Assembly: GCA_001799735.1 (NCBI GenBank)
Contig: MGUA01000026.1
Coordinates: 1 to 33,131 of the forward strand
Direction: 5' to 3'
DNA: 33,131 bases
From: Elusimicrobia bacterium GWB2_63_22
GTDB taxonomy: Bacteria > Elusimicrobiota > Elusimicrobia > Elusimicrobiales > UBA9959
Shown: positions 1 to 33,131 of the stretch, one piece after another
Layout: each line of letters opens with the position of its first letter
Position numbering within the stretch: the stretch's first letter is position 1
Made by a program: the position numbers and the translations under genes
The notes under the pieces: generated by a model
Told to the model about the DNA's origin: nothing
Seen by the model: the letters and a program-made list of their open reading frames with translations, nothing else
Database searches by the model: none

Positions 1-30
1 TCAAGGGCTGAGCTCCCCCCGCCACAAAAG

Positions 31-56
31 AAAAGGCCCGGGATCCCGGGCCTTTT
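31..56. terminator. Bidirectional rho-independent terminator
   Basis: A perfect 26-base palindrome (two 13-base arms, GGGATCCC at the centre) is flanked by T-rich tails on both strands: TTTTCCTTTT on the plus side and TTTTCTTTTG on the minus side. It lies about 20 bases past the stop codon of the minus-strand outer-membrane-type gene, so it should end that transcript. The symmetric tails suggest it also ends a plus-strand gene lying left of the window. Confidence 0.85.
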
Positions 57-76
57 CCTTTTATATACGGGCGCGC

Positions 77-799
77 TTAGAAGCGTATGCCGGTGCTGGC
101 GTTGAGGAGGGTGCGGTCATGGGTGTAGGTGGCGCCGACGGCCAGGTAGCCGAGGCGCAGTTTCGCCCGCACGCCGGCCGAGTAGCGCATCTCGAAGACC
201 CTGACCGTATCGCCGAGGGTGCCGGTGTAGGTCTGGGCCTCCAGCCGGGTGGAGTCGAAGCCGGCCCCGACGTAAGGGGAGAAGACGGGCCTGTTGACGG
301 AACAGACCACGCTGGTATTAAAATGCACCGCGTAGAAGTACTTATTCGCGGCCATATTGCCGGCAAGCACTATCATGGCGTTGATGTAATTCTTCTGGTC
401 GGAGACGTTCCACAGGCCGTAGCGCAGGCCGCCGCCGGCGACGGAGAGCCCCTCGTAGGAGGCGGCGCGCACAAAACCGTCTATGCGGTAGGGCATGCCG
501 AGCTCGGCCTGGATGAACCCCAGCCCGAAAGGGCGGGTCTGGTGCAGGGCGGTGTTGCCGCGGGAAGGTTTCATCTGCACTACGGCGCGCACGCCGATGT
601 CGAAGCCCGAAAAACCCAGGGGCCGGGCCGTCTGGTTAAGGCCGGAGCCCAGCAGGCCGCCGAGGTCGCGCGCAAAAGGCTTAAGCCCTTCCTTGTCGCT
701 GTTGATGAAGCCGCTGTAAACCCCGGTGGCGAAAGCCGCGGGGGCGGCCAGGAACAGGGAGCAGGCGAACGTGAGTTTTAATAAGTGTTTGTTCCGCAT
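77..799 (-). CDS. Exported outer-membrane beta-barrel-like protein
   Basis: This 240-residue protein starts with a clear signal peptide (MRNKHLLK, then a hydrophobic stretch to about residue 24, AAFA before the mature part). The mature part alternates polar and hydrophobic residues, is rich in Gly, Tyr and Arg, and ends in a C-terminal Phe (STGIRF), which is typical of outer-membrane beta-barrels recognised by the BAM machinery. Segments such as PYVGAGFDSTRLEAQTY and RLGYLAVGATYTHDRT look like paired strands. No specific family is recognised. It begins 6 bases after the stop of the GspE/PilB ATPase gene and has no strong ribosome binding site, so translational coupling is likely. A link to the ATPase (pilus or secretion) is only suggested by position. 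Confidence 0.7.
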   Translation of the reverse strand: MRNKHLLKLTFACSLFLAAPAAFATGVYSGFINSDKEGLKPFARDLGGLLGSGLNQTARPLGFSGFDIGVRAVVQMKPSRGNTALHQTRPFGLGFIQAELGMPYRIDGFVRAASYEGLSVAGGGLRYGLWNVSDQKNYINAMIVLAGNMAANKYFYAVHFNTSVVCSVNRPVFSPYVGAGFDSTRLEAQTYTGTLGDTVRVFEMRYSAGVRAKLRLGYLAVGATYTHDRTLLNASTGIRF

Positions 800-805
800 A
801 ATTTT

Positions 806-2623
806 TTATTCTTTCTCGGCGGCGCCGCCGAGCACTTCTTTCACCGTGGTCAGGCCCATCAGCACCTTCTCCAGGCCGTCCATGGCGATGGTGCGCATGC
901 CGTACTTCATGGCGATCTCCTTGACGGGGATGGCCGACGGGTCCTTGAGGAGCTGCAGGCGGATCTCGTCGTTGAGCACAAGGAGTTCGTGCATGCCGAC
1001 GCGGCCTTTATAGCCGGTGCCCTTGCACACGTCGCAGCCCTTGGCCCGGAACAGCTTGGCGCCGGCCGGCACTTTTACGCCGCTGGCCTCAAAAGTGGCC
1101 AACTCTTCGGGCGTGGGATCGCCCTCTTCCTTGCAGTCCTTGCAGAGGCGGCGCGCGAGGCGCTGGGCCAGCACGGCCTTCATGGTGTTGGCCACCACGA
1201 AGCGCGGCAGGCCCATCTGCGTGAGGCGCTCCAGGGCCGACGGGGCGTCGTTGGTGTGGATGGTGGAGAAAACGAGGTGGCCGGTCATGGCGGCTTCCAG
1301 CGCGATGTGCGCCGTTTCTTCGTCGCGGATTTCACCGACCATGATGACGTCGGGGTCGAGGCGCATGAAAGAGCGCAGGGCGCTGGCGAAGTCGAACTTT
1401 TTGCCCTCGCCCAGCTTCACGTCGGGGTTGACCGGCACCTGGATGATGCCGTCTATGTTGTACTCGACAGGGTTTTCGGCCGTGATGATCTTGATGTCGG
1501 GCCGGTTGACGTAGTTGAGACAGGCGTAAAGGGTGGTAGACTTGCCCGAGCCGGTGGGGCCGCAGACCAGCACCAGGCCGAAATTCTTCTTGCCGCCGAT
1601 GCCGGCGAACTGGTCCAGGAGCTTCTTCTCGGTGTCGGGCATGAAGCCCATGATCTTGATATCCACGCGCACCGAGGCGCGGTCCAGGATACGCATGACG
1701 CAGGACTCGCCGTACACGGTAGGCACCATCTCGACGCGGAACTCGATGGGGTTGCCCTTGGCGATGATCTGGATGCGGCCGCTCTGCGGAATGCGGCGCT
1801 CGGTGATATTGAGGCTGGCCATGATCTTGATCTTGGCGGCGATGGCCTGGCGGAAATTCCACGGGATGGTGAAAGAGGCGGCGCGCAGCATGCCGTCCAC
1901 GCGGTAGCGCACGAGCACCTTGGAATTCTTGGCGTTGTTGGCGTCCTCGAACGGCTCCACGTGGATGTCCGAGGCCTTTATGCTGAGCGCGCCGAGGATG
2001 ATGGCGTTGACCAGCTTCTCCACTTCGGGGGCGCTGGCGTCTACGTCGCTGATGTCCTTCTTCTCTTCGGTCGCGGCCAGGGAAAAACTTTCTTCGGAGC
2101 CGTCGGCCTTGGCCTGGCTCTGGCTCTGCTGCACGGATTCCACCAGCTGGGCCACCTGGGCGCTGTCCTGCTTGCCGTAGACGCCGTCCACGACCTTGAG
2201 CACCCAGTGGGAAAGGGCGAGGTAAGGCTTGACGTCCAGGCCGGTGCGCAGGCTGATGTCTTCGACGATAAGGAAGTCGCGCGGATCGGACATGGCCAGG
2301 AACATGGCGTTGTCCTGGCGGGCGAAAGGGACGCAGAGCTGTTTGCGGGCGAGCTGCTCGGGCAGCAGTTGCACTATCTCGGGGGCCACCTGGATCTTGG
2401 ACAGGTCCACGGCCTTGAAGCCCCACTCGTCGGCGAGCACCTTGAGGAGTTTGAGCTCGGGAATGACTTTCAGGTCCACGAGCGCCTGCTGCAGCGGTTT
2501 GCCGTCCTTTTTGGAGACTTCTTCGGCGGCCTTGTACTGCTCTTCGGAAATGAGTTTACCCTCAACGAGGATCTCCCTCATGTTCCGCTTGCGCTGCAGG
2601 CCTTTGGGGGCTGGTTGTACCAT
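806..2623 (-). CDS. GspE/PilB-type type II secretion or type IV pilus assembly ATPase
   Basis: A 605-residue cytoplasmic motor ATPase that would power pilus or pseudopilus extension. Order of parts: MshEN-type N-terminal domain (about 15-150), a Ser/Gln-rich linker (about 155-190), then the ATPase core with Walker A GPTGSGKST (355-363, K361), the aspartate box around EIRDEET (431-437), and the HTND His box (456-459). A zinc-binding tetracysteine site (C494, C497, C530, C533) is typical of PilB/GspE and absent from the retraction ATPase PilT. Length fits the family. An alternative start is Met15 (base 2581), whose following sequence REILVEGKLISEEQ matches the usual family N-terminus. No pilC/gspF, pilT or pilin gene lies in the window, so T2SS and T4P cannot be told apart. 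Confidence 0.95.
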   Translation of the reverse strand: MVQPAPKGLQRKRNMREILVEGKLISEEQYKAAEEVSKKDGKPLQQALVDLKVIPELKLLKVLADEWGFKAVDLSKIQVAPEIVQLLPEQLARKQLCVPFARQDNAMFLAMSDPRDFLIVEDISLRTGLDVKPYLALSHWVLKVVDGVYGKQDSAQVAQLVESVQQSQSQAKADGSEESFSLAATEEKKDISDVDASAPEVEKLVNAIILGALSIKASDIHVEPFEDANNAKNSKVLVRYRVDGMLRAASFTIPWNFRQAIAAKIKIMASLNITERRIPQSGRIQIIAKGNPIEFRVEMVPTVYGESCVMRILDRASVRVDIKIMGFMPDTEKKLLDQFAGIGGKKNFGLVLVCGPTGSGKSTTLYACLNYVNRPDIKIITAENPVEYNIDGIIQVPVNPDVKLGEGKKFDFASALRSFMRLDPDVIMVGEIRDEETAHIALEAAMTGHLVFSTIHTNDAPSALERLTQMGLPRFVVANTMKAVLAQRLARRLCKDCKEEGDPTPEELATFEASGVKVPAGAKLFRAKGCDVCKGTGYKGRVGMHELLVLNDEIRLQLLKDPSAIPVKEIAMKYGMRTIAMDGLEKVLMGLTTVKEVLGGAAEKE

Positions 2624-2635
2624 ACAATTCCAATT

Positions 2636-2663
2636 ATTATAAATATATTGCCGCTGACTTACA
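2636..2663 (-). promoter_or_regulatory. Candidate promoter for the GspE/PilB gene
   Basis: On the minus strand, TTGTAA (2663-2658) is followed after 16 bases by a perfect TATAAT (2641-2636). The predicted transcript start is near 2629, only a few bases before the ATG at 2623 and about 48 bases before the alternative ATG at 2581. It lies in the 90-base gap after the DUF192 gene. The -35 matches consensus at 4 of 6 positions. Confidence 0.45.
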
Positions 2664-2713
2664 AGGCCTAAAATTCCCGAACTCCCCTAAAAACCGCAAC
2701 TCTCGCAAACGCC

Positions 2714-3052
2714 CTAGAGGAATTCCAGGAGATCCCCCTCTTCTATGCGGCCGGCGGCCCTGCCGGCCGGCAGTTCCAGCACGCCGCGGGCCCCGTAGAC
2801 CCAGGGCGAAAAGCGCCAGGTCTTCAGGCCGCCTATCACGCGCAGGACCTTCAGGTCGGCGTCCAGAAAGACGGCGTCTATGGGGAAGCTCATGAAGCAC
2901 ATGTGGATCATGGCGCAGGGCTCCAGCCAGAGGCCTTCCTCCGGCCCGAGCGAGCGGCGCGGGATAAGGCCGAACAGGCGGTCGGAAAAAGTGTCGGCCC
3001 GGGCTGCCCCGGCGCTGACCTGCAGGCCTTTGGTCTTGTTAAAAACTTTCAT
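2714..3052 (-). CDS. DUF192 family protein
   Basis: A 112-residue protein that matches the DUF192 family over its whole length. Visible family features are FGLIPRRSL near residue 27, the conserved IHMCFMSFPIDAVFLD block (about 49-64), the L..W segment, and VLELPAG near residues 90-96. Biochemical function of the family is not established. Many members are exported, but this one has no signal peptide. The start has AAGG 5 bases upstream, overlapping the end of the preceding protease gene (6 bases between stop and start), so it belongs to the protease transcript. Confidence 0.85.
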   Translation of the reverse strand: MKVFNKTKGLQVSAGAARADTFSDRLFGLIPRRSLGPEEGLWLEPCAMIHMCFMSFPIDAVFLDADLKVLRVIGGLKTWRFSPWVYGARGVLELPAGRAAGRIEEGDLLEFL

Positions 3053-3058
3053 ATCGCC

Positions 3059-4672
3059 TTACCTGATAAGCGCCATTTTTCCAACGGCTGAATCGCTGTC
3101 CGTCTTGACGCGGAAGATATAGACGCCGCTGGCTACCGGCGCGCCCGCGGTATTGCGGCCGTCCCAGGAGGAGGAGTCCAGTTTCTTAACCAGTTCCCCC
3201 TCCGAAGTGTACACCTTAACCTCCAGCTCAGAACCGGTCAGGTCGTCCGGCACACTGAACGAGACCAGGCGGTGGGCGGAGGGCCGGAAAGGGTTGGGGT
3301 AGGCTATGGCCTTGCGGCTGCCGGCGGAGAAGGTGCTGCCGGTAACGGCGAGGCGCAGGGCCTTGAGGGCGTTTATGCGGCCCAGGCCGAAATACCGGTC
3401 AGGCCCGGCGGCGCCCAGGTCGTCGGCTGAGTTTTTCATCGTGTCGAACACTTGCGCGGCGGTGTAGTTCGGGGCAGCAGTAAGTTTGGCCGACCAGATC
3501 AGCGCGGCCAGGCCGGCGGCCATCGGTGAAGCGAAAGAGGTGCCGGTAGCCGAGGCGTAGCCGTTGCCGATATCGGTAGTATAAAGTTCCACACCGGGAG
3601 CTGTCAGGCCTTTACTGGCCATATCGGAATCGCTGTTAGAAAAAGATGCCAGGCTGTCCTGGGCATCGGTAGCTCCCAGAGCTATTACGCCGTTACAGCT
3701 TGCCGGAGAGTCCAGCACAGGGTCCCCGGCGTTCCCGGCCGCTGAAAAGATCATCAAGCCAGCTCCGACAGCCGAATCCACGGCGGCCTGCATGCCGGGA
3801 GTACAACCGCCGAAAACAATACCAGAACTGCCCAGACTGATATTGATGATGATTTTGCCTAGTACGCTCGTATTGTGCAGCGGGATCAGTTCATTTACGG
3901 CATCAGCAATGGCGCCCTCGTCGGTAGAACAGGACTGCCCGGGTTCATCCCAACAGTCATCGGTACAGTCGGAGTCGAGAAAAACTTTCATCGAGATAAG
4001 TTTCGCGCCCCAGGAAAGGCCCGCCACGCCGGCAGAATTATTGGCTGTTGCCGCCGCAACTCCGGCCACCCTGGTGGCATGGTTGCAGGCCGGGGTAGGC
4101 GGCTGATTATTGGACGCCACGAAATTGTCGGGGTTAATGGCCCGGCTGGTGCCGACAAGCTTACTCTGCAACTCCGGATGTATCCCCGATATTCCGGTAT
4201 CAATCACAGCTACGGTAACACGACTGGAGGCGCCGGTCTCGTACTCCCAGGCGCCGAAAGCTTCCACCTTGGCCAGGGCGTATTGCATATTTATATAAGG
4301 GTCATCAGGAACCCGTTTCGCCCTGTAGACCATATTCGGCTCGGCCCATTCCACCGACGGGTTGGCCGATAGGACGGACAGGCCGGCGGCCACCCCGGTG
4401 CCGGACGGCAGTTTAACCACCGACCAGTTGAAGCGTTCGAAAGTGCGGACGATGGAGAACCCGGCAGGGGACAGCTGCGACGCGGCAGCCGCGGTAGAAA
4501 CGCCGGCCTTAAAACGGACCAGCGCCGAACCAGAAGCGGCTTCTATATAGGATGCTTTTCCGGAGGAAGGTGAAACGCGCGATAAGCGCTCTATCTTTAA
4601 AGCGTGGGCGGGCGCGGCGGCGGCGCAGACCAGCGCCGCGAGCAGTATGACTCCCGGGCCCCTGTGGCTCAT
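3059..4672 (-). CDS. Secreted subtilisin-like serine protease (S8) with C-terminal sorting-type domain
   Basis: A 537-residue exported protease. A signal peptide (1-24) is followed by a propeptide-like region (about 40-118, containing LVRFKAG and VEWAEPN, as in fervidolysin-type prodomains). The S8 catalytic domain covers about 130-445: Asp158 in VIDTGISG, His198 in NHATRVAG, Asn314 in SAAGNAG (oxyanion hole) and Ser379 in GTSFASPMAAG. The usual HGTHVAG motif is altered to HATRVAG, but the catalytic His is kept. An insert with several Cys (236, 240, 248) may form disulfides. The last 85 residues (AYPNPFRP, SWDGRN, SGVYIFRV, GKMALIR) resemble FlgD-like or type-A T9SS sorting domains. The ATG directly follows the TAA of the upstream exported protein gene, so the two are coupled. 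Confidence 0.95.
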   Translation of the reverse strand: MSHRGPGVILLAALVCAAAAPAHALKIERLSRVSPSSGKASYIEAASGSALVRFKAGVSTAAAASQLSPAGFSIVRTFERFNWSVVKLPSGTGVAAGLSVLSANPSVEWAEPNMVYRAKRVPDDPYINMQYALAKVEAFGAWEYETGASSRVTVAVIDTGISGIHPELQSKLVGTSRAINPDNFVASNNQPPTPACNHATRVAGVAAATANNSAGVAGLSWGAKLISMKVFLDSDCTDDCWDEPGQSCSTDEGAIADAVNELIPLHNTSVLGKIIINISLGSSGIVFGGCTPGMQAAVDSAVGAGLMIFSAAGNAGDPVLDSPASCNGVIALGATDAQDSLASFSNSDSDMASKGLTAPGVELYTTDIGNGYASATGTSFASPMAAGLAALIWSAKLTAAPNYTAAQVFDTMKNSADDLGAAGPDRYFGLGRINALKALRLAVTGSTFSAGSRKAIAYPNPFRPSAHRLVSFSVPDDLTGSELEVKVYTSEGELVKKLDSSSWDGRNTAGAPVASGVYIFRVKTDSDSAVGKMALIR

Positions 4673-5191
4673 TTATTTCTTCTTGGTCCAGGCCGCTATC
4701 ACGGCGGACTCGACGGCACTTTTGAGGGCAGGGTCGGTAAATTCCAGGTCCCTGGGGAAGGCCACCCAGAAGGCGCCCTCCTCTTTTTTAGAGGCCATCA
4801 CGCCGACCACCACCAGCAGCTCTCCGTCGAAGGTGAGCTCGGCGTTGGCCACGCGGGCGGGCGACTTAAGCGCCTTGGGGGCGGAAATCTTTACCTTGGG
4901 CGCGGCGCCGGGCTTGGCGGGCGCGCAGCCGTTCTTGAAACAGGCTTCGAACCTGGCGTAGAGCCCTTTGGAGAGCAGTTTTATATCGTTATATTTCTTG
5001 CCCTTATTGTCGGTGACCGGCATCACCACGGCGCCTTTTTCCCAGGCGACGTTCTTTAAGGTCACTCCGGAGAAGGCGAAGTCAGCCTTGGCCGCGCCCT
5101 TAACTTCCGCGGGGTTAACGCCGGAGATCTCCAGCGCGGCCGCGGGAGCGGCCAGCAGCAGCAGTACCGCCAGGTTAAGCAGCTTTTTCAT
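4673..5191 (-). CDS. Hypothetical exported protein
   Basis: A 172-residue protein with a clear signal peptide (MKKLLNLAVLLLLAAPAAA, cleavage near residue 19). The mature part is Lys- and Ala-rich with two Cys (FEACFKNGCAP) that could form a disulfide, and it has alternating hydrophobic segments consistent with a beta-sandwich. I do not recognise a family. A strong ribosome binding site (AGGAGGGAGA) sits just before the ATG, which lies inside the end of the HAD gene (17-base overlap). Its stop codon abuts the start of the subtilase gene. That position suggests a role linked to the protease (chaperone, inhibitor or co-secreted partner), but this is inference only. Confidence 0.75.
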   Translation of the reverse strand: MKKLLNLAVLLLLAAPAAALEISGVNPAEVKGAAKADFAFSGVTLKNVAWEKGAVVMPVTDNKGKKYNDIKLLSKGLYARFEACFKNGCAPAKPGAAPKVKISAPKALKSPARVANAELTFDGELLVVVGVMASKKEEGAFWVAFPRDLEFTDPALKSAVESAVIAAWTKKK

Positions 5192-5864
5192 TCTCCCTCC
5201 TGACTATCCCGACCAGGTCGTAGATGTCGTCGAGCTCATAGTCCGCGCCCGAGACGGGGGTGTCGAACTCGTTGCCGTACTTGGCCCAGGCGGTCTTCAT
5301 GCCGAAGGCCTTGGCGCCCTTGATGTCGCGCTCGGCCCAGTCCCCCACCATGATGGCGGCGGCCGGCTCTACCTGCATCAGCGACAGGATCTTCTTGAAC
5401 GGCTTGGGCGAGGGCTTCTTCTCGCCGGTGTCCTCAAAGGTGACGACATGCTCGAAGTAATGGTGCAGGCCCAGGCCCACGATGCGCATCCAGACGGACA
5501 GGCGCGGCGCGTCGGAGACCACGCCCATGCGCACGCCCATCTTGAGCAGGTCGGTCAGGGCCATCTTCACGTGCGGGTAGAGGGTCATGTGGCCCTCCTT
5601 GGCGCGCTTGTAGCCGATGATGCCGGCGGCGAGGATCTTGGGGTCCACCTTGCCGAACTCCTTCATCAGCACCTTGTCGAAGATATTCTGGTCCTCGATG
5701 CCTTCCTTCCAGTAGATCTCGAAGATCTTCTCCCGGAGCTGCTCCTTGGGCATGGGCAGGCCGGCGTCTATCATGGCGTCCACGGCCGCGTCCACCGCGG
5801 CGCGCTTCATGCGCATAAAGTCCATCAGCGTGTTGTCTATGTCGAGGATCACAGCTTTTATCAT
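5175..5864 (-). CDS. HAD superfamily hydrolase (phosphatase-like)
   Basis: A 229-residue cytoplasmic HAD-fold hydrolase with all four motifs. Motif I is DIDNT (nucleophile D8, acid D10), motif II the Ser in VVSDAP (S117), motif III the Lys before PSPKPF (K150), and motif IV GDWAERD (D175, D180). An alpha-helical C1-type cap spans about 15-95, as in phosphoglycolate-phosphatase or YjjG-like members. The natural substrate cannot be told from sequence. It has GGAG a few bases before the ATG, starts 24 bases after the efp stop and overlaps the next gene by 17 bases. Confidence 0.92.
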   Translation of the reverse strand: MIKAVILDIDNTLMDFMRMKRAAVDAAVDAMIDAGLPMPKEQLREKIFEIYWKEGIEDQNIFDKVLMKEFGKVDPKILAAGIIGYKRAKEGHMTLYPHVKMALTDLLKMGVRMGVVSDAPRLSVWMRIVGLGLHHYFEHVVTFEDTGEKKPSPKPFKKILSLMQVEPAAAIMVGDWAERDIKGAKAFGMKTAWAKYGNEFDTPVSGADYELDDIYDLVGIVRRENEKAA

Positions 5865-5888
5865 ATTCGCTCCGGGCCCGGGGGCCGA

Positions 5889-6455
5889 CTACTTGGAAAC
5901 GCGCTCGACGTAAGTACCGGTGCGGGTGTCTACGCGGATCTGGTCGCCCTCGTTGATGAACATGGGCACCTTCACTACCAGGCCGGTGTTCACGGTGGCG
6001 TCCTTCATGGTGTTGGAGACGGTGTCGCCGCGCACGCCGTCGACGGTGTGGGTGACGGTCATCACCAGGTTGGCCGGCAGCTGGATGGTAAAGAAGGCGT
6101 CGTTGAGGTAGATGCCTTCCACCATCATATTCTCGGTCATATAGGGCAGCATGGCCTTGATCTTTTCCTTGGGCAGGCCCACCTGCTCGTAGTTCTCGTT
6201 GTCCATGAAGTAGGCCATTTCGGGCTCGGCGTACACGTAGGTCTTGGGGCGCTTCTCCACCATCACGTCCTTGAACTTGTCCTCGGGGCGGTAGGCGGTC
6301 TCGATGATCGAGCCGGTCTCGATATTGGACAGCTTCACGCGCACCACGGCGCGGGCCTGGGATTTGCGGTGGTGCTGCACGGTCATCACCTCGACCATCT
6401 GGCCGTTCTCGTTGATGAACATGCTGCCCTCTTTGAATTGACTTGCGAGTATCAT
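5889..6455 (-). CDS. efp: Translation elongation factor P
   Basis: EF-P (188 residues, normal length) binds the ribosome between the P and E sites and relieves stalling at polyproline. The three-domain layout is clear: KOW-like N-terminal domain, a middle OB domain, and the C-terminal OB domain with GDTVSNTMKDATVNTG and VPMFINEGDQIRVDTRTGTYVERV. In the N-terminal domain the modification loop, usually PGKG, reads KSQA, so an ungapped alignment puts Gln33 where E. coli has Lys34; K31 and R35 flank it. No known EF-P modification gene (epmA, epmB, earP, ymfI) lies in the window. A strong ribosome binding site (AAGGAGA) lies 6 bases before the ATG. Family is certain; the loop is unusual. Confidence 0.97.
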   Translation of the reverse strand: MILASQFKEGSMFINENGQMVEVMTVQHHRKSQARAVVRVKLSNIETGSIIETAYRPEDKFKDVMVEKRPKTYVYAEPEMAYFMDNENYEQVGLPKEKIKAMLPYMTENMMVEGIYLNDAFFTIQLPANLVMTVTHTVDGVRGDTVSNTMKDATVNTGLVVKVPMFINEGDQIRVDTRTGTYVERVSK

Positions 6456-6485
6456 GTGTGTCTCCTTGGTTTTAGTCGGGATCTG

Positions 6486-7538
6486 TTACGCGGCCTGCGG
6501 GTTCGCCGCCTGGTAGGCCATTACCTTCAGCGCCAGTATGCGTTTCTCCATCGGCGGGTGCGTGGCCAGCAGGTCCGCCGTAAAGCCGAGTTTCTCCTCT
6601 ATCAGGCTGCCGCGGGGGTCCGCGATGCACATATGCGCCACGCCGTTGTCCACGGCGTTGGTGGGCATGACCGCGCGGCGTATCTTCTCCAGCGCCGCGA
6701 TGAGCGCCAGCGGGTTGCGGGTCAGCTCCGCCGCGCTGGCGTCGGCCAGGAACTCGCGCTGGCGCGAGATGGCCATGGCGAGCATGCGCGACAGCAGCGG
6801 CGCGAGAATGATAGCGACGAGCCAGATAGCGAAAAAGAGCAGCGCGGCGCCGCCCTTCTTGTTGGAGCCGCCGGAACTGCGCGAGCCGCCATAGGCGCTG
6901 CCCCTGCCGCCATAGCGCATGGAGCGCCCGGCGAAATCCGAGAGCAGGGCCACGGCGCCCAGCAGGGCCGCCATCACCGTCATCAGGCGCATGTCGTAGT
7001 TGCGGATATGGCTCATCTCGTGGGCCACCACGGCCTGCAGCTCCTCGCGGTTAAGGGAGGACAGCAGCCCCTCGGTGACGGCGATCACGGAGCTGTCGGG
7101 GCTCATGCCCGTGGCGAAAGCGTTAAGGTCCGGGTCCGGGACCACGTAGGCCTCGGGGGCCGGCAGGCCGGAGGCGGTGGCCATCTCCCTGACCACGTTA
7201 AGGAACTGCCGCTCCTTGTCGGAGGAGGACTGCAGGGCGCGGCGCGCCATGGTGGAGCGCAGCACCATGGCTTTGCCGTTGAACATGCTGTTGGCGGCCA
7301 GGCCCAAACCCGCCAGGAGGGAAAACAGGGTGCCGAACGGCACTTTGGAAGAGGCGCCCTGGCGTTGAGCCTCGTAGAAGCCGTCCGAATTCATCTCCAT
7401 CCGCGGCTGGCTCGACGGGTTGAAGTTGAAGTAAAAATAGTCGAAGCCCAGGCCGAGCAGCAGGAAAAAAGCCACGAAGGCGGCCAGTATAACGGCCGTC
7501 GTCCGCCTGTTGGAAGCCTGCTGCTCGTATATATTCAT
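6486..7538 (-). CDS. M48 family zinc metalloprotease (HtpX-like membrane peptidase)
   Basis: A 350-residue integral-membrane peptidase. Transmembrane segments lie at about 14-34, 66-83, 183-200 and 232-250. The zinc site is HEMSH (H173, E174, H177) with the third ligand expected at E262 in REFLADASAAELTR, all as in HtpX and other M48B peptidases. A Gly/Ser-rich loop (about 205-230) precedes the last membrane segment. HtpX-like enzymes act in membrane-protein quality control. The gene follows lemA, a common pairing in bacteria. No ribosome binding site is visible before the ATG; instead a GC-rich hairpin ends 8 bases upstream. Confidence 0.93.
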   Translation of the reverse strand: MNIYEQQASNRRTTAVILAAFVAFFLLLGLGFDYFYFNFNPSSQPRMEMNSDGFYEAQRQGASSKVPFGTLFSLLAGLGLAANSMFNGKAMVLRSTMARRALQSSSDKERQFLNVVREMATASGLPAPEAYVVPDPDLNAFATGMSPDSSVIAVTEGLLSSLNREELQAVVAHEMSHIRNYDMRLMTVMAALLGAVALLSDFAGRSMRYGGRGSAYGGSRSSGGSNKKGGAALLFFAIWLVAIILAPLLSRMLAMAISRQREFLADASAAELTRNPLALIAALEKIRRAVMPTNAVDNGVAHMCIADPRGSLIEEKLGFTADLLATHPPMEKRILALKVMAYQAANPQAA

Positions 7539-7546
7539 GCGTTATG

Positions 7547-7569
7547 CCGGGCGGCGCTGCGCCGCCCGG
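7547..7569 (-). promoter_or_regulatory. Intercistronic hairpin between lemA and the M48 gene
   Basis: Two perfectly complementary 10-base arms (CCGGGCGGCG and CGCCGCCCGG) with a 3-base loop fill most of the 43-base gap. No U-tract follows, so it is not a classical terminator. It ends 8 bases before the M48 ATG, in the place where a ribosome binding site would be, so it could control translation or stabilise the lemA 3' end. Confidence 0.5.
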
Positions 7570-7581
7570 GCCCGGGACCGC

Positions 7582-8145
7582 TTATATCGCCAGATTGACC
7601 TTCGGGTTCTGCCGCTCGGGGGAATCGGCCGGGAGCTCCCACAGCGCCGACAGGGTAAAGCCGAGCATGGAGGCGAACATATTGGTCGGGAACACCTGCT
7701 GCTTGGTGTTGAACTTGGTGACCACGTCGTTGTAGAACTGGCGCGAGAAGCTGATCTGGTTCTCGGTGTGGGTCAGCTCCTCCATCAGCGTGCGTACGGC
7801 CTCGTTGGCCTTCAGGTTGGGATAGTTCTCGGAGAGGGCGATGAGCCGGCCCAGGGCCTGGGTCAGCATGCCTTCCTTGGCCAGGATGTCGCCGGTGTTG
7901 CCGCCCTGCCCGGCGGAAACCGCCGCGGTCCGGGCCTGGATCACGCGCTCGAGGGTCTCCCGCTCGAACTTCATCTCGCCCTTGACCGATTCCACCAGGT
8001 TGGGGATCAGGTCGTGGCGGCGCTTGAGCTGCACGTCGATCTGCCTGAAAGCGTTGGCCACCTGGTTGCGCAGGCCCACCAGGCTGTTGAACATCACCAC
8101 CACCCAGGCGGCTACCGCAAGAAGTACTATCGCTAATATCGTCAT
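7582..8145 (-). CDS. lemA: LemA family protein
   Basis: A 187-residue protein with an N-terminal membrane anchor (residues 2-19) followed by the helical LemA core. Typical family segments are visible: FNSLVGLRNQVANAFRQIDVQ, LKRRHDLIPNLVESVKG, and LTHTENQISFSRQFYND near residues 120-140, then FNTKQQVFPTNMFA. LemA proteins are membrane-anchored four-helix proteins of unclear biochemical role, often next to M48 peptidases as here. The start is supported by a strong ribosome binding site (GGGAGGA) 4 bases upstream. Confidence 0.95.
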   Translation of the reverse strand: MTILAIVLLAVAAWVVVMFNSLVGLRNQVANAFRQIDVQLKRRHDLIPNLVESVKGEMKFERETLERVIQARTAAVSAGQGGNTGDILAKEGMLTQALGRLIALSENYPNLKANEAVRTLMEELTHTENQISFSRQFYNDVVTKFNTKQQVFPTNMFASMLGFTLSALWELPADSPERQNPKVNLAI

Positions 8146-8169
8146 TTTTCCTCCCTTATTTTCTTCCGC

Positions 8170-9216
8170 TTAATTAGTCCTGGTCAGGATCTCGCAGCCG
8201 GTTTTGGTGACCAGCACCGAATCCTCTATGCGCACGCCGAACCTGCCGTGCAGGTAAATGCCCGGCTCCACGGTCACGGCCATGCCGGCGCGCAGCACGG
8301 CCTGCGAGGGCGCGTTGACCCGCGGGAATTCGTGGATCTCCAGCCCCACGCCGTGGCCGGTGCCGTGGGTGAAGTACTGCCCGTAGCCCGCGTCCACTAT
8401 CAGGCCGCGGGCGGCGGCGTCCACCGCGTTGGCGTTAACGCCGGCCCTCACGGCGGCGAGCCCCGCCTTGTGCGCGGCGGCCACGATGGCGTAGACCTTC
8501 TTGAAATCCTCCGGCGCGCGGCCGTGGAACCAGGTGCGGGTGATGTCAGAGCAGTAATGGCCGTAGAGGCAGCCGTAATCCAGCAGCACGGCCTCGTTGT
8601 TCTTCAGCCGCCGCTCGGAGGTGGCGTGGTGCGGCTTGGCCGAGTTGGGCCCGAAAGCCACTATCATGTCGAAGGACGGGCCCTTGGCGCCCATGGCCTG
8701 CATCACGTCCTCGAGTTCGCGGTAAACGGACATTTCCGTGCGGCCGGTCTTTATGCGGGGGCGCACCAGGCCGAAAGCTTTGGCGGCGATGCGGCAGGAC
8801 TTGCGCAGCGCCTCTATTTCCTCCCCCTCCTTCACGGCGCGCAGCGCCCCGGTGAGGCCGTTATGTTCCAGCGCGCCGCCCTTGCGCCAGGCGGAGCCGC
8901 GGGAGTAGGTCTCGGCATCGGGTTCGAAGGCGAACCGCTTAAGCTTCAGCTCCTTGGCTTTAGCCAGGGCGCGGCCGGCCCGGTCCAGGTCTTCCGCCAC
9001 CGGCGCCGCAAAAGTTACGGTCTCCTTGAACTGCTCCACGAACATCCGGGGCATAAAGACCCAGGCGCCGGCGCGGGTGACCAGCATGACGCAGTCGTCG
9101 AGGTGGAAGCCGGTGAAATAGCCGATCTCCAGCGTGCGGCCCAGCAACAGGCCGTCCAGGCGGTGCTGTTTGAGCAGGAGCTGCAGGTCCTTGATGCGTT
9201 TGGCGTGAATGTTCAT
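8170..9216 (-). CDS. M24 family metallopeptidase (Xaa-Pro aminopeptidase-like)
   Basis: A 348-residue cytosolic dimetal peptidase that removes an N-terminal residue ahead of proline, or a close relative. The creatinase-like N-terminal domain (about 5-130) is followed by the pita-bread catalytic domain. All five metal ligands are visible: D213 (LLDYG), D224 (SDITRT), H288 (GTGHGVG), E317 (VEPGIY) and E331 (RIEDS). I chose the ATG at 9216 (MNIHAKRIKDLQ) because CAGGG lies 8 bases upstream and the family N-terminus begins there. An in-frame ATG at 9264 would add 16 residues, but lies only 4 bases from a TATAAT box and has no ribosome binding site. Whether it is PepP or PepQ cannot be decided. 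Confidence 0.93.
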   Translation of the reverse strand: MNIHAKRIKDLQLLLKQHRLDGLLLGRTLEIGYFTGFHLDDCVMLVTRAGAWVFMPRMFVEQFKETVTFAAPVAEDLDRAGRALAKAKELKLKRFAFEPDAETYSRGSAWRKGGALEHNGLTGALRAVKEGEEIEALRKSCRIAAKAFGLVRPRIKTGRTEMSVYRELEDVMQAMGAKGPSFDMIVAFGPNSAKPHHATSERRLKNNEAVLLDYGCLYGHYCSDITRTWFHGRAPEDFKKVYAIVAAAHKAGLAAVRAGVNANAVDAAARGLIVDAGYGQYFTHGTGHGVGLEIHEFPRVNAPSQAVLRAGMAVTVEPGIYLHGRFGVRIEDSVLVTKTGCEILTRTN

Positions 9217-9268
9217 AAGTATAGCCCTGAAAACGAAAAGTACCGCCGGCCGGGCCGGAGGCATGGTA

Positions 9269-9274
9269 ATTATA
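9269..9274 (-). promoter_or_regulatory. Candidate -10 box for the M24 peptidase gene
   Basis: A perfect TATAAT on the minus strand sits in the gap after rsmA. It would start a transcript near 9262 with a leader of about 46 bases before the ATG at 9216. No good -35 at normal spacing was found, so confidence is low. Confidence 0.3.
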
Positions 9275-9301
9275 CTATTTTTGATATCAAGGACGGAGCG
9301 T

Positions 9302-10069
9302 TCAGGCGCCGGCGAGCTGCCCGGCCAGGGCCGCGAACTGGGGCAGCGACAGCTCCTGGGCCCGCACGGTCGGCTTGAGGCCGGCCTTCTCCACGGCCGC
9401 GGCGGCCTTGGCCTTCTCCACGCCGCAGAGGGCCAGGGAATTTATCAGGGTCTTGCGGCGGTGAGAAAAAGCTTTCCGCGCCAGGGCCCGGAACCGCTCC
9501 TCCTCCACCGGCGAAGAGAAGAAAGCCCGGGGCTTGAACAGCAGCACCGAGGAATCCACGGCCGGCACCGGCTTGAAACTGCCGGCCTTTACGTCGAGCA
9601 GCAGCTCCACGGAAGCGCGGGCGGCGGTGATGAGCGACAGGTAGCCGTGGTCGTGGTCGCCCGGGGCGGCCGTAAGCTTGCGGGCCACTTCCCGCTGGAA
9701 CATGAAAACCGCGATGGAAAAACCGCCGAAGAACAGCGTTTTCTCCAGGATGGGCGTGGCGCACTCGTAGGGCAGGTTGCCTATAAAGGCGGCGCGGCCC
9801 GGGCCGGCCAGCGCAGCCAGGTCGGCCGCCAGAAAATCCGCGTTCACCACGTTCAGGCCGGGAAATTTGGCCTTCAGGTCCGGCACCAGCCGCGGGTCTA
9901 TCTCTACCGCGGTCAGGCGGGAGCCGTACTTCGGAAAAAGAAAAGTGGTCAGCGCCCCGCCGCCGGGGCCTATCTCTATGACGCGGTCGAACTCCCCCCC
10001 GGAGAGACCTTCCGCTATGCGGGCGCAGATGCCCGCGTCGGCTAAAAAGACCTGGCTGTAGCGCGGCAT
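9302..10069 (-). CDS. rsmA: 16S rRNA (adenine1518/1519-N6) dimethyltransferase
   Basis: A 255-residue KsgA/RsmA enzyme that dimethylates two adjacent adenines near the 3' end of 16S rRNA during small-subunit maturation, using S-adenosylmethionine. Visible motifs are YSQVFLAD (usual QNFL.D), the SAM-binding EIGPGGG (32-38), VEIDPRLV, the catalytic NLPY (98-101), FMFQREVA, and the C-terminal FKPVPAVDSSV and FSHRRKTLINSL, all characteristic of the family. The start at 10069 is set by a TGATG overlap with the murC stop. A much longer open frame upstream is antisense-like read-through into murC and is not used. Confidence 0.95.
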   Translation of the reverse strand: MPRYSQVFLADAGICARIAEGLSGGEFDRVIEIGPGGGALTTFLFPKYGSRLTAVEIDPRLVPDLKAKFPGLNVVNADFLAADLAALAGPGRAAFIGNLPYECATPILEKTLFFGGFSIAVFMFQREVARKLTAAPGDHDHGYLSLITAARASVELLLDVKAGSFKPVPAVDSSVLLFKPRAFFSSPVEEERFRALARKAFSHRRKTLINSLALCGVEKAKAAAAVEKAGLKPTVRAQELSLPQFAALAGQLAGA

Positions 10070-11454
10070 CAGTTGAGGGTCTCCAGTTTGAGCTTTATTT
10101 CCTCGCCGAGCTTCCAGACGTCGCCGGCGCCGAGCGTCAGGAACACGTCCCCGGGCTTCAGCTCCTTCATCAGTTCCAGCGGACCGGGGAAAGCGGCGGC
10201 GCGGGCCTTGTGCCTGAGCAGCTGCTTTAAGATGAGGCCGGAATTTACGCCGGGCAGGGGCTTCTCTCCCGCCGCGTAGACCGGGGCCACGTAGACCCTG
10301 TCGGCGCAAGCGAAGGCGCGGCCGAAATCCTTGTACAGCAGCGCGGTGCGGGTGTAGCGGTGCGGCTGAAAAAGCACCACCAGGCGCCGGCCCGGGAAAA
10401 GCCCGCGCGCGGCCTCCAGCGTGGCCTTCACCTCGGTAGGGTGATGGCCGTAGTCGTCCACGAATTCCACCCCTTCGGCCGCGCCCAGCCTGTCCATGCG
10501 GCGCTTCACGCCGGCAAAGCTCCAAAGGCCGGCGGCCAGTTTCTTGAAGTCGAAGCCCAGGTAACAGCCGGCGGCCAGGGCCAGCAGGGAGTTGCGCACG
10601 TTGTGCGCCCCGCCGAGCCGCAGCCGCACCGGCCCCATCCTCCGGCCTTTATAGAAAGCGGTGTAGGCGGCGCCGGCCGCGCCGAATTTAACGTCGCGGG
10701 CCGTCCAGTCCGCGCCCGGGGTCAGGCCGCAGGTCAGGTGGGGCGCCTTAAGCCCGGGCAGCAGCTCCCGTATCCCGGGGTCGTCGGAACAGAGCACCGC
10801 CATGCCGTAGAACGGCACCTTGGCGAGGTGGGCGCGGAAAGCCGCCTTGAGGGTTTCCATGTTCCCGTAATGGTCCAGGTGGTCGGAGTCTATGTTGGTG
10901 ACGCAGGTGACGAGCGGCGAGAAATAGAGGAAGGAGCCGTCGGACTCGTCGGCTTCGGCCACCAGGTATTCGCTGCGGCCGAGCTTCAGGTTGGAGCCGG
11001 CGCCCTTAACTATGCCGCCCACCACGGCGGTGGCGTCGGCGCCGGCGGCCTCCAGGGCCGCGGCCGTCATGGAAGTGGTGGTGGTCTTGCCGTGCGTGCC
11101 GGCCACCGTAATGGTCTTTTTAAGTTCGGCCAGCGCGGACAGCATCAGCGCGCGCTGCACCACGGGCACGCCCAGCCGGAAAGCCTCCCGCAGCTCGGGG
11201 TTGTCGGGCTTTATCGCTGAACTGACTACCACTACGTCGGGCGAGCGCAGGGCGCGCGGCGAGTGGCCGATATGGAGCTCCGCCCCCTCCCTGGCCAGGG
11301 CCCGGGTTATCTCCGACTCCCTGGCGTCGGACCCGGAGACGCGGTAGCCGAGGCCGAGCATCAGACGGGCGATGCCGCTCATGCCGATGCCGCCTATCCC
11401 GATAAAATGGGCTTTCTTTAAATTGTCCAGCGAAAGGTCGCCTGCGTATTTCAT
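10069..11454 (-). CDS. murC: UDP-N-acetylmuramate--L-alanine ligase
   Basis: MurC (461 residues, full length) joins L-alanine to UDP-MurNAc with ATP, the first step of the peptidoglycan stem peptide, in the cytosol. Visible motifs are the N-terminal dinucleotide-fold HFIGIGGIGMSG (17-28), the ATP-binding GTHGKTTTT (119-127), EADESDGSF, TNIDSDHLDHYGN, GAHNVRNSL and VDDYGHHPTEV in the C-terminal domain. It lies outside any dcw cluster; instead it sits between a THEP1-like gene (ATGA overlap at 11451-11454) and rsmA (TGATG overlap), so translation of all three is coupled. Confidence 0.98.
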   Translation of the reverse strand: MKYAGDLSLDNLKKAHFIGIGGIGMSGIARLMLGLGYRVSGSDARESEITRALAREGAELHIGHSPRALRSPDVVVVSSAIKPDNPELREAFRLGVPVVQRALMLSALAELKKTITVAGTHGKTTTTSMTAAALEAAGADATAVVGGIVKGAGSNLKLGRSEYLVAEADESDGSFLYFSPLVTCVTNIDSDHLDHYGNMETLKAAFRAHLAKVPFYGMAVLCSDDPGIRELLPGLKAPHLTCGLTPGADWTARDVKFGAAGAAYTAFYKGRRMGPVRLRLGGAHNVRNSLLALAAGCYLGFDFKKLAAGLWSFAGVKRRMDRLGAAEGVEFVDDYGHHPTEVKATLEAARGLFPGRRLVVLFQPHRYTRTALLYKDFGRAFACADRVYVAPVYAAGEKPLPGVNSGLILKQLLRHKARAAAFPGPLELMKELKPGDVFLTLGAGDVWKLGEEIKLKLETLN

Positions 11455-12014
11455 CTTCCGTTCTCCATCAGTCTTACTTTGTAGTCCAGCCAGGCCCGGG
11501 AGGCGGCCACGGCCTCCGCCCAGGTCTCCGCGGAAAGTTCAAGTATAGCAGTATCGGCCATCCGCCCGAAAGCGTCCTCGAAAGCCGCCGCCCCTCTGCG
11601 GTAAAAGACCAGGCAGGGCGCGCCGGAGAAGAGCAGTTCCACGGCCTTGGCGCTGAACCTGGCCGAGCGCGCGGCCATCGGGCCCAGCTCGTCGAACAGC
11701 AGGATCTTCCCGGCGGCGGAGGCCGCCTCCAGCGCCGGGAGGGCGACGCGTTCCAAGGCGGCCGGGTTGAGGCCGTACTTGTTAAAAGCTTCAGCCGACA
11801 CGATGCTGCGCGACGCCAGCGTCTCGCGCCCGCCGCCCAGCGCCTCTACGTCGAAGCCGTCCCTGGCGGCGCCGGCGCGGCGTTCCAGCGTGCGGAAGCC
11901 GCCCAGCCAGCGCCCGTAATCGGCGGCCAGCCGCGCGCTCAGGCGCTCTTTCAGGGCGCAATCGCTGAAACCGAAAACCAGCCGCACGGCGGCCGGCAGG
12001 CGCGCGTCCGTCAT
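11451..12014 (-). CDS. THEP1-like nucleotide-binding-fold protein with degenerate P-loop
   Basis: A 187-residue protein whose pattern follows the THEP1 nucleoside-triphosphatase family (NTPase_1): GGF.T.E.R (38-45), R.GFDVEAL.GG (51-62), ETLASR, KYGLNPAALERVALPALEAA (79-98) and the Walker B region ILLFDELGPM (104-113, D108 and E109). The Walker A loop, however, reads GFSDCALKE (15-23) where the family has GPPGVGKT, so the P-loop Gly and Lys are lost. It probably cannot hydrolyse NTPs in the standard way and may be a binding or regulatory protein. The start is fixed by an ATGA overlap with the upstream TPR gene; its own stop overlaps murC in the same way. Homology is from motif pattern only. 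Confidence 0.75.
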   Translation of the reverse strand: MTDARLPAAVRLVFGFSDCALKERLSARLAADYGRWLGGFRTLERRAGAARDGFDVEALGGGRETLASRSIVSAEAFNKYGLNPAALERVALPALEAASAAGKILLFDELGPMAARSARFSAKAVELLFSGAPCLVFYRRGAAAFEDAFGRMADTAILELSAETWAEAVAASRAWLDYKVRLMENGR

Positions 12015-13609
12015 CGCGCCCCCCCCTGCAGCCAGCCCTTGTTGGCGGCGGCGATCTTGTTGCCCGGGTCCAGCCGGAGGGCTTGCGCGTATTCGGCGAG
12101 GGCCTTCTCCTCGGAGCCGGCCTCCACCCACGCCGCCCCGCGGCCGAGGGCGTCCAGCGCCCCGGCTCCTGAAAATTCCTCCAGGGCGGCGCCGTGCTCG
12201 CCGAGCAACAGGTAACCCAGGCCCTTGAGCGGGCCCAGGCCGCCCAGGTCGGAACCTTCCAGTTCTTCCATGGCCTCGGCGGCGTTGTCCAGCCAGGAGT
12301 CGCCCATCACCCAGAGGCCCATGTCGTTGCCGACGTCGCGCGGCTTGTAGAGGGCCTTGTTGGCGGCGTCCTTGCGGCCCGAGGGCGCCGAGGTTTCGAT
12401 ATTAAAATTCAGGCGGGCGTCGCTGCCGCCCGACACGCCCTTGACCAGCTTTTCCGCCTCGGCGGCTATCTCGTCGGCGCGCCGGGCCCGCTCCGCCGCG
12501 GGCGCGGCCGGCAGGAAATATTCGCGCTTGGTGTAGCTGACGCGGGGCCGGCGGAAAGCGGTCTCCAGGCTGCCCTTCAGCTTTTCCGCGCTCCCGGCCT
12601 GCAGGGTGGTTTTGGGAGTTTCCAGCAGCTCCACGGTAACCCGGGCGTCCTGGTCCGGAGGGATCTTCCTCAGGGCCGAGAACAGCGGGCTTTCGCGCCC
12701 GGGCTCGGGGGCGGCGGGGCGCCCGGCGTAGGCCAGCGCCATGGAAATGCCGCCCTTCTCGTTGACCGGGGCCAGCAGGAAGGCCCGCTCCAGGATGGCA
12801 GGGATCTCTTTGGCCTTCCCGGCTTTTTTCAGCGCCCAGCCCAGGCGGAACCTGGCCACGGAATCTCCCGGCTTTATGGCGACGGCGCGGCGGTACAGTT
12901 TGACCGCCTCGGCCAGCCGCCCCTCGCGCTCCCGCAGCACGGCGAGCTCCAGCACGGCGTCCTCGTACTCCGGAAAAAGAGAGACGGCCTTCTCCAGCTG
13001 CACCGCGGCCTGCTCGTAGCGGCCCAGGCGGGCGTAGAACATGCCGAGCTGGTAGCGGTAGAGCGGGCTGCCGGGTTCCAGCGCCGCGGCCGCCCTGAAA
13101 TAATCCAGCGCGCGGGCCGGCTCGCCCAGCGCGTGGTAGACCGAGCCGGCGTTCATGCGCACGTCGGAGCGGGACGGGTCCAGGCGCTCCGACTGCAGGA
13201 AATCCGCGAGGGCTTCCTTATACTGCCCGTCCCGCGCGCGCACGATGCCGCGCAGCTGGTAGGCCATGGAGCTCTTCGGGTCCAGCCGCAGCGCGGCCTC
13301 GAACTCGTCGAGCGCCTTGGCCGGCTCGCCCAGCCAGTACAGCGCCGAGCCGTACAGCAGGCGGGGCCAGGGGCTTTCCGGGCTCTTCTGGGCGGCCTTG
13401 AAAAATTCGTCGGCGGCGGCGGCGTAATCCTGGGCCTCCATCAGGCCGTAGCCGCGCTTCAGGTTGACCGCGCTCTGCTCTTCCATGATGCGGTCCCACA
13501 CGGTCCTGGAGCCGGGCGGGGCGGAAGCGGCGGAGGCGGCCGGGGAGGCCGCCGCGAGCAGCAGCGCCGCGGCGGTCGCGGCCTGCGTGATGATCGCTTT
13601 GATGCGCAT
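12011..13609 (-). CDS. Exported TPR-repeat protein
   Basis: A 532-residue protein with a signal peptide (1-27, Ala-rich) followed by about seven tetratricopeptide repeats between residues 48 and 300 (for example AKALDEFEAALRLDPKS, YKEALADFLQSERLDPS, AEAVKLYRRAVAIKPGD). A middle region (about 310-460) has no recognised domain but contains the segments RVTVELLETPKTTL and RLNFNIETSAP, and a further TPR pair lies near the C-terminus (485-525). TPR arrays act as protein-interaction scaffolds; this one would sit in the periplasm. It starts 17 bases after the LysM/FecR gene with no clear ribosome binding site, and overlaps the THEP1-like gene by ATGA. A shared envelope role is inferred from context. 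Confidence 0.9.
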   Translation of the reverse strand: MRIKAIITQAATAAALLLAAASPAASAASAPPGSRTVWDRIMEEQSAVNLKRGYGLMEAQDYAAAADEFFKAAQKSPESPWPRLLYGSALYWLGEPAKALDEFEAALRLDPKSSMAYQLRGIVRARDGQYKEALADFLQSERLDPSRSDVRMNAGSVYHALGEPARALDYFRAAAALEPGSPLYRYQLGMFYARLGRYEQAAVQLEKAVSLFPEYEDAVLELAVLREREGRLAEAVKLYRRAVAIKPGDSVARFRLGWALKKAGKAKEIPAILERAFLLAPVNEKGGISMALAYAGRPAAPEPGRESPLFSALRKIPPDQDARVTVELLETPKTTLQAGSAEKLKGSLETAFRRPRVSYTKREYFLPAAPAAERARRADEIAAEAEKLVKGVSGGSDARLNFNIETSAPSGRKDAANKALYKPRDVGNDMGLWVMGDSWLDNAAEAMEELEGSDLGGLGPLKGLGYLLLGEHGAALEEFSGAGALDALGRGAAWVEAGSEEKALAEYAQALRLDPGNKIAAANKGWLQGGAR

Positions 13610-13626
13610 GATGAAGGGGGTGGCGG

Positions 13627-14781
13627 TTACTCTTTCTCTACGGTGATCTTGCGCGGGGTGCTGAACTTGCCTTCGAAACCCAGCAGGTCCACTAGCGCCA
13701 CGCGCATGTAGTAGTCGCCGGCCGGGATGCGGCCGTTGAGGTTTATGGTCTCAAAGGCGTCGTAGGTTTTGTCCAGCGCCAGCGTGGTGAAGGCCTGGGT
13801 TTTGGAGACCTGCAGGTGGTAGCTGGCCACCGGGTTGGCCACGGAGATCATCTTCACGATCTCGTTGGCGTCGATATTCTTGTCGTCGATATTGCCGGTC
13901 TTCGGCATGTTCTTCGTAAGGTCTTTGTCGCCGGGCAGGGCCGCGTTGGCGCCGGGGGTTTTGCCGGTCTTCAGGTTGCCCAGGGAGATCTTCCCGCCCT
14001 CGCTGCGCAGCTGCGGGCCGGAGGAGGCAGTAAGGGTGGTCTGGGCTCCGTCGAGCTGCGGCAGGGGCGGCAGCTTGACCGGCTCGGAGGGCGGCATGTC
14101 CATCTTCACCTCGGCGGCGAAACCGGCCTGCACCTCCACGGTCTTGCCCTGCGCCTCCACGTCGGCCTTGCCCTTATAGACCTGCACCAGCGTGGTCAGG
14201 TCGTCCTTGAGCTTGGCGCCGAATTCTGTGTCCTTGGTCTTCGGGGTGATCCTGGCGGAGGCGGTGACCACGCGCGAGCGCAGGCCGCGCAGTTCGCCGG
14301 CCAGCAGCTCCACGTCGGTATTCTTCTTGCCGGGCGGGCGCAGCACGGCGATGGAATTGGGAAAAAGGTTTAGCACCTCGCCGGTATAGAACCGGATGTC
14401 GGCGCGGGCGTCCACCTTGGTGCGCACGGTGTCGCTCTTGAAGAGGTCCATTTTGGACGCGACGCCCCGCCAGTCGGGGGCGCCGGTGCGGCGGAACATG
14501 ACCTCGTTGACGAAATAGACCAGCTTGGCGGCCCGGAACTGCTCTTTGATCAGGTTCACGGGGACCTTGAGCGCCATGCCCGGCAGCGCTATCGACGGGT
14601 CCGCCGCCGGCAGCCTGTTGTATTTAAGGATCTCCCCCCATTTCCTGGGGTCCTTGAGGTAGGTGTTGGAGATGCTCCAGAGCGTGTCGCCGGGCTTGAC
14701 GATGATGGTCTGCAGCTCCTCGGCGGGAGTGGCCGCCACGGGCGAGAACAACAGCAGCAGCGCGGAAATCAGACGCCTCAT
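13627..14781 (-). CDS. Exported LysM and FecR domain protein
   Basis: A 384-residue envelope protein. A signal peptide (1-20) is followed by a LysM domain (about 25-75: TIIVKPGDTLWSISNTYLKDP to LPGMALKVP), which binds the glycan strands of peptidoglycan. Next is a FecR-like beta region (about 120-230: VELLAGELRGL, VYKGKADVEAQGKTVEVQAG), a Gly/Lys/Asn-rich linker, and a C-terminal Ig-like domain (about 305-384: ASYHLQVSKTQAF, AGDYYMRVALVD). The combination suggests a wall-bound structural or sensing protein. A strong ribosome binding site (AAGGAGG) is present, and the ATG overlaps the histidine kinase stop as ATGA, so the two are made together. Confidence 0.92.
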   Translation of the reverse strand: MRRLISALLLLFSPVAATPAEELQTIIVKPGDTLWSISNTYLKDPRKWGEILKYNRLPAADPSIALPGMALKVPVNLIKEQFRAAKLVYFVNEVMFRRTGAPDWRGVASKMDLFKSDTVRTKVDARADIRFYTGEVLNLFPNSIAVLRPPGKKNTDVELLAGELRGLRSRVVTASARITPKTKDTEFGAKLKDDLTTLVQVYKGKADVEAQGKTVEVQAGFAAEVKMDMPPSEPVKLPPLPQLDGAQTTLTASSGPQLRSEGGKISLGNLKTGKTPGANAALPGDKDLTKNMPKTGNIDDKNIDANEIVKMISVANPVASYHLQVSKTQAFTTLALDKTYDAFETINLNGRIPAGDYYMRVALVDLLGFEGKFSTPRKITVEKE

Positions 14782-16919
14782 GCGGCCTCCTTGACCACCA
14801 CTTTACCCGACTCGTCCTTGCCCAGGTTCTTGGGGAAGGAGAACATGAATTTGGCGCCGTGGCCGAACTCGGATTCCACCCAGACCTTCCCCAGGTGGGC
14901 CGAAGCCACGAATTTGCAGATGGTCAGGCCGATGCCGGTGCCGCCGGCCTTCTGGCCTTTCACCTGCTCGAACTTCTCGAAAACCTTGGAGAGGTATTCC
15001 TGCGGGATGCCGTCGCCGGTGTCCCGCACCCAGCCCGTCACGGTGGCGCCGGTGTCGGCCACGCCGGCCGTTATGGTGCCGTTCTCCGGAGTGAACTTTA
15101 TGGCGTTGCCGATCAGGTTGGTGAACATGCGCTCCATCAGGCCGGAGTCGGCGTTGACCAGGAGATTCTCCTCGCCCTCGAGCTCGAAATGGATGTTCTT
15201 GCGCTGGCCCAGCGACTCGAGCAGCGAGGTCACCCTGGAGGCGACCTCCCGCAGGTTGACGGGCGCGATGGAGATCTCCATCTTGCCGGCCTCCATCTTG
15301 GCCGAGTCCAGGATATTGTTGATCATGCCGAGCAGGCGGAACGAGGCGCGGTCGATGGAGACCAGCATCTTCTTCTGGGACTCGTTGATGGGGCCGGGGA
15401 TGCCCTTGAGCATGAACTCCACGAAGCCCTTGATGGCGCCCATGGGGTTGCGCAGGTCGTGCGTGATGGAGTGGAGGAACTCGTCTTTTATGCGGGCCAG
15501 TTCCTTGTCGAGCGTGATGTCGTTGAAGCCGATCAGCCGGCCGAAAGGTTCCGGGTGGCCGGGCGCGGTGATGGGGGCGGCGAAGCACCTGAAGAAGCGG
15601 TGAGAGGTCTCCTGCGAGAGCTCGATCTCCCTGAAATAGTTCTCTTTCTTGCTGCCGAACACGTCGAGCACCGGCTCCTTGATCGCCTCGGCGGGGATCA
15701 GGCTCTCCAGCGCCCGGCCCTCCACCGGCGCGTCGTTCGGGATGCCCAGCACGGAGCGGGCCGTGCGGTTGGCCACCTGCACGCGGCCGGCCATGTCCGT
15801 CATGAGAATTCCGTCCTCGGTGGAGAAGAGGATGGCTTCGGTGTTCTTCTGCTCGCGGATGATGCGGTCCACCTGCATGTCGGAATAGGATTTCAGCTGC
15901 GCGGTCATCTTGTTGAAAGTCTCGGCCAGGTCGGCGAGCTCGTCGGTGGTATGCACTTCGGCTTTGCGCGAGAAATCCCCGGCGGCCACGTACTCGGCGG
16001 CGCGGGTGAGCACGGTGATGGGCTTGGAAAGGCTGCGGCTGAAGTACCAGGCCGCGGCCACGGTGAGCACCAGGAACAGCAGCACCACGTAGATGGCCTG
16101 CCGCTCCATGAACATGGCGTATTTATAGGCCTCGCTGCGGGGCTGCACCACCACCACGGCGCCGCCTAGTTCCACTATCGGGGAATTGGCGGCCAGCAGT
16201 TCGCGCCCGGCCGAGTTGCGGATCTCGGAGGAGCCGGAGGAGAGAGATTTGACCGCGTTGACGGAGAACTCCCAGGCGGCGGCCTCGGCGGCCGCCTCGG
16301 CGGGCAGGTCTGCCGGCCAGGCGAGCGGCTTGCCGGCGGCGTCGAGCACGACGGGAAAACCTTCCGCCCCGACGCGCTTAAGGTCGAGGGAAGCTATGAA
16401 GGCCGGGAGATCCAGCTCCGAGCGCAGGACCATGTCCTTGCCGAAAGGGTAGTACAGCACGGCGAACCTGGTGGCGTCGTCCACCGAGACGTGGCGGGCG
16501 CCTTTCCTGGCGGCCTTGAAGCCATCCGTAGCGGCGTATTTCTTAAGCCCTTCCTCCGCCCCGCCGTAGGGAGAGAGCATCTTTATGAGCTCGGCCCCGT
16601 CCTTGGAAAGCACCGAGATCTGCTTTATGTTCTGGCGGGTCTCCAGCAGGGCCGACAGCATGGTCTGCTTGTTCTCCCAGTCCATCTGCAGCATGGCGGC
16701 CATGGACGCGCGGAGCCCCAGGTCGGCGCTCCTGACATAGGTATTTATTTCGGAGGCGAGTTTGTCGGCGGAGGTCTGGTGCAGCTCCATCAGGGCGTTT
16801 ATAACCCCGGTCTGGCCGAGGTTTATGAGCCGCAGGCCGAGCAGGGTCATCGGCAGGACCGAGACCAGGACCAGCACGGCCACGAACTTATAGAGCAGCC
16901 TGAACCTTATGGATTTCAC
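14778..16919 (-). CDS. Membrane sensor histidine kinase (HAMP-PAS-HisKA-HATPase)
   Basis: A 713-residue sensor kinase. TM1 (about 11-31), an extracytoplasmic sensor domain (32-272, Cache-like), TM2 (about 274-293), HAMP (about 294-347), a PAS-type domain (about 357-470), HisKA with HSITHDLRNP (phospho-acceptor H487), and a HATPase domain with N box NLIGNAIKF (601-609), G1 DTGDGIP (633-639) and G2 GGTGIGLTI (659-667). It autophosphorylates and passes phosphate to a response regulator, which is not in the window. The start is GTG at 16919, placed 8 bases after an extended -10 box and lacking a ribosome binding site, so the message is probably leaderless. Heads the LysM-TPR-THEP1-murC-rsmA cluster. 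Confidence 0.95.
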   Translation of the reverse strand: MKSIRFRLLYKFVAVLVLVSVLPMTLLGLRLINLGQTGVINALMELHQTSADKLASEINTYVRSADLGLRASMAAMLQMDWENKQTMLSALLETRQNIKQISVLSKDGAELIKMLSPYGGAEEGLKKYAATDGFKAARKGARHVSVDDATRFAVLYYPFGKDMVLRSELDLPAFIASLDLKRVGAEGFPVVLDAAGKPLAWPADLPAEAAAEAAAWEFSVNAVKSLSSGSSEIRNSAGRELLAANSPIVELGGAVVVVQPRSEAYKYAMFMERQAIYVVLLFLVLTVAAAWYFSRSLSKPITVLTRAAEYVAAGDFSRKAEVHTTDELADLAETFNKMTAQLKSYSDMQVDRIIREQKNTEAILFSTEDGILMTDMAGRVQVANRTARSVLGIPNDAPVEGRALESLIPAEAIKEPVLDVFGSKKENYFREIELSQETSHRFFRCFAAPITAPGHPEPFGRLIGFNDITLDKELARIKDEFLHSITHDLRNPMGAIKGFVEFMLKGIPGPINESQKKMLVSIDRASFRLLGMINNILDSAKMEAGKMEISIAPVNLREVASRVTSLLESLGQRKNIHFELEGEENLLVNADSGLMERMFTNLIGNAIKFTPENGTITAGVADTGATVTGWVRDTGDGIPQEYLSKVFEKFEQVKGQKAGGTGIGLTICKFVASAHLGKVWVESEFGHGAKFMFSFPKNLGKDESGKVVVKEAA

Positions 16920-16927
16920 GATTTGTA

Positions 16928-16936
16928 ATTATACCA
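16928..16936 (-). promoter_or_regulatory. Extended -10 promoter of the kinase-murC-rsmA cluster
   Basis: The minus strand reads TGGTATAAT, a perfect extended -10 element (TGn plus TATAAT). Eight bases separate it from the GTG start of the histidine kinase, so transcription should begin at or one base before the start codon. No -35 consensus is seen at normal spacing, which fits an extended -10 promoter. Confidence 0.65.
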
Positions 16937-16969
16937 TTCTTGGCGCGGTAACAGCCGGGGCCGCGCGGG

Positions 16970-17557
16970 TTAAAGTTTAGTCAGCAGCGGCGCTATGCCG
17001 GCCAGCGCCCTGGCGCGGTGGCTGAGAACGTTCTTCTGCGCGGAGGAAAGTTCGGCGAGAGTACCCGGCCCGGCCCCGACCTCGAACAGCGGGTCGTAGC
17101 CGAAACCGTTGGCGCCGCTGGGCGCGGCGGCTATCCTGCCCTCCAGGGTGCCGCGGGCCAGCGATACTTCTCCGTCGGGGGAGGCCAGCGCCACCACGCA
17201 GGCGAACCGGGCGGAACGCTTTTCCGGCGGCACCCCGGCGAGCCTGGCCAGCAGCAGCGCGTTGTTCTCGGCGGCCCCGGCGGTCTCCCCCGCAAAGCGG
17301 GCCGAGCGCACCCCCGGCGCGCCGCCCAGCGCGTCCACCTCCAGGCCGGTATCGTCGGCCAGGGCCCAGAGGCCGGTGAACCGGGCGGCCGCCAGGGCTT
17401 TCTTTGAAGCGTTCTCCTCCAGCGTCGCCCCGTCCTCCTGCGCCGGCTCGGCCCCGGGGAATTCGGCGAGGGCCCGCAGGCGCAGCGCGGGAAGTATGGC
17501 CTGGATCTCTTCGAGTTTATGGCGGTTAAAAGTCGCTATGACCAGTTCTTTTTCCAT
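16970..17557 (-). CDS. rdgB: XTP/dITP pyrophosphatase (RdgB/HAM1 family)
   Basis: A 195-residue house-cleaning enzyme that hydrolyses non-canonical purine nucleotides (XTP, dITP) to monophosphates, keeping them out of DNA and RNA. Family motifs are present: ATFNRHKLEEI (8-18; T9, N11, K14), ALADDTGLEVDALGGAPGVRSARFAG (66-90; usual EDSGLEVDAL), FGYDPLF (152-158), and the C-terminal KNVLSHRARAL. The ATG at 17557 has GGGAG about 5 bases upstream; a longer open frame continuing upstream is not coding. Divergently arranged with the large TPR gene across a 48-base AT-rich gap that holds possible -10 boxes for both directions. Confidence 0.95.
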   Translation of the reverse strand: MEKELVIATFNRHKLEEIQAILPALRLRALAEFPGAEPAQEDGATLEENASKKALAAARFTGLWALADDTGLEVDALGGAPGVRSARFAGETAGAAENNALLLARLAGVPPEKRSARFACVVALASPDGEVSLARGTLEGRIAAAPSGANGFGYDPLFEVGAGPGTLAELSSAQKNVLSHRARALAGIAPLLTKL

Positions 17558-17593
17558 GAGGCTCCCGGGGGTAAAAAACGCGCTGAAATATAT

Positions 17594-17599
17594 TAAAAT
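17594..17599 (+). promoter_or_regulatory. Possible -10 box for the large TPR gene
   Basis: TAAAAT sits 6 bases before the GTG start at 17606, in the 48-base divergent gap with rdgB. No -35 match was found. The spacing resembles the other leaderless-type starts in this window, but this case is weak on its own. Confidence 0.3.
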
Positions 17600-17605
17600 A
17601 TAGGC

Positions 17606-20059
17606 GTGGCCGATAACCCGGTAAATCTTAACATTTTTGACGGCGCGCCGCCCCTGCTGCGGGACGCCCTGCCGCGCTTCGCGGGCCTGACCGAACTGGC
17701 CATCCCGGTGACGCCGGAGGCCGCCGGGGGCGCCACGCTTTACACGGTGCCGCCCTTCAGCGAGGGCGGCCTGGATTTCCTGCCCGCGTTCACTTCCGAC
17801 AGCCTGGTCACCCCGCCTTTCATACGCCAGCCGGCACAGGCCGCGGCGCTGCTGTTCTTTCACGCCCCGTCGCACGAACATTTTGTTTTTAACCCGGCGA
17901 GCCCGAGGGCGCGCAGCCCGCTGGCCCCCCTTAAAGCCACGCGCAGGGACCTGTCCCTGCTGGCCGGCTTCCTGAAGACCGGGGACAGGGCTGCCGGGGG
18001 CGACCCGGGCAGGCTGGCCGCCGGGGAATACGGCCTCGGCAACCTGCACGCCGCCCATTATCTCTACGACCTGGCGGTGGCGCGCAGCCCCGGTTCGCGG
18101 GCCCGCTTCGCCCTCGGCGCCGTGCTGGTGGAGCTGGGCCTGCTGCAGGAGGCTTACGATTTTCTGAAGTCGGACTCCGACCCGGAGGCCAGGCTCTGCC
18201 TGGCGGTGATACACCGCAAGACCGGCGACCTGCCGCGGGCCAGGGAGATCCTGGCTTCCCTCGGCAAGGGCACCGCTCTCGACGAGCGGGCGGCGGTGGA
18301 GAACGCCTGGCTGGACCTGGAAGCCTTGCCCGAGGACGCGGAAAAAGCCTTCCAGCGCCTTTCCTCCTCTTCTTTCGACAAGACCGAGGCCCTCTCCGGC
18401 CTGGGCGCGGCCATGGCGAAGAACGCCTTCCGCACCAAGGACAAGGGCCGCCTGGCGGCGGCGGCCTCCGCGCTGCGCTCGGCCCTGGTGTCCCCCTCGC
18501 CGGCCTCCTACCGCATCTTTTTCCAGTTGGGCAGCATCTACTTCCGCTCCGGCGACATGCCGCAGGCCGAGGCCTGCTACCGACGCTCGGCCGCCCTGTT
18601 CCCGGCGGTGCAGGCCCTGGCCAACCTGGCGCTCACGCTGCTGAAGGCCGGCAAATTACAGGAGGCCGCGCAGGTAACTTCCCAGGTGGCCCTCACCGAT
18701 ATCAATTCAGCCCGGCGCCTGGCCGCAGAATTCCCCAAAGACAAGCAGGCAGAGCTGTTCCAGCCGCCGCCGGAGCCGCAGCAGCCGGAGCCCAAGGCGG
18801 AACCGGCCGAATACTCCGCCCTGGGGAGCATGAGGGAGGTAACGCCGGAGATTCCCGCCGCGTTCCGCAAGCCGCAGCCCTCCCCCTCCGTTAGCTCCGC
18901 CGGCCCCGCCCCTGCCGCCGCGCCGGCCCCCGCGCCGCAGCCGGCAGCCGAAGCCCCGGCCGAGCCGCCGCCTTCGGGCGGCCTTGAAAGTTCCGGGGCG
19001 GGCTACCAGTTCATAAACCCCGCCGCGCCCGCCGCCGGCCTGGCGCCGGCGCAGCCGCGCGACTCTTCTGTCTCCGGCAGAAAGCCGGGTTCCGGGCCGG
19101 GCGCCAGGCCGCAGGCGCAGACCCCGGCCCCGGCGCGCGAAGTAAAGTTCGAGACCCTGCGCGACGTGATGGCCTCCCCCTCCGCGCCTACCGAGGAGGA
19201 CAGCCGCAAGGACGAATTTATCTCCAGGGCTTTCAAGCTGGCCTCGGCCCTGGAGGACGAATTCGGCAAGAAGATCTATTTCAACCTCGACGGCCTCAAC
19301 GAAGTGGAGCGCAAGCTGCGGCTCACCTTCCTCAAGGAGAACAGCAACCCGCAGCGCAACATTGAAGCGGTCAAGGACAGCGCCGCCTTCCTCTGCTACT
19401 TCCTGCAGGAGCGCCACAAGGGGCGCCTGGTGAAGATGCCGGACTTCGACCCGTGGGGCTGGCCCATGGTGATAGAGCGCCCCGGGATAAAGGTCACCAC
19501 CTACCCGGTACAGCGCACCTGGCGCCTGCTCTGGCAGGAAACCGTGCCGGAGCCCGGCTGGCTGACCAAATATTTCGAATGGGTGTCCGGGCGCATCGCC
19601 GGCTCCGAGCCCCCCGCGTCCGGCGCCAAGGCGGCCAAGAACAGGATAACCAGCCACCCGGAAAGGATCGCCGACGCCCAGACGGAACACCGCAGGATGA
19701 TGATCCTCGCCTCCTCCCTCTCCGAAACCTCGAATATAGAGATCGCCCGCTCGGGCGTGGCGAAGCTGGAAAAAGCCATAAGGGCGGGCTTCAAACCCGA
19801 CATCCCGCCCACGGCCGACGGCTGGAAACTGCTGCGCTGCTACGGCCACGTGCTGGCCGCCATAGCGGAGAGGGATTTCAAGGCCGCCTGGTACAACGTG
19901 GACGGCGAGGACGGCGGCTGGTCCATGCAGCTGCCGTGGAAAACCCTTATCTTCCCGCTGGGCAAGGTCTACAAGACCGCCTCTTCAGGCGGGGACCTGG
20001 AAGCCTGGTACGAGGCGCTGCTCACCGAGAAGCTGCGCTACCAGCCCGGGCCCAGATAG
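17606..20059 (+). CDS. Large TPR protein with duplicated C-terminal module
   Basis: An 817-residue protein with no signal peptide, so probably cytoplasmic. Residues 1-110 have no recognised domain. TPR-like helical repeats cover about 145-375 (for example FQLGSIYFRSGDMPQAEACYRRSAALFP). A Pro/Ala/Glu-rich low-complexity linker spans about 385-515. The C-terminal part (520-817) seems to hold two diverged copies of one module: about 590-660 (FLCYFLQERHKGRLVKM ... WGWPMV ... YPVQRTWRL ... YFEWV) and about 742-808 (VLAAIAERDFKAAWYNV ... GGWSMQ ... FPLGKVYKT ... WYEALL). No function is assigned. Start is GTG, with only a weak AGG upstream. The reading frame is open throughout with codon use like its neighbours. 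Confidence 0.88.
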   Translation: MADNPVNLNIFDGAPPLLRDALPRFAGLTELAIPVTPEAAGGATLYTVPPFSEGGLDFLPAFTSDSLVTPPFIRQPAQAAALLFFHAPSHEHFVFNPASPRARSPLAPLKATRRDLSLLAGFLKTGDRAAGGDPGRLAAGEYGLGNLHAAHYLYDLAVARSPGSRARFALGAVLVELGLLQEAYDFLKSDSDPEARLCLAVIHRKTGDLPRAREILASLGKGTALDERAAVENAWLDLEALPEDAEKAFQRLSSSSFDKTEALSGLGAAMAKNAFRTKDKGRLAAAASALRSALVSPSPASYRIFFQLGSIYFRSGDMPQAEACYRRSAALFPAVQALANLALTLLKAGKLQEAAQVTSQVALTDINSARRLAAEFPKDKQAELFQPPPEPQQPEPKAEPAEYSALGSMREVTPEIPAAFRKPQPSPSVSSAGPAPAAAPAPAPQPAAEAPAEPPPSGGLESSGAGYQFINPAAPAAGLAPAQPRDSSVSGRKPGSGPGARPQAQTPAPAREVKFETLRDVMASPSAPTEEDSRKDEFISRAFKLASALEDEFGKKIYFNLDGLNEVERKLRLTFLKENSNPQRNIEAVKDSAAFLCYFLQERHKGRLVKMPDFDPWGWPMVIERPGIKVTTYPVQRTWRLLWQETVPEPGWLTKYFEWVSGRIAGSEPPASGAKAAKNRITSHPERIADAQTEHRRMMILASSLSETSNIEIARSGVAKLEKAIRAGFKPDIPPTADGWKLLRCYGHVLAAIAERDFKAAWYNVDGEDGGWSMQLPWKTLIFPLGKVYKTASSGGDLEAWYEALLTEKLRYQPGPR

Positions 20060-20144
20060 GCCTAGGACTTTAGACCTTGTTTAAAGGCGCTTTTTCAGTA
20101 ATAATTCTTTAGGTAGCCGCATACTTTCGACCCCAGGAGACTAA

Positions 20145-21491
20145 ATGCTGCTTTCACTGCTCGCCTCCCTGCTTCTAGCCCCGGCCTTCGCAGGCCCCGC
20201 ATTGGACTCCCTTTCCCTCGGCGCTCCCGCCCCGGCAGCCGCACCCGAACCCGCCCGCCCCCCCTTACGCGAATGGACCGTGCTGGTCTACATGAACGGC
20301 AAGAGCAACATAGAGCCTTTCGCCCTGGGCGACCTGAACCGTTTTGAGACCGTGGGCTCCTCGGAGAAAGTGGCCATCGTGGCCGAAATAGGCCGTTCCA
20401 AAGGCCTGGACAACGACACCACGGCGGACGGGGACTGGGCCGGCGTGCGCCGCTACTACGTCACCAAAGACGCCGACCTGGAACACATCGCCTCCCCGCT
20501 GCTGGCGGACCTGGGCAACCCGGACATGGGCGACTGGCGCCAGGCCGCGGCGTTCCTGAAATGGGGCAAGGCCGCCTACCCGGCGAAAAAATATGTTTTT
20601 GTGATCTGGGACCACGGCTGGGGCTGGCTGGACCCGGTGAAGCCCGGCCAGGGCCCCGACGAAGGGAAATCCATCTCGCACGATTTTGTGACCGGCAACT
20701 ATATCGGCACCCGGCAGATGGGCAGCATTTTCAAGGAAGCCGGCAAGGTGGACATGTACGTTTCCATGGCCTGCTTCATGCAGATGGCCGAGGTGGCCTA
20801 CGAGATAAAGGACGGCGCGGACGTGATAGTGGGCGCCGAGGAAGTGATACAGCTGCCCGGCCTGAACTGGGAGAGCTTCCTGGCCCTGCTCAAGGCCGAC
20901 CCCTCGGCCGGCGCCGAGAAGGCTGGCGTCTTCATGGTGGACACTTTTAAGGAAATGTATTCCCGCCCCGACATGCTGGAACTGCTGGCGCAGGGCGGCT
21001 ACGGCACGCAGCTGTCGGCCATACGCGGGGCCAAGATGCGCGGCCTCGCGGCGAAGATAAAGAACTGGTACACGCTGGCCATGGCGGCGGGCGACCGGGC
21101 CGCGCTGGCCAGGGCGAAGACGGAGGTGGTGCGCTTCGAGATAGGCGACCCCGCTACCGACCCCGACAAGCAGATAGCTTTTTACGGAGACCTGTCGCAT
21201 TTCGTCGACCTGGCCGCTAGCCACGCCGACCGGTCCCGCCCGGGCTACGCGGCCGCGCGAGCGGCGGGCGAGCGGCTCAACAAGTTCATAGCGGACGAGC
21301 TGGTCATCAAGAACGCGTCTATTGGCCGTGACCGCACCGGCAAGGATTTCTCGGCCGTAAAGGGCCTGGCCATCAACATCCCCGGCCGGCCCGGCACGCT
21401 GATAGAGTACTATCCCACCTACGAAAAGCTCCTCTTCGCCCAGGACAGCGGCTGGGGCGTTTTTACGAAGTACCTGGAAGCCTCGAACTAG
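20145..21491 (+). CDS. Clostripain-like cysteine peptidase (C11 family), exported
   Basis: A 448-residue peptidase of the C11 (clostripain) family. A signal peptide (1-16) and Ala/Pro-rich spacer lead into the caspase-like fold, which begins at WTVLVYMNGKSNIE (44-57). The catalytic pair is visible: His157 in VIWDHGWGW and Cys210 in VSMACFMQMAEVAYE, as expected for C11. C11 enzymes usually cleave after Arg or Lys and mature by self-cleavage. The ATG has AGGAG 5 bases upstream. A possible promoter (TTGTTT, 16 bases, TAATAA at 20099) lies in the 85-base gap before it, but is weak. Confidence 0.92.
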   Translation: MLLSLLASLLLAPAFAGPALDSLSLGAPAPAAAPEPARPPLREWTVLVYMNGKSNIEPFALGDLNRFETVGSSEKVAIVAEIGRSKGLDNDTTADGDWAGVRRYYVTKDADLEHIASPLLADLGNPDMGDWRQAAAFLKWGKAAYPAKKYVFVIWDHGWGWLDPVKPGQGPDEGKSISHDFVTGNYIGTRQMGSIFKEAGKVDMYVSMACFMQMAEVAYEIKDGADVIVGAEEVIQLPGLNWESFLALLKADPSAGAEKAGVFMVDTFKEMYSRPDMLELLAQGGYGTQLSAIRGAKMRGLAAKIKNWYTLAMAAGDRAALARAKTEVVRFEIGDPATDPDKQIAFYGDLSHFVDLAASHADRSRPGYAAARAAGERLNKFIADELVIKNASIGRDRTGKDFSAVKGLAINIPGRPGTLIEYYPTYEKLLFAQDSGWGVFTKYLEASN

Positions 21492-21507
21492 GGCCTTTCC
21501 TTATATA

Positions 21508-22332
21508 ATGGGCAAACCACCGGAAGCCGGCAGCAGTTTCGGGCCGGCTTTTTCCCTTTTGGACGCTGGGCAGCGGCGCGCCCTGTCGGCCTATTACGCC
21601 TTCGCCAGGGAGGTCGACGACATAGCCGACGCCCCGGCCCTGCCGGCCGGGGAGAAGGCGCTGCGCCTGGCCGCCTGGCGCCCGGCCGTGGACAGGATCT
21701 TCGCCGGCGCGCCGCAGGGGCCGCTGGAAACGGACCTGGCCGCCGCGGCGCGGGAATTCCCCCTCGAACCAGAACATTTCCTGCTGGTGCTCGACGGCGT
21801 CGGCCTGGACCTTTCAAAAAGTTCCTACGCCACCTTCGGGGAGCTGGAGCGCTACATGTACGGCGTGGCCGCCGCGGTGGGGCTGGCCTGCCTGGCCGTC
21901 TTCCGCTACACGGCGCCCCGCGCGGGGGAGCTGGCCGCAAAGCTGGGCTACGCGGTGCAGCTGACCAACATCCTGCGGGACGCCGCCGAGGACCACGCCG
22001 CCGGCCGGGTGTACCTCCCGGCGGAGGACCTGGCCCGCTTCGGTTGCGCCCCGGCGGACCTGGGCGGTTCCAATTACACTCCCAATTTTATAGAATTGAT
22101 GAAATTCGAGGCCGCGAGGGCGGAAGGGTTCTACGCCGAGGCGCTGGCCCTGGCCGACCCGGCCGCGAAGCGGCAGCTGGCCCCCGCGCTGGCCATGGCC
22201 CGCCTGTACCGGGGCCTGCTCGCCAAGCTCGGCCGGCGGGATTTCCGGATAAAGGAAGGGCGCATCCGCCTGACCGGGCCGGAGAAAGCCCGGGCGCTGC
22301 TGAAGGCCTGGCTGGACTACCTCAAGCTCTGA
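21508..22332 (+). CDS. Squalene/phytoene synthase family prenyl-joining enzyme
   Basis: A 274-residue trans-isoprenyl diphosphate synthase that joins two C15 or C20 prenyl diphosphates head to head. Both Asp-rich Mg-binding motifs are present: DDIAD in [13 protein letters not shown] (D37, D41) and [21 protein letters not shown] (D158, D162). The segment DGVGLDL followed by a [14 protein letters not shown] helix resembles HpnD-type presqualene diphosphate synthases, but the product (presqualene, squalene or phytoene) cannot be fixed. No other hopanoid or carotenoid gene is in the window. It follows the C11 gene by 16 bases; no clear ribosome binding site is visible. Confidence 0.93.
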
Positions 22333-22342
22333 CGGAGACACT

Positions 22343-22912
22343 ATGCTTAAATCGGACTCCTGGATACGGGAAATGTGCAGGAAGCGCAAGATGATAGCCC
22401 CTTTCGTGGAGGGCCTCGTGGCCAGGGGCAAGGTCTCCTACGGCCTGTCCTCCTACGGCTACGACATCCGCGTTTCCGACGAGTACAAGGTCTTCACCGA
22501 CGTGCACAACTGCGTGGTGGACCCCAAGGATTTCAACGACAAGTCCTTCGTCGACATCAAGGCCCCGTACTGCATCGTGCCGGCGCATTCCTTCGCCCTG
22601 GCCCGCTCCGTGGAATATTTCAAGATCCCCCGCGGCGTCATCGGGCTCTGCATCGGCAAGAGCACCTACGCCCGCTGCGGCATAGTGGTCAACATCACCC
22701 CGCTGGAACCGGAATGGGAAGGGCACCTGACGCTGGAGATCTCCAACACCACCCCGCTGCCGGCCAAGATCTATTCTAACGAAGGCATAGCCCAGCTGGT
22801 CTTCCTGGGAGCCGAGGACGAGTGCGAAACCTCGTACAAGGACAGGAAGGGCAAGTACCAGGCGCAGCGCGGGGTAACACTGCCGCGCATACTGAAGAGA
22901 AGCAGGGCTTAA
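22343..22912 (+). CDS. dcd: dCTP deaminase
   Basis: A 189-residue enzyme of the trimeric dUTPase/dCTP deaminase fold; it converts dCTP to dUTP (or directly to dUMP in bifunctional relatives) for thymidylate synthesis. Visible motifs are [17 protein letters not shown] (32-48), the substrate loop [11 protein letters not shown] (104-114), the catalytic Glu region [19 protein letters not shown] (E132), and NEGIAQLVF near 146-154. Length fits Dcd. The gene starts 10 bases after the prenyl synthase stop with GGAG upstream. Mono- versus bifunctional type is not decided here. Confidence 0.94.
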
Positions 22913-22942
22913 GCCGCAGGGGCAAGGGGGCCGCAGTTCCTT

Positions 22943-24985
22943 ATGAAAGCAACTTTTCGTCGCGCTCTTTTGGCGGCGGCGCTCCTGGCCGCCATGTCCG
23001 GCCCGGCTGCCGCCGGCGACCCGCTTACCCGGGCCCGCGAGACGGCGGCCCTCGGCGATCCCGCCAAGGCCCTGTCCATAGCGATGGACGGGCTGAAGGC
23101 CGCCCCGGCCGACCGGGAACTTTTTCTTTACGCCGTAGAGATGCTGCCGGAAGCCCCGACGCCCCACGCCGGAGCCCTGGCGGCCGCCGCCGCGGCCAGG
23201 GTGCAAAAGAAAGACGAACATTACGCCTGGTACCTCGGCCTCTGCAAAGCGCTCAGGATCTCGGCTAAATCTCAGGAAGCCCTCTCCAACTGCAAAAAAG
23301 CGCTGGAACTGGAACCTACTGCCTACCCCGTGTACCGGGAATTAGGGCTTACCTACGCCGCCGCCGGCAATCCGCGCAAGGCGGCCGAAACCCTGGAGCA
23401 GGGCGTGGAGATCTCCTCGTCCGACTATAAAGCCCATTACAACCTGGGCCGCGTGCTGGAGCTGCGCGGCGACGGGGCGAGGGCCGCCCAGTCCTACTCC
23501 AGGGGCCTCTCCCTGACCATCCGCGCCCAAACCCCCGACTCGCAGTATTACCGCGCCCTGCTGAAGGCCGGCCTGCGGCGCTCCGGCAAACTGAAGGCCA
23601 AAGCGCAGCCGAAGCTCAAAGCCCCCGGGAAGACCGCGGCCAGAAAAGCGGCCGACCCGCGGCAGGCCGCGGCCTGCCTGGCCAAATTCCGGGAAGAATT
23701 CCTCAAGGACAACCTCGGCTCCGCGCTGGAGACCAGCGATGCCTGCGTAAGGCTTTCCCCTTCCGACCCGGAGCTGGCTTCGGAAAGGGCGCCCCTGATG
23801 GTGCGCGTCGGGAAATACGAGGAAGGGGTGCGGGAATACGAAAGGGCCGCCGTCCTTTACGGGCCCAACAATTCCATGTCCGCCTTCTGCAGGGTCAAGG
23901 CGGCCGAGACCTGGCTCAAGCTGCGCGAAACCACAAAAGCGCTGGCCCAGTACCGCCTCGCCCTGGCCGCCAGCCCCCAGGACCTCAATGCGCTTAAAGG
24001 CCTGGCGGAACTGCAGGAAAACCGCTCCGACAGCGCCGGCGCGCTGACGACTTACGAAGCGATCTTGAAGCTCGACCCGGGCAACGCCCGGGCCGGCGCG
24101 CGCAGGGACGAACTGAAGACCGCCCTGCTCAGCGACGACCAGATACTGGCCGAGCTGCACCTGCGGCAGGCGATAGACGAGCAGAAAACAGCCCTGCTGC
24201 CCGAGGACTCAAAACTGTTCAAAGCCATAAAGGCGGCAGAGCTGGGCGGGGCAGTGGACTACCTGAAGGCCAAGGTCCCTACGGCCAGGGGCATGACCGT
24301 GGAGAAAAAAACCGCCGCCGGGACGAAGATCCTGCTGACCGGGGCCGGGTACAAGGCTTACGTGTTCCACGCCAGCAAGGACGCGATAAAAGTTTTTGAG
24401 ACCAGCGGCGTGGGCCTGCGCGAGATCTTCCAGCTGCGCGACCTGACCGGCGCCCCCGTTTTCGACCCCGCCGGCCGGCTGACCCCCGAGGGAGAAACGG
24501 TCTGGCGCACCGGCGCGGGCACGCAGAAGACCTGGCTGCTGCCGCATGAACCGGTGCAGGAGAGCCCGAAGGCCAGGGAAACCAGGCAGAAGATAGCCGC
24601 CCTGCAGGGGCGCGGCTACGAGGAGATCTCGGAGCCGGAATACCTGTGGCTGCTGAAAGTGACGCGCTGCCTGGAGATGACTCTCCAGAACGCGCCGGTC
24701 TCGGCCATCATACAGCTGGACGACGGCACCCGGCCGCGCTACATGATCTGCTACGATGAGAAAGCCGATTGCTCCAATCTCTGCAATAATAAGCTCCCCA
24801 GCTATATCGCGTCCTACCGCGCCAACAACACCACCGAAATCGAGAGCGACTATTCCACCGGTTTCTTCGGCCGCGGCGCGGTGAAGAAGCGCCGCTTCTG
24901 CGAGAACGGCGAGGTCTGGATGGGCGACATCGGGATCACGAAAGACAAAAACCCCTGCGCGGCGCCGCTCCCGTCCGCCCGCTGA
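22943..24985 (+). CDS. Exported TPR protein with Cys-rich C-terminal domain
   Basis: A 680-residue exported protein: signal peptide (1-24), a first TPR block (about 30-205, including EALSNCKKALELEPTAYPVYRELGLTYAAAGNPRKAAETLEQG), a Lys/Ala-rich linker (about 212-240), a second TPR block (about 240-400, TTKALAQYRLALAASPQDL) and a C-terminal domain (about 400-680) of unknown family. The tail carries six Cys, including C..DC.NLCNNK, in a short span, suggesting disulfides in an oxidising compartment. No ribosome binding site is evident before the ATG. It ends 46 bases before the rplM start. Function is unknown beyond scaffold-like repeats. Confidence 0.88.
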   Translation: MKATFRRALLAAALLAAMSGPAAAGDPLTRARETAALGDPAKALSIAMDGLKAAPADRELFLYAVEMLPEAPTPHAGALAAAAAARVQKKDEHYAWYLGLCKALRISAKSQEALSNCKKALELEPTAYPVYRELGLTYAAAGNPRKAAETLEQGVEISSSDYKAHYNLGRVLELRGDGARAAQSYSRGLSLTIRAQTPDSQYYRALLKAGLRRSGKLKAKAQPKLKAPGKTAARKAADPRQAAACLAKFREEFLKDNLGSALETSDACVRLSPSDPELASERAPLMVRVGKYEEGVREYERAAVLYGPNNSMSAFCRVKAAETWLKLRETTKALAQYRLALAASPQDLNALKGLAELQENRSDSAGALTTYEAILKLDPGNARAGARRDELKTALLSDDQILAELHLRQAIDEQKTALLPEDSKLFKAIKAAELGGAVDYLKAKVPTARGMTVEKKTAAGTKILLTGAGYKAYVFHASKDAIKVFETSGVGLREIFQLRDLTGAPVFDPAGRLTPEGETVWRTGAGTQKTWLLPHEPVQESPKARETRQKIAALQGRGYEEISEPEYLWLLKVTRCLEMTLQNAPVSAIIQLDDGTRPRYMICYDEKADCSNLCNNKLPSYIASYRANNTTEIESDYSTGFFGRGAVKKRRFCENGEVWMGDIGITKDKNPCAAPLPSAR

Positions 24986-24993
24986 CAGCGCCT

Positions 24994-25022
24994 TTGCATC
25001 CGCCCGGGAAATTTTGTATCAT
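24994..25022 (+). promoter_or_regulatory. Candidate rplM-rpsI promoter
   Basis: TTGCAT (24994-24999), 17 bases, then TATCAT (25017-25022). The predicted transcript start falls close to the ATG at 25032, which has no ribosome binding site, so the rplM message may be leaderless or nearly so. Confidence 0.5.
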
Positions 25023-25031
25023 AATATGACT

Positions 25032-25463
25032 ATGACACAGAAAACTACTTTGCCTAAAGTCGACACCAACGAAAAGACCAGGAAATGGCATTTCCTGGAC
25101 GCTTCCGACCAGGTGCTCGGCCGCCTTTCCACCAAGATCGCCGTGCTCCTGATGGGAAAGCACAAACGCGACTTCACCCCCAACATGGACTGCGGTGATT
25201 TCGTCGTCGTGACCAACACCGACAAGGTCCGCATAACCGGCAACAAGACCGAGGATAAGTTCTACTTCCGCCACTCCGGCTACGCCGGCGGCGCCAAGAC
25301 CATCCCCTACAAGAGGCAGATGGAAAACGATTCCACCAAGGTGCTCGAGCTCGCCGTAAAGCGCATGCTTGACGACAACACCCTGCGCGGCAAGCGCATG
25401 AAGCGCCTGCGCATCTTCTCCGGCGCGCAGACCCAGTTCCCCCTGCCCAAGGCCGCGAAGTAA
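25032..25463 (+). CDS. rplM: 50S ribosomal protein L13
   Basis: L13 (143 residues from this start) binds 23S rRNA early in large-subunit assembly. Diagnostic segments are RKWHFLDASDQVLGRLSTKIAVLLMGKHK, FTPNMDCGDFVVVTNTDKVRITGNK, RHSGYAGGAKT and the C-terminal LAVKRMLDDNTLRGKRMKRLRIF. The exact start is uncertain: ATG codons at 25026 and 25032 are both in frame; 25032 fits the promoter position better. A few extra N-terminal residues compared with common L13 proteins are seen either way. Followed by rpsI, the usual pairing. Confidence 0.97.
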   Translation: MTQKTTLPKVDTNEKTRKWHFLDASDQVLGRLSTKIAVLLMGKHKRDFTPNMDCGDFVVVTNTDKVRITGNKTEDKFYFRHSGYAGGAKTIPYKRQMENDSTKVLELAVKRMLDDNTLRGKRMKRLRIFSGAQTQFPLPKAAK

Positions 25464-25484
25464 TAATCAAAGGAAACAGAAAAC

Positions 25485-25883
25485 ATGGAAAACAAAAATC
25501 TCATACTGGCCACCGGCCGCCGCAAGACCTCCGTGGCCCAGATCCGCATGTCCCAGGGCGGCGAAGGCAAGATCACCATCAACACCAAGACCCCCGAGGC
25601 CTACTTCGGCAACAACCCGAGGCTCCGCCACGAGATCGTCAGGCCTTTCGACCTCACCAAGGACCAGAAGTTCGACTGCGTGATCAAGGTTGACGGCGGC
25701 GGCGTCTCCAGCCAGGCCGGCGCCATCCGCCACGGCATAGCCCGCGCTATCGCCAGCCTGGGCGACAGCTTCCGCGCTTCCATGAAGAAGGCCGGGTTCC
25801 TTACCCGCGACTCCCGCATGGTCGAGCGCAAGAAGCCCGGTATGCCCAAAGCCCGCAAACGCTTCCAGTTCTCCAAGCGCTAA
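25485..25883 (+). CDS. rpsI: 30S ribosomal protein S9
   Basis: S9 (132 residues) lies near the P site of the small subunit, its C-terminal tail touching tRNA. Diagnostic segments are LATGRRKTSVAQIRM, FDLTKDQKFDCVIKVDGGGVSSQAGAIRHGIARAI and the basic tail KKPGMPKARKRFQFSKR with the conserved SKR end. It follows rplM by 21 bases with AAAGGA upstream, and a strong terminator lies just after it. Confidence 0.98.
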   Translation: MENKNLILATGRRKTSVAQIRMSQGGEGKITINTKTPEAYFGNNPRLRHEIVRPFDLTKDQKFDCVIKVDGGGVSSQAGAIRHGIARAIASLGDSFRASMKKAGFLTRDSRMVERKKPGMPKARKRFQFSKR

Positions 25884-25901
25884 AACGCCTGGCGTACTGC
25901 C

Positions 25902-25939
25902 AACCGGGGGAGGCCCAAAGCCTCCCCCGGTTTTATTTT
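25902..25939 (+). terminator. Rho-independent terminator of rplM-rpsI
   Basis: Two perfectly paired 13-base arms (AACCGGGGGAGGC and GCCTCCCCCGGTT) with a 5-base loop CCAAA, then a T-rich tail TTATTTTA. It lies 18 bases after the rpsI stop and separates the ribosomal genes from the phosphatase-type gene unit that follows. Confidence 0.92.
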
Positions 25940-25949
25940 ATCCCGAAGT

Positions 25950-25978
25950 TTGCCACCGGGTGAGGATATTGTTATTAT
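25950..25978 (+). promoter_or_regulatory. Promoter of the phosphatase/pseudo-phosphatase unit
   Basis: TTGCCA (25950-25955), exactly 17 bases, TATTAT (25973-25978): each box matches consensus at 5 of 6 positions. The ATG at 25987 begins 8 bases after the -10 box and has no ribosome binding site, which predicts a leaderless message. It lies just after the rpsI terminator, as expected for a new transcription unit. Confidence 0.7.
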
Positions 25979-25986
25979 TTATATAT

Positions 25987-26520
25987 ATGCGAAAACTGTG
26001 GCTTAAGGTGACGGACCGGCGGTTCAGGGCGGCCCTCGCCGCCGTGGAGCAGACCGGGGCCGCCCTCGGCGACCTGGAAGCCGCCCCGGCCTCCGCGCCG
26101 GTTTTTTTCAGGCCGCTCCGGGCGGCCCTGGCGGCCGCCGCGGCCTCCCCGTCCGGCCAGGCCTCGGCCCGGGCCAGGACGGCCGCCGAAGAGTTCGTGC
26201 TGCGCCTGGAAAGGGTGTTCGCCGACCTGGCCCTGCACAACACCCGCCCCGACGACGCCGTCCGGGAAGCCATGCTGCGCCTGCAGCGGGCCTGCGCCGC
26301 GGCCGGGAGCCTTGCCTCGCCGGGCCGCCGCGCCGCCGCCGCCGAACAGATCCGCGGCCTTTGCGCCGGCTCGCGCAAGGTGCTGGACCTGGCCCGCGGC
26401 GCGGCGGCCTCCGCCCCGGCAGATTTTCCGCAAAATCTCAAATTTAGTAGTATATACTCCGGGCTCGCCGACGCTACTGACGCCTTTGAGCGCTGCGCGG
26501 AAGCCCTCTTCAACGTATAG
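25987..26520 (+). CDS. Hypothetical helical protein
   Basis: A 177-residue Ala- and Arg-rich protein predicted to be almost all alpha-helical, with long amphipathic stretches (for example ARTAAEEFVLRLERVFADLALHN and DAVREAMLRLQRACAAAGSL). There is no signal peptide or membrane segment. I do not recognise a family. The start at ATG 25987 is chosen from the promoter position; an in-frame GTG at 25960 lies between the -35 and -10 boxes and would not be transcribed. It is the first gene of the unit with the 5'-nucleotidase, whose ribosome binding site overlaps this stop codon. Confidence 0.65.
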   Translation: MRKLWLKVTDRRFRAALAAVEQTGAALGDLEAAPASAPVFFRPLRAALAAAAASPSGQASARARTAAEEFVLRLERVFADLALHNTRPDDAVREAMLRLQRACAAAGSLASPGRRAAAAEQIRGLCAGSRKVLDLARGAAASAPADFPQNLKFSSIYSGLADATDAFERCAEALFNV

Positions 26521-26528
26521 GAGCCCCC

Positions 26529-28076
26529 ATGAAACAGCTGATAGCCGCCCTGATATTCCTCCTCCCCGGCGCCGCCTGGTCGCTGACCATCTCGGCGTAC
26601 CACACCAGCGACGTGCACGGCTGGTATTTCTCCAGGCCGGCCAAGTGGGACAAGGCAAATTCCACCCGCACCATAGGCGGCTTCCCCGCGCTCTCCGCGC
26701 TGCTCAAGACCGAGAAGAACCCCTACATACTGCTGGACTCGGGCGACACCTTCCAGGGCACGCCAGAGGGCACCCTCACCAAGGGCCTGGCCACCGCCAA
26801 ACTTATGAACCAGCTCGGCTATTCCGCCGCGCAAGTCGGCAACCACGACTACGACTACACCGAAGCCAACCTGAGGAGCGTGGCGGCGCAGTCCTCTTTC
26901 CCGTGGCTCGGCGCCAACGTCTACATAAAGGAAACTGGCGGGCAGACCGATTACCTCAAGCCTTACACCATCGTCGAGAAGGCCGGCAAGCGCATCGCCG
27001 TGATCGGCATCGCGGGCCGCCATACCGCCACCTCCACCCTGCCGCTCAACGTCAAGCACCTGGAGTTCCGCGACGAGGCGGCCGAGGCCGCGCGCTGGAC
27101 GGAGGAAGTGAGGAAGAAAGAAAAGCCCGACGCCGTGATCCTGCTGGTGCACATGGGTTTCGGCGCCGACCTTTACGGCCAGGTGGAGATCTCCACCTGG
27201 ACCTTCTCCGCGGAGAAGGCCGCCCTCGGCACCCTGGCCGTGGCCCGCGCCGCCAGGCCAGAAGTGCTGTTCGGCGGGCATAACCACGTCGGGCTGCAGA
27301 AAGGCCATTACGACAAGGAAAGCGGCACGCTGCTGATGGAAAGCTATTTCGGGCTCACCAGCGTGAGCCGGGTGGACATGGACTTCGACGACAAGACCGG
27401 CAAGTTCAAGAGCGCCACCGCCCGACTCATCCCCCTCTGGACGGACGTGACCGGCGAGGACCAGGCCGTGCTGGCGACCCTTAAGGTTTTCAGCGAGCAG
27501 GTGGACAAGGAGATGAGCGCGGTCATCAGCGAGAGCGCCGCGGACCTGGGCACCTCCAAGGCCGGGCTCGACTCGGGCATAGGCAACTGGTTCGCCGACG
27601 CCATGCGCCGCCAGTCCGGCGCCGACGTGGCCTTCCAGAACACCGCCGGCATCCGCGCCGAGCTTAAGAAGGGCGCGATACGCGTCCGCGATATTTTCCA
27701 GGTGATGCCTTTCGAGAACACCCTGGTGAAGCTTACTATGACGGGAGCCCAACTGAAGACCCTGATGGCCGACAACCTCAAGGGAGGCTTCTCCAAACTG
27801 CAGCTCTCCGGGCTCAAGGTCAGCTTCCGCAAGACGGAAAAAGGGCCGGCCGACATAAAGCTCGAGCGCAACGGCGCGGAGATAAAGCCGGAAGAGAAGC
27901 TCACCGTAGCCACCAACAATTATCTCACCACCGGCGGCACCGGCGGCGCCGTCTTCAACGAAGCCGAAAAATCCGACGACACCATGCTGCCGATCCGCGA
28001 CCTGCTGATAAAAGACGTCAAAGAGCACCCGATCAAAGAGGCCCCGGAGGGCGGCCGGATAGTCCTGCTGGAATGA
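26529..28076 (+). CDS. Exported 5'-nucleotidase/2',3'-cyclic phosphodiesterase family protein
   Basis: A 515-residue exported bimetal phosphatase that removes phosphate from nucleotides outside the cytoplasm. Signal peptide 1-18; calcineurin-type metallophosphatase domain about 20-290; 5'-nucleotidase C-terminal substrate domain about 330-500. All metal-site residues are present: D28 and H30 (TSDVHG), D73 (DSGDTFQG), N105-H106-D107 (GNHDYDY), H208 (LVHMG), H251 and H253 (GGHNHV). The C-terminal domain shows GIGNWFADAMR, FQNTAGIRA, FQVMPFENTLVKLTMTG and ATNNYLTTGG. A strong ribosome binding site (TAGGAG) lies 5 bases before the ATG. Exact substrate is not determined. Confidence 0.95.
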   Translation: MKQLIAALIFLLPGAAWSLTISAYHTSDVHGWYFSRPAKWDKANSTRTIGGFPALSALLKTEKNPYILLDSGDTFQGTPEGTLTKGLATAKLMNQLGYSAAQVGNHDYDYTEANLRSVAAQSSFPWLGANVYIKETGGQTDYLKPYTIVEKAGKRIAVIGIAGRHTATSTLPLNVKHLEFRDEAAEAARWTEEVRKKEKPDAVILLVHMGFGADLYGQVEISTWTFSAEKAALGTLAVARAARPEVLFGGHNHVGLQKGHYDKESGTLLMESYFGLTSVSRVDMDFDDKTGKFKSATARLIPLWTDVTGEDQAVLATLKVFSEQVDKEMSAVISESAADLGTSKAGLDSGIGNWFADAMRRQSGADVAFQNTAGIRAELKKGAIRVRDIFQVMPFENTLVKLTMTGAQLKTLMADNLKGGFSKLQLSGLKVSFRKTEKGPADIKLERNGAEIKPEEKLTVATNNYLTTGGTGGAVFNEAEKSDDTMLPIRDLLIKDVKEHPIKEAPEGGRIVLLE

Positions 28077-29533
28077 GCCGCGCCCCGGCCAGACACCTCC
28101 TGCCCGCCCTGCTGCTGCTGGGCTCGTGGGCCTGCGCCGGCAAGGACCAGGTGACGATCTTCGCCACCGGGCGCACCCAGGGCCGCATCGGCGCCGTCGA
28201 CGACGGCGGCGGGCGGACCGGCGGGTTCGCGGTCTTTAAAAAGCTCTACGACTCGGAGCCCGGCCCCAAGCTGGCCGTGGACACAGGCAACTGGTTCTCA
28301 GCCGTGCCGGAAGGGTGGCTTACCCGCGGGCGTTCCACCCTGGACTGCCTTAACGCGGTGCCGTACGCCGCGGCCGCGGCCGGGCTGGAAGACCTGGCGC
28401 TTACTCCCGCGGAATTCCAGAAGCTGGCCGCCGGCTCCGCCGTGCCGATACTCGCCTCCAACCTGTACCTGAAGAGCAACAAGAAGCCCCCCTTCCTCCA
28501 CAGCTGGCGCGTGGTGCAGGCCGGCGGGCGCAAGATAGGTTTTTTCTCGGCGGTGATACCTTCTCCCAAAAAAGCCAACCGCCCCCGCCACCTGCAGCAT
28601 TACCGGCTCGAAAAAGAGACCTACGAGACGGAGAAGGCCATGAAGGCCCTCAAGGACGCCGGGGCTTCCGTGATAGTGATGCTGATGAGCGTGAACCCGA
28701 AGGAAGAGGCCGGCGAGGAGTTCTTCCGCGAGTTCGTCTCCAAAGTTTCGCGGGTGGACCTCATAATTACCGACGACCCGCAGGTCAGGAAGCCGTTCAG
28801 GGCCGGTAGAGCCTGGGTGGCCGGGGCCGGCCTTGAAATGAGGGAAGCGGCCAGGCTGACGCTGGACCTGGACAAGGCCACCGGCCGCCTCACCGGGGTA
28901 AAATGGAAAGCCGTGGAACTGCGGGCCGAAAAATACGGCCAGGACCAGGCCATGCTGAAGATCGTCACCAGGCATAAAGCTGCCGCGGCCGCCCACATGG
29001 GCCGGCGCATCGGCAGCCTCGCCGCCCCCCTGCCGCTGCGGGACGGGGTGGAAACCCCGGCCGCGGATTTCGCGGCGGACTGCATGCGCCGCTGGGCCAG
29101 GACTAACGCCGCCATCATACCGCTCTCCGAACCCGCGGCCGGTTTCTCCAGCGGCACGGTCACCGTCGGGGACCTGCGCAGGGCTTTCCCGCTTGATTCC
29201 AGCGTGGTCTTCGTCAAGATGCGCGGCGACGACCTGGAGCGCGTAATGGCCTCCATGCCGCCGTCCGACATCACCGTTTCCGGGCTGCGGCTGTTCCTGA
29301 AGGACGGGGTGTTTGAAAGGGCCGAATCCGAGAACGGGCCGCTGGCCGCCGGGCATATCTACCGGCTCGCCGTGCCGGACTCTATGACCGGGGACCGGGA
29401 ACATTCCGTGCTCGCCAACGCCATGGAATTCGCCAACTCGCGCCGCTCGCTCCGGGAAGTAGTGAGCTGGTGCTTCTCGCGCCAGAACAGCATACCGCGG
29501 CCGGAAGGCCGCAGGATAGTGAGGGGCAACTGA
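28073..29533 (+). CDS. 5'-nucleotidase-like pseudo-enzyme (exported, possible lipoprotein)
   Basis: A 486-residue paralog of the preceding gene, overlapping it by ATGA. The same two-domain layout can be followed, but nearly all catalytic residues are gone: the D..H pair is R34 and Q36 (ATGRTQG), the bridging Asp of DSGD is Asn (DTGN, N73), GNHD is GLED (only D107 kept), VHMG is MSVN, and GGHNHV is TDDPQV. The C-terminal domain is reduced but still shows AADFAADCMRRWARTNAAI and VGDLRRAFPLDSSVVFVKMRGDDLERVM. An N-terminal hydrophobic segment ends in SWAC, so C21 could be a lipidation site, though the lipobox is imperfect. Likely catalytically dead and possibly a partner or binding protein. Confidence 0.85.
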   Translation: MSRAPARHLLPALLLLGSWACAGKDQVTIFATGRTQGRIGAVDDGGGRTGGFAVFKKLYDSEPGPKLAVDTGNWFSAVPEGWLTRGRSTLDCLNAVPYAAAAAGLEDLALTPAEFQKLAAGSAVPILASNLYLKSNKKPPFLHSWRVVQAGGRKIGFFSAVIPSPKKANRPRHLQHYRLEKETYETEKAMKALKDAGASVIVMLMSVNPKEEAGEEFFREFVSKVSRVDLIITDDPQVRKPFRAGRAWVAGAGLEMREAARLTLDLDKATGRLTGVKWKAVELRAEKYGQDQAMLKIVTRHKAAAAAHMGRRIGSLAAPLPLRDGVETPAADFAADCMRRWARTNAAIIPLSEPAAGFSSGTVTVGDLRRAFPLDSSVVFVKMRGDDLERVMASMPPSDITVSGLRLFLKDGVFERAESENGPLAAGHIYRLAVPDSMTGDREHSVLANAMEFANSRRSLREVVSWCFSRQNSIPRPEGRRIVRGN

Positions 29534-30120
29534 TGTTCGAAGCTTTAGCCGCTTATTTCGGAAAATGGTACGCCAGGCTGAAGGCCTTCTCCATGCTGGC
29601 CGGGGCCTGGGGTTTCCTGTTCAGCGTCAACTCCCTGATCGGGTTCCAGGCCGGCTTCGAGTATGACGACGGGCTCTCCTACTCCACGCCCGCCTTCAAG
29701 GCCGCGGAGAAGGACAAGCTGGAACCCGGCACCCCCGACTATTGGAACTCGGTGAACCGCTCTTACGCCCTGGAGCGGCTCAAGCCCGCGCCCTGGCTGG
29801 CCGCGTGGGCCCTCAAGGCGCTGGGCGTGAAGATCGCCGTCTTCTGCGACCGCGGGAGCGAGGGGGCAGACAGCCTGGAGGCCTCCTGGCGTAAGCTGGC
29901 GGACTATTTCTATTTCCCCGCTTCCGAGGACGCCAAGTACAAGGTCCTGGAGAAAAGGCGGTTCATCCTTTACGCCGGGGCGTCCGACTCCGGCATCATC
30001 CAGGCGCGGAAAGCCGGCGTGACCCCCCTGCGACTGCAGAAAAGCCACCGGTCCTCGCTGCCTTTCGCCTACACCCCCGGCAAATTCGGAGAACGCCAAC
30101 TCCCGCTCTCCCGGTTCTGA
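29533..30120 (+). CDS. Class B acid phosphatase-like (HAD fold) protein with degraded active site
   Basis: A 195-residue protein with an N-terminal hydrophobic segment (about 17-35, possible membrane anchor). From residue 36 the sequence follows class B acid phosphatases (AphA): IGFQAGFEYDDGLSYSTPAF against the family pattern VGFDIDDTVLFSSPGF, then DYWNSVN, LADYFYFPA, and GASDSGIIQARKAGVTPLRL against GDSDNDI.AAR..G.RGIR. The HAD nucleophile Asp is Glu43, the motif-I Thr is Gly47, the Asp of motif IV is Ala150 and a second is Gly154, so standard phosphatase activity is unlikely. The start at 29533 is chosen because of a TGATG overlap with the upstream stop; a longer frame from 29470 would overlap it by 64 bases. 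Homology is by motif pattern only. Confidence 0.72.
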   Translation: MFEALAAYFGKWYARLKAFSMLAGAWGFLFSVNSLIGFQAGFEYDDGLSYSTPAFKAAEKDKLEPGTPDYWNSVNRSYALERLKPAPWLAAWALKALGVKIAVFCDRGSEGADSLEASWRKLADYFYFPASEDAKYKVLEKRRFILYAGASDSGIIQARKAGVTPLRLQKSHRSSLPFAYTPGKFGERQLPLSRF

Positions 30121-30130
30121 CCCCGCCGCA

Positions 30131-30159
30131 TTGCCCGGAAGCCGGATAATTAATATAAT
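30131..30159 (+). promoter_or_regulatory. Promoter of the HIT gene, leaderless type
   Basis: TTGCCC (30131-30136), exactly 17 bases, a perfect TATAAT (30154-30159), then 7 bases to the ATG at 30167. No ribosome binding site lies in the sequence before the ATG, so transcription probably begins at or next to the start codon. Confidence 0.72.
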
Positions 30160-30166
30160 ATAGTTA

Positions 30167-30508
30167 ATGGCGGATTGCATTTTCTGTAAGATAGCGGCCG
30201 GAGAAATAAACGCCAAGGTCGTTTATGATGACGCCGATATTGTGGCGTTCCTGGACCTGAATCCGCAAGCCCCGACCCACGCCCTTATAATCCCCCGCCG
30301 CCACATAGACCGGCTCACGGCGGCCGCGGACGGCGACACGGAGCTCCTGGGCAAGCTGCAGCTGGCCGCGGCCAAGGTGGCTAAAGTTTTAAAGGTGGAA
30401 GGCGCCTTCAGGCTGGTCACCAATAACGGCAAGGGCGCCGGCCAGTCGGTGGACCATCTCCACTATCACCTGCTCGGCGGCAGGAAGCTGATGTGGCCCC
30501 CGGGCTGA
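30167..30508 (+). CDS. HIT family protein (HinT-like nucleotide hydrolase)
   Basis: A 113-residue histidine-triad protein, a small cytosolic dimer that cleaves nucleoside phosphoramidates and acyl-adenylates. Features: CIFCKIAAGEI near the N-terminus, VYDDADIVAFLDLNPQAPTHALIIPRRHI, and the active site HLHYHLL (the H.H.H motif) followed by GGRKLMWPPG. Length and order match HinT/HIT-family proteins. Its own promoter lies just upstream. It sits 38 bases before rpsU and may share a transcript with it. Confidence 0.95.
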   Translation: MADCIFCKIAAGEINAKVVYDDADIVAFLDLNPQAPTHALIIPRRHIDRLTAAADGDTELLGKLQLAAAKVAKVLKVEGAFRLVTNNGKGAGQSVDHLHYHLLGGRKLMWPPG

Positions 30509-30531
30509 ACAAGATTTAAGCTGCGTACCAA

Positions 30532-30543
30532 AAGGTGGTGATT
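30532..30543 (+). promoter_or_regulatory. Near-perfect ribosome binding site that sets the rpsU start
   Basis: AAGGTGGTGATT differs from the full anti-16S complement AAGGAGGTGATC by two bases (the internal A to T and the last C to T). Its core lies 8 bases before TTG 30547, the ideal distance, whereas the GTG codons at 30535 and 30538 lie inside the site itself. It therefore points to TTG as the true start of rpsU. Confidence 0.75.
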
Positions 30544-30546
30544 AGC

Positions 30547-30738
30547 TTGGTATTTATAAAAGTCAGAGACGAAGAATCCATTGAAGAGGCCCTGCGCCGC
30601 TTCAAGCACGACTGCGAACGCAACGGCATCCTGAAGGAAATAAAGCGCCGCGAGCATTACGTAACGCCCGCGATGAAGCGCAAACTTAAGTCCCAGGAAG
30701 CGCGCCGCAAGGTCCGCAAAGGCAGAAGGTCTTACTAA
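30547..30738 (+). CDS. rpsU: 30S ribosomal protein S21
   Basis: S21 (63 residues from the TTG start) is a small basic protein of the 30S platform near the anti-Shine-Dalgarno end of 16S rRNA. The pattern IKVRDEESIEEALRRFKHDCERNGILKEIKRREHYVTPAMKRKLK is characteristic, ending in a basic tail (RRKVRKGRRSY). TTG at 30547 gives MVFIKVRDEES, matching usual S21 N-termini; upstream GTG codons would add four residues and lie in the ribosome binding site. It heads the rpsU-dnaG-rpoD order with a terminator just after it. Confidence 0.93.
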   Translation: MVFIKVRDEESIEEALRRFKHDCERNGILKEIKRREHYVTPAMKRKLKSQEARRKVRKGRRSY

Positions 30739-30755
30739 CCAGACCCGACCCGACG

Positions 30756-30786
30756 GCCGCGCGGACCCCGGTCCGCGCGGCTTTTT
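30756..30786 (+). terminator. Terminator/attenuator between rpsU and dnaG
   Basis: A perfectly paired 12-base stem (GCCGCGCGGACC and GGTCCGCGCGGC) with a 2-base loop, directly followed by TTTTT (30782-30786). It starts 17 bases after the rpsU stop. As in the E. coli rpsU-dnaG-rpoD operon, it should lower transcription of dnaG and rpoD relative to rpsU. Confidence 0.88.
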
Positions 30787-30819
30787 GCCTGTTCCCGAAA
30801 AGATGCGCGTAAAGTCATA

Positions 30820-32574
30820 ATGACTTCATCCCCAATAATAGAATTGATCAGGGAGAAACTGGATATCGTAGAGATAGTCCGGGAGTACGTGCCATCCCTG
30901 AAGAAGGCGGGCCGCAACTACAAGGCCAACTGCCCCTTCCACAACGAGAAGACCCCCTCTTTCACCGTCAACCCCGACAAGCAGATCTTCCACTGCTTCG
31001 GCTGCAGCACCGGCGGGGACGTGTTCAAGTTCGTCATGGATATCGAAGGCCTCACCTTCCCCGAAGCCGCCCGCAAGCTCGCCGGCAAGGCCGGCGTGGA
31101 GTTCGGCGAGGAGCGCGCCCACGTGCTCACCCCCGAGGACCGGGAACGCCTGGAACTCAAGAAGATGATGACCTTCGCCGCTGCGTTCTACCACAAGGCC
31201 CTTTTTTCCCCCGCCGGCGAAAAGGCCAAGCTGTACCTGGGCGAGCGCCGCCTGAGCAAGGCCACCGTGGAGAAGTTCGAGCTGGGCTGGGCCCCGGCCG
31301 GCGGCTCGGCCCTGATGGACGAGCTGAAGGCCAAGGGGTGGAGCAGCGACCTGGCCCTGAAGGGCGGGCTGATCACCGAGCGCGAGGGCGGCCGGGTGGC
31401 CGATACCTTCCGCGGCCGCGTGATGTTCCCGATCCGCAACCAGAGCGGCGACACCATCGCTTTCGGCGGGCGCGTGCTGGACCCCGAGGGCATCCCGAAG
31501 TACCTCAATTCCCCGGAGACCGTGCTGTTCTCCAAGCGCCGCACGCTGTACGGCCTGCACGAGGCCCTGCCGCAGATCCGCAAGACCGGCCGCCTGCTGC
31601 TGCTGGAAGGCTACATGGACGTGATCGGCGCCCACCAGCACGGCGTGGACTGGGCCGTGGCCCCGCTGGGCACCAACCTGACGGTGGAGCATTCCGCGCT
31701 GATCAAGCGCTACGCCAAGGACACCGTGGTGATGTTCGACGACGACCGGGCCGGCATCCAGGCCTCGGTGCGCGCCGCGGAGATCTTCATGGAGGCCGGC
31801 CTGTACGTGCGCCTGGCCAACCTGGGCACCGGCCAGGACCCCGACGAGTACCTCAACCAGTACGGGCGGGAGGAGTTCGAGAAGCAGCTGACCGGGGCGC
31901 TGGACCCTATGGATTTCCGGGTGGGGCTGTTCTTCAAGAACAGGCAGACCCCCCCGACCGCGCAGGAGAAGGCCAAGGCCATCGCGATCCTGCTCGAGAC
32001 CGTGGCCAAGCAGGGCGACGAGATCTTAAAGAGCGAATGGGTAAAAACGCTGGCGTCCCGCTTCGGCGTGGACGAGGCCTCGGTGCTCAAGCAGCTCCGC
32101 AAAGCCCCGCACCAGCCGCAGGGCAGGGAGCACCGGGGAGCGCCCGCCAGGACGACGGTGGAGATCCCGTCCATAGAGCGCGGCTTCATCCAGCTGCTGC
32201 TGCGCGACCCGGCGCTGGCCGAGCAGGCCGCCGGCCTGGTCCCCGAGGATTTTTCCAGCCCCGTAGCGCGCAAGTTCTTCCTGGCCTTCATGGAACTGCC
32301 GGCCGGGGACAGGCCCAGGGCCGCCACCGCGCTGGCGGCGCGCTTCCCGGAGGATTCGGCCCTCATCATGGAACTGGCGGTGGCCGACATAGGCGGCGAG
32401 ATAGCCGCCGCCGCGGCGCAGAACGCGGCGGGCGCGGCCCGCATGCTGAAGAAATTTTCGCTCCAGCGGCGCTGGACAGAGATGAAAACCCGGATGGGTT
32501 CGCTCACAGGCGCCGAACTGGAGGAGTTCAGGAAGCTCTCGGCCGAACTTAAATCCTCGGCCAAAGACATTTAG
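30820..32574 (+). CDS. dnaG: DNA primase
   Basis: DnaG (584 residues) makes RNA primers at the replication fork. Order: the zinc-binding domain (C38, H41, C59, C62 in CPFHNEKTPSF and FHCFGCSTGGD), the RNA-polymerase domain (about 110-250, YLGERRLSKATVEKFELGWAP, FPIRNQSGDTIAFGGRVL), and the Toprim region with E263 in LLEGYMDV and the DDD triad (307-309 in VMFDDDRAG), then a helical C-terminal DnaB-binding domain. No ribosome binding site is seen before the ATG. A weak TTGCCT (30785) and TAAAGT (30810) could give a second promoter after the terminator. Followed by rpoD in the same orientation. Confidence 0.98.
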   Translation: MTSSPIIELIREKLDIVEIVREYVPSLKKAGRNYKANCPFHNEKTPSFTVNPDKQIFHCFGCSTGGDVFKFVMDIEGLTFPEAARKLAGKAGVEFGEERAHVLTPEDRERLELKKMMTFAAAFYHKALFSPAGEKAKLYLGERRLSKATVEKFELGWAPAGGSALMDELKAKGWSSDLALKGGLITEREGGRVADTFRGRVMFPIRNQSGDTIAFGGRVLDPEGIPKYLNSPETVLFSKRRTLYGLHEALPQIRKTGRLLLLEGYMDVIGAHQHGVDWAVAPLGTNLTVEHSALIKRYAKDTVVMFDDDRAGIQASVRAAEIFMEAGLYVRLANLGTGQDPDEYLNQYGREEFEKQLTGALDPMDFRVGLFFKNRQTPPTAQEKAKAIAILLETVAKQGDEILKSEWVKTLASRFGVDEASVLKQLRKAPHQPQGREHRGAPARTTVEIPSIERGFIQLLLRDPALAEQAAGLVPEDFSSPVARKFFLAFMELPAGDRPRAATALAARFPEDSALIMELAVADIGGEIAAAAAQNAAGAARMLKKFSLQRRWTEMKTRMGSLTGAELEEFRKLSAELKSSAKDI

Positions 32575-32597
32575 AACGCAGAAACAGGAGACAACGA

Positions 32598-33131
32598 ATG
32601 GCACAGCCCAAGAAAGCTTTACGCGACCTGGTGGAACTCGGCAAGGAGCACGGCTACATCACGCTGGAAGAGATGAACCGCTCCCTGACGAACGCGTCCA
32701 TGTCCAGCGAGGAAATAGACACCCTCATGGGCACGCTCGAGGACCTCGGCATCGAGGTCGTCGACCGCAAGAAATTCAAGATGGTGGCCGCCTCCGAGCG
32801 CGAGGCCTACACCGAGGAATGGAGCGCCACGCCCGACGTGAGCAACTCCATCCGCATGTACCTGTCCGAAATGGGCAAGGTGCCGCTGCTGACCCGCGAC
32901 GAGGAAGTGACGCTGGCCCGCAACATCCGCGAGCGCGAGCGCGAGCTGCGCATGCTGGTGCTGGAATCCCCCATCACCATGCGCGAGATCCGCAGCTGGG
33001 AGACCCTGATAGAGCAGGACGAGATGACGACCAAGGAGCTGATGCCCCGCGGCCGCAAGTCCAACCAGGAGCTCTCGGCGATGAAGCGCAAGATGAAGAA
33101 CATCGCGCAGCTCATCACCCGCACGGAAAAA
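32598..33131 (+). CDS. rpoD: RNA polymerase primary sigma factor, N-terminal part (runs off the window)
   Basis: The first 178 codons are visible, open to the right edge. Region 1.1 is recognisable (LRDLVELGKEHGYITLEEMNRSL, EEIDTLMGTLEDLGIEVVD, about 8-55), followed by region 1.2 (SIRMYLSEMGKVPLLTRDEEVTLARNI, about 84-110) and the start of the non-conserved region before region 2. Regions 2 to 4, which contact the -10 and -35 boxes, lie outside the window. AGGAG sits 7 bases before the ATG. The gene is 23 bases after dnaG, completing the macromolecular-synthesis order rpsU-dnaG-rpoD. Sigma class is inferred from region 1.1, which alternative sigmas lack. Confidence 0.95.
   Translation, partial: MAQPKKALRDLVELGKEHGYITLEEMNRSLTNASMSSEEIDTLMGTLEDLGIEVVDRKKFKMVAASEREAYTEEWSATPDVSNSIRMYLSEMGKVPLLTRDEEVTLARNIRERERELRMLVLESPITMREIRSWETLIEQDEMTTKELMPRGRKSNQELSAMKRKMKNIAQLITRTEK

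Follow-up and report, generated by a model that had tools for sequence, protein, structure and literature searches.

The window, which is the whole 33,131-nucleotide stretch of Elusimicrobia bacterium GWB2_63_22 DNA that was analysed, carries a gene at 11451..12014 on the minus strand that encodes a 187 amino acid protein of the THEP1 family with a degenerate P-loop. The assignment is based on the open reading frame, a match to PF03266 and a fold model. The protein is probably a pseudo-NTPase: a vertically inherited THEP1 from a region of que and mur genes, which lost its P-loop in the ancestor of the window's GTDB family (f1) and now acts by binding.

The gene is located between a TPR-repeat protein gene and murC, all on the minus strand; the initial annotation named no strand. 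The TPR gene (12011..13609) encodes a protein with an N terminus that looks, by eye only, like a signal peptide, and murC (10069..11454) encodes UDP-N-acetylmuramate--L-alanine ligase (TIGR01082, 472 bits). An ATGA overlap at 12011..12014 on the minus strand joins the TPR stop to the start of the pseudo-NTPase gene, and a second one on the same strand at 11451..11454 joins its stop to the start of murC, so that the overlaps described on both sides in the initial annotation were confirmed. Upstream in the same gene run, 5' of the TPR gene, are a LysM protein gene with a sub-cut-off FecR match (13627..14781, minus strand) and a gene for a HAMP/PAS-like histidine kinase. The genes 3' of murC encode an rsmA/ksgA-like rRNA adenine dimethylase (9302..10045, minus strand; the open reading frame as listed extends to 10525, and only this 3' part was used), an M24 peptidase and LemA. 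Named relatives are mostly Elusimicrobia or Elusimicrobiales MAGs, which places the window in Elusimicrobiota. A frame error or misread open reading frame was ruled out by full-length alignment with 25 other genes of the same genus and by the confident model.

The PF03266 (NTPase_1) profile matched the window protein with an E-value of 8.6e-16 and 58.7 bits, above the cut-off of 23.9. The match starts at profile position 25; therefore, the P-loop region contributes nothing to the score. The NCBIfam NTPase equivalog PRK13695 gave 59.1 bits, which is under its cut-off of 156, and the phmmer matches were 1ye8 and 2i3b, both THEP1 structures. An AlphaFold2 model built from 22 same-genus orthologues reached a pLDDT of 91.0 and a pTM of 0.89. 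It aligned with 1ye8 over 165 residues (Z 22.0, rmsd 1.8) and with 2i3b at Z 16.2, and the best row outside THEP1 had a Z of 7.5. Chance similarity to THEP1 was ruled out by the profile score together with the structure matches, and the homology proposed in the initial annotation stands. The predicted fold is the THEP1 variation of the RecA fold.

The P-loop was described initially as lost and replaced by GFSDCALKE. In the ungapped register, residues F16-S-D-C-A-L-K-E23 lie opposite G-x-P-G-x-G-K-T, which 28 full-length relatives from other families carry in this or a closely similar form, so the replacement is FSDCALKE, encoded at 11946..11969 on the minus strand. The motif GxxxxGK[ST] is absent, and the three glycines, the proline and the threonine of the loop are gone. 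The initial description is therefore correct for the glycine loop, but the Walker A lysine is retained as K22. Walker B is intact as Asp108-Glu109 within DELG (residues 108-111, codons at 11682..11693, minus strand). Among the 44 f1 genes at this locus, the lysine is present in 42, E109 in 42 and D108 in 40. Positions 16 and 21, which correspond to the first and last P-loop glycines, are never glycine (0/44), and the middle glycine position is glycine in three genes (L085, L086, and L094). The residue after the lysine is serine or threonine in five genes (L024, L085, L086, L093, and L095) and glutamate in 30. G39, T42, E44, G53, K79-Y80, and G111 are conserved in 41 to 44 of the 44 genes, and the conserved pocket residues are GGF-T-E-R...R-G-F and KY. 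The most degenerate members are L124 and L126 of genus g6, which have lost both the Walker A lysine and the Walker B Asp-Glu; the KY motif and the gene order are still present in both.

The distribution of the loss was followed in 340 Elusimicrobiota genomes, 59 of which belong to f1. The gene is present in 25/32 genomes of the window's genus, and the genus profile matches 72 of the 340 genomes. L150 of G138 (genus g5) was found only when a wider profile was run on the regions upstream of murC. In f1, 44 genes were found at the TPR-murC locus in 43/59 genomes (G013 carries two), and GxxxxGK[ST] is present in none of them. Full-length homologues from outside f1 retained GK[ST] in 28/28 cases and the strict motif in 27. 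The remaining one, L113 (f16), reads AKPGIGKT, with alanine for the first glycine, and is counted as intact because GKT is kept. The initial motif tally had 28 intact sequences, including the 1ye8 reference, and 44 lost ones, including L113; L150 was added afterwards. L122 (broken frame) and L127 (contig end) were left out of the non-f1 counts, L104 and L125 were dropped from A2, and L005, L011, L013, and L023 were dropped from A1. L122 (G163) is a THEP1 gene next to queE with a reading frame broken by TGA.

All 44 f1 genes formed one clade (support 98/99) in a tree from which the P-loop columns had been removed. The loss of the P-loop is one change on this tree, in which the deep order within f1 (g5/g10, g6, and long branches) is unsure. 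In f9, f12, and f13 g46, the genes L096, L108, L107, and L098 have an intact P-loop and the TPR-THEP1-murC order, and they represent the same locus before the P-loop was lost. On the evidence of the sequences, the P-loop appears to have been lost once, in the ancestor of f1. The initial annotation had asked whether homologues beside murC in related genomes also lack the P-loop; they do throughout f1 (44/44) but not in f9, f12, and f13 g46. Such intact homologues at the same locus, which it would have taken as a refutation, date the loss and do not deny it. Further NTPase_1 copies are often present elsewhere in f1 genomes. A genome-wide loss of NTPase_1 P-loops in f1 was ruled out: among 20 sampled unlinked copies, all keep GK[ST], 18 of them in the strict form, and the other two have GKT with serine replacing the first glycine. 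The window's own genome has a second NTPase_1 gene, L028 (G000:C11, 382-2034), with an intact P-loop (GGHGSGKT). Its NTPase_1 part is fused to a membrane-like N-terminal part of about 370 amino acids, and the gene adjoins DUF134 and Nitro_FeMo-Co genes.

The models suggest what replaced the loop. The window model has a strand at 11-16, a two-residue turn, and a helix from residue 19. The intact homologue L107, modelled in the same way (pLDDT 94.7), has a strand at 6-11, a loop at 12-16, and a helix from the Walker lysine, Lys17. The P-loop anion hole is thus predicted to be absent from the window protein, because its helix is predicted to begin three residues before K22. In the proposed mechanism, the f1 ancestor would have exchanged its glycine-rich P-loop for a tight turn, with the helix starting earlier and capping it, and the fold, Lys22, Asp108-Glu109, and the conserved pocket residues would have been retained through the exchange. 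A protein with neither the anion hole nor the Mg2+-ligating threonine would not be expected to hydrolyse NTP by the THEP1 mechanism. The retained cleft might instead serve for stoichiometric binding, either of a partner protein or of a small anionic ligand. Loss of hydrolysis and gain of a binding role are what we infer from this arrangement, and residual binding of nucleotide or phosphate may persist. The conservation of K22, E109, and D108, which would be superfluous in a purely structural protein, counts against the pseudo-NTPase reading, as does the serine or threonine after the lysine in 5/44 genes. The non-canonical, pseudoenzyme-like role put forward in the initial annotation is likely.

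The same residues could also be explained by an enzyme that still binds NTP or hydrolyses it slowly, in which Lys22 and Asp108-Glu109 work without the glycine loop. Each of K22 and E109 is retained in 42/44 genes, DELG is otherwise mostly intact, and the two residues are lost jointly in the two g6 genes, which are one lineage and so count as a single event. The serine or threonine after the lysine in five genes and the glycine at the middle position in three point the same way. However, the complete absence of glycine at positions 16 and 21, the glutamate that follows the lysine in 30/44 genes, and the predicted early helix, which removes the anion hole, make such an enzyme unlikely.

The pseudo-NTPase is maintained by selection. 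In the three closest same-genus pairs, its dN/dS was 0.155, 0.173, and 0.102; in these pairs MurC gave 0.161, 0.065, and 0.096, and TPR gave 0.157, 0.128, and 0.077. A fourth pair, L012-L017, gave 0.120 for the pseudo-NTPase. Nonsynonymous changes were fewer than the neutral expectation in the three pairs (P 2.9e-8, 1.2e-8, and 2.4e-13) and in the fourth (P 1.4e-16). More distant pairs reached dN/dS values of up to about 0.5, where dS is poorly estimated in these GC-rich genes. The pseudo-NTPase is under purifying selection in close pairs, which indicates that the protein matters to its carriers. It also evolves faster relative to MurC than the intact homologues do. The median THEP1/MurC distance ratio over 60 loci with both genes was 2.09 between f1 genera, where distances are near saturation, 1.69 within f1 genera, and 1.25 among intact homologues. 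The ratio of 2.09 vs 1.25, together with the absence of the gene from seven genomes, indicates weakened constraint, a further point against the pseudo-NTPase reading. Some f1 members may be decaying, for example in g6, where Walker B is lost too.

The gene is dispensable and is not required by murC. In 7/59 f1 genomes (G023, G028, G029, G134, G135, G137, and G159), it is absent and TPR directly adjoins murC. Nine other f1 genomes without the gene (G004, G009, G018, G026, G133, G136, G141, G146, and G149) have no full murC locus in their assemblies and were not scored as losses. In G028, G023, and G135, the TPR stop and the murC start share an ATGA overlap. G029 (L130) has a 68-nt remnant between TPR and murC in which the former start codon's ATGA is preserved and which ends in MENN-stop just before murC, where same-genus C termini read MENxx; this stretch is a deletion scar of the pseudo-NTPase gene. 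In the sampled genomes of f13 (g47 and g48), f14, and f15, the gene was absent near murC; with the single exception of G219, TPR and murC are neighbours there. In G023, murC itself is in two pieces (L161), with about 107 bases between them.

These losses, the scar in G029, the faster evolution relative to MurC, and the lost Walker B in g6 would suit a decaying relic that does little as a protein and serves mainly as a translational spacer coupling the TPR gene to murC. Such a reading is very unlikely, because close pairs have a dN/dS of 0.10-0.17 (P at most 3e-8) and positions G39, T42, E44, G53, K79-Y80, and G111 have hardly changed across f1. Moreover, the TPR-murC overlap re-forms without the gene in G028, G023, and G135, so a spacer is not needed.

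The gene is followed by murC in 17/18 f1 loci outside the window's genus and in same-genus loci wherever the contig reaches it, usually with an ATGA overlap. In L084 (G158), rsmA directly follows the gene and murC is missing; this locus lies on a short contig from a MAG of 68% completeness, and its order may be an assembly artefact. Among the 30 non-f1 loci, 20 have murC within about 4 kb, and 17 have a que gene on the same strand (queD, queE, queC, or queF) at that distance. The typical order is MurI-QueD-QueC-[THEP1]-QueF-MurC-MurB in f18 and MurI-QueD-QueE-[THEP1]-SAM hydroxide adenosyltransferase-RlmI-like-MurC-MurB in f4. The non-f1 loci in the MurI-QueD-QueC/QueE-[THEP1]-QueF-MurC-MurB setting include L103, L116, L119, L097, L104, L105, and L113. 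Pfam confirmed PTPS (QueD), radical-SAM (QueE), QueF, racemase (MurI), SAM_HAT, PUA-methyltransferase (RlmI-like), and MurB in representatives. The narrower names QueD, QueE, MurI, and RlmI are those that we take to apply to these neighbours, and the QueC and Ddl labels in the region are likewise presumed. Since intact THEP1 occurs among que/mur genes next to murC, the f1 linkage to murC looks inherited from this region.

The initial annotation had proposed that the protein could sense or regulate the synthesis of cell-wall precursors. A dedicated role of this kind, acting on MurC or on precursor synthesis, could account for the 17/18 loci and their overlaps, but it is most improbable because intact THEP1 shares the murC linkage among que genes and murC lacks the gene beside it in many relatives. 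The proposal draws on gene position, and it is left unsupported by the f1 genomes in which TPR-murC adjacency is kept without the gene and by the murC neighbours of other families, which have an intact P-loop and often lie among queuosine genes. MurC is a positional candidate for the partner of the pseudo-NTPase.

The que/mur neighbourhood is a possible clue to THEP1 function. QueF is present in 294/340 genomes with or without THEP1; thus THEP1 is unnecessary for queuosine, and co-occurrence of the two is uninformative as a functional test. According to the 2005 paper on aaTHEP1 (PMC1079890), four archaea have THEP1 adjacent to the gene of a tRNA methyltransferase, which is an independent hint at tRNA modification. 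It can be speculated, at rather long odds, that a P-loop NTPase became, once in Elusimicrobiota, a conserved ligand-sensing pseudoenzyme whose former P-loop forms a helix cap and whose lysine and Asp-Glu pair were retained, and that it reads a nucleotide or 7-deazaguanine-like metabolite of its ancestral que/mur neighbourhood and feeds this into envelope synthesis. If true, this neighbourhood would also hint at a queuosine-linked role for the THEP1 family at large.

The pseudo-NTPase thus offers a dated, single-origin loss of the P-loop, as the tree indicates, in a family whose in vivo role is given as unknown in the 2005 paper (PMC1079890). Ready controls exist: intact orthologues share its gene order, and f1 genomes themselves carry intact paralogues. 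The pair of pseudo-NTPase and intact homologue is suited to finding out which function THEP1 has besides hydrolysis, and the que/mur neighbourhood of intact THEP1 (17/30 non-f1 loci) is a testable clue to its function. A search of the open-licence literature found neither a THEP1 without a P-loop nor THEP1 with queuosine genes; the survey of THEP1 itself covered the phylum Elusimicrobiota.

Among known systems, the protein is closest to THEP1 (COG1618, PF03266), represented by A. aeolicus aaTHEP1 (1ye8) and human HCR-NTPase/NTPCR (2i3b), with which it shares the fold at the Z-scores given above, the GF-T-E...R-G-F residues, the tyrosine of KY(G), and the Walker B D-E-x-G. The aaTHEP1 protein has a typical P-loop and slow ATPase/GTPase activity (PMC1079890). 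Unlike the THEP1 family, the window protein has neither the P-loop glycines nor the Mg-ligand threonine, its helix 1 starts earlier in the model, and its gene sits between TPR and murC. The guanylate-kinase-like domains of MAGUK proteins are a P-loop kinase fold that became a binding module. They offer an analogy only, an enzyme fold kept for binding in an unrelated lineage; their Foldseek rows (such as 4wsi and 4f4j) were weak, with E-values of 0.03 or worse, and no homology is claimed. The intact Elusimicrobiota THEP1 genes L096, L108, L107, and L098 share the TPR-THEP1-murC order with the window gene and differ from it in their intact P-loops, which read GNPGVGKT, GNPGIGKT, and GTPGVGKT.
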